The notes under the pieces are model-generated. The model saw only the letters and a list, made by a program, of their open reading frames with translations. It did no database searches and was not told where the DNA came from. From contig NZ_JOIU01000027.1 in assembly GCF_000720135.1 (NCBI RefSeq), forward strand, positions 121,764-185,763: a stretch of 64,000 nt of DNA, read 5' to 3'. The translations under genes and the position numbers were made by a program. Shown in pieces: positions 1-64,000 of the stretch. Every line of letters begins with the position of its first letter. The stretch's first letter is position 1. The stretch comes from Streptomyces sp. NRRL S-1022 (GTDB lineage: Bacteria; Actinomycetota; Actinomycetes; Streptomycetales; Streptomycetaceae).

Positions 1-2
1 GG

Positions 3-857
3 GCGGGCTACCTCGTGCTGGGCGCCGCCGCCCTCGTCGTGGCCGCGCTCGGCACCCGGGCACTGACCGAATCACGCGTTCCGCGCGGCGGCCGGCCCGA
101 CGTGCTCGGCGCGCTCACCTTCGGCCTGGCGCTGGTGGCCCTGGTCGCGGCCCTGACCCTGGGCCGGGACGGCTGGCTGCGCGCCCCCGTCGCCGTGCTG
201 TTGGCGGCGGCCGTCGCGCTGGTCGCCGTGTTCGCCGTGGTGGAACGCCGGACCGCCACCCCGATGATCGACCTCACCCTGCTGCGGCACGCCCCCTTCC
301 TGGCCTCCTCCGCGGGCGGCCTGTTCACCGGCCTGGCCGTGATCGGCCTGTTCAGCTTCCTGCCCGCGCTGCTCCAGCAGGCGCTCGGGCTGTCCCCGCT
401 GGCCACGGCCTGGCTGTTCCTGCTCTGGTCCGGACTGAGCTTCGCCGTGGCCCTCCAGGTCAAGCACCTGGCCGGCCGGGTCGCCCCGCGCGCCCAGCTC
501 GCCCTCGGCTTCGCCCTGCACACGATCGCCATGGTGACGATGCTCGGCGCCATCGGCTCCGGCTCCTGGTCCCGCCTGCTGCCCGGTCTGATCGTCGGCG
601 GCATCGGCAGCGGACTGCTCAACGGCGCGCTGCCGCTGCTCGCCGTCGAGGCGGTGCCGCCCCAGCGGGCCGCGATGGGCTCCGGCGCCCAGCAGACCTT
701 CCGCTACATCGGCTCCTGCGCCGGCGTGGCCCTGACCATCGCCATCGCCACCTCGGCCGACGGCCCGGCCCGCGGCGCGAACCTCGCACTGCTGGTGTCG
801 GCGGGGCTGGCGGTGGCGGGCGCGGTGAGCGTGCTGGCGCTGCGGGAACGGGCGTAG
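3..857 (+). CDS. MFS exporter, C-terminal part (5' end outside window)
   Basis: The frame is open from the first bases and ends at TAG 855-857, so only about 284 carboxyl-half residues are present. They form a series of hydrophobic helices with short basic loops, a Gly-rich GIGSGLLNG turn and the loop PPQRAAMGSGAQQTF, which resemble the last helices of DHA2-type (14-helix) major facilitator drug/proton antiporters. I infer an inner-membrane exporter; the substrate cannot be told. GTG 15 lies inside the frame and is not the true start. The final 34 bases of the gene are the first unit of a 45-bp tandem repeat that continues beyond the stop, so the repeat contains the stop codon. Confidence 0.8.
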   Translation, partial: AGYLVLGAAALVVAALGTRALTESRVPRGGRPDVLGALTFGLALVALVAALTLGRDGWLRAPVAVLLAAAVALVAVFAVVERRTATPMIDLTLLRHAPFLASSAGGLFTGLAVIGLFSFLPALLQQALGLSPLATAWLFLLWSGLSFAVALQVKHLAGRVAPRAQLALGFALHTIAMVTMLGAIGSGSWSRLLPGLIVGGIGSGLLNGALPLLAVEAVPPQRAAMGSGAQQTFRYIGSCAGVALTIAIATSADGPARGANLALLVSAGLAVAGAVSVLALRERA

Positions 858-1095
858 GGAGCCTGCACGGTGAGCGTGCCGGGGCTGGGGGGACGGCCGT
901 AGGAAGCCCGCGCGGTGAGCGTGCCGGGGTTGCCGGGAGGGGGCGTGAGCAGCCCTCGCGGTGAGCATGCTGACGCTGCGGGGGACGGCCGTAGGAAGCC
1001 CGCGCGGTGAGCGTGCCGGGGCTATGGGGACGGCCGTAGGAAGCCCGCGCGGTGAGCGTGCCGGGGCTGCGGGAAGGGGCGTGAGGGGCGCCGGG
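824..1095. repeat. Six tandem 45-46 bp repeats starting inside the MFS gene
   Basis: Six consecutive units begin at 824, 869, 914, 960, 1006 and 1051, each opening with GGTGAGCGTGC or a close variant and most ending in a GGAAGCCCGCGC-like block. Unit 1 is the 3' end of the exporter gene and includes its TAG stop; the later units carry 10-25 % differences. No gene is visible between 858 and 1103, so this array is all the region holds. It looks like serial duplication of the gene end. Confidence 0.85.
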
Positions 1096-1103
1096 CCGGT
1101 GGT

Positions 1104-1892
1104 TCACCTGGGCCGCACGGACACCAGCCGGGCCCACACCACCAGCCGGTACCGGGAGGTGAACTCGGGGGTGCAGGTGGTGAGGGTGAGGTAGTGGCCG
1201 GGCTCGTGGTAGCCGTACCCGGGCCGGACCAGCGAGCGCGGGACGGGCCGGACGACCCCCGAGTCCAGCGCCGACGTGCGCGGCAGGATCCGGTCGACGG
1301 CGTAGGTGTACGTCGCCGTCCGCGTCTCCACCTCGACGGCGTCCCCCCGCCGCAGCCGGGGCAGGTACCGGAAGGGCTCGCCGTGCGTGTTCCGGTGCCC
1401 GGCGAGCGCGAAGTTCCCGGACTGGCCCGGCTGCTGGGTGCCGCGGTAGTGACCGACGTACCCCTTGTCCAGCACGTCCGCCCTGCCGACGCCCTCGGCG
1501 ACGGGGACGCGCAGGTGCAGCCGGGGGATGGTGAGCACCGCGTACGCCTGGGACCGCCGGGGCGCGGTCACGGGGGTGGACGAGGGCCGCGGCGCGCGGG
1601 AGGTAGCGGGGGCGGCGGGCTCGGGGGCCGGGGTCGTACCGGGACCGCCGGGGGCGGCGCCGGGGCCGGCCGTCGTGGCGCTGCCCCACTCCCTCTCCAG
1701 CGCAGCCACCTCGCGTGCGGCCCCGCGCCGCGCCTCCCGGTCGGTCCACCACAGCTGGTGCACGACCAGCAGCAGGAGGACCAGCCCCGCCGTCACCAGC
1801 ACCTCGCCCCCGCTCCACAGCGCCCGCCTGCGCCGGGCGCTCCTGCGCCGATCGCTGTGCCGTACGACCCGCACGCCCGCCGCAGTCCGCAT
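1104..1892 (-). CDS. Class E sortase
   Basis: A 262-residue membrane-anchored transpeptidase. Class E sortases join LPXTG/LAXTG-type surface proteins, such as chaplins in Streptomyces, to cell-wall peptide. After a short basic cytoplasmic stretch there is one transmembrane helix (about residues 30-50, VLVTAGLVLLLLVV), then a Pro/Ala-rich linker and the sortase barrel. The catalytic His is in LAGHRNTHG (about H166), the Cys in TLTTCTPEF (about C240), and the Arg follows in EFTSRYR. I chose ATG 1892 because GGAGG lies nine bases upstream; the frame is open to 1943. It is divergent from the GH30 gene. No sorted substrate with an LPXTG-type tail is visible in this window. Confidence 0.9.
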   Translation of the reverse strand: MRTAAGVRVVRHSDRRRSARRRRALWSGGEVLVTAGLVLLLLVVHQLWWTDREARRGAAREVAALEREWGSATTAGPGAAPGGPGTTPAPEPAAPATSRAPRPSSTPVTAPRRSQAYAVLTIPRLHLRVPVAEGVGRADVLDKGYVGHYRGTQQPGQSGNFALAGHRNTHGEPFRYLPRLRRGDAVEVETRTATYTYAVDRILPRTSALDSGVVRPVPRSLVRPGYGYHEPGHYLTLTTCTPEFTSRYRLVVWARLVSVRPR

Positions 1893-2075
1893 CCGCGCCC
1901 ACCTCCACCGGAGCCGCCCGCACGATAGGCGCGGCGCCCTCAACTGGCCAGGGACAGAAGGGCACCGAGCCGGGCACCGGCTTCCTCAACGGGTTTGAGA
2001 AAGGGCCGTCACAACTCTCGACAACGCCGTCCGGCACCCCCGATGCTTCCTGTTGGCATGCCGGGGGGGACGAGA

Positions 2076-2102
2076 CGGCGCCGCGTCCGGGACGCGGCGC
2101 CG
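2076..2102 (+). promoter_or_regulatory. 12-bp perfect stem-loop upstream of the GH30 gene
   Basis: The arms 2076-2087 and 2091-2102 are exact complements around a CGG loop. The hairpin lies in the probable 5' leader, ten bases before the GGAGAGG ribosome binding site of the downstream glycosidase. No gene upstream reads toward it, so it is not an ordinary terminator. It may be an operator dyad or an mRNA leader structure. Confidence 0.6.
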
Positions 2103-2131
2103 GAGCCGCACGGAGAGGCAGCGAACGACCC

Positions 2132-3604
2132 ATGATCCGACGCAGAACACTGCTGGCCGCCGCGGGCGGCGGACTCCTCGGCGGCACGCTCGCCACGGGC
2201 ACCGCCCGGGCCGACGCGACGATCGCCGTCAACCCGTCGGCCACGTACGGCACCTGGGAAGGCTGGGGCACTTCCCTGGCATGGTGGGCGAACGTCTTCG
2301 GCACCCGGGACGACTTCGCCGACATCTTCTTCACGACCAGGAACACGGCGTACAACGGCACCACGCTGCCCGGCCTCGGCCTCAACATCGCCCGCTACAA
2401 CCTGGGCGCGTGCAGCCGCAACAGCGTCGGCGGCGAGTCGATGGCCGTCTCCCCGAACATCCCCTCCTTCAAGCAGATCGAGGGCTACTGGCAGGACTGG
2501 ACGAACGAGGACCCGGCCTCCGCGGCCTGGAAGTGGACGGCGGACGCCACCCAGCGGGCCATGCTGGTGAAGGCCGCCCAGCGCGGCGCGATCACCGAAC
2601 TCTTCGCCAACTCGCCCATGTGGTGGATGTGTTCCAACCACAACCCGTCCGGCGCGGCCGACGGCGGCAACAACCTCCAGTCCTGGAACCAGCGCCGGCA
2701 CGCCGCCCACCTCGCCGCGGTCGCCCTGTACGCGAAGCAGCACTGGGGCGTGGACTTCGCGACCGTCGAGGCCTTCAACGAACCCTCCTCCTCCTGGTGG
2801 ACGGCGACCGGCACCCAGGAGGGCTGCCACATCGACGCGAGCGTGCAAGCGGCCGTACTGCCGTACCTGCGCGGCGAACTCGACAAGCGCGGGCTGACCG
2901 GCACGAGGATCGCCGCGTCCGACGAGACCGGCTACGACCTGGCCCGCACCACCTGGAACTCCTTCTCCGCCACCGCCAAGGGCTACGTGGACCGGGTCAA
3001 CGTGCACGGCTACCAGGGCTCAGGCGGCCGCAGGGACCTGCTGTACACGGACGTGGTGACGACCGCCCGCAAGTCCTTGTGGAACTCGGAGACCGGCGAC
3101 GGCGACGCCACCGGCCTGACCACCGCGAGCAACCTGCTCTACGACTTCCGCTGGCTGCACCCGACGGCCTGGGTGTACTGGCAGGTGATGGACCCCAGCG
3201 CCGGCTGGGCGGCGATCGCGTACGACCCGGACACGCTCCAGCCGGGCGCGGTCCAGACGAAGTACTACGTCCTGGCCCAGTTCACCCGCCACATCCGGCC
3301 CGGCATGACGATCCTGGACACCGGCGTGAGCTACGCGGTCGCGGCCCTGGACCGGCCGGCGAAACGGCTCGTGATCGTCGCCGCGAACACCGCCGCCTCC
3401 GCCCAGACCCTGACCTTCGACCTCTCCCGCTTCTCCGCCGCCGGCGGCGGCCCGGGCGGCCTGGTCCCCCGCTGGACCACGGTCACCACCGGCGGCGACC
3501 GCTACACCGCCCGCTCCGACACCTACCTGAACGGCAGGTCGGTGTCCGTGCCCTTCGCGGCCAAGTCGGTGCAGACCCTCCAGATCGACGGCGTCACCGC
3601 CTGA
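2132..3604 (+). CDS. Secreted GH30-family glycoside hydrolase (endo-beta-1,6-galactanase-like)
   Basis: A 490-residue exported enzyme. The start MIRRRTLLAAAGG followed by an AxA cleavage site near residue 27 is a twin-arginine-type signal. The mature part is a clan GH-A barrel: VEAFNEPSSSWW carries the probable acid/base Glu217 and WNSETGDG the probable nucleophile Glu320, followed by the small C-terminal beta domain of GH30. The sequence resembles GH30 subfamily 5 enzymes, which hydrolyse beta-1,6-galactan side chains of plant arabinogalactan; the substrate is inferred. ATG 2132 is chosen for the signal peptide; the frame is open upstream to 1715, but that stretch looks like leader DNA. It is convergent with the next gene, with nine bases between the stops. 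Confidence 0.82.
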   Translation: MIRRRTLLAAAGGGLLGGTLATGTARADATIAVNPSATYGTWEGWGTSLAWWANVFGTRDDFADIFFTTRNTAYNGTTLPGLGLNIARYNLGACSRNSVGGESMAVSPNIPSFKQIEGYWQDWTNEDPASAAWKWTADATQRAMLVKAAQRGAITELFANSPMWWMCSNHNPSGAADGGNNLQSWNQRRHAAHLAAVALYAKQHWGVDFATVEAFNEPSSSWWTATGTQEGCHIDASVQAAVLPYLRGELDKRGLTGTRIAASDETGYDLARTTWNSFSATAKGYVDRVNVHGYQGSGGRRDLLYTDVVTTARKSLWNSETGDGDATGLTTASNLLYDFRWLHPTAWVYWQVMDPSAGWAAIAYDPDTLQPGAVQTKYYVLAQFTRHIRPGMTILDTGVSYAVAALDRPAKRLVIVAANTAASAQTLTFDLSRFSAAGGGPGGLVPRWTTVTTGGDRYTARSDTYLNGRSVSVPFAAKSVQTLQIDGVTA

Positions 3605-3613
3605 CGCGCCGGC

Positions 3614-4396
3614 TCAGCCCAGCGGCAGGGCGTCCTGGTAGCCGTTCGCCGGCCGGGGCACCTTCGTGACGGTACGGGCGTCCAGCGCGACCGCCGCCGA
3701 GCCGGTGCCCAGGGTCCCGCCCGGGTGCCAGGTCCCGGTGACCGTCACCCACGTGTCGGCGGGCAGGGCGGGCCCGCCGTGGATCCGCACCTTCACCGAC
3801 TGGGCGTCGGCGGCACAGCAGTTGAGGATGATCCGGGTCAGGTCCCAGCTCCCGCCGTGCCCGGGGGTGACGAACCCGGTCATCCGGACCGTGCGCCCCT
3901 TGACGGCCTGTCCCCGGTCCTGCCGCACCCGGCTGGTGAAGTCGGACAGGGTCATGGGCAGCGGCGAGGTGCGCGGCAGCGGGTCGAAGGCGCTGTCGTG
4001 GACGACGGCCTTCGCCGGCTGCCGGGCGGCGGTGTAGGCGCCGAGGGCGGGCGGGGCGTAGAGAAGCAGGCTGAGGGCGGGCAGCAGGAGCAGCCAGGAG
4101 ACGCGGGGCACACCGGAGTGGCCGTGGTGGTGCCCCCCGGTCCCCTCCCCCCGGTCGTGGTGGTGCTCCCCAGCCCCCTCCCCCCGGTCGAGGACGGCGC
4201 TCGCGACGCCCAGCAGGAGCAGGACCGCGCCGGAGGCGATGAGCAGGGGCCGCATGCCCTCCTTGACGTAGCGCAGGCAGAGGTCGGTGAAGAGCGAGAC
4301 GTGCAGCAGCCCGAGCCCGCACAGGACGAGCAGCCCCGCCTTGAGCGGACGGTACGGGCCCGGGTTCCCACCGGCAGTTTTCACAGCAGCCCCCAT
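3614..4396 (-). CDS. TIGR03943/DUF1980-type permease-associated membrane protein
   Basis: A 260-residue partner subunit of the permease encoded just upstream. Two N-terminal hydrophobic helices (about residues 19-60) are followed by a His-rich loop with HHHDRGEGTGGHHHGHS, a third helix, and an extracytoplasmic domain with LTRIILNCCAADAQSV and a beta-rich TGFVTPG region typical of this family. The role is not established; the metal-binding loop and cysteine pair suggest work with a metal or metalloid at the membrane (inference). Its ATG at 4396 lies inside the end of the permease gene, a 16-base overlap suggesting translational coupling. Confidence 0.75.
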   Translation of the reverse strand: MGAAVKTAGGNPGPYRPLKAGLLVLCGLGLLHVSLFTDLCLRYVKEGMRPLLIASGAVLLLLGVASAVLDRGEGAGEHHHDRGEGTGGHHHGHSGVPRVSWLLLLPALSLLLYAPPALGAYTAARQPAKAVVHDSAFDPLPRTSPLPMTLSDFTSRVRQDRGQAVKGRTVRMTGFVTPGHGGSWDLTRIILNCCAADAQSVKVRIHGGPALPADTWVTVTGTWHPGGTLGTGSAAVALDARTVTKVPRPANGYQDALPLG

Positions 4397-5397
4397 CCGG
4401 TCAGCGCGCTGCACGCGACGGCGACGACGACGGTGGCGGCGGAGAACCGCACCGCGAACGCCCGCCCGAAGGTCCCCGCCTGCAAGGCGATCAGCTTGAG
4501 GTCGACCATGGGCCCCACCACCATGAACGCCAGCCGCGCGGCCGGCGGGAACCCGGTCAGCGAGGCGGCCAGGAAGGCGTCGGCCTCGGAGCACACCGCG
4601 AGCAGCACGGCGAGCCCGGCGAGGAACAGCACGGACAGCCAGGGCGCCCCGGCGAACGTGTCCAGCACCGAGCGCGGGACGGCGACGTTGAAGGTGGCCG
4701 CGGCGATCGCGCCGAGCACCAGGAAGCCGCCGGCGTGCAGGAAGTCGTGCTGGAACCCGCGCCGGAACTCGTCCAGGCGGCTGTGCCCCGGCCGGTGCCC
4801 GGTGTGCCGTACGACGGGCTTCAGCCACTCGGCCCGGCCGAACCGGAGCCACAGCCACCCCATCACCAGGGCGGTGGCGAGGGAGGCGAGCAGCCGGGCC
4901 AGCACCATGGCGGGGTCGCCGGGGAACGCGATCGCGGTGGCGGTGAGCACGACGGGGTTGACGGCGGGCGCCGACAGCAGGAACGCGAAGGCGGCGGCCG
5001 GCGGCACCCCGCGCCCGATCAGACTGCCCGCGACCGGCACGGAGGCGCACTCGCACCCCGGCAGGACGACCCCGGCGACCCCGGCCACGGGCACGGCGAG
5101 CACGGGCCGGCGGGGCAGGATCCGGTGGAACACGCCCTCCGGCACGAAGGCGTTGATCGCCCCGGACAGGGCCGTACCGAGCAGGAGGAACGGCAGCGCC
5201 TGCACGGTCACGGCCAGACACACGGTCCGCCAGGCCTGCACGGCCGGGGCGTCCCCCCAGCGCCCGAGCAGGAAGAGGACCGTACCGGGGACGACGGCGG
5301 CGCCGACGAGGAGGAGCGGCCAGTGCCGGGGCGGCTCGCGCCCCTCGTCCGCGGCGGTCACCGGATCGTCCGCGACCAGCGCACCCGTCTTCTGCAT
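4381..5397 (-). CDS. Permease of the DUF318/ArsP_1 family
   Basis: A 338-residue polytopic membrane protein with about eight to ten hydrophobic segments. The motif VVLPGCECASVPVAGSL, with its Cys-x-Cys, and the later FLLSAPAVNPVVL are hallmarks of the PF03773 (ArsP_1/YraQ-type) permeases. ArsP members export trivalent organoarsenicals; most other members have unknown substrates, so I name only the family. A long cytoplasmic loop (HTGHRPGHSRLDEFRRGFQ) divides the two halves. ATG 5397 is preceded by GGAG at suitable spacing. It forms a two-gene operon with the TIGR03943 protein and is divergent from the TPR/SEC-C gene. Confidence 0.8.
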   Translation of the reverse strand: MQKTGALVADDPVTAADEGREPPRHWPLLLVGAAVVPGTVLFLLGRWGDAPAVQAWRTVCLAVTVQALPFLLLGTALSGAINAFVPEGVFHRILPRRPVLAVPVAGVAGVVLPGCECASVPVAGSLIGRGVPPAAAFAFLLSAPAVNPVVLTATAIAFPGDPAMVLARLLASLATALVMGWLWLRFGRAEWLKPVVRHTGHRPGHSRLDEFRRGFQHDFLHAGGFLVLGAIAAATFNVAVPRSVLDTFAGAPWLSVLFLAGLAVLLAVCSEADAFLAASLTGFPPAARLAFMVVGPMVDLKLIALQAGTFGRAFAVRFSAATVVVAVACSALTGWGLL

Positions 5398-5497
5398 GCC
5401 GGCTCCGCCCCGTAGCTGTCGGCACCGAAGATATCCGGATCGTCCTACCGCGGTGCACACCCCCCGGGGGCATCTCACGTTTGTCACCGCCCGGCAG

Positions 5498-5503
5498 TAC
5501 GGT
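5498..5503 (+). promoter_or_regulatory. -10-like TACGGT, leaderless start
   Basis: The hexamer ends seven bases before ATG 5511 and no Shine-Dalgarno sequence is present, so the transcript probably begins at the start codon. Confidence 0.5.
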
Positions 5504-5510
5504 GTCCCCC

Positions 5511-6527
5511 ATGCGCCCCGACACGCCTGCCGAGAACGTCGACCACACCACCGAAGCGGCACGCCTGGAGCGGACCGCCGGCCTGTACCCGGAGGACGCC
5601 GAGACCCTCCTCCTGCGGGCGGCGGCCCACCTGGAACTGTCCGGTGACCGCCCCGCGGCGACCACCCTCTACGACCGCCTGCTGTCGTCCGCCGACGGGC
5701 TGGACAACCCCGCCCTGGTCCGCGCCCTGAAGGCGTCCAACCTGTGGGAGTACGGCCATGAGGCGGAGGCACGGGCGATCATCGAGGGCATCCGCACCAC
5801 GGCCCCCCGGGACCCGGCGCCCTGGGTGATCGTGGCCGAGGCCCTCGAAGCCCACGACGAGCTGGAGGCGGCGGCGAAGACGTTCACCGAGGCCGCCGAC
5901 CTCCTGCTGGTCCCTTCGGAGGAGCCCCCGGCCGCCACCCACCCCCTCCTCTACGGCCGCCACCGCGTCCGCCGCATGCTGGGCCTGCCGCACGACGACC
6001 GGGACACCCTCGCCGACACCCTGCACACGTCCCCGGTCTCCCTGGACGAACTGCACGACCCCAAGCGCGTGTGGTCCCTGGGCTCGGACAACCCCGCGGA
6101 ACTCCAGGCGGAGATCTCCCGCCTCCGCGCCGAACTCGGCGCCTACCGCGAGGCCCTCTCCCGCCCGTTCCCGGTGGCGGTCCTGCACTGGCCGGCCCCG
6201 GAACTGTCGGAGCTGCTGTCGGCGTATCCCACCCTGTCCTCGGAGTACCCCTCCCACGCCGAGCACCTGGCGACCATAGAGTCCTCCCTGCGCGAACTCT
6301 CCGCCTCCGGCACCGCCAACCTCGGCATCGTCACCGGCACGGTCCCCTCCTACGAGGCCTTCGCAGCCTCGGAGGGCACCTCCCCGACGGACCCCACCCT
6401 GCTCCCCCAGTACGCGACGACCCTCGCTGCGCGGGGACGGGCGGTGGCCTGGCCTCCGGGGAGGGGGGCGGGGTGCTGGTGCGGGGCGAACCGTGTCTAT
6501 GGGGACTGTCACGGCACGACCGTCTGA
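5511..6527 (+). CDS. TPR-like protein with C-terminal SEC-C metal motif
   Basis: A 338-residue, probably cytoplasmic protein. The first 140 residues are Ala/Leu-rich helical pairs of TPR type (LLLRAAAHLELSGDRPAATTLYDRLL and similar). The C-terminus is CWCGANRVYGDCHG, a SEC-C zinc-binding motif as in SecA tails. The middle region contains a probable coiled coil around EISRLRAELGAYREAL. The function is unknown; SEC-C proteins often bind other proteins or ribosome-associated partners (family knowledge). ATG 5511 is preferred over GTG/TTG codons from 5481 because of the -10-like element. It stands alone and is divergent from the permease operon. Confidence 0.7.
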   Translation: MRPDTPAENVDHTTEAARLERTAGLYPEDAETLLLRAAAHLELSGDRPAATTLYDRLLSSADGLDNPALVRALKASNLWEYGHEAEARAIIEGIRTTAPRDPAPWVIVAEALEAHDELEAAAKTFTEAADLLLVPSEEPPAATHPLLYGRHRVRRMLGLPHDDRDTLADTLHTSPVSLDELHDPKRVWSLGSDNPAELQAEISRLRAELGAYREALSRPFPVAVLHWPAPELSELLSAYPTLSSEYPSHAEHLATIESSLRELSASGTANLGIVTGTVPSYEAFAASEGTSPTDPTLLPQYATTLAARGRAVAWPPGRGAGCWCGANRVYGDCHGTTV

Positions 6528-6660
6528 CGTACAGCCTTCCGCCTCCCACGTCGTGAGTACTAGCTGCAAGGTCACTTGGCGCCTCAAGCATGGTTACCGG
6601 CCAATGTGTGGAGGCACTCGGTTATCACCGTGGCTGACCGACGGCAATCGACACTGACGA

Positions 6661-7311
6661 TCAGTGGGTCAGATCGGCTTCGAAGCGGGCTTGGGCGCGT
6701 TCCAGCACCTCGTCCGCGTCCCTGCCGTGTACGCCGAGCCAGTGCAGGAGATCGGCGATCACGCTGATCGCCGCGTCCTCCGCCGCTGTGATTCTCAACC
6801 GACCTTTGCGGGACCCCGTCGGCAGTTCCCTCGCGTTCGCGTAGAACCCGATCACCTTCGCTGCTCGGGACACACGAGGACCTGTGGAGTGCCCATCAGC
6901 CGAAGTGAGGCTGGTGCGGAGTTCACACCATGTCGCCTTGCGCCCGGGGAGCAAGTCGACGCCCCAACGTTCGGTGATCGCGTCGATGAGGGACATCCCC
7001 CGCCCGGCCTCGGCTGTCGAGTCCGCATCGGTCAGGATGGGAAGGGCACGGGCATCGGGGTCGTGCACTTCGAGGCGCAGGCGATTTCCGCTCATGGAGA
7101 CCGCCAGAGTGGTCGGGGTGCCGGGGCCCACATGTTTGATGACGTTCGCAACCAACTCGCTGACGCACAGTTGGGCAGCCTCGCTGACTTCCGGCAATCC
7201 CCAAAGTTCAAGGTGAAGTCGCAAGACCCGCCGCAGAGAGGCGACTTCTTGGGCTTCGGCCAAAAACGGCAGGGTCCACTTCTTCCGCGGCATACAACCG
7301 GTGCAGTGCAT
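6661..7311 (-). CDS. HATPase_c_2 (RsbW/SpoIIAB-like) ATP-binding protein with C-terminal extension
   Basis: A 216-residue protein. Residues 20-140 fit the GHKL ATPase fold of anti-sigma kinases: SEAAQLCVSELVANVIKHV is the N box, VHDPDARALP the G1-like turn and AGRGMSLIDAITERWGV the G2 region. About 75 further residues (AAKVIGFYANARELPTGSRKGRL onward) have no counterpart in ordinary RsbW-type proteins. In Streptomyces such ATPases are often paired with XRE/DUF397 genes, and here the XRE gene lies divergently 211 bases away. Codon third positions are less GC-rich than in flanking genes, so it belongs to the accessory patch. Its partner is unknown. The RBS is weak; an alternative start is the internal ATG eight residues later. 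Confidence 0.75.
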   Translation of the reverse strand: MHCTGCMPRKKWTLPFLAEAQEVASLRRVLRLHLELWGLPEVSEAAQLCVSELVANVIKHVGPGTPTTLAVSMSGNRLRLEVHDPDARALPILTDADSTAEAGRGMSLIDAITERWGVDLLPGRKATWCELRTSLTSADGHSTGPRVSRAAKVIGFYANARELPTGSRKGRLRITAAEDAAISVIADLLHWLGVHGRDADEVLERAQARFEADLTH

Positions 7312-7380
7312 GACCTACTCGACTCTCTCTCGGCCCATCAAGGGCCGTCTGCACCCCTGATGCCTAGCACCTCTAGGATG

Positions 7381-7413
7381 GTGATGAGAGTTCCAAAATG
7401 GAACTCTCATCAC
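7381..7413. promoter_or_regulatory. Perfect 15-bp inverted repeat, operator candidate
   Basis: The arms 7381-7395 and 7399-7413 are exact complements with a 3-base AAA spacer; the core reads GAGTTCCA-AAA-TGGAACTC. It lies between the divergent ATPase and XRE genes. A TAGGAT hexamer at 7374-7379 sits directly before it, so a transcript for the XRE gene would start within the dyad. I infer an operator for the XRE protein or its relatives. Confidence 0.7.
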
Positions 7414-7522
7414 AGTCGAAACGGTGCACGCCCATAGGCTGCACGCCCCGAGCGCACGCCCCCTTGCGGTTCATTTGAGGGGTCGAGGACGATCTACGAC
7501 AACGACAGGAAGGGTCAGTGGC

Positions 7523-8368
7523 ATGGCGGTTGGACCCACCACTCGCAGGCGCCAACTAGGAGCTGATCTGCGTCGACTCCGGGAGGCGGCGGGTCTGACC
7601 CTGGAGGAGGCGGGAGCTCGCGTCGGCATCTCGAAGGCAACACTCAGCCGGTACGAGACCAAGGAAGGCACGGTCAAGTGGCCCGCCGTTGACGCTCTGT
7701 GCCGCGAGTACGGCGCCTCGGACCAGGAGCGGTCGGCGCTGGTCGAGTTGGCCAAGGGCGCAAGGATCCAGGGCTGGTGGCGTTCTCTGGCCGACCCCAT
7801 CCCCGAATCCATGAACCTTATGCTGACCCTCGAAGACGAGGTCGTACGTGAGGATCACTACGCCTGCATGTACATCCCTGGCCTGCTGCAGACAAGGACG
7901 TACGCCGAAGCTGTGCACCGCGCTTCGGAGGTGCAGTGTCCCGAACGCGAGATCCAGCACATGGTCGACATCCGCATGAAGCGTCAAGAGCTGCTGGATC
8001 GTGAGGACGCCCCGCACATCTGGTGTGTCATTGACGAGGCGGCTATCAGGCGATTGGTCGGGGGTCGAGAGGTCATGCGGGAGCAGTTGGATTACTTGCT
8101 CACACAAGCGCAACGGCCACACATCACCGTCCAGGTACTTCCGTTCGAACGAGGTGCGCACGCTGCCGCCGTCGGCAGCTTCGCCGTCTTGCGCGGGCAG
8201 ACCCGAGAACTCGACGTGGTGTACGTGGACCTCATCGGTGGCGGCCTCTTCATGGAGAAGCCGCAGGAACTGGACCGTTATAAGTTGGCGTTCGAATACC
8301 TCAGCGCTCAAGCACTCGACTTCGAGTCTTCAGCCGAGCTCATTGATCAGATCAGCAGGGAGCCCTGA
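7523..8368 (+). CDS. XRE-family regulator with DUF5753 domain
   Basis: A 281-residue DNA-binding protein. Residues 10-65 form a Cro/C1-type helix-turn-helix (LRRLREAAGLTLEEAGARVGISKATLSRYE). From about residue 95 the DUF5753 domain runs from EDEVVREDHYACMYIPGLLQTRTYA to the LPFERGAHAAAVGSFAVL region. This is the WhiJ-like class that Streptomyces carries in many copies, nearly always beside a DUF397 gene, and that affects development or antibiotic timing in studied cases. Start ATG 7523 has AGGAAGGG upstream; the frame is open from 7424. Its stop overlaps the next start as ATGA, so the pair is translationally coupled. Confidence 0.88.
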   Translation: MAVGPTTRRRQLGADLRRLREAAGLTLEEAGARVGISKATLSRYETKEGTVKWPAVDALCREYGASDQERSALVELAKGARIQGWWRSLADPIPESMNLMLTLEDEVVREDHYACMYIPGLLQTRTYAEAVHRASEVQCPEREIQHMVDIRMKRQELLDREDAPHIWCVIDEAAIRRLVGGREVMREQLDYLLTQAQRPHITVQVLPFERGAHAAAVGSFAVLRGQTRELDVVYVDLIGGGLFMEKPQELDRYKLAFEYLSAQALDFESSAELIDQISREP

Positions 8369-8565
8369 TGAGAGCATCGCCCGACCTTCACTGGTTCAAG
8401 TCCTCTTACAGCGGTGGCAGCGGTACCGAGTGCGTGGAGTGCGCGTACACGGCTGACGACACGCTCATACGCGATTCAAAGTCGGCTGGGAACTCCGCGA
8501 TTGCCGTCCAGCCTGGTGCTTGGCACCTCTTCATTGGCGCCTTGGTGCGGGGCACGCTTAAGTAG
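8368..8565 (+). CDS. DUF397 (WhiJ-partner-like) small protein
   Basis: A 65-residue protein beginning with the family signature LHWFKSSYSGGSGTECVECAY and continuing with IRDSKSAGNSAIAVQPGAWHLFI, which is DUF397 over its full length. Family members act with the adjacent XRE protein, probably by binding it and changing DNA binding. The ATG overlaps the XRE stop by one base. The stop is followed by a 76-base convergent gap to the ParB-like gene. Confidence 0.88.
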   Translation: MRASPDLHWFKSSYSGGSGTECVECAYTADDTLIRDSKSAGNSAIAVQPGAWHLFIGALVRGTLK

Positions 8566-8641
8566 CGCAGGCGGAAGAGGGGCCCCGGCGCGTCCGGTCA
8601 GGCCCCTCCGTTCTCGCCGAGCACTGCTGGCGGCTGGGGGC

Positions 8642-9448
8642 TCAGCCCTCGATTCGGTTGGCCGGCCGACGCCCCTTGTTCCAAGCGTCCAGGACAAGGC
8701 GGTAGCACACGCTGATCCTTGACCCGGTACCGCTGTTGTTGAAGCCCCCATTGGACGAGGCGCTCAACACCTGAGAACGCCACTTCGCCGCCGTGGCCGT
8801 GCGCTCAAGCCTCTTCGCAAGCTCGGGGTCATTGACAAGGTCGCCGTGGCGACCGAGGAACATCCCGATACCGCCCAGAAGCATGCCGTCCCACGATTCG
8901 GCGCTGCGCCCCCATGCCTCTTCCGCGATCGTGAGCGTGCGATCGAGCACCTCAGCCCCGTAACGATCCGTGATCTGCAGGACACCCGACACAGCTCCGA
9001 CACTGTTGGTCGAGGAAGAACCAAGGCTGAGCCTGTGGGCTTTCAGAACGCGGTCAGTGTCGACAAACAGCGGCACACCACCGGTGAGGCCGACATGGTA
9101 CTCGTCGATCGGACGCGGCTTGTGAGACTCACGGTTCTTGATCAGGAAGAGTATGGCTTCCTGCTCCTGAGTGAGTCCGTAGTGGATATCGGCTCTGATG
9201 GTCTCCAACCCGGCCAGCTCAGAGGCACGCTTGCGGTGCTGACCATCAACGATGTACCTCGCCCCGTCCTCGCGCTCCGACACGATGATGGTTCCGATCG
9301 CCTCGCGGACGAGATTGTTCGCGATCGACTGAGCGCGACGCTCATTCAGGGTGCGCTGAGCCTGCGGATCGATGAGGAGCTCGGCGATCTTGACCTCTAC
9401 ACCGTGATCAACGGCGTGCTTGGGCAGGTCGTAGCTGTACTTGGGCAT
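8642..9448 (-). CDS. ParB/sulfiredoxin-superfamily protein (DUF6551-like)
   Basis: A 268-residue protein. Residues 15-110 resemble the ParB N-terminal fold: VKIAELLIDPQAQRTLNERRAQSIANN, then the nucleotide-binding-type motif ARYIVDGQHRKRASELAG, and TQEQEAILFLIKNRESHKP. The remaining 150 residues (including SSSTNSVGAVSGVLQITDRYG and RTATAAKWRSQVLSAS) match nothing I recognise but resemble ParB-domain proteins found on actinobacterial chromosomes and phages. No ParA is nearby, so a partition role is unlikely; such domains can be CTPases or nucleases. ATG 9448 follows AGGAGA. Base composition is less GC-rich than the rest of the window, suggesting transfer. Confidence 0.7.
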   Translation of the reverse strand: MPKYSYDLPKHAVDHGVEVKIAELLIDPQAQRTLNERRAQSIANNLVREAIGTIIVSEREDGARYIVDGQHRKRASELAGLETIRADIHYGLTQEQEAILFLIKNRESHKPRPIDEYHVGLTGGVPLFVDTDRVLKAHRLSLGSSSTNSVGAVSGVLQITDRYGAEVLDRTLTIAEEAWGRSAESWDGMLLGGIGMFLGRHGDLVNDPELAKRLERTATAAKWRSQVLSASSNGGFNNSGTGSRISVCYRLVLDAWNKGRRPANRIEG

Positions 9449-9877
9449 GGAGGTCTCCTGACGCCGCGTCAAGGGATGTAGGCTGATGCCGGATTGGGGG
9501 ATGGGCGTCGAAAGGCAATTCAATCATCTGATCGCATGGCCTGCCAGCGAGTTGCACTGTCTTTGGATCCATGCAGGAACGACCTGCTTCACGCGGTTGA
9601 TAGCTAGGTCAACTGTTCCACCCCGCAGAGTGGTCACTACCTCTGCCCTCGGCCCCGACTCCGCTACTTTGCACTGATCAGGCATCGTGCCGGATAGTGC
9701 CGAGCCGCACCATCTCAGCGCGCCAACGGGATGGGGGACGTCCTAGGCAAGGTGCCGTGGGGCAGCCCAAGGAAAGTGGCCGGCTCAGGCCCGTTGAGCG
9801 CTGGCGTCGGCTGCGTTCGTATCGTCGGAGAGGGTGTGGCCGGGCGCCGCAGCAGGGTGTGCGGCGCCCATCACCTA
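9449..9877. other. Gene-free interval, lower GC
   Basis: This 429-base stretch between the ParB-like and DUF2267 genes shows no frame with a ribosome binding site and sensible codon use. It contains the promoter region of the ParB-like gene and has patches near 50-60 % GC. I see no repeat or attachment site in it. Confidence 0.5.
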
Positions 9878-10366
9878 CTAGGCCGTCGGGGCCAGTTCCG
9901 CCCGGCCGAACAGCAGCGCGTAGCCCGGGGGGAGTTGGGTGAGGACTCGGGTGGTCAGGGGTTCGCCGATGTGGGCGGACAGGGTGCTCAGGACCGAGCT
10001 GACGTCCCAGCGGGCCGTCGCGGGGGTGGAGCCCTCTATGCGGGTGGCCACCGACTCGACGAACTCGCGGGCCGTCAGGGGCTGGGTGGCGGGAATCTGG
10101 GAGGCGATGACGCGGCCCGCCTCCCGGGGGAGGGCCTGGGCCAGGGACACGCGTTCGTCGCCGGTGACGTGTCCGCCCAGGGCCGAGAGGACGATTCGGG
10201 TGACGCGCTCCGCCTCCGCTCTCGTCGGGTACTGGCCCGCCTCGCGTACCGCCTCGGTCAGCTCCAGCCAGTCGGCGTTGTCCGCCGTGCCCTTGGCACG
10301 CGGGCGGGACGCGGTCGGGGCCGGGGCAGGGATGGCGATTCTCGGCTGCGGGGTGGTCACGGTCAT
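9878..10366 (-). CDS. DUF2267 domain protein
   Basis: A 162-residue soluble protein. After a 30-residue Ala/Pro tail, residues 33-155 fit DUF2267: WLELTEAVREAGQYPTRAEAERVTRIVLSALGGHVTGDERVSLAQALPREAGRVI, then FVESVATRIEGSTPATARWDVSSVLSTLSAHIGEPL. The biochemical function is unknown; such genes often sit near heat-shock or stress genes in Streptomyces, as here beside hsp20 on the same strand. ATG 10366 follows GGAG. The 275-base gap to hsp20 contains that gene's terminator, so it is probably a separate transcript. Confidence 0.8.
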   Translation of the reverse strand: MTVTTPQPRIAIPAPAPTASRPRAKGTADNADWLELTEAVREAGQYPTRAEAERVTRIVLSALGGHVTGDERVSLAQALPREAGRVIASQIPATQPLTAREFVESVATRIEGSTPATARWDVSSVLSTLSAHIGEPLTTRVLTQLPPGYALLFGRAELAPTA

Positions 10367-10590
10367 CGTGGTGGCTCCTCCTCCGGGACACTTCGGGGCA
10401 CCGCAAGCCCGGTACCCCGTAATGCAGCGGGCATGGGCGGCAGTTCAGCCAACATGTGGCTGGTGGGGGTCGTGCGGCGTGTGGGCGTTCCGCCGCCTTT
10501 CGCGAGTGTTTGGGGGACGTGTGGGTCGCGCGGCACCTGTGACGGGGCCGCCGCCTGTCGGGCCCCGCTCGGGCCGCGGGACGCGTGCGT

Positions 10591-10629
10591 GGGCCGCGCC
10601 GGTCGGACCAGGAATGGCCGGCGCGGCCC
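10591..10629 (-). terminator. Terminator hairpin downstream of hsp20
   Basis: Arms 10591-10602 and 10618-10629 form a perfect 12-bp GC stem with a 15-base loop, 12 bases past the hsp20 stop. No U-tract follows, as is usual in Streptomyces. Confidence 0.65.
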
Positions 10630-10641
10630 GTCGTTGGGTGG

Positions 10642-11067
10642 TCAGCCGCTGATCTGCTTGCGGCCCGTGTCGCCACCCGTGATCTGGATGCGGCGGGGCT
10701 TGGCCTGTTCGGCCACCGGGATGCGCAGCGTCAGGACGCCGGCGTCGTACGAGGCGTCGATCCGTTCGGTGTCGAGGGTCTCGCCCAGGAACAGCTGGCG
10801 GGTGAAGGTGCCCGTGGGCCGTTCGGCGACCAGCATCTCCGCGTCCTGGGGTGCGGGGGTGCGGCGTTCGACGCGGACGTTGAGGACGTTGCGCTCGACG
10901 TCGAGTTCGATCGTCTCGGGGTCGATGCCGGGCAGATCGAAGTGGACGAGGAACTCGTCACCGGACCGGTAGGCGTCCATCGGCATCGCGGACGGGCGGG
11001 CGTTCGCGCCCAGCACCTGCTGCGCGAGTCGGTCGAATTCGCGGAAGGGGTCGGTACGCATGAGCAT
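10642..11067 (-). CDS. hsp20: Hsp20/alpha-crystallin small heat-shock protein
   Basis: A 141-residue cytoplasmic holdase that binds unfolding proteins. It opens [20 protein letters not shown], as do Streptomyces Hsp18-type proteins. The alpha-crystallin domain spans about residues 35-130 ([31 protein letters not shown] ... GVLTLRIPV) and is followed by an IQI anchoring motif of the I-x-I type. ATG 11067 is chosen by likeness to the family; GTG 11070, six bases after GGAG, is the alternative. A strong promoter and a HAIR-like operator lie just upstream, and a stem-loop terminator follows. Confidence 0.92.
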
Positions 11068-11117
11068 CACGGGTCACTCCTCTCTTCAGGGACTGTGTGC
11101 GATGCCCTACGACTTCT

Positions 11118-11146
11118 TATATAACTCTCCGCTGGAAACTTGACAA
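11118..11146 (-). promoter_or_regulatory. Consensus-like promoter of hsp20
   Basis: On the minus strand TTGTCA (11141-11146) and TATATA (11118-11123) are separated by exactly 17 bases, close to the sigma-70/HrdB consensus. It ends about 50 bases before the start codon. Confidence 0.75.
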
Positions 11147-11159
11147 GCTTCGACTCAGG
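11139..11159. promoter_or_regulatory. HAIR-like (HspR) operator over the hsp20 -35 region
   Basis: The sequence CTTGACA-N7-ACTCAGG matches the HspR box CTTGAGT-N7-ACTCAAG at 11 of 14 positions with the correct 7-base spacer, and it overlaps the -35 hexamer of hsp20. This predicts heat induction by loss of HspR binding. The well-known regulator of Streptomyces hsp18 is RheA, so the assignment is inference. Confidence 0.5.
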
Positions 11160-11224
11160 TTCGGGGGTACGGTCCGGCCGCGCGTTAGCCTCGGGACAGA
11201 CATTCGGGATATGAGGAGGCACTC

Positions 11225-11530
11225 ATGGCCAGGGTTCCCAGCGCGGTCGTAGCCGCCACCGGGCTCGTCGGCGGCTACGGCGTCGCCCGCTGGACCAAGA
11301 AGCGGCAGCTCGGCGGGGCCGTCCTCGCCGTCGCCGGTGCCGCGGCGGCCCAGCAGTGGCGCGCCCGAGCCGGCGGCAAGGCGGCCGGCGCACTGACCGC
11401 CGCCTATGTCGCCGCGTTCGCCGGGTCCCACCCGCTCGCCAAGAAGGTCGGCGCCTGGCCGTCCGTCCTCGGTGTCGCCGGTGCCGTCGCCGTCGCCTCC
11501 TGGGCCGTCGCCGACCGCAAGGCCGCCTGA
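11225..11530 (+). CDS. Small membrane protein of unknown function
   Basis: A 101-residue Ala/Gly/Val-rich protein with three weak hydrophobic stretches (about residues 7-18, 30-42 and 80-95) separated by basic loops (RWTKKRQL, WRARAGGK). I do not recognise a family. The GAGGAGG ribosome binding site six bases before ATG 11225 and strict G/C third positions make it a real gene. It is divergent from hsp20 and may share its control region. Confidence 0.65.
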   Translation: MARVPSAVVAATGLVGGYGVARWTKKRQLGGAVLAVAGAAAAQQWRARAGGKAAGALTAAYVAAFAGSHPLAKKVGAWPSVLGVAGAVAVASWAVADRKAA

Positions 11531-11605
11531 GCCCCGGTCCTGCTCACGACACCGGCGCCCTGAGCCTGCGTCCTCACCACGCACCGGCGTCTGAGCCTCC
11601 CCGCC

Positions 11606-12556
11606 TCACGCCGCCCCCGCCCGGAACGCCCTCCGGTACGCCTGCGGGCTCGTCCCCACCACCTTCCGGAAGCGCTCCCGGAAGGCCGTCGGGGAGCCGA
11701 AGCCCGTCTGTACGGCGATGCGTTCGACCGGGTGCGCCGTGGTCTCCAGCAGATGCTGGGCCCGCCGTACCCGCGCCCGGTGCAGCCACTGCAGCGGGGT
11801 CGTACCGGTCTGCTCCCGGAAGCGGCGGTTGAGGGTACGGGTGCTCATGCCGGCCTGCGCCGCGATCTCCGCCAGCGTCAGGTCCCGGCCGCAGTGGTCC
11901 TCCAGCCAGGCCAGCAGGGGCTCCAGGGTGGTGCCGGCCGGGGCCGGAGGCAGGTCGTGGACGATGAACTGGGCCTGCCCGCCCTCCCGTTCCAGCGGCA
12001 TCACGGACATCCGGGCCGCGTGCGCGGCGACCGCGGAGCCGAAGTCCTTGCGGATCATGTGCAGGCACATGTCCAGGGCGGCCGCGGCGCCCGCCGACGT
12101 CAGGAACCGGCCGTTGTCGACGTACAGCACGTTCGGGTCGACCGTCACCTCCGGGTGCCGCCGGGCCAGGTCGGGGGCCGCGATCCAGTGGGTCGTCGCG
12201 CGCAGCCCGTCCAGCAGGCCCGTGGCCGCGAACAGGAACGCGCCCACGCAGATCGACGCGATCCGGGTGCCGTTCGCCGCCGCCGCGCGCAGCGCCTCGG
12301 CGACCCCGGGGGGCAGCGTCTCGGGTGGTTCCGCGACCCCGGGCAGGATGATCGTGTCGGCCTCCGCGAGCGCCTCCAGGCCGTACGGTGCCCGGACCGT
12401 GAAGGCGCCCGCGCTCACCTCCTCCCGCACCGAGCACACCCGCACCCGGTACGGCTGCCGGCCGTCGGGCAGCCGGGCCCAGCCGAAGGTGTCGACGGGG
12501 GCGGAGAGGTCGAACGGGATGACGCCGTCCAGCGCCAGTACGGCCACGGTGTGCAT
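11606..12556 (-). CDS. GlxA-type AraC-family regulator (DJ-1/PfpI-like sensor domain)
   Basis: A 316-residue transcription factor. Residues 1-170 form a class I glutamine-amidotransferase/DJ-1-like domain (TIILPGVAEPP, then the nucleophile-elbow-like ASICVGAFLFAATGLLDG). Residues 215-310 are a double AraC helix-turn-helix (LTLAEIAAQAGMSTRTLNRRFREQTGTTPLQWLHRARVRRAQ ... AVQTGFGSPTAFRERFRKVVGTSPQAYRR). Family members include AdpA-like developmental regulators and catabolic sensors; the ligand is unknown. It is divergent from the small membrane protein at 12710, its most likely target. A TACTCT hexamer six bases before ATG suggests leaderless transcription. Confidence 0.88.
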   Translation of the reverse strand: MHTVAVLALDGVIPFDLSAPVDTFGWARLPDGRQPYRVRVCSVREEVSAGAFTVRAPYGLEALAEADTIILPGVAEPPETLPPGVAEALRAAAANGTRIASICVGAFLFAATGLLDGLRATTHWIAAPDLARRHPEVTVDPNVLYVDNGRFLTSAGAAAALDMCLHMIRKDFGSAVAAHAARMSVMPLEREGGQAQFIVHDLPPAPAGTTLEPLLAWLEDHCGRDLTLAEIAAQAGMSTRTLNRRFREQTGTTPLQWLHRARVRRAQHLLETTAHPVERIAVQTGFGSPTAFRERFRKVVGTSPQAYRRAFRAGAA

Positions 12557-12562
12557 GGCGAG

Positions 12563-12568
12563 AGAGTA
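12563..12568 (-). promoter_or_regulatory. -10-like TACTCT of the GlxA-type regulator
   Basis: It ends six bases before ATG 12556 with no ribosome binding site, consistent with a leaderless transcript. Confidence 0.45.
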
Positions 12569-12697
12569 GGGGTGCGAGGAGTTCTCGCCAACAGGGGGGT
12601 GGGAGCGGGAACGCCGTCGTCAGCAGCGTACGGGCGCCTGGCGAGAATCCGTCGGAGCCTGGCAGTCCTGCCACTCCTCCGGGACCCCCGCCGCCCC

Positions 12698-12703
12698 TAG
12701 CGT
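12698..12703 (+). promoter_or_regulatory. -10-like TAGCGT, leaderless start
   Basis: Six bases separate it from GTG 12710; this placement decides the GTG start. Confidence 0.5.
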
Positions 12704-12709
12704 CCCTCT

Positions 12710-13213
12710 GTGACCAAGTTCCTCCTCGCCGTCCACGTCATCGCCGCGATCCTCGCCGTCGGGCCCGTGGCCGTCGCCGCCAGCATGTTCCCGCCCGCCG
12801 CACGCCGGGCCCTGGCCGACGGGGCCGACGGTATCGGTGCTGATGCCGGTGCCGGCACCGGTGCCGACGGGACACTCCGCCTGCTGCACCGGATCTGCCG
12901 CGTCTACGCCGTCGTAGGCGTCGTCGTCCCCGTGTTCGGGTTCGCCACCGCGAGCGAGATGGGCGTGCTCGGCAGTGCCTGGCTGATCGTGTCGATCGCC
13001 CTGACCGCACTCGCCGCGCTCGTCCTCGTCGCCCTCGTGCTGCCGGGCCAGACCGCCCTCCTCGAACGCCCCGAACGCCCCGAACGTTTCGAACGCGGAG
13101 GGGGGTCCGCGCAGACGGCGCGGCTCGCCATGGCCACCGGACTGTTCAACCTGCTGTGGGCCACCGTGACGGTCCTGATGATCGTCCGGCCGGGCTCCAC
13201 CACCGGCGCCTGA
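12710..13213 (+). CDS. Four-helix membrane protein, DUF2269-like
   Basis: A 167-residue protein with about four transmembrane helices: residues 3-25 (FLLAVHVIAAILAVGPVAVAA), 60-80, 88-112 and 145-162. The first helix with its HVI core resembles DUF2269-type integral membrane proteins, whose role is unknown. A Gly/Ala/Asp insert (GADGIGADAGAGTGADG) and a repeated ERPERPERFER stretch look like small in-frame expansions. It is divergent from the GlxA-type regulator, which probably controls it. Confidence 0.6.
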   Translation: MTKFLLAVHVIAAILAVGPVAVAASMFPPAARRALADGADGIGADAGAGTGADGTLRLLHRICRVYAVVGVVVPVFGFATASEMGVLGSAWLIVSIALTALAALVLVALVLPGQTALLERPERPERFERGGGSAQTARLAMATGLFNLLWATVTVLMIVRPGSTTGA

Positions 13214-13243
13214 CGGCGGACCCCGGCCGGCACCACCGGCACC

Positions 13244-13380
13244 GCCCCCGTCACGGCCCGGCTCGCCCCCGTCACGGCCGGCTCGCCGCCATCACGACCC
13301 CCTCGCCGCCACCAGGGCCCGCTCACCGCCACACGGCCTGCCCCCATCAGGGCCTGCCCCCGTCACGGCGTGCTCGCCGC
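13244..13380. repeat. Degenerate tandem repeats of about 20 bp
   Basis: Roughly seven imperfect copies of a GCCCCCGTCACGGCCGGCTC-like unit fill the interval between two convergent genes and run into the last codons of the MFS gene. Later copies lose several bases. Similar tracts lie at 29106-29342. Confidence 0.6.
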
Positions 13381-14913
13381 CGGCGGTGCCGCGGAGCCAC
13401 CGCCCCGGGGGCCGGGGCGGCCGTTCCGCGCCGCCGCCTTCGCCCGGCCCGCCACCGCCGTCAGCGGACGGGCGATGTCCTCCAGGGAGCGGCGTTCGGC
13501 CCGTACCGCCAGGAACGCGGCGACCAGACCGGCCGCGCACATCAGCGCCGCGCCGATGGAGAAGGCCAGCACCGTGTCGCCGACCCGGCCGGTACCGGTG
13601 AGGTCCGCGAAGAGCAGGGGGCCGCTGATACCGCCGGCCGCGGTGCCCAGGGCGTAGAAGAAGGCGATCGACATCGCCCGCGTCTCCATCGGGAAGATCT
13701 CCGACACCGTCAGATAGGCGCTGGAGGCGCCCGCCGAGGCGAAGAACAGCACCGCGCACCAGCAGGCCGTCAGCGTGCCCGCGCTCAGCGAACCCCGGTC
13801 GAACAGCCACGCCGTGCCGAACAGCAGCAGGCCGGAGAGCAGGTACGTCGAGGAGATCATCACGCGGCGGCCGACCGTGTCGAACAGCTTGCCCAGCAGC
13901 AGCGGACCGCAGAAGTTGCCGACCGCGATCACCGCGAAGTAGTAGCCGGTGTGGTCGGCGGGCACGTCGAAGAACTTGGTCAGGATGGCGCCGAAACCGA
14001 ACGTGATCGCGTTGTACAGGAACGCCTGGCCGATGAAGAGGGAGAAGCCGAGCACCGCCCGCTTGCGGTACTGGCCGAAGACCGTGCGCGCGATCTCCAG
14101 GAAGGTGACGTTCTTGCGCTGGCGGATCTCCAGCTCGCCCTCGGGCTCCGGGAGCCGCTCGCCCCGCTCCTCCTCGATCCGGCGCTCGATACCGGTGACG
14201 ATCTCCTCCGCCTCCCGGTCCCTGCCGTGGATCAGCAGCCACCGCGGACTCTCCGGGACGTGCCGGCGTACCAGCAGGATGACCAGGGCGAGGACGGTGC
14301 CGAGCGCGAAGGTCAGGCGCCAGCCGACGTTCGCGGCCAGCAGGTCGGTGTCGAGCGCGACGATCGACAGCAGCGATCCGCCGACCGCGCCCAGCCAGAA
14401 ACTGCCGTTGATGATCAGGTCGACCCGGCCCCGGTAGTCCGCCGGGATCAGCTCGTCGATCGCGGAGTTGATCGCCGCGTACTCACCGCCGATACCGAAA
14501 CCCGTCAGGAAGCGGAACAGGAAGAACCACCAGGCCTCCCAGGACACCGCCGTCAGCGCCGTCGCCGCGAGATACACCGCCAGGGTGATCATGAAGAGGT
14601 TCTTCCGGCCGAAACGGTCGGTCAGCCGCCCCCAGAACAGGGCACCCAGGCAGGCACCCGCCACGTACAGGGCCGCGGCGACGCCGGTGACCTGCCCGGA
14701 AGAGATGGACAGACCGCTGCCGGGCTCCGACAGCCGGCTGGCGATGTTGCCGACGACCGTGACCTCCAGGCCGTCGAGGATCCACACGGTGCCCAGACCG
14801 ATCACGATCGTCCAGTGCCAGCGGGACCACGGCAGACGGTCGAGTCGGGCGGGGATGTTCGTGGTGATGGTCCGGCCGGTCTCCGGCGACGGCGCTTCGG
14901 CTGCTGCGCTCAT
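13363..14913 (-). CDS. MFS transporter, metabolite:H+ symporter type
   Basis: A 516-residue, twelve-helix transporter. The loop 2-3 signature GRLTDRFGRKNLF and its second-half copy GKLFDTVGRRVM are present, as are RFLTGFGIGGEYAAINSAIDELIP and VPESPRWLLIHGRD, which place it with sugar or organic-acid porters. A long cytoplasmic loop (residues about 230-270, acidic/basic) lies between helices 6 and 7, and the C-terminal tail is Gly/Pro/Ala-rich and probably disordered. Substrate unknown. Start ATG 14913 follows GGAGGGAG. It stands alone, between the DUF2269-like gene (convergent) and DUF445 (same strand). Confidence 0.88.
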   Translation of the reverse strand: MSAAAEAPSPETGRTITTNIPARLDRLPWSRWHWTIVIGLGTVWILDGLEVTVVGNIASRLSEPGSGLSISSGQVTGVAAALYVAGACLGALFWGRLTDRFGRKNLFMITLAVYLAATALTAVSWEAWWFFLFRFLTGFGIGGEYAAINSAIDELIPADYRGRVDLIINGSFWLGAVGGSLLSIVALDTDLLAANVGWRLTFALGTVLALVILLVRRHVPESPRWLLIHGRDREAEEIVTGIERRIEEERGERLPEPEGELEIRQRKNVTFLEIARTVFGQYRKRAVLGFSLFIGQAFLYNAITFGFGAILTKFFDVPADHTGYYFAVIAVGNFCGPLLLGKLFDTVGRRVMISSTYLLSGLLLFGTAWLFDRGSLSAGTLTACWCAVLFFASAGASSAYLTVSEIFPMETRAMSIAFFYALGTAAGGISGPLLFADLTGTGRVGDTVLAFSIGAALMCAAGLVAAFLAVRAERRSLEDIARPLTAVAGRAKAAARNGRPGPRGGGSAAPPAASTP

Positions 14914-14973
14914 GGGGCTCCCTCCACGTCGAGGCGGGATACCGGGTGCCCGCAGCGCACCGGAACACTCCGG

Positions 14974-16287
14974 TCAGGCCCCCAGCCCCCGCGACACCGC
15001 GTAGATCACCAGCCCCGCCAGGGAACCCACCACCGTGCCGTTGATCCGGATGAACTGCAGGTCACGGCCGATGTGCGCCTCGATCTTCCGGGTGGTGTGC
15101 TCGGCGTCCCAGCCGGCCACCGTGTCCGTGATCAACGAGGTGATCTCCGCGCGGTACGTCGTCACGACGTGCACCGCCGCGCCCTCCACCCACGAGTCGA
15201 CCTTGTTCTGCACCTTCGGCTCCGTCGCCATCCGCGAGCCCAGGGACAGCAGCGCGGCCCGCACCCGCGTCCGCAGCTCGCTGCGCTCGTCCTCCGCCGC
15301 CGCCACGATCATCGACCGTACGGCCGTCCACACGGACGCGATCAGGTCCTGCACCTCGCCACGGCCCAGCACCTCACCCTTGAGCCGCTCCACCCGCGCC
15401 CGGGTGTCCGTGTCGGACTGCAGATCGGAGGCGAAGTCGGTGAGGAAACGGTCCAGCGCACCACGCGCCGGGTGTGAGGGCATGTCCCGCATCTCCGTGA
15501 CGAACCGCAGCAGCTCCTTGTAGACCCGCTCACCGACCTTCCGGTCCACGAACCGCGGCGTCCAGCCGGGCGCGCCGCCCTCCACCGCCACCATCACGTC
15601 GTCCCGGTGCAGCACCAGCCAGTCGTGCGCCCGCGCCACCACCAGGTCCACCACCCGCCGGTGCCCGCCGTCGGCGACGATCCTCTCCAGCGTCTTGCCG
15701 ATCCCCGGCGCGATCTCCTGCGCGTCGGCCCGCCGGGTGATCGCCTCGCCCACGACCGCCTGCACGTCCGAGTCGCGCAGCACGGTCAACGCGCCGCGCA
15801 GGGCGGTGGCCAGTTCCGCCGTCACCCGGTCCGCGTGCTCCGGCTCCGCCAGCCAGGCCCCGAGCCGGCTGCCGATGCCGACCGCGCGCAGCCGCTGCCG
15901 TACGACGTCCTCGGACAGGAAGTTCTCCCCGACGAACTCACCGAGCGAGACGCCCAGCTGGTCCTTCTTCGTGGGGATGATCGCGGTGTGCGGGATGGGC
16001 AGCCCCAGCGGATGCCGGAAGAGCGCCGTGACCGCGAACCAGTCGGCGAGCCCGCCCACCATGCCGGCCTCGGCCGCCGCCGCCACGTAGTCCGTCCACC
16101 TCCCCGCGCCCGCGCTCCCGGCGGTCTTCGCCAGGACGTAGACCACCGCGACGAACAGCAGCATGCCCGTCGCCGTCAGCTTCATCCGGCGCACCCCGCG
16201 CCGGCGCTCCTCGTCGGCCGGGGTGAACGCCGTCATCGTCTTGTACGACGCGACCCGCCCCGGTGTTCCCGTCTCGGTAGGTTCCAT
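14974..16287 (-). CDS. DUF445 membrane protein (YjiN-like)
   Basis: A 437-residue protein. A transmembrane helix near residue 40 (GMLLFVAVVYVLAKTAG) is followed by the family signature AGMVGGLADWFAVTALFRHPLGLPIPHTAIIPTKKDQLGVSLGEFV and a long helical middle (EPEHADRVTAELATALRGALTVL and similar). A final helix lies at the C-terminus (TVVGSLAGLVIYAV). DUF445 proteins are integral or peripheral membrane proteins of unknown function. ATG 16287 is chosen because GTGGAG lies just upstream; the frame is open to 16317. Confidence 0.82.
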   Translation of the reverse strand: MEPTETGTPGRVASYKTMTAFTPADEERRRGVRRMKLTATGMLLFVAVVYVLAKTAGSAGAGRWTDYVAAAAEAGMVGGLADWFAVTALFRHPLGLPIPHTAIIPTKKDQLGVSLGEFVGENFLSEDVVRQRLRAVGIGSRLGAWLAEPEHADRVTAELATALRGALTVLRDSDVQAVVGEAITRRADAQEIAPGIGKTLERIVADGGHRRVVDLVVARAHDWLVLHRDDVMVAVEGGAPGWTPRFVDRKVGERVYKELLRFVTEMRDMPSHPARGALDRFLTDFASDLQSDTDTRARVERLKGEVLGRGEVQDLIASVWTAVRSMIVAAAEDERSELRTRVRAALLSLGSRMATEPKVQNKVDSWVEGAAVHVVTTYRAEITSLITDTVAGWDAEHTTRKIEAHIGRDLQFIRINGTVVGSLAGLVIYAVSRGLGA

Positions 16288-16482
16288 CAGCTCCACCCGT
16301 TCGGTGATCCCGCACACAATTGTCCCTTCCTGACCGACTCCCGGAACGAAACAGGAGTTCCCGGCGTCTGTCCGGAGGGGAGCAATGGCAGGGGCCTGTC
16401 AGACCTCTCCGGCCCATGACGCATCATGGGCGAGCAGGACCGGAGCCTCGGGCTCCCCTCTGTCGAGGAGAACAACACAAGA

Positions 16483-17817
16483 GTGGCCAAGCGTCATGGT
16501 TATGCGGTGCTCGGTGCGCTGGTCGCCCTGGTGATCGCACTGTCCGCCGGCATCTACGTCACCGTCGCGGCCGATGACGGCACCCCCCGCAGCACCTTCG
16601 CCGACAACCGCCCGCACCGCGACTCCCACGCCGCCCCCGCCTCCACCGGCACCTGGGTCGGCGCCTGGGCCACCGCCCCCGTCGGCGGCGAACCCGGCAC
16701 CGAGACCACCGGCCTGGCGGGCCGCTCGGTCCGCAACGTGGTGCACACCAGCACCGGCGGTACGAGTGCCCGGGTCACACTGTCCAATCTCTACGGCCAG
16801 TCCCCCCTCACCATCAGCCACGCCTCCCTCGCCCTCTCCAGCGGCGACGGCACCGCCGCCGCCGACGCGGAAAGCATGCGGCGCCTCACCTTCGGCGGCA
16901 GCACCGGCACCGTCATACCCGCCGGCGGACAGGCCGTCAGCGACGCCGTCCACCTCACCGTCCCGCACGGCGCCGACGTCCTGATCACCACCTACTCCCC
17001 CACCCCCTCCGGGCCGGTCACCTACCACCCGCACGCCCGCCAGCTGTCCTACCTCGCCACCGGCGACCGCACCGAGGACGCCACCGGCACCCCGTACACC
17101 GGACAGACCCCCTACTGGCGCTACGTGACGGCCCTCGACCTGCTCAGCAACGAGGCCACCGGCACCGTCGTCGTCCTCGGCGACTCCATAACCGACGGCA
17201 TCACCTCCACCACCGGCACCAACCGCCGCTGGCCCGACATCCTCTCCGGCCGGCTGCGCAGCGCCCTGGAGAACGGCGGCCGACTGCCGCGCTACAGCGT
17301 CGTCAACGAAGGAATCAGCGGCAACCAGGTCCTCGCCGACGGCCTCGGCCGGCCCGCCGAGAACCAGAGCGGCCTCGGCCGCTTCGGCCGCGACGCGCTC
17401 TCCCGCACCAACGTCAAGGTCGTCGTCATCGACCTCGGCGTCAACGACATCCTGCGCAACCCCCGCCTCGCCGACCCCGACCGCATCCTCACCGGCCTGC
17501 GCACCCTCGTCCGCCAGGCCCACGCCCGCGGCCTGAAGGTCATCGGCGCCACCCTCATGCCCTTCCAGGGCCACCGCGGCTACACCCCGGCCCGGGAGGC
17601 GATACGGCAGCAGGTCAACGCCGGGATCCGGGCCGGCGGCGTGTACGACGCGGTCGTCGACTTCGACAAGGCCCTCCGGGACCCCTACGACCCGCGCCGG
17701 CTGCGCCCCGAGTACGACTCCGGCGACCATCTGCACCCCAGCGACCTGGGCTACCGCACCATGGGCGACGTGTTCGACCTGGGCACCCTGCGGGGCGCGG
17801 GCCAGGCGGAGCTCTGA
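16483..17817 (+). CDS. Secreted SGNH/GDSL hydrolase
   Basis: A 444-residue esterase-like enzyme. The N-terminus VAKRHGYAVLGALVALVIALSAGIYV is a signal sequence or anchor. The SGNH blocks are clear: block I VVVLGDSITDG with the nucleophile Ser, block III VIDLGVNDILR, and block V DSGDHLHPSDLGY with the Asp-His pair. A beta-rich N-terminal domain (SVRNVVHTSTGGTSARVTLSNLYG) precedes it, as in rhamnogalacturonan-acetylesterase-like lipases. GTG 16483 follows GAGGAG at 12 bases and gives the cleanest signal; ATG 16426 in the same frame is the alternative but lacks a binding site. It lies 25 bases before rdgB. Confidence 0.82.
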   Translation: MAKRHGYAVLGALVALVIALSAGIYVTVAADDGTPRSTFADNRPHRDSHAAPASTGTWVGAWATAPVGGEPGTETTGLAGRSVRNVVHTSTGGTSARVTLSNLYGQSPLTISHASLALSSGDGTAAADAESMRRLTFGGSTGTVIPAGGQAVSDAVHLTVPHGADVLITTYSPTPSGPVTYHPHARQLSYLATGDRTEDATGTPYTGQTPYWRYVTALDLLSNEATGTVVVLGDSITDGITSTTGTNRRWPDILSGRLRSALENGGRLPRYSVVNEGISGNQVLADGLGRPAENQSGLGRFGRDALSRTNVKVVVIDLGVNDILRNPRLADPDRILTGLRTLVRQAHARGLKVIGATLMPFQGHRGYTPAREAIRQQVNAGIRAGGVYDAVVDFDKALRDPYDPRRLRPEYDSGDHLHPSDLGYRTMGDVFDLGTLRGAGQAEL

Positions 17818-17842
17818 CCGGGAGGCGAGGAATACTGGCGGC

Positions 17843-18445
17843 ATGACCCGCTTGATCCTCGCCACCCGCAACGCCGGAAAGATCACCGAGCTGAGGGCCA
17901 TCCTGGCCGACGCCGGGCTCCCCCACGAGCTCGTCGGCGCGGACGCCTACCCCGACGTCCCCGACGTCAAGGAAACCGGCGTCACCTTCGCCGAGAACGC
18001 CCTGCTCAAGGCCCACGCACTCGCCCAGGCCACCGGGCTGCCCGCCGTCGCCGACGACTCCGGCCTGTGCGTCGACGTCCTGAACGGCGCGCCCGGCATC
18101 TTCTCCGCCCGCTGGTCCGGCCGCCACGGCGACGACCAGGCCAACCTGGAGCTGCTCCTGGCCCAGCTCTCCGACATCGCCGACGAACACCGCGCCGCCC
18201 ACTTCGCCTGCGCGGCGGCGCTCGCCCTCCCGGACGGCACGGAACGGGTGGTGGAGGGCCGGCTGCCCGGCACCCTGCGGCACGCACCCGCCGGCACGAA
18301 CGGCTTCGGCTACGACCCGATCCTCCAGCCGGACGGCGACACGCGCACCTGCGCCGAACTGACCCCCGAGGAGAAGAACGCGATCAGCCACCGGGGGAAG
18401 GCGTTCCGCGCGCTGGTGCCGGTGGTACGGGAGCTGCTGGGCTGA
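17843..18445 (+). CDS. rdgB: Non-canonical purine NTP pyrophosphatase (RdgB/HAM1)
   Basis: A 200-residue house-cleaning enzyme that hydrolyses dITP, dUTP-like and XTP nucleotides to monophosphates. The start LILATRNAGKITELRAIL is the substrate-binding T/SxNxxK motif. AVADDSGLCVDVLNGAPGIFSARWSG contains the catalytic Asp, and NGFGYDPIL ... ISHRGKAFRAL completes the family pattern. Length is normal. It follows the SGNH gene by 25 bases and ends at a strong terminator before the oppositely oriented tRNA. Confidence 0.95.
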   Translation: MTRLILATRNAGKITELRAILADAGLPHELVGADAYPDVPDVKETGVTFAENALLKAHALAQATGLPAVADDSGLCVDVLNGAPGIFSARWSGRHGDDQANLELLLAQLSDIADEHRAAHFACAAALALPDGTERVVEGRLPGTLRHAPAGTNGFGYDPILQPDGDTRTCAELTPEEKNAISHRGKAFRALVPVVRELLG

Positions 18446-18454
18446 GGGCATGAA

Positions 18455-18489
18455 ACGACCTGCGAGTCACCCTTCGATTCGCAGGTCGT
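18455..18489. terminator. Bidirectional terminator between rdgB and tRNA-Leu
   Basis: An 11-bp perfect stem, ACGACCTGCGA (18455-18465) with its complement at 18479-18489, has a 13-base loop. CTTT follows on the plus side and TTTCAT on the minus side, so it can end both the rdgB and the tRNA transcripts. Confidence 0.8.
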
Positions 18490-18494
18490 CTTTG

Positions 18495-18578
18495 TGCGGC
18501 GGAAGGGATTCGAACCCTCAAGCCCGATCAAGGGCCACAGATCCTAAGTCTGCTGCGTCGCCATTGCGCCACCGCCGC
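18495..18578 (-). tRNA. tRNA-Leu (anticodon UAG)
   Basis: The minus strand folds as an 84-nt class II tRNA: acceptor GCGGCGG/CCGCCGC, anticodon loop CTTAGGA giving UAG (reads CUA/CUN), a long variable arm GGCCCTTGATCGGGCT, the T-arm GGGTTCGAATCCC, and discriminator A. CCA is not encoded. The first base coincides with the last base of the stop codon of the HNH gene upstream on the same strand. Confidence 0.93.
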
Positions 18579-19252
18579 TAGCCGCCTGCCATCGTACCGG
18601 GAGTTGCTCGCCGCCTTCGGCCGCCCCTGCACCAGGTACTCGTGATCGCATGGCAGTTGGGGCACAGCAGCCGCAGGTTCTCCCGCCTGTTGTCGCGCCA
18701 GTCGCCGTTGATGTGGTCGATCTCCAGGGTCATCGGCTTGCCGCGCCACTCAGGGCCGACCCCGCACCTGGCGCACTGCTCGGGTGCGCCCACCTCGCGG
18801 AGTGCACGCCGGAGGCGTTCTGTCGCGATCCGGTGCCCGCGCTCGTGCCGCACCAGGACGGCTTCCGGCCGCTTGGCATGCCTGCCCGGCTTCCCCCGCT
18901 GGTGTGCCTGGCCGAGAAAGTGGGAGGTGCCGAGGCCGTCTTCGGCGATCCACTTGCCGAGCATCGCGCGCTGACCGCCGTTGTTCGGACGACCGATGCG
19001 GCGGAGCACCTCGGCGATGGACACCGCCTCTTCGACCACCGCCCGCAGCTCCTCCGGCGCGGGGCGCGCCTGCCTGCCGGTGGGTGAGAAGTGCGAGATG
19101 TCGATGCCGAAGTGGGCGAATCGCTTCACGAGGTATCTCCGCAGGTGGCCGTATGGCCGGGTGCCGAAGAAAGCGATGACCTCGTCGAGGTCCGAGCACT
19201 GCGCGGCTGCCTGGGCCAACCGCTCGCGCGTGTACTGCGTTCCGCCGCTCAT
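18578..19252 (-). CDS. HNH endonuclease-like protein 2 (abuts tRNA-Leu)
   Basis: A 224-residue protein with two N-terminal helical repeats, each ending in a GIDISHF/GLGTSHF motif (near residues 47-52 and 108-113). The C-terminal zinc HNH domain reads CARCGVGPEWRGKPMTLEIDHINGDWRDNRRENLRLLCPNCH. The HNH motif and paired CxxC are complete, so it should be a metal-dependent nuclease. The repeats resemble small HTH-like DNA-reading units of phage HNH proteins. ATG 19252 overlaps the stop of the upstream paralog as ATGA. Its TAG stop shares its last base with the tRNA, so the tRNA may be cotranscribed. Function unknown. Confidence 0.8.
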   Translation of the reverse strand: MSGGTQYTRERLAQAAAQCSDLDEVIAFFGTRPYGHLRRYLVKRFAHFGIDISHFSPTGRQARPAPEELRAVVEEAVSIAEVLRRIGRPNNGGQRAMLGKWIAEDGLGTSHFLGQAHQRGKPGRHAKRPEAVLVRHERGHRIATERLRRALREVGAPEQCARCGVGPEWRGKPMTLEIDHINGDWRDNRRENLRLLCPNCHAITSTWCRGGRRRRATPGTMAGG

Positions 19253-19914
19253 ACGGCAGCCGCCCGGGCCCGGCTCTTGCCACGCCCTCGGTAAGTGTCG
19301 GTGGTCGAGTGACAATTGGGGCACAGGAGCCGCAGGTTGTCGACGCGGTTGTTCCGCCAGTTGCCGTCCACGTGGTCGACCTCAAGTGCGAGTCGCTCGC
19401 CGAGCCAGACCGGCTCGGTACCGCACAGGGCGCAGCGCTCCTCCACGCCCAGCTCGTTCATGGCCCTCTTGAGTCGCTGACTCGGGATGCGCGGAGCATG
19501 CACCGACGTGCTCTCGACAAGGATCTCTTCGGGCGTTCGCCGGCGCCGGTTGTGCCGCATCCGTTCGGTTCGAACCACCGGCGTGAAGTGCGAGGTGTCG
19601 ATGCCGTACGCCTTGATCCGCCGGGCGATGTTGGCCTGGTGACCGCCCACGGAGTCGAGCCCGAGGCGACGCACGACCTCGTTGATGCTGACGGATACCG
19701 CGACGACCGGCTCAAGAACGTCGCGCGTCCACTTCACTCCCTCCCGCTCGAAGTGCGACGTATCGACCCCGAGCTTCTTCATCCGCCGCCTGATGTAGTC
19801 GCGCCTCGGACTCCGCGGCTCCACCCCCAGCCTCTCCATCGCCTCCGACAACGTTCGCGCTCCCCGGGCCGCCTCTTCCAGCCGCTCCCTGGTGTATGCG
19901 CCGGCCTTCCCCAT
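19249..19914 (-). CDS. HNH endonuclease-like protein 1
   Basis: A 221-residue paralog of the next gene with the same layout. It has YTRERLEEAARGARTLSEAMERLGVEP at the start, a first repeat ending KLGVDTSHF, a second ending AYGIDTSHF, a basic linker RTERMRHNRRRRTPEEILV, and the HNH domain CALCGTEPVWLGERLALEVDHVDGNWRNNRVDNLRLLCPNCH. Identity to the second copy is moderate, highest in the nuclease domain, so the duplication is old. The ribosome binding site is GGAGAAGGA before ATG 19914. The two genes form a coupled operon with no antitoxin, methylase or immunity gene visible. Confidence 0.8.
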   Translation of the reverse strand: MGKAGAYTRERLEEAARGARTLSEAMERLGVEPRSPRRDYIRRRMKKLGVDTSHFEREGVKWTRDVLEPVVAVSVSINEVVRRLGLDSVGGHQANIARRIKAYGIDTSHFTPVVRTERMRHNRRRRTPEEILVESTSVHAPRIPSQRLKRAMNELGVEERCALCGTEPVWLGERLALEVDHVDGNWRNNRVDNLRLLCPNCHSTTDTYRGRGKSRARAAAV

Positions 19915-20001
19915 CGGTCCTTCTCCGTTCCGGGCACGAGTTCGCAGCCCGCATGGAGCAACGAACCGACTATCGGACAGTCACGCCCGGAATCGTGGAG
20001 A

Positions 20002-20036
20002 ACGGCCCGTGCCGGGGGGATTCCGGTGCGGGCCGT
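20002..20036 (-). terminator. Terminator hairpin downstream of bcp
   Basis: ACGGCCCG (20002-20009) pairs with CGGGCCGT (20029-20036), with extra partial pairing inside. It lies 20 bases past the bcp stop. Confidence 0.55.
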
Positions 20037-20055
20037 CGTGGTGGGTGGGGGTGGG

Positions 20056-20523
20056 TCAGATGCCCAGGTCCTTGATGATCTTGGCTACGTGGCCGGTGGC
20101 GCGGACGTTGTAGAGGGCGCGTTCCACCTTGCCCTCCTCGTCCACGACGATCGTGGAGCGGATGACGCCCAGGTAGGTCTTGCCGTAGTTCTTCTTCTCG
20201 CCGTACGCGCCGTAGGCTTCGGTGACCTTCTTGTCCGGGTCGGCGAGGAGGGTGATCTTCAGGGACTCCTTCTCGCGGAACTTCGCCAGCTTCTCCGGGG
20301 CGTCGGGGGAGATGCCGATGACGTCGTAGCCGGCGCCGGCCAGGAGTTCCAGGTTGTCCGTGAAGTCGCAGGCCTGCTTGGTGCAGCCGGGGGTAAGGGC
20401 GGCTGGATAGAAGTAGACGATGACCTTGCGGCCCTTGCGGTCCGACAGGGACACCTCGGTGCCGTCGGCGTCGGGGAGGGTGAAGGCGGGGGCCACGTCC
20501 CCCGGCTGGAGTCGCTCGCTCAT
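20056..20523 (-). CDS. bcp: Thiol peroxidase, BCP/PrxQ-type peroxiredoxin
   Basis: A 155-residue cytoplasmic enzyme that reduces hydrogen peroxide and organic hydroperoxides using thioredoxin. The motif YFYPAALTPGCTKQACDF contains the peroxidatic Cys (about residue 47) and, five residues later, the resolving Cys typical of the BCP subgroup. The thioredoxin fold ends TIVVDEEGKVERALYNVRATGHVAKIIKDL. ALTPGC replaces the common DNTPGC, a minor change also seen in actinobacteria. It stands alone, divergent from the DUF3618 gene. Confidence 0.95.
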   Translation of the reverse strand: MSERLQPGDVAPAFTLPDADGTEVSLSDRKGRKVIVYFYPAALTPGCTKQACDFTDNLELLAGAGYDVIGISPDAPEKLAKFREKESLKITLLADPDKKVTEAYGAYGEKKNYGKTYLGVIRSTIVVDEEGKVERALYNVRATGHVAKIIKDLGI

Positions 20524-20615
20524 CGGGCCAGCGTAACCGGGGGGCCTTGCGGTGCGGCGCGGCCCGGAGCTGACAAACTGTTCGGAACAGCATCAGAGAC
20601 TTCGGAGGCCGTACG

Positions 20616-20945
20616 GTGGCGGACACGTCGGACACCAGAACCCCGGCGCAGATCGAGGCGGACATCAGGCGCCGCCGTGAAGTGCTGGCCGAGACGCTCG
20701 ACGAGATCGGGGTGCGGGTGCATCCGAAGACCATCGTCGGGGATGCCAAGGCCAAGGTGATCGCCCATGCCGATCACACGGTCGGGCGGGCGTATGTGCA
20801 GGTCAACCGAGCCGTCACCGAGGTGCGGGCCCGGTTCGTGGATGAAGAGGGGGCGCCCCGTCTGGAACGGGTCGTGCCCGTCGCGCTCGTCGTCGTGGGG
20901 GTCGTGGGGCTGCTCGCCCTCGGGGCCCGGCGGCGCAGGGACTGA
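20616..20945 (+). CDS. DUF3618 membrane-tail protein
   Basis: A 109-residue protein. It opens with TPAQIEADIRRRREVLAETLDEIGVRVHPKTIVGDAKAK, the DUF3618 helix, and ends with a single C-terminal transmembrane helix VVPVALVVVGVVGLLALGARRRR. It is probably tail-anchored with the charged helix in the cytoplasm; the role is unknown. GTG 20616 follows GGAGG at seven bases. It is 22 bases upstream of the GroES-like gene, which has its own -10-like box. Confidence 0.8.
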   Translation: MADTSDTRTPAQIEADIRRRREVLAETLDEIGVRVHPKTIVGDAKAKVIAHADHTVGRAYVQVNRAVTEVRARFVDEEGAPRLERVVPVALVVVGVVGLLALGARRRRD

Positions 20946-20955
20946 CCGGGGCAGG

Positions 20956-20961
20956 TAGGTT
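20956..20961 (+). promoter_or_regulatory. -10-like TAGGTT before the GroES-like gene
   Basis: Six bases before GTG 20968, with no ribosome binding site, so a leaderless start is likely. Confidence 0.5.
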
Positions 20962-20967
20962 CGAGCC

Positions 20968-21327
20968 GTGAGCGCCAACAGAAACGAGCACAGCACTCCC
21001 CACCACGACAAGCTTCCCATCCGGATGCTGCACGACCGGGTTCTCGTGCGGCAGGAGACCGGTGAGGGCGAGCGGCGGTCGGGGGGCGGCATTCTGATTC
21101 CCGCCACCGCGGCGGTGGGGCGGCGGCTGGCCTGGGCCGAGGTCGTCGCCGTCGGCCAGAACGTACGGACGGTGGAGCCCGGCGACCGTGTCCTGTTCGA
21201 CCCGGAGGACCGGGCGGAGGTCGAGGTACGGGGCGTGGCGTACGTGCTGATGCGCGAGCGCGATCTGCACGCCGTGGCCGCCGACCGGTTCGAGGGGTCG
21301 GAGGACTCCACGGGCCTGTACCTGTAG
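20968..21327 (+). CDS. GroES-family (Cpn10-like) co-chaperonin
   Basis: A 119-residue protein with the Cpn10 core: IRMLHDRVLVRQETGEGERRSGGGILIPA, the dome-region GRRLAWAEVVAVGQNVRTVEPGDRVLFDPEDRAEVEVRGVAYVLMRERDLHAV. It has a 15-residue N-terminal and a 14-residue C-terminal extension (FEGSEDSTGLYL) and is more distant from canonical GroES than a groES-groEL operon copy would be. No groEL is beside it, so it is a stand-alone paralog of uncertain duty. It ends at a strong terminator. Confidence 0.85.
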   Translation: MSANRNEHSTPHHDKLPIRMLHDRVLVRQETGEGERRSGGGILIPATAAVGRRLAWAEVVAVGQNVRTVEPGDRVLFDPEDRAEVEVRGVAYVLMRERDLHAVAADRFEGSEDSTGLYL

Positions 21328-21338
21328 GGACGCGCGAT

Positions 21339-21374
21339 GGAGAGGGCCGGTGACGATGGTCACCGGCCCTCTCC
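21339..21374 (+). terminator. 16-bp perfect terminator stem after the GroES-like gene
   Basis: Arms 21339-21354 and 21359-21374 pair perfectly with a GATG loop, 12 bases after the stop. It separates this transcript from the riboswitch-controlled gene. Confidence 0.85.
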
Positions 21375-21401
21375 GTCGTGTTCTTGCTAGGTTCGGAAGG
21401 A

Positions 21402-21445
21402 ACCCGACGAGACGCGCCGTACCGGGTCGAAGGCAAAGACGACGC
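21402..21445 (+). promoter_or_regulatory. Guanidine-III (ykkC-III) riboswitch
   Basis: The bases CCCGACGAGACGCGCCGTAC followed by CGGGTCGAAGGCAAAGACGACGC match, nearly base for base, the Thermobifida fusca guanidine-III aptamer as I remember it. The conserved CGACGAG...GCGCCGTAC core, the P1 pairing ACCCG (21402-21406) with CGGGT (21423-21427), and the pseudoknot partner GACGACGC are all present. A TAGGTT hexamer at 21388-21393 would start the RNA at its 5' edge. It precedes an SMR exporter gene, the usual context; guanidinium binding should turn expression on. Confidence 0.88.
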
Positions 21446-21483
21446 ACCGGAGAAGAGCCGTCACGTCTCGGAAGGTGCCTGTC

Positions 21484-21804
21484 ATGGCCTGGGTTCTGCT
21501 CGTCGTCGCCGGTCTGCTGGAGGTCGGCTGGTCGGTGGGGATGAAGTACAGCGAGGGTTTCACCCGGCTGGTCCCGAGTGTGTTCACCGGCGCCGGCATC
21601 GTCGCGAGCATGGTGCTGCTGTCGTACGCCGCGAAGTCCCTGCCCATCGGTACGGCGTACGGCGTGTGGGTGGGGATCGGCGCGGCCGGGGCGGCGGTGC
21701 TCGGCATGGTGGTGCTGGGTGAGCCGGTCACCGCCGCCCGGATCTTCTTCGTGTGTCTGCTGCTGGTCGCCGTGGTGGGGCTGAAGGCGACCAGCGGCCA
21801 CTGA
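21484..21804 (+). CDS. gdx: SMR-family guanidinium exporter (Gdx/SugE type)
   Basis: A 106-residue four-helix small multidrug resistance protein. MAWVLLVVAGLLEVGWSVGMKYSEGF carries the essential helix 1 Glu of the family. Its GLLEVGWSVGMKYSEGFTR context and GTAYGVWVGIGAAGAAVLGMVVLGEP are of the SugE/Gdx type rather than the EmrE type. Gdx proteins exchange guanidinium for protons as antiparallel dimers. The guanidine-III riboswitch upstream supports this substrate. ATG 21484 is preferred for likeness to the family (AAGGTGCC upstream); ATG 21475 is also in frame. Confidence 0.88.
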   Translation: MAWVLLVVAGLLEVGWSVGMKYSEGFTRLVPSVFTGAGIVASMVLLSYAAKSLPIGTAYGVWVGIGAAGAAVLGMVVLGEPVTAARIFFVCLLLVAVVGLKATSGH

Positions 21805-21818
21805 CTGCCGGCTGCCGG

Positions 21819-24800
21819 CTAGGTGCCGGGGAAGCCTCCGGTGCCGGTGTCGGCACCGGAGGTGTCGCCACCCGTCGTGTCGCCGCCCGGTGTTCCGCCC
21901 CCGGTGGCCGTGCCGCCGCCGGGTGTCCCGCCGCCCGTGGTGCCGCCGCCGGTGGTCGGGCCTCCGCCGGTCGTGTCACCGCCGTTGGCCGCGCCGCCGT
22001 CCGTGGTCGGACCTCCGTCGGTGGTGGCGCCTCCGCCGGTGGTCGCGCCGCCGGTGGTCGGGGTGCCGGTGGTGCCGCCGGTGGTGGGGGTGGCCGTGAC
22101 GCCGTCGGTCGGGGTCGCGGTCGCGCCGCCGTCGTTCCCGCCGCCGTCGGTGCCGGGCGTGGCGGTGCTGCTGGCGGGCGGTTCCTGGATCTGGTCGGCG
22201 CCCTGTTCGAGCTGGAGGTCGAAGTCGGCGGCCGGCTTGCCCTTCAGCGCGTCGCGCGTGTACTGCGCCCAGATCTGGGTGGGCGGACCGCCACCGTTCA
22301 TCCGGGCCTGGCCGAGGGCCCCGTACAGCGGCTGCTGCTTGGCTGTGACCGGGTCCTGGCCCATGACGGAGACCACCGTGGCCAGGTCGGGGGTGTAGCC
22401 GGCGAACCAGGCGGCCTTGTCGCTCTCGGCGGTACCGGTCTTGCCGGCCGCGGGCCGGCCCGCGGCCTGCGCGGCGGTGGCGGTACCGCTCTGCACCACG
22501 CTCTGCAGGACGGAGGTGGTGGTGTCGGCGGCTTCCCGGTCGACGGCCTGCTTGGCCGGCTCGTCGGGCAGCCTGACCTGCTCGGTGCCCTCCTTGGTGA
22601 TCTTCTCGACGAGCGTGTACGTGCCGTGCTTGCCGTGGTTGGCGAGCGTGGCGTAGGCCTCGGCCATGTCGAGGACGCTGGCGGTGGCGGTGCCGAGGGC
22701 GATGGACGGGTACGGCTGGAGGTCCGGGGTGTCGGAGGGGATGCCGAGGTCGATCGCGGTCTGCCTGACCTTGGCGGGGCCGACGTCGACGGCCATCTGC
22801 GCGTACACGGAGTTCACCGACAGGTCGGTGGCCTTGCGGACGGTGATCTGGCCGTACGAGCGCTGGTCCTCGTTCTCGGGGGCGTAGGCGCCGCCGCTCC
22901 AGCCCTGGACGGGGCGCTGGTTGGTGCCGTCGTACACCGTGTTCGGGGTGACGGTGCGGCCGTCCTGGGTGGTGGACCCGTTCTGCACGGCGGAGGTGAA
23001 CACGAACGGCTTGAAGGTGGAGCCGACCTGGAAGTCACCGCGGGTGGCGCCGTTGGTGTACTGCTTCACGTAGTCAACGCCGCCGTACATGGCGACGACC
23101 TTGCCCGTCTTGGGGTCGACGGAGGCGCCGCCGGCCCGGACGAAGGTGTCGGCCTTGCGGTTCTTCTTGTCCAGCTTGGACATCAGCTGGTCGTCGACCG
23201 CCTTGACGAAGGCGTCCTGCCGCTTCTTCTGGATGGTGGTGGTGATGCGGTAGCCGCCGGCCGCGAGGTGGTCGGCGTCGATGATGTTGTTGGTGGTCAG
23301 GTAGTGCTTGACCGCTTCGACGAGGTAGCCGCGCTGGCCGGACATGCCGGTGGAGATCGTCTGCTCCTTGGGCATGGGGAACTTCATGCCGGTGCGCTTG
23401 GACTCGCTCAGCCAGCCCTTGGTGACCATGCCGTCGAGGACGTAGTTCCAGCGGGCGACGGCGGCCCTCTTGTTCTCGGGGTGGGCCACGACGTCGTACT
23501 CGCTCGGCGCGTTGACGAGCGCGGCGAGGTAGGCGGCGCGGGCCGGGTCGAGGTCGGCGGCGTCCCGGCCGTAGTAGGCCTGGGCGGCGGCCTGGATGCC
23601 GTAGGCGTTGCGGCCGAAGTAGCTGGTGTTGAGGTAGCCCTCCAGGATCTGGTCCTTGGACTTGTTCTGGTCGAGCTTGATGGAGATGAAGAACTCCTTG
23701 GCCTTGCGGGTGACCGTCTGTTCCTGGGCCAGGTAGTAGTTCTTCACGTACTGCTGGGTGATGGTCGAGCCGGACTGCTTGCCCTTGCCGGTCGCGGTGT
23801 TCCACCCGGCGCGGAGCATGGCCTTCGGGTCGATGGCCGACTCGGTGTAGAAGTCGCGGTCCTCGGCGGCCAGTACGGCGTGCTGGGCGTCCTTGGAGAC
23901 CTGGGCGAGGCTGACGTTCTCGCGGTTGACCTCGCCGTCGCGGGCGAGCTGGGAGCCGTCGGCGTACAGGTAGACGTTGCTCTGCTTGGTCGCGAAGGCG
24001 TTGGCCGGCGGGATCTTCACCATGGAGTAGCCGAGGTAGAACAGCCCGAAGAGCAGCAGCACGCCGATGACGAAGGTGCCGAGCACCATGCGCCACGTCG
24101 GCAGTATCCGCCGCCATCCGGTCCGCTTGGGCCGCTTGCCCTTCTTGTCCTTGGCCTTGGCGTTGCCCTTGCCGTTGCCGTTGCCTCCGGCGGTGTCGCC
24201 GTCGGCTGCGGCGAGAACGGTGGTCTTGTCCTCGGCGGAGACGGATGCGGTGGCGGTGGCGCCCTTGCCGGTCCGAGCGCCGGCGCCGGCTGCGGATGCG
24301 GATGCGGTGACACCCTTGGCGGCCTGGGCGGGGACGCCGGCGGCGGGTGCAGCGGCACCCTTGGCGGCCTGGGCGGGGACGCCGGCGGCGGGTGCAGCGG
24401 CACCCTTGGCGGCCTGGGCGGTGGCGCCGGCTGCGGCAGCGGTACCGGCGGCGCGCGCGGCACGGGCGGCGCGGGCGGCGGCCGGGGAGGAGGCGGTACC
24501 GGCACCGGTCCCGGCCGTGCCGTTCGGGCCGGCGGGGCGGGGGACGGTGGGGCCGGGGGTACGAGGGTTGCGGGCGGCGGAGTCCGGCGCCGCGCCGGAG
24601 CGGGGCGCCGCGACCCGGCGCAGCACCTGCGTGGTCTCGGGCGCCTCACCGGCCTTCGGCCCCTTGGGCGGGGTGACACGCCGGAGCACCTGAGTACTCT
24701 CGGCCGGCTGCTCGGCGGGGCCACCGGAACCGGCCGGCTTCTTGCCACCGGGTCCCTTGGCGGTGCCGGGGCCCTCCCCGACGGCCGAAGCCGCACCGCC

Positions 24801-25472
24801 GGCCGCGGCACCGCCGGCCCCCGGACCACGGCCGGACGCCGAACCCCCGCCGGGAGCCTGAGCACGGCCGGACGCCGAGGCCGCGGAACCGGAGCCACGC
24901 CCGGACGTGGACGCGGACGCACCCCCCGAGGCCGGGCCCCGCCCAGCTCCCGGAGCATCGCCCGAAGCCGGACCACGGCCGGACGCAGGAGCACCACCGG
25001 AGCCCGCACCGCGCCCGGACGCCGAGGCGCCGCCGGAAGCCGGGCTCCGAGCCGGCGCCGGGGCGCCTGCGGCGGCCGCGTCCCCGGCGTGCCCCGCAGC
25101 GCCCGTCTGCTCCGTGCGGCCGCCGCGGGCCGCCTGGCGGGCCCGGGCCATGGAGGCGGTCCGGTCCTGCGCCCCCGCCTCCGCCTCCGCGCGGCCGGAT
25201 CCCGCCGCACCGGAACGATCACGCGAGGCCGCGCCGGAACCGTCCTGGGACGCCGGGCCCGAGCCGGGCGCGCCGGTCCGGCCGTCGGTGTTGTCGGGCT
25301 GTGCCGGACGGGCGGGGTGGCGGGGGCGGCTCCCGGTGGTTTCCCGCCGTTCGTCGGCGGGGGCGGGTGTGTGCGGCTTGCGGCCCCCCGGGGTGCCGGG
25401 CCCTTCAGCCGGCAGCGGCCGTTTCGGTGCCCCGCCGTCGTTCGGCTGCTGCGGCTGCGGCTCGTCGCTCAT
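21819..25472 (-). CDS. Bifunctional penicillin-binding protein (GT51 + transpeptidase) with very long N-terminal tail
   Basis: A 1217-residue class A PBP that polymerises and cross-links peptidoglycan. Residues 1-455 are a low-complexity Gly/Ala/Pro tail in the cytoplasm, much longer than usual. A transmembrane helix follows at about 462-486 (MVLGTFVIGVLLLFGLFYLGY). The glycosyltransferase domain has the catalytic Glu537 in AAEDRDFYTE and GSTITQQYVKN. The transpeptidase has Ser818 in GSTFKPF, SVNSVYAQ as SxN and KTGTAESDKAAWFAGYTP as KTG. The last 90 residues are a Gly/Thr-rich outer tail. The cytoplasmic tail has two TQVLRRV repeats. ATG 25472 lies 12 bases after AGGAG. Confidence 0.92.
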   Translation of the reverse strand: MSDEPQPQQPNDGGAPKRPLPAEGPGTPGGRKPHTPAPADERRETTGSRPRHPARPAQPDNTDGRTGAPGSGPASQDGSGAASRDRSGAAGSGRAEAEAGAQDRTASMARARQAARGGRTEQTGAAGHAGDAAAAGAPAPARSPASGGASASGRGAGSGGAPASGRGPASGDAPGAGRGPASGGASASTSGRGSGSAASASGRAQAPGGGSASGRGPGAGGAAAGGAASAVGEGPGTAKGPGGKKPAGSGGPAEQPAESTQVLRRVTPPKGPKAGEAPETTQVLRRVAAPRSGAAPDSAARNPRTPGPTVPRPAGPNGTAGTGAGTASSPAAARAARAARAAGTAAAAGATAQAAKGAAAPAAGVPAQAAKGAAAPAAGVPAQAAKGVTASASAAGAGARTGKGATATASVSAEDKTTVLAAADGDTAGGNGNGKGNAKAKDKKGKRPKRTGWRRILPTWRMVLGTFVIGVLLLFGLFYLGYSMVKIPPANAFATKQSNVYLYADGSQLARDGEVNRENVSLAQVSKDAQHAVLAAEDRDFYTESAIDPKAMLRAGWNTATGKGKQSGSTITQQYVKNYYLAQEQTVTRKAKEFFISIKLDQNKSKDQILEGYLNTSYFGRNAYGIQAAAQAYYGRDAADLDPARAAYLAALVNAPSEYDVVAHPENKRAAVARWNYVLDGMVTKGWLSESKRTGMKFPMPKEQTISTGMSGQRGYLVEAVKHYLTTNNIIDADHLAAGGYRITTTIQKKRQDAFVKAVDDQLMSKLDKKNRKADTFVRAGGASVDPKTGKVVAMYGGVDYVKQYTNGATRGDFQVGSTFKPFVFTSAVQNGSTTQDGRTVTPNTVYDGTNQRPVQGWSGGAYAPENEDQRSYGQITVRKATDLSVNSVYAQMAVDVGPAKVRQTAIDLGIPSDTPDLQPYPSIALGTATASVLDMAEAYATLANHGKHGTYTLVEKITKEGTEQVRLPDEPAKQAVDREAADTTTSVLQSVVQSGTATAAQAAGRPAAGKTGTAESDKAAWFAGYTPDLATVVSVMGQDPVTAKQQPLYGALGQARMNGGGPPTQIWAQYTRDALKGKPAADFDLQLEQGADQIQEPPASSTATPGTDGGGNDGGATATPTDGVTATPTTGGTTGTPTTGGATTGGGATTDGGPTTDGGAANGGDTTGGGPTTGGGTTGGGTPGGGTATGGGTPGGDTTGGDTSGADTGTGGFPGT
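24312..24421 (-). repeat. 45-bp tandem repeat within the PBP tail
   Basis: Units at 24312, 24357 and a partial one at 24402 are identical over most of 45 bp, encoding two and a half copies of QAAKGAAAPAAGVPA on the minus strand. Being a multiple of three, copy changes keep the frame. Confidence 0.85.
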
Positions 25473-25676
25473 CTCGTGCACGGACTCCTGTTTCGCGTCG
25501 TACGTTCCCGTACGCCTCGTACGCTTCTGCGCTCCCCCTGTTTGAAGACTCTCGCACCCGGCGTTCCGTTCCCGGATTCCGGCACGCTTCCGGCCGGAAA
25601 ACGCGTGGCCGTCCGCCGGGCCTCCGGACTAGGCTCCTGCGCTTCGGTGTCGAGCAGTCCGAGGAGGTCGACTGGC

Positions 25677-26477
25677 GTGGGCGCGGGACGGTTGTACGCG
25701 GCCGTCGCGGCAGGGGGGTTCCGACGGTACGCGACCTACCGTGCCGCCACTGCGGCAGGGGTGTTCACGAACACCGTCTTCGGCCTGATCCTCGTCTACA
25801 CGTATCGCGCGCTGTGGGACGAGAAGCCGCATCTCGGGGGGTACGACCAGGCGCAGGCGGTGACCTACGTCTGGCTCGGGCAGGCGTTCCTGTCGACCCT
25901 GGCGATCGGGGGTGGCGGGGTCGAGGACGAGTTGATGGAACGCATCCGTACGGGGGACGTGGCGATCGACCTGTACCGGCCGGCCGATCTCCAGCTGTGG
26001 TGGCTGGCGGCGGACCTCGGCCGGGCGTTCTTCCAGCTGCTGGGCCGGGGGCTGGTGCCGTTCGTGTTCGGGGCGCTGTGCTTCCCGGTGTCGCTGCCGT
26101 CCGACGCGAGCACCTGGGCGGCGTTCCTCGTCGCGGTGGCGCTGGCCATGCTGGTCGGGTTCGGCATCCGCTACCTGGTGGCGTTGAGCGCGTTCTGGCT
26201 GCTGGACGGCACCGGTGTGGTGCAGATGGCGTGGCTGCTGGGCTTCTTCTGCTCGGGCATGCTGCTGCCGCTGAACGTGTTCCCGGGCGCGCTCGGCGAG
26301 GTCGTACGGGCCCTGCCCTGGTCCTCGCTGCTCCAGGCCCCGGCGGACATCCTGCTGGGGCACGCGGACCCGCTGCCCACCTATCTCTTCCAGGCCGCGT
26401 GGGCGGTGGCACTGCTGGGGGCGGGCCGGCTGGTGCAGTCGGCGGCGACGCGCCGGGTGGTGGTGCAGGGTGGCTGA
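25677..26477 (+). CDS. ABC-2 type permease subunit 1
   Basis: A 266-residue integral membrane protein with six hydrophobic segments. It belongs to the ABC-2/DUF990-type exporters, recognised by RRYATYRAATAAGVFTNTVFGLILVYTYRALW, the RIRTGDVAIDLYRPADLQLWW amphipathic loop and GMLLPLNVFPGALGEVVRALPWSSLLQAPADILLG. GTG 25677 follows GAGGAGG at nine bases; a TAGGCT hexamer at 25630-25635 may be the promoter. It is the first gene of a three-gene export operon and divergent from the PBP. The cargo is unknown. Confidence 0.85.
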   Translation: MGAGRLYAAVAAGGFRRYATYRAATAAGVFTNTVFGLILVYTYRALWDEKPHLGGYDQAQAVTYVWLGQAFLSTLAIGGGGVEDELMERIRTGDVAIDLYRPADLQLWWLAADLGRAFFQLLGRGLVPFVFGALCFPVSLPSDASTWAAFLVAVALAMLVGFGIRYLVALSAFWLLDGTGVVQMAWLLGFFCSGMLLPLNVFPGALGEVVRALPWSSLLQAPADILLGHADPLPTYLFQAAWAVALLGAGRLVQSAATRRVVVQGG

Positions 26478-27297
26478 GCGCACCGGGCACCGGCCGGCCG
26501 AGGGCGTGCGGACGTATCTGCTGGTGGCGGGGATGTGGATGCGGTCCACGATGGCCTACCGCGCGTCCTTCGCGATGACGACGTTCGGGAACTTCGCGGC
26601 GACGTTCCTCGACTTCGTGGCGATCATGCTGATGTTCTCGCGGGTGGACGCGCTGGGCGGCTACCCGCTGCCCGAGGTGGCGTTCCTGTACGGGCTGTCG
26701 GCGGTCTCCTTCGGGCTGGCCGACCTGCTGATCGGGTCGATGGAGCGGCTGGGCCGGCGGGTGCGGGACGGCACGCTGGACACCCTGCTGGTGCGGCCGG
26801 CGCCGGTGCTGGCGCAGGTGGCGGCCGACCGGTTCGCGCTGCGCCGGCTGGGCCGGGTGACCCAGGGGGCGCTGGTGCTGGGCTGGTCGCTGAGCCGGGT
26901 GGACATCCACTGGACGGCGGAGCGGCTGCTGCTGATGCCGGTGACGGTGGTGAGCGGCTGCGGGATCTTCTGCGCGGTGTTCGTGGCCGGGGCGGCGTTC
27001 CAGTTCGTGGCGCAGGACGCCTCGGAGGTGCAGAACGCCTTCACGTACGGCGGTACGACGCTGTTGCAGTATCCGCCGACGGTGTTCGCGAAGGAGCTGG
27101 TGCGCGGGGTGACCTTCGTGCTGCCGCTGGCCTTCGTCAACTGGCTGCCCGCCACGTACGTGTTGGGGCGGCCGTACCCGCTGGAGCTGCCGCTCTGGCT
27201 GGCGTGGGCCCCGCCGCTGGTGGCGGTGGCGTGCTGTGCGCTGGCGGGGCTGGCCTGGCGGGCGGGACTTCGTTCGTACCGCAGTACAGGGAGCTGA
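26470..27297 (+). CDS. ABC-2 type permease subunit 2
   Basis: A 275-residue six-helix partner of the previous subunit (YRASFAMTTFGNFAATFLDFVAIMLMF, RRVRDGTLDTLLVRPAPVLAQV, QYPPTVFAKELVRGVTFVLPLAFVNWLPATYVLG). The VRDGTLDTLLVRPAP loop mirrors IRTGDVAIDLYRPAD of subunit 1, so the two form a heterodimer. Its GTG lies inside the end of the first gene (8-base overlap). It is followed two bases later by the ATPase gene. Confidence 0.87.
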   Translation: MAERTGHRPAEGVRTYLLVAGMWMRSTMAYRASFAMTTFGNFAATFLDFVAIMLMFSRVDALGGYPLPEVAFLYGLSAVSFGLADLLIGSMERLGRRVRDGTLDTLLVRPAPVLAQVAADRFALRRLGRVTQGALVLGWSLSRVDIHWTAERLLLMPVTVVSGCGIFCAVFVAGAAFQFVAQDASEVQNAFTYGGTTLLQYPPTVFAKELVRGVTFVLPLAFVNWLPATYVLGRPYPLELPLWLAWAPPLVAVACCALAGLAWRAGLRSYRSTGS

Positions 27298-27299
27298 GC

Positions 27300-28280
27300 G
27301 TGGGTGAGTTCACCGCAGGGGACGGCTTCATCGTCCTGGAGCAGGTCGAGAAGGTCTTCGAGGTGCGCCGCAAGACCGGGTTCCTGCGGCGGGAGCGGCG
27401 CGAGGTGCGGGCGGTGGACTCGCTGTCGTTCGGTGTGGCGCGTGGGGAGATGGTCGGGTACATCGGGCCGAACGGTGCCGGGAAGTCGACGACGATCAAG
27501 ATGCTGACCGGGATCCTCACCCCGAGTGCCGGCCGGCTGCGGGTGGCGGGCATCGATCCGGCGCGGGAGCGGTCGCGGCTGGCGCACCGGATCGGGGTGG
27601 TGTTCGGGCAGCGGACCACGCTGTGGTGGGATCTGCCGCTGATCGATTCCTACCGGCTGGCGCACCGCATGTACCGGATCCCGGACGCCCGTTACCGGGA
27701 GAACCTGGACCGGCTGGTGGAACTGCTGGAGCTGGGTGCCCTGTTGGACGTGCCGGTGCGGCAGCTGTCGCTGGGGCAGCGGATGCGCGGGGACATCGCG
27801 GCGGCGCTGCTGCACGATCCGGAGGTGCTGTACCTGGACGAGCCGACGATCGGCCTGGACGTGGTGTCGAAGGCCAGGGTGCGGGAGTTCCTGCGGGAGG
27901 TGAACGCCGAGCGGGGTACGACGGTGCTGCTGACCACGCACGACCTCCAGGACATCGAGCAGTTGTGTTCCCGGGTGATGGTGATCGACCACGGGCGGCT
28001 GGTGTACGACGGTGCGCTGGCGGGGCTGCACGAGGCCGGGGAGAGCGAGCGGACGCTGGTGGTGGACCTGGAGCGGGAGCTGCCGCCGGTCGAGGTGCCG
28101 TCGGCGCGGGTGGTGCGGGTGGAGGGGCCGCGGCAGTGGCTGGCGTTCCCGGCGGGGCAGTCGGCGGCGCCGCTGGTGGCCCATCTGGCGGACCGTTACC
28201 CGCTGGTGGACCTGTCGGTGCGGGAGCCGGACATCGAGGCGGTCATCGCCAGGATGTACGCCGGGAAGGCGGTCTCGTAG
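27300..28280 (+). CDS. ABC exporter ATP-binding protein
   Basis: A 326-residue ATPase. It has Walker A GPNGAGKSTTIK, signature LSLGQRMRGDIAAALLHDP (LSxGQ form), Walker B VLYLDEPTIGLD and switch TTHD. The FGQRTTLWWDLP Q-loop and the 80-residue C-terminal regulatory tail match the ATPases that pair with DUF990-type permeases. GTG 27300 follows GGGAG and starts just after the permease stop. The operon ends here or continues into the DUF1707 gene, which has its own promoter-like element nine bases on. Confidence 0.92.
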   Translation: MGEFTAGDGFIVLEQVEKVFEVRRKTGFLRRERREVRAVDSLSFGVARGEMVGYIGPNGAGKSTTIKMLTGILTPSAGRLRVAGIDPARERSRLAHRIGVVFGQRTTLWWDLPLIDSYRLAHRMYRIPDARYRENLDRLVELLELGALLDVPVRQLSLGQRMRGDIAAALLHDPEVLYLDEPTIGLDVVSKARVREFLREVNAERGTTVLLTTHDLQDIEQLCSRVMVIDHGRLVYDGALAGLHEAGESERTLVVDLERELPPVEVPSARVVRVEGPRQWLAFPAGQSAAPLVAHLADRYPLVDLSVREPDIEAVIARMYAGKAVS

Positions 28281-28283
28281 GCT
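28278..28283 (+). promoter_or_regulatory. -10-like TAGGCT inside the ATPase stop
   Basis: The hexamer uses the TAG stop of the ATPase gene and ends six bases before ATG 28290, so the next gene may have its own leaderless transcript. Confidence 0.5.
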
Positions 28284-28289
28284 GCTGTC

Positions 28290-28994
28290 ATGAGCGACGA
28301 CGCAGCCCCGGATCTCCGGGCGTCCGACGCCGACCGTGAGCGGGTCGCCGAGGTCCTGCGGGACGCCCTGGCCGAAGGCCGGCTCGACATGGCGGAGTTC
28401 GACGAGCGCCTGGAGGCGGCCTACACGGCGCGCACGTACGGCGAGCTGGCGCCGCTGACCCGCGATCTGCCGGCGTCCGGTGCCGCTGCGGTGTCCTTCG
28501 TCAAGGAGCCGGTGCGGGACGGGGTTTGGGCGGGCCGGATCACCGGAGGCGAGGGGTCCTCGACGGGGGCGGTGGCGATCCTGTCGGGGTTCGAGCGCCG
28601 GGGCCGCTGGACGGTGCCGCGGCGGTTCTCCTGCTTCACCTTCATGGGCGGTGGTGAGATCGACCTGCGCGAGGCGGACTTCGCCGCCCGCGAGGTCGTG
28701 ATCAACTGCGTGGCCGTCATGGGCGGGGTGCAGGTCGTCGTGCCGCCCGGGGTGGAGGTCGTCGTCCGGGGTGTCGGCGTGATGGGCGCCTTCGAGCACC
28801 CCAGGGACGATGCCCCGCCGGAGCCGGGCGCCCCCCGGGTGGTCATCGGCGGTTTCGCCTTCTGGGGCGGTGTCGGGGTGGAGCGCAAGCTCCCGCGCGC
28901 CGAACGGCGCCGGCTGAAGGAGCAGCGCCGGCTGGAGAGGCAGGAGCGCCGGCAGGAACGGCACGAGCGGGAGCGGGCGGTACGCGAGGAGTAG
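28290..28994 (+). CDS. DUF1707 protein with LiaF-like C-terminal domain
   Basis: A 234-residue protein. Residues 9-62 are DUF1707 (LRASDADRERVAEVLRDALAEGRLDMAEFDERLEAAYTARTYGEL). Residues 85-205 form a beta-helix-like domain seen in LiaF/VraT-type cell-envelope stress sensors (AILSGFERRGRW ... FTFMGGGEIDLREADFAAREVVINCVAVMGGVQVVVPPGVEV). The C-terminus is a highly basic and acidic helix. Membrane helices are absent, so it is probably cytoplasmic. The reading frame continues beyond the TAG with coding-like codons for 36 more residues. Confidence 0.82.
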   Translation: MSDDAAPDLRASDADRERVAEVLRDALAEGRLDMAEFDERLEAAYTARTYGELAPLTRDLPASGAAAVSFVKEPVRDGVWAGRITGGEGSSTGAVAILSGFERRGRWTVPRRFSCFTFMGGGEIDLREADFAAREVVINCVAVMGGVQVVVPPGVEVVVRGVGVMGAFEHPRDDAPPEPGAPRVVIGGFAFWGGVGVERKLPRAERRRLKEQRRLERQERRQERHERERAVREE

Positions 28995-29105
28995 CGCGCG
29001 CTGCATCGCACCCACCGGGATACGCGGCACGAGTCGCACCGGGCGCACCGGGAGGAGAACCGGCGCGGCAGACGCCGGTGGCGGCCGGAGGACGAGGAGC
29101 ACTGA
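28995..29105 (+). other. Coding-like frame after the DUF1707 stop
   Basis: Directly after TAG 28992-28994 the same frame runs 36 sense codons to TGA 29103-29105. Third positions are strongly G/C, and the text (RTHRDTRHESHRAHREENRR) continues the charged helix of the gene. It looks like the original carboxyl end cut off by a nonsense change, or a base-call error. Confidence 0.5.
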
Positions 29106-29342
29106 CCGCACCGCCGCCCGCGCGCCGTTCACGGCGGCCCTCGGGCCGTCCATCGCGGGCCGGGCGCCGTCCGTCTCCGTCCACGCGCCGTCCATCACGA
29201 GCCGCACGCCGATCATCGCCGTCCGTGGCGGGCCCTGGGCCATTCACGGCGGGTCGCGCGCCGATCGTGGCGGCCCCTGGGCGGGTCCGGCGGCTCCCCC
29301 GGTGCCTCGCCGGGGCGCGTGCGCCCCGGGCGGAGGTGTGTC
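29106..29342. repeat. Degenerate 20-30 bp repeats between convergent genes
   Basis: Blocks such as GCGCCGTCCATCACG, GCCGTCCATCGCGGGCC and GCGCCGATCGTGGCGGCCC recur with drift across the interval. No open frame with a ribosome binding site is present. The composition resembles the tract at 13244-13380. Confidence 0.5.
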
Positions 29343-29741
29343 CTACGGTGTGCACACCTTGGTGAGTTCGCCCGCCGCGTCCGTCACCGGGCTCACGTCC
29401 GGCGTGGCGTCGCCGTTCTTCACGGCGGTCCGTACGTTGCCCACGGCCTTGCGCAGGTCGTCGACGGCCTTGTTGACGTCGGTGTCGTCCGTCTTGTCGC
29501 CGATCTGGCGCAGGCTCTTGTCGATGGAGTCCAGCGAGGAGTCCACCTGAGCGGGGTCGTTCGCGGCGTTCTCCACGGCCTGCTGGAGATCGGTGACGCT
29601 GTCGGCGATGGCGTCGGCGGTCTGCACGCAGTCCAGCGCCTTGTTCATGGCGTCGCAGCCTGTGGTGAGGCCGGCGGTGAGCGCGACGGTCGCCACGGCG
29701 GCGGCGACGGTGAGCCGGCCTCGGCGTCGGCTGGCGGGCAT
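29343..29741 (-). CDS. Lipoprotein of unknown function
   Basis: A 132-residue secreted protein. The N-terminus PASRRRGRLTVAAAVATVALTAGLTTGC is a lipoprotein signal with lipobox LTTGC (Cys 29). The mature part is a helical, acidic domain rich in heptad-like repeats (DSVTDLQQAVENAANDPAQVDSSLDSIDKSLRQIGDKTDD ... VNKAVDDLRKAVGNVRTAV), probably a coiled coil on the outer face of the membrane. Two Cys (near residue 38 and at the C-terminus) may pair. I know no function. It lies downstream of rph on the opposite side from the repeats, on the same strand. Confidence 0.7.
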   Translation of the reverse strand: MPASRRRGRLTVAAAVATVALTAGLTTGCDAMNKALDCVQTADAIADSVTDLQQAVENAANDPAQVDSSLDSIDKSLRQIGDKTDDTDVNKAVDDLRKAVGNVRTAVKNGDATPDVSPVTDAAGELTKVCTP

Positions 29742-29856
29742 GGCGGTGTTCCCTCCCCTGGTACGGCTGGCCGGGCGCCCGCCGGTGAGCGGTGCGCCCG
29801 TACCCAGAGGGACGACGGGGAGGCCCGGCGGGTTGCCCGGTGCCTTGAAGGTCTCT

Positions 29857-30591
29857 TTACGCGCGGCTCGCCGCGAGTGCCGCCTGCTGGGCCGCGGTCA
29901 GTTCGGCGCAGCCGGTGACAGCGAGGTCGAGCAGGGCGTCGAGTTCCCCGCGGGCGAACGGCGTGGCCTCGGCGGTGCCCTGGACCTCGACGAAGCGGCC
30001 GTCGCCGGTGCAGACGACGTTCATGTCGGTCTCGGCGCGCACGTCCTCCTCGTAGCGCAGGTCGAGCAGCGGGACGCCGCCGACGATGCCCACGGAGACG
30101 GCGCTGACGGTGCCGGTGAGCGGCTGCCGGCCGGCCTTGACCAGCTTCCTGCCCTGGGCCCAGGCGACGGCGTCGGCCAGGGCGACGTAGGCGCCGGTGA
30201 TGGCCGCCGTGCGGGTACCGCCGTCGGCCTGGAGGACGTCGCAGTCGAGGACGATGGTGTTCTCGCCGAGTGCCTTGTAGTCGATGACGGCGCGCAGGGA
30301 GCGGCCGATGAGCCGGGAGATCTCGTGGGTGCGGCCGCCGATCTTGCCCTTGACGGACTCGCGGTCGCCGCGGGTGTTGGTGGCGCGGGGCAGCATGGCG
30401 TACTCCGCGGTGACCCAGCCCTCGCCGCTGCCCTTGCGCCAGCGCGGGACGCCTTCGGTGACGGAGGCGGTGCAGAGGACCCTGGTGTCGCCGAAGGAGA
30501 CGAGGACGGAGCCCTCGGCGTGCTTGCTCCAGCCGCGTTCGATGGTGACCGGGCGGAGCTGTTCGGGAGTACGGCCGTCGATGCGAGACAT
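29857..30591 (-). CDS. rph: Ribonuclease PH
   Basis: A 244-residue phosphorolytic exoribonuclease that trims tRNA 3' ends. [42 protein letters not shown], the Arg-rich [34 protein letters not shown] and [26 protein letters not shown] are diagnostic. Full length. TAGGCT seven bases upstream of ATG 30591 suggests a leaderless message. It is separated from nagF by a terminator. Confidence 0.96.
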
Positions 30592-30598
30592 GGCGATG

Positions 30599-30604
30599 AG
30601 CCTA
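30599..30604 (-). promoter_or_regulatory. -10-like TAGGCT of rph
   Basis: It ends seven bases before ATG 30591 on the minus strand, with no Shine-Dalgarno sequence. Confidence 0.5.
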
Positions 30605-30616
30605 GCCGTACACGGC

Positions 30617-30651
30617 GCAGGGGCTCCTCCCGCGTCGGGAGGAGCCCCTGC
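30617..30651 (-). terminator. 16-bp perfect terminator after nagF
   Basis: GCAGGGGCTCCTCCCG (30617-30632) pairs fully with 30636-30651 around a CGT loop, 16 bases beyond the nagF stop. Confidence 0.85.
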
Positions 30652-30667
30652 CGGTGAGCCCGTGGGC

Positions 30668-30901
30668 TCACATCATGTCTTCGATCTCCGCGGCGATCGG
30701 GTCGGCGTCGGTGCCGATGACGACCTGGACGGCGGTGCCCATCCGGACGACGCCGTGGGCACCGGCGGCCTTCAGGGCGGTCTCGTCGACGAGGTCGGGG
30801 TCGGACACCTCGGTGCGCAGCCGGGTGATGCAGCCCTCGATCTCCTCGATGTTGTCGATGCCGCCGAGCCCGGCGACGATCTTCTCAGCCTTGCTGGCCA
30901 T
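30668..30901 (-). CDS. nagF: PTS EIIB component, N-acetylglucosamine type
   Basis: A 77-residue phosphocarrier that passes phosphate from EIIA to the incoming sugar at the EIIC channel. The phosphorylated Cys is in [15 protein letters not shown], the glucose/GlcNAc EIIB signature. It is a free-standing domain, as in Streptomyces where NagF serves NagE2. ATG 30901 gives the standard length. It is divergent from nagE1, and the shared region holds DasR-like sites. Confidence 0.92.
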
Positions 30902-30962
30902 GTTCCTTCTCCCTGCTCCGAACCGCTTTGTCGCAGTAACCCACAGTTGGCCCATCTTCGCG

Positions 30963-30978
30963 AGCGGTCTAGCCGTCC
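30963..30978. promoter_or_regulatory. Weak DasR-like (dre) half-site between nagF and nagE1
   Basis: AGCGGTCTAGCCGTCC keeps the GGTCTAG core and the C at position 12 of the dre consensus but matches only 9-10 of 16 positions. It may serve nagF; confidence is low. Confidence 0.3.
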
Positions 30979-31019
30979 GTGCCGGATGATGGCGATCACG
31001 ACAGCGGAACCGTCCGTCG

Positions 31020-31035
31020 ACTGGTCTACACCACC
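31020..31035. promoter_or_regulatory. DasR operator (dre) upstream of nagE1
   Basis: ACTGGTCTACACCACC matches 13 of 16 bases of the dre consensus ACTGGTCTAGACCAGT and lies 22 bases before ATG 31057. GlcN-6-P releases DasR in known Streptomyces. Confidence 0.8.
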
Positions 31036-31056
31036 GTGGGGAAGGTCGCCAAACCC

Positions 31057-32343
31057 ATGAGTGTCCAGAGCCCGGCAAGCCCTGCCAGGACCCGCTGGAA
31101 CCGCCTGTTCCAGGGCATGCAGAAGATGGGCCGCAGCCTTCAGCTGCCCATCGCCGTGCTGCCGGCGGCGGGCATCCTGAACCGGCTGGGGCAGCCGGAC
31201 GTGTTCGGCGCCGACGGCCTGGGGTGGACGGGCGTCTCGAAGGTGATGAGCGGGGCGGGCGGCGCCCTGCTCGACGGGCAGTTGGGGCTGCCGCTGCTGT
31301 TCTGCGTGGGCGTGGCGATCGGCATGGCGAAGAAGTCCGACGGTTCGACGGCGCTCGCGGCGGTGGCGGGTTTCCTCGTCTACTACGGCGTGCTGCGCCA
31401 GTTCCCGCGGACCTGCCCGGCGGGCACGAGGGTCGCGGTGACGGGCTGCCGGGCGCCCGACGGCACGGTGTCGGCGTTCACCTACCAGAACCCGGGCGTC
31501 TTCGGCGGCATCGTCATGGGTCTGCTGGCGGCGTTCTTCTGGGCCCGGTACCACCGCACCCGGCTGGTGGACTGGCTGGGCTTCTTCAACGGGCGCCGGC
31601 TCGTGCCGATCATCATGGCCTTCGTCGCGATCGCGTTCGCCGTGGCGTGCCTGTTCGTCTGGCCACCGGTCGGTGCCGCACTGGAGGGTTTCAGCGGGTG
31701 GCTGCGGGACGCGGGTTCCTGGGGTGCGGGCCTCTTCGGGGTCGCCAACCGGGCGCTGCTGGTGGTGGGCCTGCACCAGTTCCTGAACGTGCCCATCTGG
31801 TTCCAGTTCGGCAGCTACACCAAGCCCGACGGCACGGTGGTGCACGGCGACATCAACATGTTCCTCCAGGGCGACCCGAACGCCGGCCAGTTCACCTCGG
31901 GCTTCTTCCCGATCATGATGTTCGCGCTGCCGGCCGCCGCCCTGGCCATCACGCACTGCGCGCGGCCGGAGCGCCGCAAGGAGGTCGGCGGCCTGATGCT
32001 GTCGGTGGCGCTGACCTCCTTCGTCACCGGCATCACCGAGCCGCTGGAGTACTCGTTCCTCTTCATCGCGCCCGGGCTGTACGCCGTGCACGCCCTGCTC
32101 ACCGGTGCCTCGATGGCGGTGACCTGGGCGCTCGGGGCGCACGACGGCTTCAGCTTCTCGGCGGGGCTGATCGACTACGTGATCAACTGGCGCCTGGCGA
32201 CGCGGCCGTGGGCGATGATCCCGATCGGGCTGGGCTTCGCGGCCGTCTACTACGCCGTGTTCCGCTTCGCGATCACGGCGTTCGACCTGAGGACGCCGGG
32301 GCGGGAGCCGGTGGACGAGGTCGAGGACGTCACCAAGGGCTGA
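31057..32343 (+). CDS. nagE1: PTS EIIC permease, GlcNAc/glucose family (NagE1-type)
   Basis: A 428-residue sugar channel. Its ten or so helices include MGRSLQLPIAVLPAAGILNRLG, AKKSDGSTALAAVAGFLVYYG, the FFPIMMFALPAAALAITHCARPERRK segment and the active-site GITEPLEYSFLFIAP. Family: glucose superfamily EIIC without fused B or A domains. ATG 31057 follows GGGGAAGG. In S. coelicolor the neighbouring paralog NagE2 is the working GlcNAc permease and NagE1 is dispensable, from memory. It is flanked on both sides by dre sites. Confidence 0.9.
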   Translation: MSVQSPASPARTRWNRLFQGMQKMGRSLQLPIAVLPAAGILNRLGQPDVFGADGLGWTGVSKVMSGAGGALLDGQLGLPLLFCVGVAIGMAKKSDGSTALAAVAGFLVYYGVLRQFPRTCPAGTRVAVTGCRAPDGTVSAFTYQNPGVFGGIVMGLLAAFFWARYHRTRLVDWLGFFNGRRLVPIIMAFVAIAFAVACLFVWPPVGAALEGFSGWLRDAGSWGAGLFGVANRALLVVGLHQFLNVPIWFQFGSYTKPDGTVVHGDINMFLQGDPNAGQFTSGFFPIMMFALPAAALAITHCARPERRKEVGGLMLSVALTSFVTGITEPLEYSFLFIAPGLYAVHALLTGASMAVTWALGAHDGFSFSAGLIDYVINWRLATRPWAMIPIGLGFAAVYYAVFRFAITAFDLRTPGREPVDEVEDVTKG

Positions 32344-32432
32344 CCAGGGCCGGACCGGGCACGGGGGCGCACAGCGTGTAGTGCCGCGGTAGCGGATTCG
32401 CGGGTTCCTTACGCTGCCTTCATCGTGCTACA

Positions 32433-32464
32433 ACAGGTCTACACCACAAGTGGTGTAGACCAGA
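32433..32464. promoter_or_regulatory. Paired dre sites forming a 12-bp inverted repeat upstream of nagE2
   Basis: GGTCTACACCAC (32436-32447) and GTGGTGTAGACC (32450-32461) are perfect complements with AA between. Each half is itself a dre-like 16-mer with 12-13 matches. Cooperative DasR binding 57-90 bases before the nagE2 start is expected. Confidence 0.8.
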
Positions 32465-32520
32465 GACGCTGCCGTCCCCTTCCATGGTTCCCGGGCGGCG
32501 CCTTGCCTATGGAGGAAGTT

Positions 32521-33786
<1,266 letters not shown>

Positions 33787-33796
33787 CCCAGGCACC

Positions 33797-33833
33797 GAAA
33801 GGGCCCCGGAACCGATGGTTCCGGGGCCCTTTC
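33797..33833. terminator. 17-bp bidirectional terminator after nagE2
   Basis: GAAAGGGCCCCGGAACC (33797-33813) pairs completely with 33817-33833 around GAT. It ends in CTTTC on the plus side and serves the convergent MBL gene too. Confidence 0.88.
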
Positions 33834-33845
33834 GCGTGTCCGGCG

Positions 33846-34598
33846 TCAGATCTCGTACGTGATGCGCGGCGCGGCCAGTTCCACCGGCCCCGCGAACACC
33901 TCACGGGCGTGCCGCAGGTTCACCTGCGGGTCGGTCCACGGCGGGACGTGGGTGAGGACCAGGCGGCGCGCTCCCGCGCGCGCGGCCGTCTCCCCCGCCT
34001 CGCGCCCGTTGAGGTGCAGGTCGGGGATGCTCTCCTTGCCGTGCGTGAACGCGGCCTCGCACAGGAACAGGTCGGTGTCCCGGGCCAGCTCGTCCAGCAC
34101 CTGGGTCACACCCGTGTCGCCGGAGTACGTCAGGGACTTCCCGCCGTGCTCGATCCGGATGGCGTAGGCCTCCACGGGGTGGCGGACCCGCTCGGTGTGC
34201 ACGGTGAACGGGCCGATCTCGAAGGTGGACGGCTTGACCGTGTGGAAGTCGAAGACCTCGCTCATGGAGGAGGCGGAGGGGGTGTCCGCGTAGGCCGTGG
34301 TCAGGCGGTGCTCGGTGCCCTCGGGGCCGTAGACCGGGAGGGGGGCGCAGCGGCCGCCGTCGTGGCGGTAGTAGCGCGCCACGAAGTACGCGCACATGTC
34401 GATGCAGTGATCGGCGTGCAGGTGGCTGAGGAAGATCGCGTCGAGGTCGTAGAGACCGCAGTGGCGCTGCAGCTCGCCAAGGGCGCCGTTGCCCATGTCG
34501 AGGAGCAGCCGGAAGCCGTCGGCCTCGACGAGGTAGCTCGAACAGGCCGATTCCGCGGACGGGAACGACCCCGAGCAGCCGACGACGGTGAGCTTCAT
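33846..34598 (-). CDS. Metallo-beta-lactamase-fold hydrolase (RNase Z/phosphodiesterase-like)
   Basis: A 250-residue zinc hydrolase. MKLTVVGCSGSFPSAESACSSYLVE begins the fold, the metal motif is SHLHADHCID, and later ligands are in LTYSGDTGVT and LVLTHVPPW. The SGSFPSAESACSSYLV start is typical of the actinobacterial group near RNase Z and cyclic-nucleotide phosphodiesterases; the natural substrate is unknown. GGAGG lies ten bases before ATG 34598; the open frame to 34706 is not needed. The gene is alone on its strand. Confidence 0.87.
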   Translation of the reverse strand: MKLTVVGCSGSFPSAESACSSYLVEADGFRLLLDMGNGALGELQRHCGLYDLDAIFLSHLHADHCIDMCAYFVARYYRHDGGRCAPLPVYGPEGTEHRLTTAYADTPSASSMSEVFDFHTVKPSTFEIGPFTVHTERVRHPVEAYAIRIEHGGKSLTYSGDTGVTQVLDELARDTDLFLCEAAFTHGKESIPDLHLNGREAGETAARAGARRLVLTHVPPWTDPQVNLRHAREVFAGPVELAAPRITYEI

Positions 34599-34823
34599 GA
34601 AGCAGAAACCTCCGCTGGCGGGAAAGCTGTGGGCGGGACGGGGGACCCCTCGGGATGAGGGCTGTCGGGGGTCGTGCGGTCCGTCGAGCGTAAGGCGCGA
34701 AAGCACGGGTCGCTCCTCCGCCAGGGGCCGTTGTGGGCGAACTCACCTGTGCTGTCACCGGTTCGGCTGGACCTGGGGCGCACGAGGATCGGCCAAGGGC
34801 GCGCGATGTGCGGCGCGCGCCGG

Positions 34824-34829
34824 TAACGT
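34824..34829 (+). promoter_or_regulatory. -10-like TAACGT before the MazF-like gene
   Basis: Six bases before ATG 34836 with no ribosome binding site; indicates a leaderless transcript. Confidence 0.5.
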
Positions 34830-34835
34830 CATCGT

Positions 34836-35294
34836 ATGGACACGTCCTGGTGGCTCGCGCTCGCGGCGGTGGTACTGCTCGCGCTGGTGGCCACGCTCGT
34901 CGACGGCTGGGGCCGGGGCCGCCGCCCCGGCGGCCGGCGGCTGCGGCCCCCGGGCCGGCCGGGCGCGCGAACCGCGCACGCGGTACGGCCGTCGCCCGGG
35001 GACATCTGGTGGGCGAACGTCCCCTTCGAGGACCGCGGCGGGGTGAAGGACCGGCCCTGCCTGGTCCTGGCCGTGCGCGGGGACCGGGCCACGGTCGCGA
35101 AGATCACCAGCAAGTACCACGACGAGCGTTCCGGGGTGATCCCGCTGCCGCCCGGCGCGGTCGGCGACGCCCAGGGCCGGCCCAGCTTCTTGCAGACCGA
35201 CGAGCTGCGCGAGGTCCCGGTGACCGGCTTCCGCCGCCGGGTGGGCGTGGTCGACCCGGTCCTGTGGGACCAGGTACGGCACTTGGCGGGCTAG
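34836..35294 (+). CDS. Membrane-anchored PemK/MazF-like protein
   Basis: A 152-residue protein. Residues 5-22 (WWLALAAVVLLALVATLV) are one transmembrane helix, followed by a Pro/Arg/Gly linker. Residues 50-148 are a MazF-like barrel: RPSPGDIWWANVPFEDRGGVKDRPCLVLAVRGDRATVAKITSKYHDER ... FLQTDELREVPVTGFRRRVGVVD. MazF proteins are mRNA endoribonucleases, but no antitoxin gene precedes it and it is tethered to the membrane, so a classic toxin role is doubtful. Its TAG stop overlaps the stop of the convergent lipoprotein gene in a shared CTAG. Confidence 0.78.
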   Translation: MDTSWWLALAAVVLLALVATLVDGWGRGRRPGGRRLRPPGRPGARTAHAVRPSPGDIWWANVPFEDRGGVKDRPCLVLAVRGDRATVAKITSKYHDERSGVIPLPPGAVGDAQGRPSFLQTDELREVPVTGFRRRVGVVDPVLWDQVRHLAG

Positions 35295-35752
35295 CCGACC
35301 CGGACGGTGACCGACCATTCCTCGATGCCCTTGCAGGACACCCGGCCCGGTGCGGTGGGCTCGGCGCACAGCGGGCGGGACGACCTGAGCTCCACCGTGC
35401 CGGCGGCGACCGCCCGGTACGCGGCCGTGGCGTCACCCGGCTGGAGTACGAAGCCGGCGTTGACGGCCTGCAGTGCCGTACCGCTCGCGGTGACCGGCTT
35501 CCAGGGGCGGGCCCGGGTGCCGTCCAGCGACAGCCGGACCTCGCCGCCCCTGGTCACGCAGACGGTACGGCCGTGATCGGCGGCCGTCAGCTCCGCCTGG
35601 CCGGTGCAGCCGCCGGCGGACCGGGAGGGCGACGGCGTCCCGGCGCGGGGCGGCGCCGACACCTTGTCGCTGCTCCCGGTGCCCTGCTGGGAACCGCAGC
35701 CGGCGAGGATCAGCGCGGCCGCCGCGAGGGCGAGGGGTGTCGTACGGCGCAT
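35291..35752 (-). CDS. Lipoprotein of unknown function
   Basis: A 153-residue secreted lipoprotein with signal MRRTTPLALAAAALILAGC (Cys 19). After a Ser/Pro-rich spacer there is a compact beta-rich domain (QAELTAADHGRTVCVTRGGEVRLSLDG ... GFVLQPGDATAAYRAVAAGTVELRSSRPLC ... GIEEWSVTVRVG) with probable disulfides. The fold looks like a small Ig/proteinase-inhibitor-like sandwich, similar in layout to chagasin-type proteins, but that is inference. It is the gene downstream of cysM on the same strand, 70 bases apart. Confidence 0.7.
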   Translation of the reverse strand: MRRTTPLALAAAALILAGCGSQQGTGSSDKVSAPPRAGTPSPSRSAGGCTGQAELTAADHGRTVCVTRGGEVRLSLDGTRARPWKPVTASGTALQAVNAGFVLQPGDATAAYRAVAAGTVELRSSRPLCAEPTAPGRVSCKGIEEWSVTVRVG

Positions 35753-35822
35753 GGGGTCCGCCTTTCTGCCGATGTCCTGGTGCAGATGTGACGTACCACC
35801 GGCGTGCCCGGATCCCCCGCCG

Positions 35823-37106
<1,284 letters not shown>

Positions 37107-37170
37107 TCAGGCGCGCGCGGCACCGGGCGGCGCGCCGGGGCTCACGGCCGGACGGCGGCAGCGGGGTCGG

Positions 37171-37266
37171 TCAACAGATGGCGCTGTTCAGCCTGCACAG
37201 GTCGACGTGCAGCCGCGCCACGAGCAGCGTGCCCGGCGCCTTGTCGCTCACGTCGAGAAGAACCAT
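37171..37266 (-). CDS. 31-residue leader peptide for the cysteine operon
   Basis: A short frame, MVLLDVSDKAPGTLLVARLH followed by VDLCRLNSAIC, starts at ATG 37266 and stops at TGA 37171-37173, 101 bases before cysO. It matches the short actinobacterial peptides annotated as putative leader peptides before sulfur and cysteine genes, with the conserved C-terminal RLHVDLCRL..AIC pattern. Cys codons near its end suggest attenuation: when charged tRNA-Cys is scarce the ribosome stalls and cysO-cysM expression rises. It lies 79 bases after mec, so it marks a sub-operon. Confidence 0.8.
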   Translation of the reverse strand: MVLLDVSDKAPGTLLVARLHVDLCRLNSAIC

Positions 37267-37345
37267 GGGCTCATCGTATCGATTCCCGGCCCGCGTCCCG
37301 GAGTGTGATTCCGCATGCCGGACGGATTTCGTCCGGTGGGCGAGA

Positions 37346-37768
37346 TCAGTAGGTCTGCACGACCTTGACCTCCTCCTCCGTGACCGCGCCGTCCACGATC
37401 CGGTAGGAGCGGAACTGGAAGTCGCCGAGGCCGTCGGTGTCGGCGGTGGAGACGAGGACGTAATGGGCGCCGGGCTCGTTGGCGTAGGAGATGTCGGTGC
37501 GCGAGGGGTAGGCCTCGGTGGCGGTGTGGGAGTGGTAGATGACCACCGGGTCCTCGTCCCGGTCGTCCAGCTCGCGGTAGAGCTTGAGCAGATCGCCCGA
37601 GTCGAACTCGTAGAAGGTGGGCGACATCGCCGCGTTCAGCATCGGGATGAAGCGCTCGGGGCGGTCCGAGCCCGCCGGGCCCGCCACCACGCCGCACGCC
37701 TCGTCGGGGTGGTCCTTGCGCGCGTGGGCGACGATCTGGTCGTACAGGGCCTGGGTGATGGTCAGCAT
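37346..37768 (-). CDS. mec: JAMM/MPN+ metalloprotease Mec
   Basis: A 140-residue zinc peptidase. The JAMM motif is HSHTATEAYPSRTD, with the upstream catalytic Glu in DEACGVVAG. In M. tuberculosis Mec(+) cleaves cysteine from CysO-Cys, completing an O-phosphoserine-dependent cysteine route resistant to oxidation. The neighbours cysO and cysM fix the assignment; it may also trim the Met-Arg from CysO (inference). TATCCT lies seven bases before ATG, and a strong terminator separates it from the upstream permease gene. Confidence 0.92.
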   Translation of the reverse strand: MLTITQALYDQIVAHARKDHPDEACGVVAGPAGSDRPERFIPMLNAAMSPTFYEFDSGDLLKLYRELDDRDEDPVVIYHSHTATEAYPSRTDISYANEPGAHYVLVSTADTDGLGDFQFRSYRIVDGAVTEEEVKVVQTY

Positions 37769-37775
37769 GGGGGTC

Positions 37776-37781
37776 AGGATA
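37776..37781 (-). promoter_or_regulatory. -10-like TATCCT of mec
   Basis: It ends seven bases before ATG 37768 and lies just after the terminator, leaving no room for a longer leader. Confidence 0.5.
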
Positions 37782-37788
37782 AGCAGAG

Positions 37789-37825
37789 GGGCCGTCCCGT
37801 ACCGAGGAGTGGTACGGGACGGCCC
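37789..37825 (-). terminator. 15-bp terminator after the amino-acid permease
   Basis: GGGCCGTCCCGTACC (37789-37803) pairs perfectly with 37811-37825 around a 7-base loop. Confidence 0.85.
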
Positions 37826-37905
37826 ACATGCCGGACGTCCTGAGCGGCGGCCGCCGGGGGCGCCACGAGTGCTCCCGGCGGCCGGACGTCCTTTCGGGGG
37901 GACGG

Positions 37906-39339
37906 TCAGCGCTTGCGGAAGGCCGCGGCCTCCGGGTTGCGGCGCTTGAGCACCAGGTAGGCGACGCCGAGGATCAGGGCCCACAGCGGCGCGCAGTAGA
38001 GGGAGACCCGGGCGTCCTTGTCGATGCCCATCATCACGATCACCATGCCGATGAAGGCGAGCGCGAACCAGCTGGTGAACGGGGCTCCCGGCGTGCGGAA
38101 CTCCGAGCGGGGCAGTTCGCCGCGGTCGGCCTTGGCCCGGTAGCGGAGCTGGCAGAGCAGGATGACGATCCACGCCCACATGCCGGAGATGGTCGCGAAG
38201 GACACCACGTAGTCGAACGCCTTGCCCGGCCACTGGTAGTTGATCCAGACGCCGACCAGCATCAGCGCGGCGGAGAACGAGGTGCCGACGAGCGGGGTAC
38301 CGCTGGGCGTCAGCTTGGTGAAGACCTTCGGGCCCTGGCTGTTGAGCGCGAGGTCGCGCAGCATGCGGCCGGTGGAGTACATGCCGGAGTTGCAGGACGA
38401 CAGCGCGGCGGTGAGCACCACGAAGTTGACGATGCCCGCGCCGGCGGCGAAGCCCATCTTCTCGAAGGCGGCCACGAAGGGGCTCACCCCCGGGTGGAAG
38501 TTCGTCCACGGCACGACCGACAGGATCATGATCAGCGCGCCGACGTAGAAGACGGCGATGCGCCACGGCACGGTGTTGATCGCCTTGGGCAGCACGGTCT
38601 TGGGGTCCTTGGACTCGCCCGCGGTCACACCGACCAGCTCGACGGCGAGGAAGGCGAACATGACCATCTGCAGGGTCATCAGCGTGTTGCCGACACCGTG
38701 CGGGAAGAAGCCGCCGTCGTTCCACAGGTGGCTGACGGAGGCCGTGTCGCCGGCGTCGGAGAAGCCGACGGTGAGGATGCCGACGCAGATCAGGATCATG
38801 CCGATGATGGCGGTGACCTTGACCATGGAGAACCAGAACTCCAGCTCACCGAAGAGCTTCACGGAGATCAGGTTGGCGCCGTACAGGACGACCGTGAAGA
38901 CCAGCGCCGACACCCATTGCGGGGTGTCGAACCAGTAGGTCATGTAGGAGGCCGCCGCGGTGACCTCGGTGATGCCCGTGACCACCCAGAACAGCCAGTA
39001 CGTCCATCCGGTCACGAAACCGGCGAACGGGCCGATGAACTCGCGCGCGTACTCCGAGAACGAACCCGACACCGGGCGGTACATCAGCAGCTCGCCGAGT
39101 GCCCGCATGATGAAGAAGATGACCAGGCCCGCGATGGCGTACGCCAGGATCAGGCTGGGGCCGGCCTTGGAAATGCCCTTGCCCGCGCCCAGGAACAGGC
39201 CGGTGCCGATGGCACCGCCGATGGCGATCATCTGGATCTGCCGGGCACCGAGCCCGCGCTGATACCCCTCGCCCTCGCTGCCCTCCGCCCGCGCGGCCTC
39301 GTTGCCGTCGCGATGCTGGTCGACCTGCGCTGAGGTCAT
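37906..39339 (-). CDS. APC-family amino-acid permease (AAT/GABA-permease group)
   Basis: A 477-residue, twelve-helix proton symporter. The N-terminal IQMIAIGGAIGTGLFLGAGKGISKAGPSL is the AAT signature; SVSGSFSEYAREFIGPFAGFVTGWTYWLFWV-type helix 3, ELVGVTAGESKDPKTVLPKAINTVPWRI and the SCNSGMYSTGRMLRDLA region follow. Relatives carry D-Ser/Ala/Gly, Phe, GABA or basic amino acids; I cannot choose. ATG 39339 is preferred (AAAGG upstream); an ATG 21 bases earlier is in frame. Monocistronic, ending at a terminator. Confidence 0.9.
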   Translation of the reverse strand: MTSAQVDQHRDGNEAARAEGSEGEGYQRGLGARQIQMIAIGGAIGTGLFLGAGKGISKAGPSLILAYAIAGLVIFFIMRALGELLMYRPVSGSFSEYAREFIGPFAGFVTGWTYWLFWVVTGITEVTAAASYMTYWFDTPQWVSALVFTVVLYGANLISVKLFGELEFWFSMVKVTAIIGMILICVGILTVGFSDAGDTASVSHLWNDGGFFPHGVGNTLMTLQMVMFAFLAVELVGVTAGESKDPKTVLPKAINTVPWRIAVFYVGALIMILSVVPWTNFHPGVSPFVAAFEKMGFAAGAGIVNFVVLTAALSSCNSGMYSTGRMLRDLALNSQGPKVFTKLTPSGTPLVGTSFSAALMLVGVWINYQWPGKAFDYVVSFATISGMWAWIVILLCQLRYRAKADRGELPRSEFRTPGAPFTSWFALAFIGMVIVMMGIDKDARVSLYCAPLWALILGVAYLVLKRRNPEAAAFRKR

Positions 39340-39680
39340 GTGTGGTGCGCCTTTCTCCATGCCGACCCGGGCCTTTCGTCGGCCTCGGATCGGGTCTCGA
39401 TCCCCCCGGATACTGGAGCTGTCTGCCTGGCCGACGGTCGTCGGCTCGGTGGCGCACCCGGCCGGACATGGGTGGTGTCGGCCGGGCGGTCGTGAAGATT
39501 TATCACGGCCGCAATACTGATCACAGGGGGCCTATGTGGCGCATCACACAGGAAGAAGCGGACAAAGAGCGCCCAAATGCGCCAAAACCGGCCACAAAGG
39601 TGACGGGATCGTTATCCGGATTTGAGCGTCCTCTGAGCGAACACTCGATCGGGGCAAACCCGTACGGACCGGACACCCCG
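39340..39680. promoter_or_regulatory. Gene-free interval with inverted repeat before the permease
   Basis: No frame with start signals is present. The stretch is AT-richer than its surroundings. CGTGA-AGATTTA-TCACG at 39491-39507 is a short dyad about 150 bases before the permease start and overlaps a GATAAAT block that could be its -10 region. Nearby GATCACA/TGTGATC adds another half-site. Confidence 0.4.
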
Positions 39681-40286
39681 CTACGGCAGCAGGGTCGTCA
39701 CCAGGGTCTCCTGGAGTCCGCCCAGCCAGAGATAGGCCAGCACCATCGGCTTGCGCGGGTCCTCCTCCGGGAGCCGGTAGAGCAGGTCGGTGTCGTCCTC
39801 GTCGGCGATCTCCAGCCGGGCGCCGATCGCCAGCCGCAGGTCGTTGAGGGTGCCGAGCCACTGCCGGGACTCCTCCGGGGCCAGCTTGAGCACCGCCCCG
39901 CCCTCGTCCACCGGGGCGAGGGCGTCCAGGGTGCGGATCACGCCGAGCGCGTTCTCCCGCTTGCCGGCCCGCAGGTCGTTCTCGGTGTAGCGGCGGAACT
40001 CCGCGGAGTGCGCCCGCCGCTCCTCGGCCTCGGCCGTCGAGGAGGGCACCTCCTCGGGGTCGCTGTAGGCGTCGGGGAAGAGCCTTCGGAGCACCGGGTC
40101 GGCGGGCGGCTCGCTCGGCCCCTCGGCGAACAGCTCGGCGAGCGGGTCCTCCGGGGTGTCGGCGCCGGGGCCGGGACCGATGAGTTCCAGGAGCTGGACG
40201 GCCAGCGACCGGATGATGGAGATCTCGACGTCGTCGAGGGCGACGGCCGCGCCGCCGCCGGGGAGCGGTTCGAAGTGTCCGGGCAT
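39681..40286 (-). CDS. DUF2017 protein downstream of clpS
   Basis: A 201-residue protein of the DUF2017 family (VALDDVEISIIRSLAVQLLELIGPG ... RRLFPDAYSDPEEV ... EFRRYTENDLRAGKRENALGVIRTLDAL ... LNDLRLAIGARLEIADEDD). It is known mainly from its conserved place next to clpS in actinobacteria, which suggests a link with ClpAP/ClpCP proteolysis; no biochemical role is known to me. It follows clpS by ten bases on the same strand. Confidence 0.87.
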   Translation of the reverse strand: MPGHFEPLPGGGAAVALDDVEISIIRSLAVQLLELIGPGPGADTPEDPLAELFAEGPSEPPADPVLRRLFPDAYSDPEEVPSSTAEAEERRAHSAEFRRYTENDLRAGKRENALGVIRTLDALAPVDEGGAVLKLAPEESRQWLGTLNDLRLAIGARLEIADEDDTDLLYRLPEEDPRKPMVLAYLWLGGLQETLVTTLLP

Positions 40287-40296
40287 CTGGATGCGT

Positions 40297-40614
40297 TTAC
40301 TTCCGGTCCTGCTGGAGGGTGGCCCACAGACCGTAGCCGTGCATCGCCTGCACGTCGCGCTCCATCTCCTCGCGACTGCCGCTGGAGACGACCGCCCGGC
40401 CCTTGTGGTGGACGTCGAGCATGAGCTTGGTGGCCTTGTCCTTGGAGTAGCCGAAGTACGCCTGGAAGACGTACGTCACGTAGCTCATGAGGTTGACCGG
40501 GTCGTTGTGCACGATCGTGACCCAGGGGACGTCGGGCTCGGGTACGGCGAAGACCTCCTCCGCCGACTCGGTGCGTTCGATCTCTACGGGCGCGGGTGAC
40601 GTCACACAGCCCAT
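40297..40614 (-). CDS. clpS: ATP-dependent Clp protease adaptor ClpS
   Basis: A 105-residue adaptor that delivers N-degron substrates to the Clp ATPase. [73 protein letters not shown] is the complete domain: the HNDPVN strand and VHHKGRA match the binding pocket. ATG 40614 is used; GTG 40605 is a close alternative. It is divergent from pncB and forms an operon with DUF2017. Confidence 0.95.
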
Positions 40615-40657
40615 GCTGCCACGGCCCCCATAAATCGTCACACCGACGAAAAGGGAG

Positions 40658-40663
40658 TACGAT
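40658..40663 (+). promoter_or_regulatory. -10-like TACGAT before pncB
   Basis: Eight bases before ATG 40672; the start lacks a convincing ribosome binding site. Confidence 0.4.
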
Positions 40664-40671
40664 CCCTCGTC

Positions 40672-42018
40672 ATGAACACAGCGGACCTTGGGCTGCCGGT
40701 GGACGTTCCCTCGACAGCGCTCTTCACGGACCAGTACGAGCTGACGATGCTGCGCGCCGCGCTGAAAGCCGGTACGGCCGAACGGCGGAGCGTGTTCGAG
40801 GTCTTCACCCGGCGGCTGCCGGAAGGGCGCCGCTACGGCGTGGTGGCCGGCACCGGCCGCGTCCTGGACGCGGTCGAGAACTTCCGCTTCGACGCCGGCG
40901 TGCTCGGCTTCCTGCGCGAGCGGGAGATCGTCGACGAGGAGACACTGGAGTGGCTCGCCGGCTACCGCTTCAGCGGCGACATCTGGGGCTACCCCGAGGG
41001 CGAGGTGTACTTCCCGGGCTCGCCGGTCATGCGGGTCGAGGGCAGCTTCGCCGAGTGCGTCCTGCTGGAGACGGTGATCCTCTCCATCCTCAACCACGAC
41101 TCCGCGATCGCCGCCGCCGCCTCCCGGATGGCCTCCGCCGCCGGCGGCCGGCCGCTGATCGAGATGGGCGCCCGGCGCACCCACGAGCTGTCGGCGGTGG
41201 CCGCCGCCCGCGCCGCCTACATCGGCGGCTTCGCGACCACCTCGGACCTGGCGGCCGGCTTCCGCTACGGCATCCCGACCGTCGGCACCTCGGCCCACGC
41301 CTTCACCCTGCTGCACGACCGCGAGCGGGACGCCTTCCAGGCCCAGGTCGACACCCTCGGCCGGGGCACCACCCTCCTGGTGGACACCTACGACGTCGCC
41401 GAGGCCGTCCGCACCGCGGTGGAGGTGGCCGGCCCCGAGCTGGGCGCGGTCCGCATCGACTCCGGCGACCTGCTGCTGGTGGCGCACCGGGTGCGGCAGC
41501 AGCTGGACGAGCTGGGCGCGACCGGCACGAAGATCGTCGTGACCTCCGACCTGGACGAGTACGCCATCGCCTCGCTGGCCGCCGCGCCCGTCGACGCGTA
41601 CGGCGTCGGTACCCAGCTGGTGACCGGATCCGGGCACCCGACCTCCTCCATGGTCTACAAGCTGGTCGCGCGTGCCGAGTCCGCCGACCCGAAGGCGCCC
41701 ATGGTGCCGGTGGCGAAGAAGTCCAGCGGCGGCAAGGTCTCCGTCGGCGGGCGCAAGTGGGCCGCGCGCCGGCTGGACGCGGACGGTGTCGCGGAGGCCG
41801 AGGTCGTCGGCACCGGGCCGGTGCCGGCCGAGCTGGCCGACCGGCAGTTGCTGGTGCAGCTGGTCAAGAGCGGCGAGGTGGTCGCCCGCGAGCCGCTGGA
41901 CGTGACCCGGGACCGGCACATCGCGGCCCGCGCGAACCTGCCGCTGTCCGCTACGCAGCTGTCCAGGGGGGAACCCGTCCTCCCGACGGAGTACGTACAC
42001 GGGCGCTCGGGTAGCTAG
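40672..42018 (+). CDS. pncB: Nicotinate phosphoribosyltransferase
   Basis: A 448-residue enzyme that makes nicotinate mononucleotide from nicotinate and PRPP with ATP, the entry of the Preiss-Handler NAD route. [21 protein letters not shown], the [10 protein letters not shown] segment with the catalytic His, [16 protein letters not shown] and [10 protein letters not shown] are family motifs. It is followed by the nicotinamidase gene 95 bases on, so the pair converts nicotinamide to nicotinate and then to NaMN. Confidence 0.95.
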
Positions 42019-42113
42019 AGCGGTACCGCCGTCCGCCCTCGAACGCCCCCTCCCGCACGGGCCCGGAAGTCTCTAGGCTCAGTTACTTCACTCTCAGTCG
42101 AAGGACACCCACC

Positions 42114-42707
42114 ATGCGCCGCGCCTTGATCGTCGTAGACGTGCAGAACGACTTCTGCGAGGGGGGCAGCCTCGCGGTGGCCGGCGGTGCCGACGTGGCC
42201 GCCGCCATCACCGAGCTGATCGGCCAGGCGGCGGGCACGGGGTACCGGCACGTGGTGGCCACCCGCGACCACCACATCGCGCCGGGCGGCCACTTCGCGG
42301 ACAACCCCGACTACGTCCGCTCCTGGCCCGCGCACTGCGTCGCGGGCACGGAGGGCGTGGGCTTCCACCCGAACTTCGCCCCCGCGGTCGCCTCCGGCGC
42401 GGTGGACGCGGTGTTCGACAAGGGCGCCTACTCGGCGGCCTACAGCGGCTTCGAGGGCACCGACGAGAACGGCGTCCCGCTGGCCGACTGGCTGCGCGCC
42501 CGGGAGATCACCGAGGTGGACGTGGCCGGCATCGCCACGGACCACTGTGTACGGGCCACGGCCCTGGACGCGGCGAGGGAGGGCTTCCGCACGCACGTCC
42601 TCCTCGACCTGACGGCCGGGGTGGCGGGCGAGACCACCGAGCGGGCCCTGGAGGAGCTGCGCCAGGCGGGCGTGGAGCTGACGGGCAAGCCGGTGGTCGG
42701 CGGGTAG
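42114..42707 (+). CDS. pncA: Nicotinamidase (isochorismatase family)
   Basis: A 197-residue hydrolase. ALIVVDVQNDFCEGGSLAVAGG contains the catalytic Asp. The metal ligands are in TRDHHIAPGGHFAD, the Lys in FDKGAYSAAYSGFEG, and the nucleophilic Cys in VDVAGIATDHCVRATALDA. It deamidates nicotinamide to nicotinate for PncB. GAAGGACAC precedes ATG 42114; a TAGGCT hexamer about 35 bases upstream may give it its own promoter. A GC hairpin (42709-42735) follows the stop. Confidence 0.95.
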   Translation: MRRALIVVDVQNDFCEGGSLAVAGGADVAAAITELIGQAAGTGYRHVVATRDHHIAPGGHFADNPDYVRSWPAHCVAGTEGVGFHPNFAPAVASGAVDAVFDKGAYSAAYSGFEGTDENGVPLADWLRAREITEVDVAGIATDHCVRATALDAAREGFRTHVLLDLTAGVAGETTERALEELRQAGVELTGKPVVGG

Positions 42708-42842
42708 GGCCGCCGAGCGGGGGGCTCGCGGCCGGCTCCGGGCCGGGCGGCAGCCGGCCTGACGGGCCGCGGGGATCCGCGCGACCGGCCACCATGCGCC
42801 CGCGGTCGCCGTAGCCGCGCCACCACCCCCCACGGAGGCGTC

Positions 42843-43163
42843 CTACCGCACCAGCGCGGGGCCGCGCAGCAACGCCCGGATCGGGTGCCACAGCTCGTTC
42901 ACGGTGACACCGTTGTCGGTGGGGGCCGTGCGCCATATCAGGCCGTCGGGATGGTGCAGCACCGCCGTGATCTCGTCCGGTGTGGGCGGCTCGGCGTTGC
43001 CCCGGAGGTAGACCGCCCGCAGCCCGAGGTTGCGGAGCCTGGTCAGGGCCCGGGCCCGGTTCTGGGCGTGCACCAGCACCCGCACCCCGGCGGAGCCGTA
43101 GGGCAGGTTCAGCGCCACCACCACGGTGCCGTTCGGCAGCTTGCAGAAGCCTCCAGCGGCCAT
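42843..43163 (-). CDS. Conserved hypothetical protein
   Basis: A 106-residue soluble protein (MAAGGFCKLPNGTVVVALNLPYGSAGVRVLVHAQNRARALTRLRNLGLRAVYLRGNAEPPTPDEITAVLHHPDGLIW). It has an alternating beta/alpha pattern and a C-terminal helix; I recognise no family. Codon use is typical. It is downstream of the M6 protease gene on the same strand but separated by that gene's terminator. Confidence 0.65.
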   Translation of the reverse strand: MAAGGFCKLPNGTVVVALNLPYGSAGVRVLVHAQNRARALTRLRNLGLRAVYLRGNAEPPTPDEITAVLHHPDGLIWRTAPTDNGVTVNELWHPIRALLRGPALVR

Positions 43164-43227
43164 GCGGTCACATCCCCGTTCCGGTCGGTGTCAATAAGCG
43201 GTCCATAGGACGCACCTAAACACGACC

Positions 43228-43255
43228 GGCGGCAACCCGCCAAGGGGTTGCCGCC
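43228..43255 (-). terminator. Terminator of the M6 protease gene
   Basis: GGCGGCAACCC (43228-43238) pairs with GGGTTGCCGCC (43245-43255), 30 bases beyond the stop. Confidence 0.75.
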
Positions 43256-43284
43256 GATACGCCTGTGACCTGCGGTGATGCGGA

Positions 43285-45642
43285 CTACTTCACCGCGGGA
43301 CCGACCTTGAGCTGGATCGTGGAGCCGTCCTTGGCCTCCTTGACGATCGTGATCTTGGTGTTGGTGTCAGTGACCTTCACCCCGCCCGTCGGGTTCGACG
43401 GGTCGTAGTAGGTGCTGGCGTGGTCGTTGAAGACCGGGACACCCTTCGAGCCCTTGATCTTGAGCGCGACGTCGGCCTTGTGCAGCGTGATGCCGTCCGT
43501 GCCGTACAGGCTGAACGGGGAGTCGTACGCCTGGACACGGTTGCGCAGCAGCGTGCCGTCGGCCCACTTGAGCGCCTTGAAGTGCGAGTCGACCGGCAGG
43601 ATCAGACCGGTGCCGGGGTGACCGTTGGTGGCGTTGGTGTTGTCGTCCGCCTGGGAGGTGTCCCACTTCCAGATCAGCAGGCCGTTCTGGTACGGGTAGT
43701 GCTCCACCCAGCCCGGACGCGACGCGAAGCCGAAGTTGTACGGGCCGACCTTGAGGGTCTTGTCGTACGACACGTACTGGCGGTTCTCGGCGAGGTAGTA
43801 CTGCTTGTAGTCCTTGGTGAAGGACGCGCCGATGCGGGAGAAGCCCGCCGCGGTCCAACCGGCGTCCGCGGTCTCGGCGTTGTCCGAGAACAGCGGGGTG
43901 CCGTCGGCGGTCACGGTGATCTCGTCGGCCGTGAAGCCGTTCTCCGCGACACCGCCGTCGGTGGCGTAGCGGAAGCGGATGTCGATCTTCTTGCCCGCGT
44001 AGGCGTCGAGCGGGAACGACAGCTTCTTGTGCGTCTGCGAGAAGCCGGTCAGCGCCGGCTTGCCGCTGGCGTCCTTCGGCAGGGCCTGGCCGTCCGCCGT
44101 GCCGTCCAGGGCGGTCCAGTTGGCGCCGCCGTCGGTCGACACCTCGGTGTAGACGTAGTCGTAGCCCTCCTCGGTGGCCCACCAGCCGTCCACGGAGAGG
44201 TTCGCCGAGGACTTGCCGGTCAGGTCCACGGAGCGGGTCAGCGTGTTCTTCAGGTCGTTGCCGCTGCCGCTCCACCACTGGGTCGAGCCCTGCGCCGGCT
44301 CGGTGATGGTGGTGGTGACCGCCTTGTCGGGCAGGTTGACCACGAGGGCCTGCTTGTCCCAGGTGTTGTACTCGGCGACGCCCAGCTTGTGCGTGGACTG
44401 CTTGCCGGCCGTGGCGGTGTCGTAGTTCAGCCAGCCCAGCTGGAGCTTGTCCCAGGCGTTCATGTCGCCGGGCAGGTTGCCGATGGACTCCTTGCCGGTG
44501 CCGAGCCAGGAACCGGAGGACATCAGGGTCCAGAAGCCGGTGGAGTTGTCGCCGCCGGCGGTGTCGTACTCGTCCGGCAGGCCGAGGTCGTGGCCGTACT
44601 CGTGGGCGAAGACGCCGAGTCCGCCGTTCTCCGGCTGGATGGTGTAGTCGCCGACCCAGATGCCGGTGCTGCCGACCTGCGTACCGCCGAGCTTGTTGTT
44701 CTGGGGGCCGGTGGCGCCGGCGTCGGTGCCGAAGGCGTACCAGCGGTGGGCCCAGATCGCGTCCTTGCCCTGCGCGCCGCCGCCGGCGGACTCGTCCTCA
44801 CCGGCGTGCACGATCTGGAAGTGGTCGACGTAGCCGTCCGGCTCGTTGAAGTTGCCGTCGCCGTCGTAGTCGTACCGGTCCCACTGGTCGTACTTGGCGA
44901 GGTCCTTCTTGATGTCGGCGTCGGTGCGGCCGGCCTTCTTCTGCTGGGCGACCCAGGCGTTCAGGCCGTCGCTGACCACGTTCCACACGCTCGGGCAGTT
45001 GGTCTGGCCGCAGGCGTTGTTGCCGTAACGCGCCTCGTTGTAGGGGACCTTGACCCAGTCGGTGACCTCACCGGCGACCGAGTAACGGCCCGAGGACTGC
45101 GCCTCGTAGTACTTCTTCAGCGACTCGGTCTTCTTGCCGTTGCCGAAGTAGAGGTCCTGGTAGTGCTTCTGGTTGTAGTCCTTCTGCCAGGCCGTGGAGT
45201 TGTCCTTCTTGCGGTCCGGCGCGGCGATCTTGTTGTGCAGCGGGCCGGGCGTACCGCCGAACTTGGGGTCCGTCTGGTTCCCGAACTCCACCAGGATCGT
45301 GAAGATCTTGTCGGTCTTCTCGCGGCTCAGCTCGACGTACTTGCTCTGGCCCTTGCGGCTCTTGAGCTTGACGACCTTGGAGCCGTTGCGCTCCTGTGCG
45401 GTGGCCTTGCCGGCTATGAGCTGGTTCAGGGCCTCTTGGCGCTGGGCGTCCTGGGTCTTGCTCAGCGGGCCGTCCAGGTCGTGCTTCTGCTGCTTGACCG
45501 GGGCCGGGTCGTGCCGGTTGGCGGCCGCGGTCCGGGCCTGGGTGCCGGCCTCCGCTACGGCGAAGGTGGCGAACGTGGCGGAGGCCGCCGCGAGCGTCAC
45601 GCCGATCGCGGCCGCTCTGAACGTCCAGGATCTGCTGGTCAC
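43285..45642 (-). CDS. Secreted M6-family metalloprotease (immune inhibitor A-like)
   Basis: A 785-residue exported zinc protease. The signal runs TFRAAAIGVTLAAASATFATFAVAEAG. The zinc site is GVFAHEYGHDLGLPDEYDTAGG (HExxHxxGxxD). Downstream are calcium-rich segments (DYDGDGNFNEPDGYVDHF lies before it) and VEG/MAM-like beta domains (DNAETADAGWTAAGFSRIG ... YLAENRQYVSYDKTL). Such proteases digest extracellular protein. GTG 45642 follows GGAGG at seven bases. Monocistronic with a long regulatory region. Confidence 0.92.
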   Translation of the reverse strand: MTSRSWTFRAAAIGVTLAAASATFATFAVAEAGTQARTAAANRHDPAPVKQQKHDLDGPLSKTQDAQRQEALNQLIAGKATAQERNGSKVVKLKSRKGQSKYVELSREKTDKIFTILVEFGNQTDPKFGGTPGPLHNKIAAPDRKKDNSTAWQKDYNQKHYQDLYFGNGKKTESLKKYYEAQSSGRYSVAGEVTDWVKVPYNEARYGNNACGQTNCPSVWNVVSDGLNAWVAQQKKAGRTDADIKKDLAKYDQWDRYDYDGDGNFNEPDGYVDHFQIVHAGEDESAGGGAQGKDAIWAHRWYAFGTDAGATGPQNNKLGGTQVGSTGIWVGDYTIQPENGGLGVFAHEYGHDLGLPDEYDTAGGDNSTGFWTLMSSGSWLGTGKESIGNLPGDMNAWDKLQLGWLNYDTATAGKQSTHKLGVAEYNTWDKQALVVNLPDKAVTTTITEPAQGSTQWWSGSGNDLKNTLTRSVDLTGKSSANLSVDGWWATEEGYDYVYTEVSTDGGANWTALDGTADGQALPKDASGKPALTGFSQTHKKLSFPLDAYAGKKIDIRFRYATDGGVAENGFTADEITVTADGTPLFSDNAETADAGWTAAGFSRIGASFTKDYKQYYLAENRQYVSYDKTLKVGPYNFGFASRPGWVEHYPYQNGLLIWKWDTSQADDNTNATNGHPGTGLILPVDSHFKALKWADGTLLRNRVQAYDSPFSLYGTDGITLHKADVALKIKGSKGVPVFNDHASTYYDPSNPTGGVKVTDTNTKITIVKEAKDGSTIQLKVGPAVK

Positions 45643-46008
45643 TTGAGTTCCTCCCCCGCGCCGCGCACACGGACAGGGGGTTCCGGGTCATGGAGGAATC
45701 CGTGCGCGCACGATCAACGCGTGTAATCAAGTGACGACATTTGACTAGAGGTTTAGAAGAAAAGACAGCCCTTGACTTGAGCAGGACAAGTGCACTATGC
45801 GGAGCCGACGTCCGGTTTACGGACACGTGTCGGCCCGGTGACCGGCGCAGGGGACGTCCGCTGGGTGGGACGGGTGATTCCGTGCGCCCCCCGTGCACCG
45901 GTACCGTGGGTTAGGTCACGCTTACCGGGCGTCCCGCTCGGGCATGCAGGCCAAGAGAGTCGAACGGCACCGCCCGAACGTCCGAACACTGCCGAGGACA
46001 CGATTGCC
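45643..46008. promoter_or_regulatory. Divergent control region of the M6 protease and a small membrane protein
   Basis: The 366-base interval has no gene. Its middle (about 45720-45795) is AT-rich for this genome and contains several TCAAGT/ACTTGA half-sites, including TTGACTTGAGCAGGACAAGTG, plus a TTGACT/TATGCG pair that could be a plus-strand promoter. A TTAGGT block near 45911 is another candidate. A hairpin GTCCG-GTTTA-CGGAC lies near 45815. Confidence 0.4.
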
Positions 46009-46245
46009 ATGCCTCGTCCGACCCCCGCACAGCTCGCCTACGGTTCCTGCACCGTGGTCTTCTCGACGCTCGCCATGCTGCTGCTGTCGCAGACGAGTTC
46101 GGGCCCAGGGATCGCCGTCATCGCCCTCGCGGCACTCGCGCTGGGCCTCTTGGTCGCCCTGACGGTCCCCTCCCCCGGGACGCGCGCGGCGCAGCCGTCC
46201 GCCGAGCCCGTGGCGGACGAGGAGCGGGTCACCACGAGCCTGTGA
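46009..46245 (+). CDS. Small two-helix membrane protein
   Basis: A 78-residue protein with two transmembrane helices (LAYGSCTVVFSTLAMLLLSQ and GIAVIALAALALGLLVAL) and an acidic C-terminal tail. No family recognised. ATG 46009 follows GAGGA; the open frame before it from 45790 lies in the control region. It is convergent with an RDD gene, 21 bases away. Confidence 0.65.
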   Translation: MPRPTPAQLAYGSCTVVFSTLAMLLLSQTSSGPGIAVIALAALALGLLVALTVPSPGTRAAQPSAEPVADEERVTTSL

Positions 46246-46266
46246 CGGCGCCCGCCGGCGCTTCGC

Positions 46267-46956
46267 TCAACCGGTGCTGACCACCACCGTCTTGGCCGCC
46301 TTGTCGTGCAGGCCCTGCTTGTACGGCTTGTCGAAGAAGCTCCAGCCGCCCGCGATGACGGTCCAGATGCAGGCGCAGCAGAAGGCGAACGGCAGCCACA
46401 GCACCAGGGCGCGGAGCAGCGCGGTCCCGACGGAGGGGGTGGCGCCGTTCTCCAGGTCGGCCACGCGCATGCCGAGCAGCTTCTTGCCCAGGGTCTGCCC
46501 CGACCTGCTGATCAGGATGGTGTCGTAGGCGACGTAGAGCACGGCCGCGATGACGGACTGGGCGATGGATCTGCCGACCTCGACGCGGTCGGCGCCGACG
46601 GTGTACTCGCGCACCCCGAACAGCCAGGTGAGCAGCCATACGACGATACCGACCAGGATCATGTCGAGGATCCGCGCGAGCGTCCGCTTGCCGCTGTCGG
46701 CGAGCGGGGGCATGCCGGCCAGCGGATCCGCGGGGTAGTCGCCGTAGGGGCCGCCCGGACCACCGCCCGGACCACCGCCGTAGGGGGAACCGCCGTAGGG
46801 GCCGCCGCCGTGGGGTGGCGGCTGCCGGGCGTCACCGTACGGGGCGTCGTACGGCGAGCCCGATCCCTTCTCCCCCTTCTCCGACGGGGGCCGCTTCCTG
46901 AAGGGGTCGTCCTCGGGGGGCTGCTCTCCGGAGCCGGGGGGCGGTTCGCTGCTCAT
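46267..46956 (-). CDS. RDD-family membrane protein
   Basis: A 229-residue protein. Residues 1-90 are a Pro/Gly/Tyr-rich disordered tail (GGGPYGGSPYGGGPGGGPGGPYGDYP). The RDD domain follows with three helices: ADSGKRTLARILDMILVGIVVWLLTWL (Arg, Asp signature), AIAAVLYVAYDTILISRSGQTLGKKLLGMRV and a C-terminal helix. RDD proteins are small membrane proteins of unclear, possibly transport, role. It lies in tandem with a larger RDD gene 75 bases upstream on the same strand. Confidence 0.85.
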   Translation of the reverse strand: MSSEPPPGSGEQPPEDDPFRKRPPSEKGEKGSGSPYDAPYGDARQPPPHGGGPYGGSPYGGGPGGGPGGPYGDYPADPLAGMPPLADSGKRTLARILDMILVGIVVWLLTWLFGVREYTVGADRVEVGRSIAQSVIAAVLYVAYDTILISRSGQTLGKKLLGMRVADLENGATPSVGTALLRALVLWLPFAFCCACIWTVIAGGWSFFDKPYKQGLHDKAAKTVVVSTG

Positions 46957-47031
46957 GGCCCGAGTGGAACCCGAGGACCCCGCTCCCGCATCCGGCGAGC
47001 GGCCGTACGGGCTACGGCCCCTGCGCCGGCG

Positions 47032-48732
47032 TCAGCCCGCGACGAAGGTGTGGGCCGCCTTGTCGTGCCAGCCCTGGCGCCAGGGCCGGTCGAACAGGCA
47101 CCACAGCACGCCCACGAGGCCGACCACCAGCAGGCTCGGCAGGCTCAGCACCAGCCAGCGGCGCAGGGCCGCGCCGAACGCCGGCGGCTCGTGCCCCTCG
47201 ATGTCCCGCACCTCAAGTCCGCACAGCTTCTTGCCGAGGGTGCGGCCCCACTTCACGGTGGGCAGCACCTCGTACAGGACGCCGGCCAGGAGCAGGACGG
47301 CCAGGACGATGCCGAGGCTGGTGCCGGTGGTGCCGTCGAGCAGCCAGACGGTGACCTCGCGGCCGGACAGCCGGGCCGCGTCGATCTTCTGCTGGACGTG
47401 GTCGACGGCCCGCGTCCCGAGCGGGACCGCGGCGGCGGACGTCAGCGCGCCCACGGCCACCAGGTCGATCAGCCGCGCCAGGAACCGCTTGCCGAGTCCG
47501 GCCGGGCGGGCGGCGGCCTGCCGGCGGGCGGCGGCCTGGAAGAGGTCCTCCACCGGCGGCTTCCACGGCGCGACCGGCTGCTCGTCCCCGCCCCCGGCCA
47601 GCTGGTGCACCTGCTGCGCCCAGGAGGCCTGCCCGCCACCGGGGCCGCTGGTCAGCGGGGTACCGGAAGCGGCACCCTGCCCGGGACCGGCCTGCTGCGG
47701 CACCGCGGGCGCGGGCTGCGGCGCCTGCCCGCCACCGGGGCCGCTGGTCAGCGGGGCACCGGAAGCGGCACCCTGCCCGGGACCGGCCTGCTGCGGCACC
47801 GCGGGCGCGGGCTGCGGCGCCTGCCCGCCGGCGGCCCGGGCCGCGGCGGCCTTCCCCGCGCCGAACCCGGAACCGGCCGGCGCACCGGCGGGCCCCTGGG
47901 CGCCGAATCCGGGGGAACCGCTTTCGGGGGCGGGAGCGGCAGGAGGGCCGGCGGTGCCCGGCGTTCCCGGCGCACCCGTGCCCGGCGTGGGCGTGGGCGT
48001 GGGCGTGGGCGTGGGCGTGGGCGTGGGCGTGGGCGTGCCGGACGGTACCGGGCGGAACGTCATCGTGCCGTCGTCGGTGCCGGCCGCCGCCGGGCCGGGG
48101 ATCGGGCGGCGGAAGATGAAGGTGCCGGGGTCGGGGGCGTCGCCCTCCGCCGGGGGCATCGTCGCGGTGCCGTCGGCACGGGCGGTGGTCCGGCCGTCGG
48201 ACGCGTCCGGGGAGTCGGCCGGCACCCGCGGATCGGCACCCCGGGCGCCCCCGCGTCCGGCGTCCCCGGCCGGCTGCGCCCCGGGCACGGACCGGCCGGG
48301 CTGACCTGAGCCGCCCCACTGCGCGGGTCCGCCGGACTGGCTCGGCAGTCCCGGCTGGGCCGCCGGCGCCGACTGGCTCCACTGCGCGCCCTGAGCCCCC
48401 TGCCCCGCGCGGTCCGCCTGTGCCGGCACGGCCGGCTCGCCCCACTGCGCGCCCTGCCCGGCCTGCACCCACTGCTCGCCCGGGCCGCCCTGCCGGGGGA
48501 CGTCGGGAGGGTCCTCGTCGAAGAAGTGGGGGCCCGTCTCCTCCACGGCGGGGGGTGCCGGGCGGGCGCCCGGGGGTGGGGTGAGCGGTTCGCCGTCCTT
48601 CGGCGCCGGGCGGCTGGTGCCGGGCACCCAGGAGGCGCCGTTCCAGTACCGGACGTAGCCGGGGATGGACGGGTCCGGGTAGTAGCCCTCGCGGGGCCGG
48701 TCGTCACCTGGGGCCGGGGTTGGGGCGCTCAT
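47032..48732 (-). CDS. RDD-family protein with N-terminal DUF2510-like motif and repeat-rich linker
   Basis: A 566-residue protein. The start PREGYYPDPSIPGYVRYWNGASWVPG is a DUF2510-like Trp/Tyr motif. About 370 low-complexity residues follow, including a (Thr-Pro)n run and two identical-length 32-residue repeats (GGGQAPQPAPAVPQQAGPGQ onward). The RDD domain occupies the last 160 residues (GLGKRFLARLIDLVAVGALTS ... VKWGRTLGKKLCGLEVRD). The two ends are conserved-looking; the middle is likely disordered and variable. Paralog of the next gene. Confidence 0.85.
   Translation of the reverse strand: MSAPTPAPGDDRPREGYYPDPSIPGYVRYWNGASWVPGTSRPAPKDGEPLTPPPGARPAPPAVEETGPHFFDEDPPDVPRQGGPGEQWVQAGQGAQWGEPAVPAQADRAGQGAQGAQWSQSAPAAQPGLPSQSGGPAQWGGSGQPGRSVPGAQPAGDAGRGGARGADPRVPADSPDASDGRTTARADGTATMPPAEGDAPDPGTFIFRRPIPGPAAAGTDDGTMTFRPVPSGTPTPTPTPTPTPTPTPTPGTGAPGTPGTAGPPAAPAPESGSPGFGAQGPAGAPAGSGFGAGKAAAARAAGGQAPQPAPAVPQQAGPGQGAASGAPLTSGPGGGQAPQPAPAVPQQAGPGQGAASGTPLTSGPGGGQASWAQQVHQLAGGGDEQPVAPWKPPVEDLFQAAARRQAAARPAGLGKRFLARLIDLVAVGALTSAAAVPLGTRAVDHVQQKIDAARLSGREVTVWLLDGTTGTSLGIVLAVLLLAGVLYEVLPTVKWGRTLGKKLCGLEVRDIEGHEPPAFGAALRRWLVLSLPSLLVVGLVGVLWCLFDRPWRQGWHDKAAHTFVAG
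47631..47822 (-). repeat. Two 96-bp direct repeats in the RDD linker
   Basis: Copies at 47631-47726 and 47727-47822 differ at very few positions (for example 47671 T against 47767 C) and encode 32 residues each. Confidence 0.88.
47985..48036 (-). repeat. GGGCGT hexanucleotide microsatellite, about 8.5 units
   Basis: The run encodes Thr-Pro pairs on the minus strand. Each unit is six bases, so slippage lengthens or shortens the linker without frameshift. Confidence 0.88.
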
Positions 48733-48967
48733 GTCCGTCGTCCCGTATCTGCTCGGGGGTGGGATGGGGGGCTCCACATCTATCAGACCGCGGCAGCCCG
48801 CAGCGCCAGTCCCGCGGGACCCACCCCTTTCCGGGCAGCGGCGTACGGGACTCGCACGAATCCGCGAAAAGAATTTCCCCGAACTCGCGTAATGCCCCGG
48901 CCGCTGCTCCCTCTCCCCCGGTGCGGGCCCGGTCCGAGCGGCCCCGGCCAGAAAGGAAACGCAGGTC

Positions 48968-49381
48968 ATGCAGCACACCGTGGTGGAACGCGAGCTGGAG
49001 CTGAGGCTCATCCTGTCCCCGGAGCGGAGCGTGCCGGTCCCCGCCCGGCTCCGATACCGCTCCGACGACCCGTACGCCGTGCACCTCGCCTTCCACATCG
49101 ACTCCGAGCACCCCGTCGACTGGACGTTCGCCCGCGACCTGCTGGTGGAGGGGGTGTTCCGGCCGTGCGGGCACGGGGACGTGCGGGTGTGGCCGACGAA
49201 GGCGGACGGCCGGAGCGTCGTGCTGATGGCGCTCGGTTCACCGGACGGCGACGCGCTGCTGGAGGCACCGGTCCCGCAGGTGTCGGCCTGGCTGGAGCGG
49301 ACGCTGCGGGCGGTGCCGCCGGGCACGGAGGGCGGGCGGCTGGGCATCGACGAAGCGCTCGACCACCTGCTCGCCCAGTGA
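48968..49381 (+). CDS. ssgG: SsgA-like sporulation/cell-division protein (SsgG-type)
   Basis: A 137-residue SALP. LRLILSPERSVPVPARLRYRSDDPYAVHLAFHI, then PVDWTFARDLLVEGVFRPCGHGDVRVWPTKA and VVLMALGSPDGDALLEAPVPQVSAWLERT, covers the whole family. SALPs guide septum placement and peptidoglycan remodelling in sporulating aerial hyphae; SsgG is linked to correct septum localisation. The symbol rests on remembered synteny near hppD (SCO2924) and should be checked. AGGAAACGCAGG precedes ATG 48968. Confidence 0.85.
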   Translation: MQHTVVERELELRLILSPERSVPVPARLRYRSDDPYAVHLAFHIDSEHPVDWTFARDLLVEGVFRPCGHGDVRVWPTKADGRSVVLMALGSPDGDALLEAPVPQVSAWLERTLRAVPPGTEGGRLGIDEALDHLLAQ

Positions 49382-49389
49382 ACCCGGGG

Positions 49390-50790
49390 TCAGAAGAGCT
49401 TGCCGGGGTTGAGGATGCCCAGCGGGTCGAAGACCTGCTTCACCGCCCGCTGCATCTCCACCCCGACCGGGCCGATCTCGCGGGCCAGCCACTCCTTCTT
49501 CAGCACGCCGACGCCGTGTTCGCCGGTGATGGTGCCGCCCAGCTCCAGGCCGAGGGCCATGATCTCGTCGAAGGACTCGCGGGCCCGCCGGGACTCGTCC
49601 GGGTCGCGGGCGTCGAAGCACACGGTGGGGTGCGTGTTGCCGTCACCCGCGTGGGCGCAGACGCCGATCGTGAGGTCGTACTTCGCGGCGATCCGTTCGA
49701 CGCCGTCCAGCATGGCGCCGAGCTTCGAGCGGGGCACGCACACGTCGTCGATCATCGTGGTGCCCTTCGCCGCCTCCAGCGCGGTCAGCGCGAGCCGCCG
49801 GGCCTGCAGCAGCATCTCGGACTCGGTGGCGTCCTCGGCGGGCACCACCTGGGTGGCGCCGGCGGCCTCGCACAGGGCGCCGACGGCGGCGAGGTCGGCG
49901 GCGGGCTCCGGGGTGTCGAACGCGGCCAGCAGCAGGGCCTCGGTGGTCTCGGGCAGTCCCATGTGGGCGAGGTCGTTGACCGCCTTGACCGTCGTCCGGT
50001 CCATCAGTTCGAGGAGGGAGGGGACGTGACCGCCCGCCATGATGCGGCAGACGGCGTCGCAGGCGGCGGCCGCGGAGGCGAACTCGGCGGCCAGCACGAG
50101 CTGCCGGGGCGGCTTGGGCTTCAGTGCCAGGACGGCCCGGACGACGATGCCGAGTGAGCCCTCGGAGCCGACGAAGAGCCGGGTGAGGTCGTAGCCCGCG
50201 ACGCCCTTCGCGGTGCGGCGGCCGGTGGACATCAGGCGGCCGTCGGCGAGGACGACGTCCAGGCCGAGGACGTACTCGGCGGTCACGCCGTACTTGACGC
50301 AGCACAGGCCGCCGGAGGCCGTGCCGATGTTGCCGCCGATGGTGCACGTCTCCCAGCTGGAGGGGTCCGGCGGGTAGGACAGGCCGTGCTCCTCGACCGC
50401 GCGGGAGAGGGCCGCGTTGACCACGCCGGGTTCCACCACGGCGATCCGGTCGACGGGGCTGATCTCCAGGATGCGGTCCATCTTGGTGAGGGACAGCACG
50501 ATGCAGCCGTCGGTGGCGTTGGCGCCGCCGGACAGGCCGGTGCGGGCGCCCTGCGGGACGACGGGGACGCGCAGCCCGGTGGCGGTCCGCATGACGTGCT
50601 GGACCTGCTCGACGGTGCGTGGCAGGACGACGACGGCGGGGCTGCCCCCGGGGCAGAAGCTCGCCATGTCGTTGGCGTAGGAGGCCGTGACGTCGGGGTC
50701 GGTGAGGACCGCCTCGGGCGGCAGGCCGGCCAGGAGCCGGTCGGTGAGGTTCCCCGTGTGCTCGTCGCGCGGTGCTTCGATACGGCTCAT
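49390..50790 (-). CDS. FAD-linked oxidase, GlcD/D-lactate dehydrogenase-like
   Basis: A 466-residue flavoprotein. The PCMH FAD domain has VPQGARTGLSGGANATDGCIVLSLTKMDRILEI and TIGGNIGTASGGLCCVKYGVTAEYVLGLDVVLADG; the C-terminal FAD-oxidase domain has CAHAGDGNTHPTV and GTITGEHGVGVLKKEWL with conserved His residues. It should oxidise a 2-hydroxyacid such as glycolate or D-lactate. It is convergent with ssgG, eight bases between stops. No glcE/glcF partners are adjacent. Confidence 0.9.
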   Translation of the reverse strand: MSRIEAPRDEHTGNLTDRLLAGLPPEAVLTDPDVTASYANDMASFCPGGSPAVVVLPRTVEQVQHVMRTATGLRVPVVPQGARTGLSGGANATDGCIVLSLTKMDRILEISPVDRIAVVEPGVVNAALSRAVEEHGLSYPPDPSSWETCTIGGNIGTASGGLCCVKYGVTAEYVLGLDVVLADGRLMSTGRRTAKGVAGYDLTRLFVGSEGSLGIVVRAVLALKPKPPRQLVLAAEFASAAAACDAVCRIMAGGHVPSLLELMDRTTVKAVNDLAHMGLPETTEALLLAAFDTPEPAADLAAVGALCEAAGATQVVPAEDATESEMLLQARRLALTALEAAKGTTMIDDVCVPRSKLGAMLDGVERIAAKYDLTIGVCAHAGDGNTHPTVCFDARDPDESRRARESFDEIMALGLELGGTITGEHGVGVLKKEWLAREIGPVGVEMQRAVKQVFDPLGILNPGKLF

Positions 50791-50879
50791 GATCACAGCG
50801 TGGCACTCGCGGCCATCGGTGTGAACCCCGCCCGCGCCGTCCTTGGGCCACCCGGATGTGCTCGTCGTATTGACGCACA

Positions 50880-52358
50880 GTGAGCGCCATGGACAACCGA
50901 CAGTGCGTGGGTACGTCCCTGGTCCCGGACCCGCCGGCGCCGCGCCGGTCCCGGCGGGTGCTGCGCCGGGTGCTGGTCGCCGCGCTGGCGGGCGGTGTCG
51001 TGGCCGGCTCGGCGCTGGTGCTGCTGCCCGAGGAGCGCCGGGCGCACCGGCCGGCGCCGCCGCCCGCCGCCGGTCCCAGGGCACAGCCGCGGACGCAGGC
51101 GCTGACGACGGTGACGTACGGGGTGCCGGCCGCGTTGCCCGGGCTGACGGCGCTGATCGGGCGCGAGGAGCAGCGGGTGCGGGCGCAGCCGCGGGACGCC
51201 CGGGCGTGGGCGGTGCTGGGCTCGGCCTACGTGGCGCGGGGGCGCCGGGCGGGTGACGCGGCGGACTACCCGCGGGCCGAGCGGGCGCTGCGGAGCTCGC
51301 TGGACGTGCGCGGCACCGGCAACACCGCGGCGCTGGACGGGCTGACCGCGCTGGCGCTGGCGCGCCGGGACTTCCCGGCGGCGAAACGGTACGGCGAGCA
51401 GGCACTGAAGGCGGCGCCGAAGCGGTGGTCGGCGTACCCGCCGCTGATCGACGCCTACAACGGGCTCGGCGACTACACCAAGGCCCGGGCCTCGCTGGAC
51501 AAGCTGATGGAGCTGCGCACCGGTCCGGCCGAGCGGCCGGCGGTGATGGCGCGGGCCGCGGCGGTGTACCGGGACCGGGGCTGGCGGGAGGACGCGGTGG
51601 CCCAGCTGACCGACGCGGCGGCCGCCGCCCGCACCCCCGCCGAGCAGGCCGCCTGGCTGGCCGGTCTGGGGCAGCTGGCCTGGGAGCGCGGGGACCTGCC
51701 GGACGCGCTGCGGCACTTCGAGGCGGCGCTGCGGCTCGACCCCGACCAGCGGGCGGCGCCGGCCGGACGGGCCCGGACGCTGGCCGCGCTGGGGCGTACG
51801 ACGCAGGCGCTGGTCGCGTACCGGGCGGCCGTCGCGAAGCGGCCGGACCCGGAGGTCCTGCTTGAGCTGGGCGAGCTGTACGAGTCGCTGGAGCAGCCGC
51901 GGTCCGCCGAGGAGCAGTACGCGCGGCTGCGGACGGCGGTGCGGCAGTCGGTGGCGGGCGGGGTCGACGAGGAACTGCTGATCGGGCGGTTCGAGGCGGA
52001 CCACGCGGATCCGTGGGACGCCGTGGAGCGGCTGGAGGAGGAGTGGCGGCGGCAGCCGGGCATCGAGGTGGCCGACGCCCTGGGCTGGGCGCTGCACCGG
52101 GCCGGCGAGGACCAGGAGGCGCTCCCTTACGCGACCGCCGCGACGGACGAGGCGAAGGGCGGCGGGGTGCGCAGCGCGCTGTACGCGTTCCACCGCGGGG
52201 TGATCGAGGCGGAGCTGGAGCGGTACGGGCCGGCGCGGCGGTATCTGGAGGAGGCGCTGCGCATCAATCCGTACTTCTCGCCGCTGCAGGTGCCGGTGGC
52301 CCGGGAGGCGCTGCGGACGCTGGGCGAGCCGCCGGCCGACGAGCCGCCCGAGTCCTGA
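50880..52358 (+). CDS. Membrane-anchored TPR protein
   Basis: A 492-residue protein with one N-terminal transmembrane helix (VLRRVLVAALAGGVVAGSALVLL, residues 27-50), a Pro-rich spacer, then TPR pairs over residues 85-480 (RAWAVLGSAYVARGRR, LGQLAWERGDLPDALRHFEAALRLDP, LELGELYESLEQPRSAEEQYARL). The repeats face outside the cell or the membrane surface and likely bind partner proteins. GTG 50880 or ATG 50889 may be the start; no clear ribosome binding site. Divergent from the oxidase gene. Confidence 0.78.
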   Translation: MSAMDNRQCVGTSLVPDPPAPRRSRRVLRRVLVAALAGGVVAGSALVLLPEERRAHRPAPPPAAGPRAQPRTQALTTVTYGVPAALPGLTALIGREEQRVRAQPRDARAWAVLGSAYVARGRRAGDAADYPRAERALRSSLDVRGTGNTAALDGLTALALARRDFPAAKRYGEQALKAAPKRWSAYPPLIDAYNGLGDYTKARASLDKLMELRTGPAERPAVMARAAAVYRDRGWREDAVAQLTDAAAAARTPAEQAAWLAGLGQLAWERGDLPDALRHFEAALRLDPDQRAAPAGRARTLAALGRTTQALVAYRAAVAKRPDPEVLLELGELYESLEQPRSAEEQYARLRTAVRQSVAGGVDEELLIGRFEADHADPWDAVERLEEEWRRQPGIEVADALGWALHRAGEDQEALPYATAATDEAKGGGVRSALYAFHRGVIEAELERYGPARRYLEEALRINPYFSPLQVPVAREALRTLGEPPADEPPES

Positions 52359-52376
52359 GGGGCCCGGCGCGGCGGC

Positions 52377-53225
52377 TCACTTGTAGTAGACCGAGAACTT
52401 CCGCGCGCCCGCCGGCCCGGACGCGAACCCGATGTACAGGTGCGGTGTGCCCGTGGTGCGGACGGCCAGGCCCTCCGGTTCGCGGTGGTCGAGGGAGTAC
52501 GCGGCCTCGGTGCGGTGCCGGGCGAGGAGTTCACCGGTGCGGACGTCCAGGCAGGACAGGTGGGTGTCGCCGTGGCCGGCGGGCGGGTTGGTGCGCGGGT
52601 CGTAGGCGGAGCCCGCCAGCTGGTAGAGGTGGTCGCCGTGCAGGGCGAAGCCCTGGAAGGGGACGCCGGGGTCGGGGTGGGCGCCGGTCTGGGCGAGGTC
52701 GGCCAGCGGGGTCGCGTAGTCGCGGGCGGTGAAGGCGGCCAGGTCCCAGACGCGGTAGCGGGGGGTGCCGCCCAGGCGGTAGCGGACGGCGATGCGGCCG
52801 GTGACCGGGCAGAGGGCGGGCTGGTTGGTCCGGGAGCCGTCGACGGGGTGGCGGACCTTGACGTCCCGGGTGGTGCGGGTGGCTCCGGCGGCGAACCGGA
52901 AGCGGGTGACGCCCCGGCCGTAGCCGTCCACGGCGTCCGTCTCGGTCCAGATCCACACCGTGCCGTCGGCGCCGTGCTGGACGCCCATGCCCACCCCATG
53001 CCCGAACCCCTTGAGGTACATGTGGCCCAGGCGCCTGCCCGTCAGGTCGAGGCGGTTGAGGCACAGGTCGCCGGCGGCCCGGCCGCCGGGGGTGAGCTGG
53101 AGGACGTAGAGGTGGTGGTGGACCTCGTCGAAGGCGAAGGACTGGAGGACCGTGGGTTCGCGCAGGGTGCCCCGCTCGCGCAGCCAGCGGACGGCCGGCG
53201 CGGTGAGGTCGATGCGTTGCGCCAC
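52377..53225 (-). CDS. TagC-like beta-propeller protein
   Basis: A 282-residue protein built of repeated beta blades (LQSFAFDEVHHHLYVLQL, LGHMYLKGFGHGVGMGVQHGADGTVWIWTETD, FALHGDHLYQLAGSAYD). It resembles Streptomyces proteins annotated as teichoic acid biosynthesis protein C, relatives of Bacillus TagC/DinC; the name is historical and no catalytic role is shown. There is no signal peptide at GTG 53225, which follows GAGGGGGGA. It lies between convergent TPR and co-directional hppD genes. Confidence 0.7.
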   Translation of the reverse strand: MAQRIDLTAPAVRWLRERGTLREPTVLQSFAFDEVHHHLYVLQLTPGGRAAGDLCLNRLDLTGRRLGHMYLKGFGHGVGMGVQHGADGTVWIWTETDAVDGYGRGVTRFRFAAGATRTTRDVKVRHPVDGSRTNQPALCPVTGRIAVRYRLGGTPRYRVWDLAAFTARDYATPLADLAQTGAHPDPGVPFQGFALHGDHLYQLAGSAYDPRTNPPAGHGDTHLSCLDVRTGELLARHRTEAAYSLDHREPEGLAVRTTGTPHLYIGFASGPAGARKFSVYYK

Positions 53226-53260
53226 GGTCCCCCCTCGGATGTCCGGCGGGGACCCGTCGG

Positions 53261-55008
<1,748 letters not shown>

Positions 55009-55044
55009 GCGCCCGCGGGCGGCCGGGGCCGGCACACGGGCCGA

Positions 55045-55072
55045 CTGCCCGGCTGTGGCTGCCCGGCTGTGG
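55045..55072. repeat. Adjacent 14-bp direct repeat upstream of the peptide gene
   Basis: CTGCCCGGCTGTGG occurs twice without a gap (55045-55058, 55059-55072). An unusually AT-rich stretch (55084-55117, containing GAGAAAATAGTCAATG) follows and is a likely promoter region for the peptide gene. Confidence 0.6.
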
Positions 55073-55175
55073 ACATACGCGTCATGCGTGAGAAAATAGT
55101 CAATGCACCATAAAACGCTGGAGGTTCACCGGAACCCCGGCTGGAGGGGCTCAGACAGGCGAGAGGAGCGCATTC

Positions 55176-55268
55176 ATGATCGCCAAGCTGCTGGGCAAGC
55201 TGTCCTTCACCCGCCGCTACGGCGCGTACGGTGCCCACGAGTGGGACGCGTACGCCGGCGGCGACTGA
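55176..55268 (+). CDS. 30-residue precursor-like peptide (candidate P450-modified RiPP)
   Basis: The frame MIAKLLGKLSFTRRYGAYGA followed by HEWDAYAGGD starts at ATG 55176, seven bases after GGAG, and ends at TGA 55266. Every codon but one ends in G or C, so it looks coding. The first half is a basic, leucine-rich helix (leader-like). The second half is packed with aromatics: Tyr15, Tyr18, His21, Trp23 and Tyr26. The next gene is a cytochrome P450 on the same strand, 102 bases away with a hairpin between. This is the layout of biarylitide, cittilin, atropopeptide and cihunamide precursors, but the core does not match those I recall. Function is inferred. Confidence 0.65.
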   Translation: MIAKLLGKLSFTRRYGAYGAHEWDAYAGGD

Positions 55269-55284
55269 GTCTGACGACATCCTC

Positions 55285-55308
55285 GGCGGGCGCCCCCGGG
55301 CGTCCGCC
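55285..55308 (+). terminator. Attenuator-like hairpin between peptide and P450
   Basis: GGCGGGCGCCC (55285-55295) pairs with GGGCGTCCGCC (55298-55308), with one G-T pair. A leaky terminator here would give more peptide message than enzyme message. Confidence 0.6.
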
Positions 55309-55370
55309 CCCTTCCAGCCGCACCGCCGACGGCGTCGGCCCGGACATGTACGGAGGCCGGGGACGATCTC

Positions 55371-56693
55371 ATGGGCCGGATGAACGAGCCACCGCGTCCG
55401 CCCGGGAGCGGCTTCGCGGCCTGGAGCCGTGACCGGCTGGGGCTGGCACGCCGTGGCGCCGACGAATGCGGGGACGTCTGGCAGCTGGAGCCGGGGGTCT
55501 GCGTAGCCGCCACGGCCGGATCCTGTGACGCGGTGCTGCGCCGCGCGCGGGACTTCCCCAAGGCACCCTCGCCCCTCTTCCCGCCGTTGAAGGGGTCCAA
55601 CGAAGCACGGACGGCCGAGGAGCGCGCGCACGCCCACGCCGCCCGGATGCGCGGACTGCGCGCGCAGGCGGTCGCGGCCCGGATCGGCGAGATCGCGCCC
55701 GGAGCCGCTCTCTTCGCCGCCCGGTGGCCCGCGGACCGGGACGTCGAGGTCCTGCCCGCGGCCCGGCACGCCCTGGCGGAGATCGGCGTCCGCTACCTCT
55801 TCTCCGAGGACGCCCCGGCCCTGCTGCCGTTCGCCGCACGGCTCTTCCTCGCCCGGGAGGTGCTCGTACGCCCCTCGCGGTGGGAATGGCCGCGGTGGGT
55901 CCCCACACCGGCACGGCGGTTCCGCACCCGGCAGCAGACCGCCTTCACCGACGCCCTGCGGCCCATCGTGCGCCGGCGCCTTTCATCGGGCCGGCTCGGT
56001 GACGACGTGCTCGGGCAGATGCTCCTGCCCACCTCCCGCTACGGCCCGCTGCCGGAAGAGGCCGTTCTCGACACCCTCCCCGGCATCACCGTCGCCACCT
56101 TCGAGGCGCCCACCCGGGCGGCCGGATGGATCCTGCTTCACCTGGCCCGGCACCCCGGGGCGGCGGACCGCGTCGCGGCCGAGGCCGCCTCGCTGCCCGC
56201 GGATCCGGCCGCGACGACCGGCACCCACCTCGACGACCTGCGGTACACCCGGGCACTGGTGTACGAGGTGCTCCGGCTGTACCCCCCGAGCTGGCTGCTG
56301 ACCCGGCGGGCCGCACGGCAGACCCAGCTCGCCGACTACACCATCGAGGCCGGGTCCACCGTTCTCGTCTGCCCCTACACCGCGCACCGGGACGCACGGG
56401 AACACTCCGAGCCGGACCTGTTCCGGCCCGAGCGCTGGCTCGACGGTCCGGGCTCGCCGGCGGAGCCGGGGGCCTTCCTCTCCTTCGGCACCGGACCGCA
56501 CGCCTGCGAGGGAGCCGCTCTGGCCATGGCGATGCTGACGCTCCTGACCGCGCACACGGCCGGCCGTCACCGCCTGAGCGAGCCGCCCGGACCGGAACCC
56601 GCCTACCAGCTCACCACCTTCGAGGGCCTGGCGACCGCCGGTCTGCGCCTGCGTGCCACCCCGCGCGGCCCGGGGCCGTCCCGCTTCCGGTGA
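55371..56693 (+). CDS. Cytochrome P450 (candidate peptide cross-linking enzyme)
   Basis: A 440-residue P450. The K-helix ExxR is in YEVLRLYPPSWLLTRRA, the PERW motif is FRPERWLDG and the heme loop is FLSFGTGPHACEGA with Cys379. In the I helix the usual acid-alcohol pair is altered: ATFEAPTRAAGW keeps Glu but has Ala-Pro where Thr-Thr is common, a change that fits radical coupling more than plain hydroxylation (inference). The PERW form and GPHACEG place it with P450s that use FAD-type reductases; no ferredoxin gene is near. GGGGA lies seven bases before ATG 55371. It follows the 30-residue peptide gene and probably acts on it. Confidence 0.85.
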   Translation: MGRMNEPPRPPGSGFAAWSRDRLGLARRGADECGDVWQLEPGVCVAATAGSCDAVLRRARDFPKAPSPLFPPLKGSNEARTAEERAHAHAARMRGLRAQAVAARIGEIAPGAALFAARWPADRDVEVLPAARHALAEIGVRYLFSEDAPALLPFAARLFLAREVLVRPSRWEWPRWVPTPARRFRTRQQTAFTDALRPIVRRRLSSGRLGDDVLGQMLLPTSRYGPLPEEAVLDTLPGITVATFEAPTRAAGWILLHLARHPGAADRVAAEAASLPADPAATTGTHLDDLRYTRALVYEVLRLYPPSWLLTRRAARQTQLADYTIEAGSTVLVCPYTAHRDAREHSEPDLFRPERWLDGPGSPAEPGAFLSFGTGPHACEGAALAMAMLTLLTAHTAGRHRLSEPPGPEPAYQLTTFEGLATAGLRLRATPRGPGPSRFR

Positions 56694-56716
56694 CCGGCCC
56701 GCCCGCCCCGGCCCGC

Positions 56717-57262
56717 TCACCCTGGCCGGCTCACCCCGAACTCGTCGGCGAGCAGGCCCATCATGACGAGGTCGTGGTGCCGGCCGTCGAAGAAGACGTG
56801 CTCCCGCAAGCGCCCCTCCTCGGTGAAGCCGAGCCGACGCGTCAGTGCCAGCGACGCCTCGTTCCGGGCGAAGATCACCGCCAGGCACTTGTGATAGCGC
56901 CGCTCGGCGAACATGAAGCGCAGCAGGAGCGCCAGGGCCTCTGCCGCGTAGCCCCTGCGCCGGTGCTCGGCGCCGATCACGACATCGAATTCGAACCAGC
57001 CCGAACAGGGGCCGGTGCGGTGCGAGCCGATCGTCCCGACCAGCTCTTTCCCCGCCGTCGTCTCGACTGCCAGCCGGAAGCGGTCGCCGCCGCACTCGGC
57101 GACGGCTTGCCGCTTCGCCCAGGCCCGGTGGCTCTCGGCGGACCGGGGCAGCTCCAGCCGGCCCTCCGGCCGCCCCTCGTCGGCGAAGCGCGCGAACGCC
57201 GTCCAGTCGTCGGGCTCGATGGCACGCAGGCGCACCCGTTCACCGGTCCAGGACGAAGCCAT
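56717..57262 (-). CDS. GNAT-family acetyltransferase (RimJ/RimL type)
   Basis: A 181-residue N-acetyltransferase. The acetyl-CoA loop is VVIGAEHRRRGYAAEALALLLRFMF and the fold ends RNEASLALTRRLGFTEEGRLREHVFFDGRHHDLVMMGLLADEF, typical of the Acetyltransf_3 group that modifies ribosomal proteins, antibiotics or other amines. Start ATG 57262 (MASSWTGERVRLRAIEPDDW). It is convergent with the P450 (23 bases apart) and so is probably not part of that system. Confidence 0.88.
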   Translation of the reverse strand: MASSWTGERVRLRAIEPDDWTAFARFADEGRPEGRLELPRSAESHRAWAKRQAVAECGGDRFRLAVETTAGKELVGTIGSHRTGPCSGWFEFDVVIGAEHRRRGYAAEALALLLRFMFAERRYHKCLAVIFARNEASLALTRRLGFTEEGRLREHVFFDGRHHDLVMMGLLADEFGVSRPG

Positions 57263-57348
57263 GCCCGATTGTCGCCACCGCGCCGCGCACGGGGCCGGGA
57301 GGCACGCCGGGACGGGCGCGGCCGGCCGCCCCCGGCCGCACCGCCGAG

Positions 57349-58140
57349 CTAGCAGCTGGGGACCGTGCCCTTGCCCTTCTCCAGTGCCACCAGGGAGTCG
57401 ACCGCGCCCTTCAGGGTGGTCACCGGGACCAGCCGCAGCCCCTTCGGCAGCTCGGCCCGGGCGTCGGCGCACTCCGCCTTCGGCACCAGGAACACGGTGG
57501 CCCCGTCCCGGCGCGCGGCCTGCGTCTTCAGGGCCACCCCGCCGACCGCGCCGACCCTGCCGGCGGCGTCGATCGTGCCGGTGCCGGCGATGGTGCGGCC
57601 CCCCGTGAGGTCGCCGCCGCTGCCGTCGCCGTCGAGCTTGTCGATGATCCCCAGGGTGAACAGCAGCCCCGCGCTGGGCCCGCCGACGTCGGCGAGCCTC
57701 AGCGTGACCTTGACCTTGCCGGCGTTCAGCCCGAGGTACTTCAGCGCCGCCTGGGTCGCCGCGTCCTGGGACTGCTGCATCTGCGCCTCGTTGTGCTTCT
57801 CGATCTCCTTGATGGTGTCGCCGCTCGGGTAGACCGCGTCACGCGGCATGACGGCCCGGTCGGTGCGGAACCAGTTGCCGAGCACGTCACCGAGGGAGAC
57901 CCGGGCGTCGGGGCCGGTCGCCTCGATGGTGGTCATCCGCAGCTGCCCGCTGGTGCCGCGGGTCGCCGCGCCGGAGACGGTGATCACCGGGGTGCCCTTG
58001 TTCCCGCCGAGCACGTTCGCCGTCATGCCGGGCTGCGCCACCGAGAACGGCAGCGGCGCGAACACCGCCGTGGCCAGCAGGGCCACGACGGGCAGCGCGC
58101 AGACGACGAGGGCCTGGGGGCGTGTGAGACGTGAGAGCAC
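57349..58140 (-). CDS. Secreted Lon-domain (S16) protein, YlbL-like
   Basis: A 263-residue protein. The N-terminus has one transmembrane helix (ALVVCALPVVALLATAVFAPLPF). The C-terminal half is a Lon-type serine-lysine protease domain: Ser in LADVGGPSAGLLFTLGIIDKL and Lys in GVALKTQAARRDGA. It is shorter than Bacillus YlbL and I see no PDZ domain, so the middle is reduced. Active site faces outside the cell. A TAGATT hexamer six bases before GTG 58140 marks a leaderless start. Confidence 0.85.
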   Translation of the reverse strand: MLSRLTRPQALVVCALPVVALLATAVFAPLPFSVAQPGMTANVLGGNKGTPVITVSGAATRGTSGQLRMTTIEATGPDARVSLGDVLGNWFRTDRAVMPRDAVYPSGDTIKEIEKHNEAQMQQSQDAATQAALKYLGLNAGKVKVTLRLADVGGPSAGLLFTLGIIDKLDGDGSGGDLTGGRTIAGTGTIDAAGRVGAVGGVALKTQAARRDGATVFLVPKAECADARAELPKGLRLVPVTTLKGAVDSLVALEKGKGTVPSC

Positions 58141-58146
58141 GGGATC

Positions 58147-58152
58147 AATCTA
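58147..58152 (-). promoter_or_regulatory. -10-like TAGATT of the Lon-domain gene
   Basis: It ends six bases before GTG 58140; no ribosome binding site is present. Confidence 0.5.
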
Positions 58153-58194
58153 ACGTGACGGCCGGCTGCCCCCCGTGCCCCGTACAGGTGCCCC

Positions 58195-59304
58195 TCATGC
58201 CGTGTAGAGGTCCCGCCGCTCGCGGGTGAACCGGCGCAGGGCGTCCGGCCGGGGCTCCACCCCGATGCCGGGACCGGTCGGCACCGGCAGGTGCCCGTCC
58301 CGCAGGACGAACGGCTCGGTGAGGTCCTCTGCGAAGTAGCGGCTGGACGCCGAGGTGTCCCCGGGCAGGGTGAAGCCGGGCAGCGCGGCCAGGGCGAGGT
58401 TCGGCGCCCGCCCGATGCCGGTCTCCAGCATGCCGCCGCACCACACCGGCACGCCGTGCGCGTGGGCCACGTCGTGGACCCGGCGGGCCTCCAGGTAGCC
58501 GCCGACCCGGGCGGGCTTGACGTTCACCACCCGGCAGGCGCCCATCGCGATCGCGGACGCGGTGTCACGCGCGTGGTGCAGGGACTCGTCCAGGCACACG
58601 GGGGTGGTCAGGCGCTGCTGGAGAAGGGCGTGGGCGTGCAGGTTGTCCTCCTCCAGCGGCTCCTCGACGAGCAGCAGCCCGAACGCGTCCAGCCGCCGCA
58701 GGTGCTCGGCGTCGGCGAGGGTGTAGGCGGTGTTGGCGTCGACCTGGAGGGGCAGGCCGTCGCCGAAGCGCTCGCGGACCGCCCGGACCGGCTCGACGTC
58801 CCAGCCGGGCTCTATCTTCAGCTTGATGCGGACGTACCCCTCGGCGAGGTAGCGCTCGACGTCGTCCAGCAGCTCGGGCACCGAGTTCCTGATGCCGACG
58901 GAGACCCCGGCCGGCACCCGGTCCCGTACCGCGCCCAGGTAGGCGGCGAGCGGCATGCCGTAGGAACGCAGCTCGGCGTCGAGGACGGCCGTCTCCAGGG
59001 CCGCCTTCGCCAGCTCGTGGCCCTTGATCCTCGCCATGGCCGGTGCCAGCGCGGCCGCGGTGAGGTGCGGCAGCGCGGCCACGCGGGGCAGCAGGAAGTC
59101 GCGCAGCACGATCTCGGCGCCGGCGACGAACTCCGAGCAGTACAGCGGCTCGGGGTCGGCGGCGAACTCAGACCAGCCCTCGGCACGGTCGGTGACGACG
59201 CGCAGCAGGAAGGTGTCCTTCGCCGTCATGGTCCCGAAGGACGTACGGAACGGGGTGACCAGCGGGATCGCCACGTGCACGATCTCGACGCGCTCCAGTT
59301 TCAC
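58195..59304 (-). CDS. N-acylamino-acid racemase / o-succinylbenzoate synthase-like enolase-superfamily enzyme
   Basis: A 369-residue enzyme of the MenC/NAAAR subgroup. RIKLKIEPGW contains the catalytic Lys pair (KxK), QVDANTAYTL, VEEPLEEDN and CLDESLHH are the metal ligands, and NVKPARVGGYLEARRVHDVAHAHGVPVWCGGMLETGIGRA holds the second Lys. OSBS and N-acylamino-acid racemase activities overlap in this family. No menaquinone genes adjoin it, while an acetyltransferase and a DapE-like deacylase do, so racemisation or recycling of N-acylamino acids is more likely (inference). GTG 59304 overlaps the upstream stop as GTGA. Confidence 0.88.
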   Translation of the reverse strand: MKLERVEIVHVAIPLVTPFRTSFGTMTAKDTFLLRVVTDRAEGWSEFAADPEPLYCSEFVAGAEIVLRDFLLPRVAALPHLTAAALAPAMARIKGHELAKAALETAVLDAELRSYGMPLAAYLGAVRDRVPAGVSVGIRNSVPELLDDVERYLAEGYVRIKLKIEPGWDVEPVRAVRERFGDGLPLQVDANTAYTLADAEHLRRLDAFGLLLVEEPLEEDNLHAHALLQQRLTTPVCLDESLHHARDTASAIAMGACRVVNVKPARVGGYLEARRVHDVAHAHGVPVWCGGMLETGIGRAPNLALAALPGFTLPGDTSASSRYFAEDLTEPFVLRDGHLPVPTGPGIGVEPRPDALRRFTRERRDLYTA

Positions 59305-60050
59305 GCGGCGGCCTCCGTCCGGGTGAGGGTGTACCAGCCGTCGCGGGACATGCCGGTGGCCCGGAACCCCTCCGCGAAGGCGTCGAGGAGGACCTCGCGG
59401 ACCGCGCGCCGCCAGCGCAGCGCCAGCGCGGGATCGCCGGCGCGCAGCGCGACGGCGTCCTCGGGCACCCGGCACCACAGGTGCCGGCCGGCGCGCCGGG
59501 CGAGCGGCCCGCCGTCGGGGGCGGAGCGCACGACCTCCCCCTCGGGCCGGAGGTCGTACGACGGTCCCGGCCGCGCCAGGTCCCAGGTCACCGTCAGCCG
59601 GTCGCTCTCGTCGCCGTCGTTCACGCCGTCGGTCATCGGGCCGTAGAAGTCGACCAGGTACTCCGTGCCGACGGCCCCCAGCTTGACCAGGTTGAAGCGG
59701 GCGTTGCGGCCGACCAGCGGGTCGAAGGTCCAGCGCATGGTGCGGGCGCCGAGGGCGCGCGCCCAGTCCCGCTGGGCCCGCTTCAGCACCGGCCCGAGAC
59801 CGCGCTCGGCGGCGGCCACCAGCGAGTACGTGCTGTGGTCCGGGCCGAGGACGGCGACGGCGGCCCCGGCGAGCCGCTGCCCGGCGGACACCGTGTGCAC
59901 GGCGCCGCCGGCGTGCACCAGGCTGTGCAGGACCTCGGCCGGGTACGGCGGGGCGGTGCGGGGCGTCCGCCAGACGTCGCTGAAGTGGTCCGCGACGGCC
60001 GCGAGCCCGTCGACGTCGTGGACGGTACGGATGATGGTGCCTGCTGTCAT
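59301..60050 (-). CDS. GNAT-like predicted acetyltransferase paired with NAAAR
   Basis: A 249-residue protein (IIRTVHDVDGLAAVADHFSDVWRTPRTAPPYPAEVLHSLVHAGGAVHTV ... LGPDHSTYSLVAAAERGLGPVLKRAQRDWARALGARTMRWTFDPLVGRNARFNLVKLGAVGTEYLVDFYGP). This matches the uncharacterised GNAT group (COG3375) that occurs beside NAAAR/OSBS genes. It would N-acylate an amino acid that the racemase then uses. The stop overlaps the racemase start (GTGA), and it is divergent from the PucR-type regulator. Confidence 0.82.
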   Translation of the reverse strand: MTAGTIIRTVHDVDGLAAVADHFSDVWRTPRTAPPYPAEVLHSLVHAGGAVHTVSAGQRLAGAAVAVLGPDHSTYSLVAAAERGLGPVLKRAQRDWARALGARTMRWTFDPLVGRNARFNLVKLGAVGTEYLVDFYGPMTDGVNDGDESDRLTVTWDLARPGPSYDLRPEGEVVRSAPDGGPLARRAGRHLWCRVPEDAVALRAGDPALALRWRRAVREVLLDAFAEGFRATGMSRDGWYTLTRTEAAA

Positions 60051-60154
60051 GGCACCGAGTCTCGGCCGCCCGCAGCCGGCGCGTGTTGTGCGAGCGGCCA
60101 ACGGCTGCGTACGTTCGTTGCAGCATCAGCCAAGCCGCCCTCAGAGGACCTCTC

Positions 60155-61702
60155 ATGGACATCTGCACCCTCGGCGACCTCCTGGACGTCGTCGGCGGCC
60201 CCGCGCTGCGCCTGCACACCGCCCCCGCGGGCCGGGCCGTGCCGGTCACCGAAGCGGTGCTGTACGACGGTCGCACCCCGCTCCCCCGGCAGCCCGGCGC
60301 GCTGCTGCTGGCGGTCGGGGTCCGGGCGGCGGACGCGGGGCCGCTGGTGCGGGCGGCGGCGGAGGCGGAGCTGGCCGGGGTCGTGGTGCGGGGCGCCGGC
60401 GGACCGGTGGAAGAGGCGCGGGCGCACGGCATCGCGCTGCTGTCGGTCGCCGAGGACGCGGCCTGGCACCAGGTGCACCTGCTGCTGGCCTCCGCCGTCG
60501 GCGCCCGGCCAGCCGCCTCCTCGGACACCGGGCTCGGCGACCTGTTCGCGCTGGCCGACGCGATCGCGGCGGCGACCGGCGGGGCCACCGCCGTCGAGGA
60601 CCCCCGGCAGCGGATCCTCGCCTACTCGACCGTCCCCGGGCAGCCGGTGGACGAGGACCGGCGGCAGGGCATCCTCGGGCTCCAGGTGCCGGCCAGCGCG
60701 GAGAACACCGAGCAGTACCGGCGGCTGTTCGCCGCCGACCGGCCGGTCCGGCTGCCCGCGCTGTCCGGCTCGGGCCTGCCGCGGCTGGCGATGCCGGTAC
60801 GGGCCGGCGGCGAGACGCTCGGCTCGGTGTGGGTGGTCGACGCGGGCTCGCTCGCCCCGGACGCCGAGGACACCCTCGTCCAGGGCGCCTCCACGGCCGC
60901 CCTGCTGCTGCTCCGGGCCCGCGCGGCGCGCGAACTGGCCCGGCACCGCAACAGCGATCTGCTGCGCCGCCTGCTGGACGGCACGGCGGACGCGCCGACG
61001 GCCGCCGAGCGGCTGGGTGTCGCGGGCCCGGCCCGGGTGGCGGCCTTCGTCCTGGACTCCGCCGCGAGCGTCCCGGACGCCGAACGCACCGCGCTGCGCC
61101 TGCTGGACGTCGTACGCCTGCAGTGCGAGGCCCGCTACGGCCGGCACGCCTGCGTGCTGCTGGGCGGGGTGGTGTACGCGGTGCTGCCGGGCCCCGGCGA
61201 GCGGCACCGCAAGCTCGCCGAGGACATCGTGGCGCGGGCCGGGCAGGCGTTGCGGGTGCCGGTGCGGGCCGCGCTGGGCGAGGTGGTGCCGGGCGCGGCG
61301 GGGCTCGCGGACTCGCGGGCGGACGCCGACCTGGTGCTGCGGCTGCCGGCCACGGAGCTGCCGGTGGCCGCGGTGGACGAGGTGCGGGCCCGGGTGACAC
61401 TGCTGCGGCTGGCCGAGGTGATGGCGGAGCGGCGGGAGTTGGCCGCGGGCGCCTGGCGGCGGGTGCTGGACCACGACGCCACGCATGGCACCGAGTACGC
61501 CCGCACCCTGGTCTGCTGGTTCGACGCGGGCTGCGACATGGCGGGCGCGGCCCGGCTGCTGGCCGTGCACCCCAACACCTGCCGCTACCGGCTCAGGCAG
61601 CTCCGGCAGCACGCCGGGGTCGACCTGGACGACCCCGACGAACGGCTGGTGCTGTGGCTGCAGCTGCGGACGCTGGCGGGGATCAGCGCAGCCACGCCCT
61701 GA
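60155..61702 (+). CDS. PucR-family transcriptional regulator
   Basis: A 515-residue regulator. The N-terminal PucR domain (ICTLGDLLDVVGGPALRLHTAPAGRAVPVTEAVLYDG ... LAGVVVRG) is followed by a GAF-like middle (DAIAAATGGATAVEDPRQRILAYSTVPGQ). The C-terminal PucR helix-turn-helix is TLVCWFDAGCDMAGAARLLAVHPNTCRYRLRQLRQHAGVDLDDPDERLVLWLQLRTL. It is divergent from the acetyltransferase-racemase pair and probably controls it. AGAGGA precedes ATG 60155. Its end overlaps the convergent deacylase gene by 20 bases. Confidence 0.92.
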   Translation: MDICTLGDLLDVVGGPALRLHTAPAGRAVPVTEAVLYDGRTPLPRQPGALLLAVGVRAADAGPLVRAAAEAELAGVVVRGAGGPVEEARAHGIALLSVAEDAAWHQVHLLLASAVGARPAASSDTGLGDLFALADAIAAATGGATAVEDPRQRILAYSTVPGQPVDEDRRQGILGLQVPASAENTEQYRRLFAADRPVRLPALSGSGLPRLAMPVRAGGETLGSVWVVDAGSLAPDAEDTLVQGASTAALLLLRARAARELARHRNSDLLRRLLDGTADAPTAAERLGVAGPARVAAFVLDSAASVPDAERTALRLLDVVRLQCEARYGRHACVLLGGVVYAVLPGPGERHRKLAEDIVARAGQALRVPVRAALGEVVPGAAGLADSRADADLVLRLPATELPVAAVDEVRARVTLLRLAEVMAERRELAAGAWRRVLDHDATHGTEYARTLVCWFDAGCDMAGAARLLAVHPNTCRYRLRQLRQHAGVDLDDPDERLVLWLQLRTLAGISAATP

Positions 61703-62738
61703 GCCGCTCCTCGCACCGCCGCAGGTGCGCCACGGGGACGTACTCCCCCGCCGTGTGCGCCAGCGAGGGGTCGCCGGGGCCGTAGTTGAGCGCGGGCACC
61801 CCCAGCGCCGCGAACCGGGCCACGTCGGTCCAGCCCAGCTTGGCCCGGGGCTCGGCGCCGAGGGCGGTGGCGAGGGGGCCCACCCGGTCCAGGTGCGGCA
61901 GCGCGCCGCCGACGACCTCGGTGACCCGCACCTCGTACTCCGGGAACAGCCCGCGCACGTACGCCTCCGCCTCCCGGGCCGAACGGCTGGGCGCGAAGCG
62001 GCAGTCGACGGTGACGACGCACTCGTCCGGTACGACGTTCCCGGCGACCCCGGCGCGTACGGCGACCGCGCTCAGCCCCTCCCGGAACTCCAGCCCGTCG
62101 ATCAGGACCCGTTCCGGGACGTGCGCGTCGAGCCGCTGGAGCACCTGTCCCGCCTTGTGCGCGGCGTTGCTGCCCTGCCAGGCGCGGGCGGTGTGCGCGC
62201 GGGTCCCCCGGACCACGATGTCGGCGGTGAGGATGCCCTGGCAGCCGGCCTCGGCACCGGCGTCCGAGGGCTCCATGAGGATCGCGAGACCGGCCTCCTC
62301 CAGGAGACCCGGCCGGGCGGCGGCGATCCGGCCGAGCCCGTTGCGCTCCCCTTCCACCTCCTCGCACTCGTAGAAGACGTAGGTGACGTCCCGTACCGGC
62401 TCCGGGACGGTGGCCGCGAGCCGCAGCGCGACCGCCACCCCGCCCTTCATGTCACAGGCGCCGAGCCCGTGGACCCGCTCGCCGGCGAGCCGGGAGGGCA
62501 GGTTCCCGGCGGCCGGCACGGTGTCCAGGTGCCCGGCGATCAGGACGCGTTCCCCGCGCCCGAGGCCGGTACGGGCGATCACCGAGTTGCCGACCCGGTC
62601 CACGGCGAGGTGCGGCAGGAGGCGCAGGGCGCCCTCGACGGCGTCGGCGATCCGCTCCTCCCGCCCGCTCTCGGAGGGCAGGTCGACGAGGGCACGGGTG
62701 AGGGTGACGACGTCGGCGGTGGGATCGAGGACGCTCAT
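61683..62738 (-). CDS. M20 deacylase (DapE/ArgE-like)
   Basis: A 351-residue zinc amidohydrolase. The first metal site is LIAGHLDTVPAAG, the catalytic and metal Glu pair is YVFYECEEVEGERNG, and later ligands are in ILMEPSDAG and PALNYGPGDPSLAHTAGEYVP. The dimerisation domain (RGTRAHTARAWQGSNAAHKAGQVLQRL) is complete. Annotated relatives are succinyl-diaminopimelate desuccinylases, but the racemase-acetyltransferase neighbours suggest an N-acylamino-acid deacylase (inference). Convergent with pucR. Confidence 0.88.
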   Translation of the reverse strand: MSVLDPTADVVTLTRALVDLPSESGREERIADAVEGALRLLPHLAVDRVGNSVIARTGLGRGERVLIAGHLDTVPAAGNLPSRLAGERVHGLGACDMKGGVAVALRLAATVPEPVRDVTYVFYECEEVEGERNGLGRIAAARPGLLEEAGLAILMEPSDAGAEAGCQGILTADIVVRGTRAHTARAWQGSNAAHKAGQVLQRLDAHVPERVLIDGLEFREGLSAVAVRAGVAGNVVPDECVVTVDCRFAPSRSAREAEAYVRGLFPEYEVRVTEVVGGALPHLDRVGPLATALGAEPRAKLGWTDVARFAALGVPALNYGPGDPSLAHTAGEYVPVAHLRRCEERLRAWLR

Positions 62739-62850
62739 GCGGGGTCTTCCTGGGGTGGGCGAGGGGAACGTGCCGGATGCCCTAGATGATGCGGAACGGG
62801 GAAGACCTCGGGGTGTGCGGATCGGCCAAACCCCGGGGGACGGGGTTGGC

Positions 62851-62910
62851 GCGTCGGCCAAGGGGGGCGGGCGGTCCCGCGCGTCGGCCAAGGGGGGCGG
62901 GCGGTCCCGC
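62851..62910. repeat. Perfect 30-bp tandem duplication
   Basis: The unit GCGTCGGCCAAGGGGGGCGG followed by GCGGTCCCGC occurs twice in a row, 62851-62880 and 62881-62910, without a mismatch. A degenerate ATCGGCCAAACCCCGG copy lies before it at 62821. Confidence 0.9.
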
Positions 62911-62928
62911 CGGGAGAGGGCTGGCCGG

Positions 62929-62961
62929 GGCCGGTCGCGCAGTTCCCCGCGCCCCTTCCGG
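62929..62961. repeat. Common Streptomyces intergenic element
   Basis: GGCCGGTCGCGCAGTTCCCC followed by GCGCCCCTT is a short sequence that I remember occurring many times between genes in Streptomyces genomes. GCGCCCCTTCCGGGGCG also forms a small hairpin. It lies between convergent-neighbour ends, near the IclR stop. Confidence 0.55.
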
Positions 62962-62983
62962 GGCGTGCAGGCGCTGTCCGGAC

Positions 62984-63625
62984 TCAGCGGAGTGCTTCCG
63001 CGACCTCTCTCGCCGCCTCCACCACCCGGGCGCCGACCCGCTCGGGTACGGCGTCCGCCAGCATCACCACGCCCACGCTGCCCTCCACACCCGTGACGCC
63101 GACCAGGGGCGCGGCGGCCCCGCTCGCCCCGGCCTCCAGCTCGCCGTGCGTGAGCGTGTACCCGGGATCGGCCGACGGCGACTGCCGCGCGGCCAGGATC
63201 GCCCTGCCCGCCGCACCCCGGTCCAGCGGATGGCGGAACCCGGCCCGGTAGGCCACGTGGTAGTCCGTCCACGTCGGCTCGACGACCGCGACGGCCAGCG
63301 CCTCGGACCCGTCCACCAGCGTCAGGTGCGCCGTCGCCCCTATGTCCTCGGCCAGCGACCGCAACGCGGGCAGCGCGGCCTCGCGCACCAGCGGGTGCAC
63401 CTGCCGCCCGAGCCGCAGCACCCCGAGTCCGACCCGGGCTCGCCCGCCCAGGTCACGTCGTACGAGCGCGTGCTGCTCCAGCGTGGCCAGCAACCGGTAC
63501 ACCACGGTCCGGTTGACGCCCAGTTTGGTGGACAATTCGGTGACGGTCAGCCCGTGGTCCGTGTCGGCCAGCAGTTTGAGGACACGTAGTCCCCGGTCGA
63601 GCGTCTGAGAGGTCTCCGCGGTCAC
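62984..63625 (-). CDS. IclR-family transcriptional regulator
   Basis: A 213-residue regulator. Residues 5-65 are the winged helix (SQTLDRGLRVLKLLADTDHGLTVTELSTKLGVNRTVVYRLLATLEQHALVRRDLGGRARVG) and 75-210 the effector domain (LRSLAEDIGATAHLTLVDGSEALAVAVVEPTWTDYHVAYRAGFRHPLDRGAAGRAIL). The effector is unknown. GTG 63625 has AGGAG eight bases upstream; GTG 63634 is the longer alternative. The gene it would regulate upstream is cut off by the contig end. Confidence 0.92.
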   Translation of the reverse strand: MTAETSQTLDRGLRVLKLLADTDHGLTVTELSTKLGVNRTVVYRLLATLEQHALVRRDLGGRARVGLGVLRLGRQVHPLVREAALPALRSLAEDIGATAHLTLVDGSEALAVAVVEPTWTDYHVAYRAGFRHPLDRGAAGRAILAARQSPSADPGYTLTHGELEAGASGAAAPLVGVTGVEGSVGVVMLADAVPERVGARVVEAAREVAEALR

Positions 63626-63950
63626 GACGCCCACTCCTTAGGCGGTGAGGTCGGCAACCCCTGAGCGAAAGATGCGTCACCGAGTCCCGTCGGCGACGCG
63701 TTCAGAGGCCGCCGATCGGCAGGACGGCCCGGCGGCTCCCGGGCCGAGTCGCTTCACGGCTGCGCTCCGCGGCGGCGCTGCCACGGGGCGTGTGCGTAGC
63801 GGGACAGTAGCGAAGCCGGTTCGCTGAGCGGAAGTCTTCGTCCAGAATCCGGGCAAGGCCAGATCCGGCCTGCCTGCATTCGTCCGGATACGCACACGGC
63901 ACAGGGGGCCGAACCAGTGCGCACACGTTCGAGCTGCCGAACCGGATGAG
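63626..63950. other. Intergenic sequence up to the contig end, no gene seen
   Basis: No frame with a start signal and Streptomyces codon bias is present. It contains short inverted stretches such as GTCCGGATACGCACAC and CCGAACC blocks. Sequence quality may fall near the adapter. Confidence 0.4.
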
Positions 63951-64000
63951 CTGTCTCTTATACACATCTCCGAGCCCACGAGACCAGAGAGGATCTCGTA
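63951..64000 (+). other. Untrimmed Illumina Nextera adapter with index
   Basis: CTGTCTCTTATACACATCTC followed by CGAGCCCACGAGAC (63951-63984) is the Nextera read adapter. CAGAGAGG (63985-63992) fits an i7 index, and ATCTCGTA (63993-64000) is the start of the P7 side. It is synthetic sequence. Reverse-strand frames over it give the artefact peptides MCIRDS and MYKRQ often seen in databases. Confidence 0.98.

Follow-up and report, generated by a model that had tools for sequence, protein, structure and literature searches.

A conserved short peptide gene and its cytochrome P450 in Streptomyces: a candidate cassette for a cross-linked RiPP

Introduction

Several families of RiPPs are cross-linked by a cytochrome P450, and the published accounts of them are cited here from excerpts of their text. 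Atropopeptides (tryptorubin, scabrirubin and others) arise from a short precursor with a basic leader, encoded just upstream of one aromatic-coupling P450, and their definition includes a KSLK-type leader motif, with variants (PMC11450843). Biarylitides (MxYxH) are made from a five-residue precursor and a P450; N-acetylated products have been reported, the acetyltransferase being called unknown (PMC8708641). Cittilin is formed from a 27-amino-acid precursor by one P450 (PMC8708641), and in the aminopyruvatide system (ApyA/ApyO) the P450 ApyO joins two tyrosines in the sequence YLY (PMC13192836). Mining studies have covered P450-RiPPs on a large scale, among them SPECO, applied to the genomes of 20,399 actinomycetes, a set of 1057 clusters that fall into 11 classes, and the group called cyptides (PMC12299652, PMC11002830). 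Such systems are hard to annotate: the precursor is tiny and the P450 alone is visible.

The window analyzed here is a stretch of 64,000 nucleotides from Streptomyces sp. NRRL S-1022. An initial annotation of its sequence had pointed to a 30-codon open reading frame followed by a P450 gene on the same strand, and the features considered below are collected in Table 1. By its anatomy the locus would belong to the broad kind of P450-cross-linked RiPPs and, as far as the comparisons made here extend, to none of the named families. Our best reading, from sequence comparison, is a P450-cross-linked RiPP family that has neither the atropopeptide leader motif nor the biarylitide pentapeptide, and whose product is predicted to contain a Tyr18...Trp23 macrocycle.

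Table 1. Features of the locus, numbered from the first nucleotide of the window
Feature	Position	Strand	Description
Ribosome binding site of the peptide gene	55161..55168	+	GAGAGGAG
Precursor peptide gene	55176..55268	+	30 aa, MIAKLLGKLSFTRRYGAYGAHEWDAYAGGD; orthologous loci 45/45
Precursor regions			Residues 1-17 leader-like; Tyr18-Trp23 predicted core; residue 24 onward a variable, acidic tail
Stem-loop between peptide and P450 genes	about 55282..55311	+	GC-rich, 12-bp stem; pairing kept in alignment
Cytochrome P450	55371..56693	+	440 aa; predicted cross-linking enzyme; Pfam p450 5e-39
GNAT N-acetyltransferase (Acetyltransf_3)	56717..57262	-	Predicted tailoring enzyme; Pfam PF13302 3e-21

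Comparison with described systems

The window locus shares the layout of the atropopeptide loci, and differs from them in the leader and in the enzyme. KSLK, RSLK, ESLK, KSRK, KPLK and PSLK are absent, on reading, from the window precursor and its 45 relatives, which thus lack the leader motif of the definition as excerpted (PMC11450843). A second feature in the same excerpt, Trp at core position two, would require the core to start at residue 22 and is absent with the start proposed below at Tyr18 (PMC11450843). Of 295 Streptomyces genomes, eight have frames of 27 codons (stop included) that end in AWYIWY, and every one of these frames contains KSLK. The frames that follow five of these precursors align to the window P450 at 33–39% identity over 100–124 residues only (tblastn), and their heme-Cys site reads ERCWG, compared with HACEG in the window enzyme.

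With the biarylitides the locus has in common a precursor next to a P450 and aromatic residues a few positions apart. The biarylitide pentapeptide, with its aromatics at positions 3 and 5, contrasts with precursors of 22–32 amino acids and a conserved leader here, and the biarylitide P450 complex 8U2M was not among the best 60 of 303 and of 292 PDB matches. The core of cittilin, which we take to be YIYY, with RP-66453 in the same group (P450 CitB), differs from the window core YGAHEW, and no methyltransferase gene was noticed next to the P450. The sequence YIYY is found only in one relative, in the genome of Streptomyces sulfonofaciens (G069), where the precursor ends in YIYYY, one Tyr longer, and the P450 is 60% identical to that of the window.

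The resemblance to aminopyruvatides lies in the enzyme. The window P450 has the heme-Cys motif FGTGPHACEG and an ExxR motif, and ApyO is its best-scoring NCBIfam equivalog, although the score of 117.7 bits falls far short of the 525-bit cut-off and is level with that of the CYP170 terpene-oxidase model, 117.6; the core, too, is a different one. Two sister P450s score higher on CYP170 than on ApyO (149.9 vs 142.2 and 153.4 vs 138.6 bits). Since the CYP170 score is level with or above that of ApyO, the kinship of the P450 gives no pointer to a peptide substrate. Among the PDB matches listed, the closest sequence is that of CYP170A1 (3dbg and, identical to it in sequence, 3el3). AlphaFold gave a weak, unusable model of the enzyme by itself (mean pLDDT 72), whose PDB matches indicate a P450 fold and nothing about the substrate.

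The initial annotation had held the core to be unlike known ones and undescribed. The difference stands with respect to the atropopeptide leader motif and the biarylitide pentapeptide, and the word "undescribed" goes further than the comparisons allow. We give even odds to the family being real and already catalogued among the P450-RiPP classes of the mining studies, which covered the same bacteria (PMC12299652, from an excerpt) and could hardly have missed a family present in this many Streptomyces. On the other side, the best 30 of 138 full-text motif matches in the open-access literature included no RiPP paper, and the matches listed in further literature searches included none on a YGAYGxHxW-type core.

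The precursor gene and its inheritance with the P450

The 30-codon frame is a real gene. A P450 scan with one genome per species gave 77 loci, of which 45 (L031-L075) carry close orthologs, 76–94% identical to the window enzyme, and 32 carry remote P450s at 29–35% identity. The initial annotation had proposed to look for co-conservation of the short frame beside homologous P450s, and would have been contradicted by homologous P450s that lack it; a peptide gene precedes the P450 at every one of the 45 named close-ortholog loci, which belong to Streptomyces, Kitasatospora and Actinacidiphila. The ribosome binding site was rightly called good: seven nucleotides separate the end of AGGAG from the ATG, and GCGAGAGGAG precedes the start codon in 42 of the 45 relatives (read by eye). 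The third codon positions, described as strictly G or C, are so in 29 of 30 codons, with one exception. The P450 lies, as stated, on the strand of the peptide gene, and the distance from the peptide stop to the P450 start, 52–310 bp over the 45 loci, is 95–105 bp in 37 of them.

Presence and absence of the two genes agree across 392 Streptomyces genomes. A clear peptide match (E <= 5.5e-8) was obtained in 19, all of which have the P450, and no P450-less genome among the 392 matched the peptide at that threshold. The P450, at E <= 1e-60, is present in 21 genomes, including all 19, and the remaining two (G322 and G069) have diverged precursors. Weak peptide matches (E 0.09–1) appeared in 23 further genomes, G322 among them; the other 22, which have no such P450, are treated as chance. 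The locus thus shows one feature of the cyptides, a conserved short precursor ORF that sits beside a P450 and is inherited with it (45/45 loci, 19/19 peptide genomes). Among 394 genomes drawn across the class, the P450 family is found in three, all of the window's genus. It also occurs on two replicons of a plasmid collection, of 1.5 and 2.8 Mb.

Constrained residues and a dispensable tail

In 46 sequences, those of the window and its 45 relatives, M1, I2, L5, L6, L9, F11, R13, Y15, G16, A17, Y18, G19 and the Trp are invariant. His21 is kept in 43; the exceptions are one Asn and the precursors of L069 and L073, in which a Gly or Ala replaces His-Glu, shortening them by one residue and placing the Trp at residue 22 (one gap was placed at this site for alignment). 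Tyr26, which follows the Trp by three residues, is lacking from 16 of the 46 sequences. Among these are the shortest members of the 45 relatives, six in number, which stop at residue 24, one past the Trp, with the ending YGEHDWT in five and DWS in one.

Calculated from 43 non-identical coding sequences whose core has its full length, dN/dS was 0.25 for codons 2–19, 0.33 for codons 20–23 and 0.94 from codon 24 on. The leader and core are under purifying selection, and the tail past Trp23 evolves almost neutrally. The basic, leader-like first half proposed in the initial annotation is thereby borne out. Of the five aromatics it had singled out, Tyr15, Tyr18 and Trp23 are fixed and His21 is nearly so; Tyr26 falls outside the conserved core because it is missing in 16 sequences and the tail is close to neutral. 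As the core is constrained and the tail is nearly free, the constrained product ends at the Trp. This natural series, 46 precursors on one P450 branch plus two deeper relatives, outlines the minimal substrate and the residues likely to form the ring.

Sister-branch relatives and a second precursor copy

The P450s of the two deeper relatives, G322 and G069, are about 60% identical to that of the window and 74% identical to each other. Directly upstream of the P450 in G322 is the precursor MIKKLMGKLHVSRQYGAYRLYWR, ending in GAYRLYWR. In G069 the precursor is MIRKLMSMLPTPRRLGAYIYYY, ending in GAYIYYY, with a GNAT gene separating it from the P450 (locus L158:9156-11457). Both retain M-I-x-K-L and G-A-Y, and end at an aromatic residue or one residue past it; the position of Tyr15 is occupied by Leu in G069. 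From its sequence, the G069 locus is a candidate source of a cittilin- or RP-66453-like compound in Streptomyces.

A second copy of the precursor gene is present in genome G335 as an open frame (L155:9981-10076) on a 2.8-Mb replicon, putatively NZ_CP081497.1. Gene and flanks together match the resident precursor at 90% identity over 239 bp, and the surrounding 19.9 kb gave no match to the window P450. An open copy with no P450 nearby fits a substrate better than a leader ORF. Conserved upstream DNA and the stem-loop, which is described in the last section, accompany this copy.

The GNAT gene and the neighborhood

The initial annotation had described a minimal two-gene locus set in a conserved hppD/asnC context, of which the first part is not supported and the second does not extend to most relatives. 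A third gene, encoding a GNAT, is convergent with the P450, with 23 bp between their ends, and a homolog 75–92% identical is found at 32 of the 45 loci within the flank examined (in two of the 32 about 4.3 kb from the cassette), leaving 13 of 45 without one. Just two of the 45 relatives, of which seven have less than 10 kb of upstream sequence, have hppD/asnC around the cassette, and these genes were rejected as functional neighbors; the other window neighbors tested likewise recur at no more than two loci. The GNAT gene is kept at 32 loci and hppD/asnC at two; the unit moves as a cassette.

Distances between GNATs correlate with those between P450s (Mantel r 0.72, 0/2000 permutations; 33 rows including the window), and shared species history may account for part of this correlation. 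Other GNAT relatives were found at 64–70% identity among the best 120 of 450. In G322 and G069 the P450 is accompanied by a separate GNAT, and these two GNATs share 46% identity. By BLAST the G322 protein shows no similarity to that of the window, and the window GNAT in turn has no match at E <= 1e-3 in either locus; all three proteins match Pfam Acetyltransf_3. That each branch has GNATs of its own next to the P450 suggests a recurring requirement for acetylation.

Presence of the GNAT gene is associated with residue 20 of the 46 precursors: it accompanies Ala, Ser or Val in 31 of 32, Glu in 2 of 12 and the one-residue-shorter form in none of two (Fisher p 2.9e-8). On the P450 tree each character changes five times, and independent pairs gave a median p of 1, with no power. 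We make no claim of a functional link because the independent changes are too few.

No common neighbor replacing the GNAT gene was found across the 13 loci that lack it. Two of these have frames, named by eye, that recall mobile elements: a transposase-like frame about 1.4 kb after the P450 start in L069, and integrase-like frames 2.6–4.8 kb after it in L040.

A gene for a ferredoxin-reductase/P450 fusion lies downstream at 13 of the 45 loci, preceded by a ferredoxin gene in nine of the 13. One example (L038:12833-15454, + strand) is a single ORF of 874 amino acids with the ferredoxin reductase N-terminal and the P450 C-terminal. The reductase-first order appears unusual for a ferredoxin reductase-P450 fusion. 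Full-length homologs with 57–61% identity exist in other Streptomyces, and in some genomes the halves are separate genes. The fusion was rejected as a component of the system because, of 37 among 111 sampled genomes of the genus that match it or one half (E <= 1e-150), 31 lack the cassette P450.

Proposed pathway

We consider it probable that the locus is a minimal RiPP cassette in which a precursor undergoes aromatic coupling by the P450, removal of the leader and, where the GNAT is present, acetylation. The P450 would hold the conserved basic leader, MIxKLLxKLSFTRxYGA, and oxidatively couple aromatic side chains of a core presumed to begin at Tyr18. The most likely link is between Tyr18 and Trp23, and His21 may take part in a second. 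A host protease would then remove the leader, probably after the invariant Gly-Ala, peptidases would trim the unconserved tail past Trp23, and the GNAT, where present, would probably acetylate the freed N-terminus.

The co-inheritance of peptide and P450, the constrained leader and core with a free tail, and the sister precursors that keep M-I-x-K-L and G-A-Y and end at an aromatic or one residue past it count in favor of this pathway. So do the shortest precursors, which stop one residue past the Trp, the open second copy in G335, the rank of ApyO as best-scoring equivalog, far below its cut-off though it is, and the GNAT genes next to the P450 in either branch. The CYP170-level scores of the P450, the Leu in place of Tyr15 in G069 and the 13 GNAT-less loci count against it. 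A RiPP in which the P450 performs another oxidation, such as hydroxylation, epoxidation, oxidative decarboxylation or a backbone link, and forms no aryl-aryl cross-link, is improbable; several other reactions are indeed reported for RiPP P450s in the excerpt of PMC13192836, but the fixed aromatics, their fixed spacing and the exchange of Trp for Tyr in the sister cores fit aryl coupling better.

If the proposed coupling chemistry were confirmed, the aromatic ring made by the P450 may exceed in size those of the i+2 and i+3 links in the literature excerpted (PMC13192836, PMC11002830), and the GNAT would be an acetyltransferase candidate for the capping step whose enzyme is called unknown for biarylitides in the excerpt of PMC8708641. 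A more specific proposal, which we put forward tentatively and think more likely wrong than right, is a distinct family in Streptomycetaceae of Ac-YGxHxW hexapeptide macrocycles closed by a bond from Tyr(i) to Trp(i+5), or to Trp(i+4) in the shorter, His-less variants, made by one P450 clade, with a switch in the sister branch to YRLYW and cittilin-type YIYY(Y). If it were true, one enzyme fold would have come to form rings of different size on a leader that stayed conserved, and GNATs would have been recruited twice.

The intergenic stem-loop and an upstream element

The hairpin between the two genes was examined in an alignment of the window and 19 relatives, hand-chosen out of 46. Its 12-bp stem is preserved, with 92.9% of stem cells paired across the 20 sequences, compared with 38–48% when the partners are slid. 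Three of the 12 pairs change on both sides. Covariation is weak: the observed value was reached in 79 of 500 shuffles for both-side changes, in 21 of 500 for the covariation score and in 245 of 500 for further pair types. In the window alone the hairpin is no more stable than shuffled sequence (z 0.90), and its interpretation as an unusually stable RNA was rejected; what remains of the hairpin first noted is a conserved pairing. For a biarylitide operon, the legend of a supplementary figure refers to a structure predicted for its intergenic region of 90 bp (PMC8708641, from an excerpt). Here the stem-loop would perhaps lower expression of the P450 relative to the peptide, giving a high ratio of peptide to P450.

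That the short frame is a translated leader (uORF) controlling, together with the stem-loop, a P450 that acts on something else would agree with the stem-loop kept between the frames and with their near-constant spacing, but is very unlikely, since the amino acid sequence of the peptide is itself constrained, the spacing spans 52–310 bp with a GNAT gene interposed in G069, the second copy in G335 is open with no P450 match around it, and the core letters of the sister branch differ while the leader letters stay.

Within 200 bp upstream of the peptide gene, 18 of the 46 sequences contain the AT-rich sequence TGACATAT; the mean for mononucleotide shuffles is 0.035. Its counterpart in the window is GGACATACG, at about 55072-55092. 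This element is possibly a promoter or an operator.
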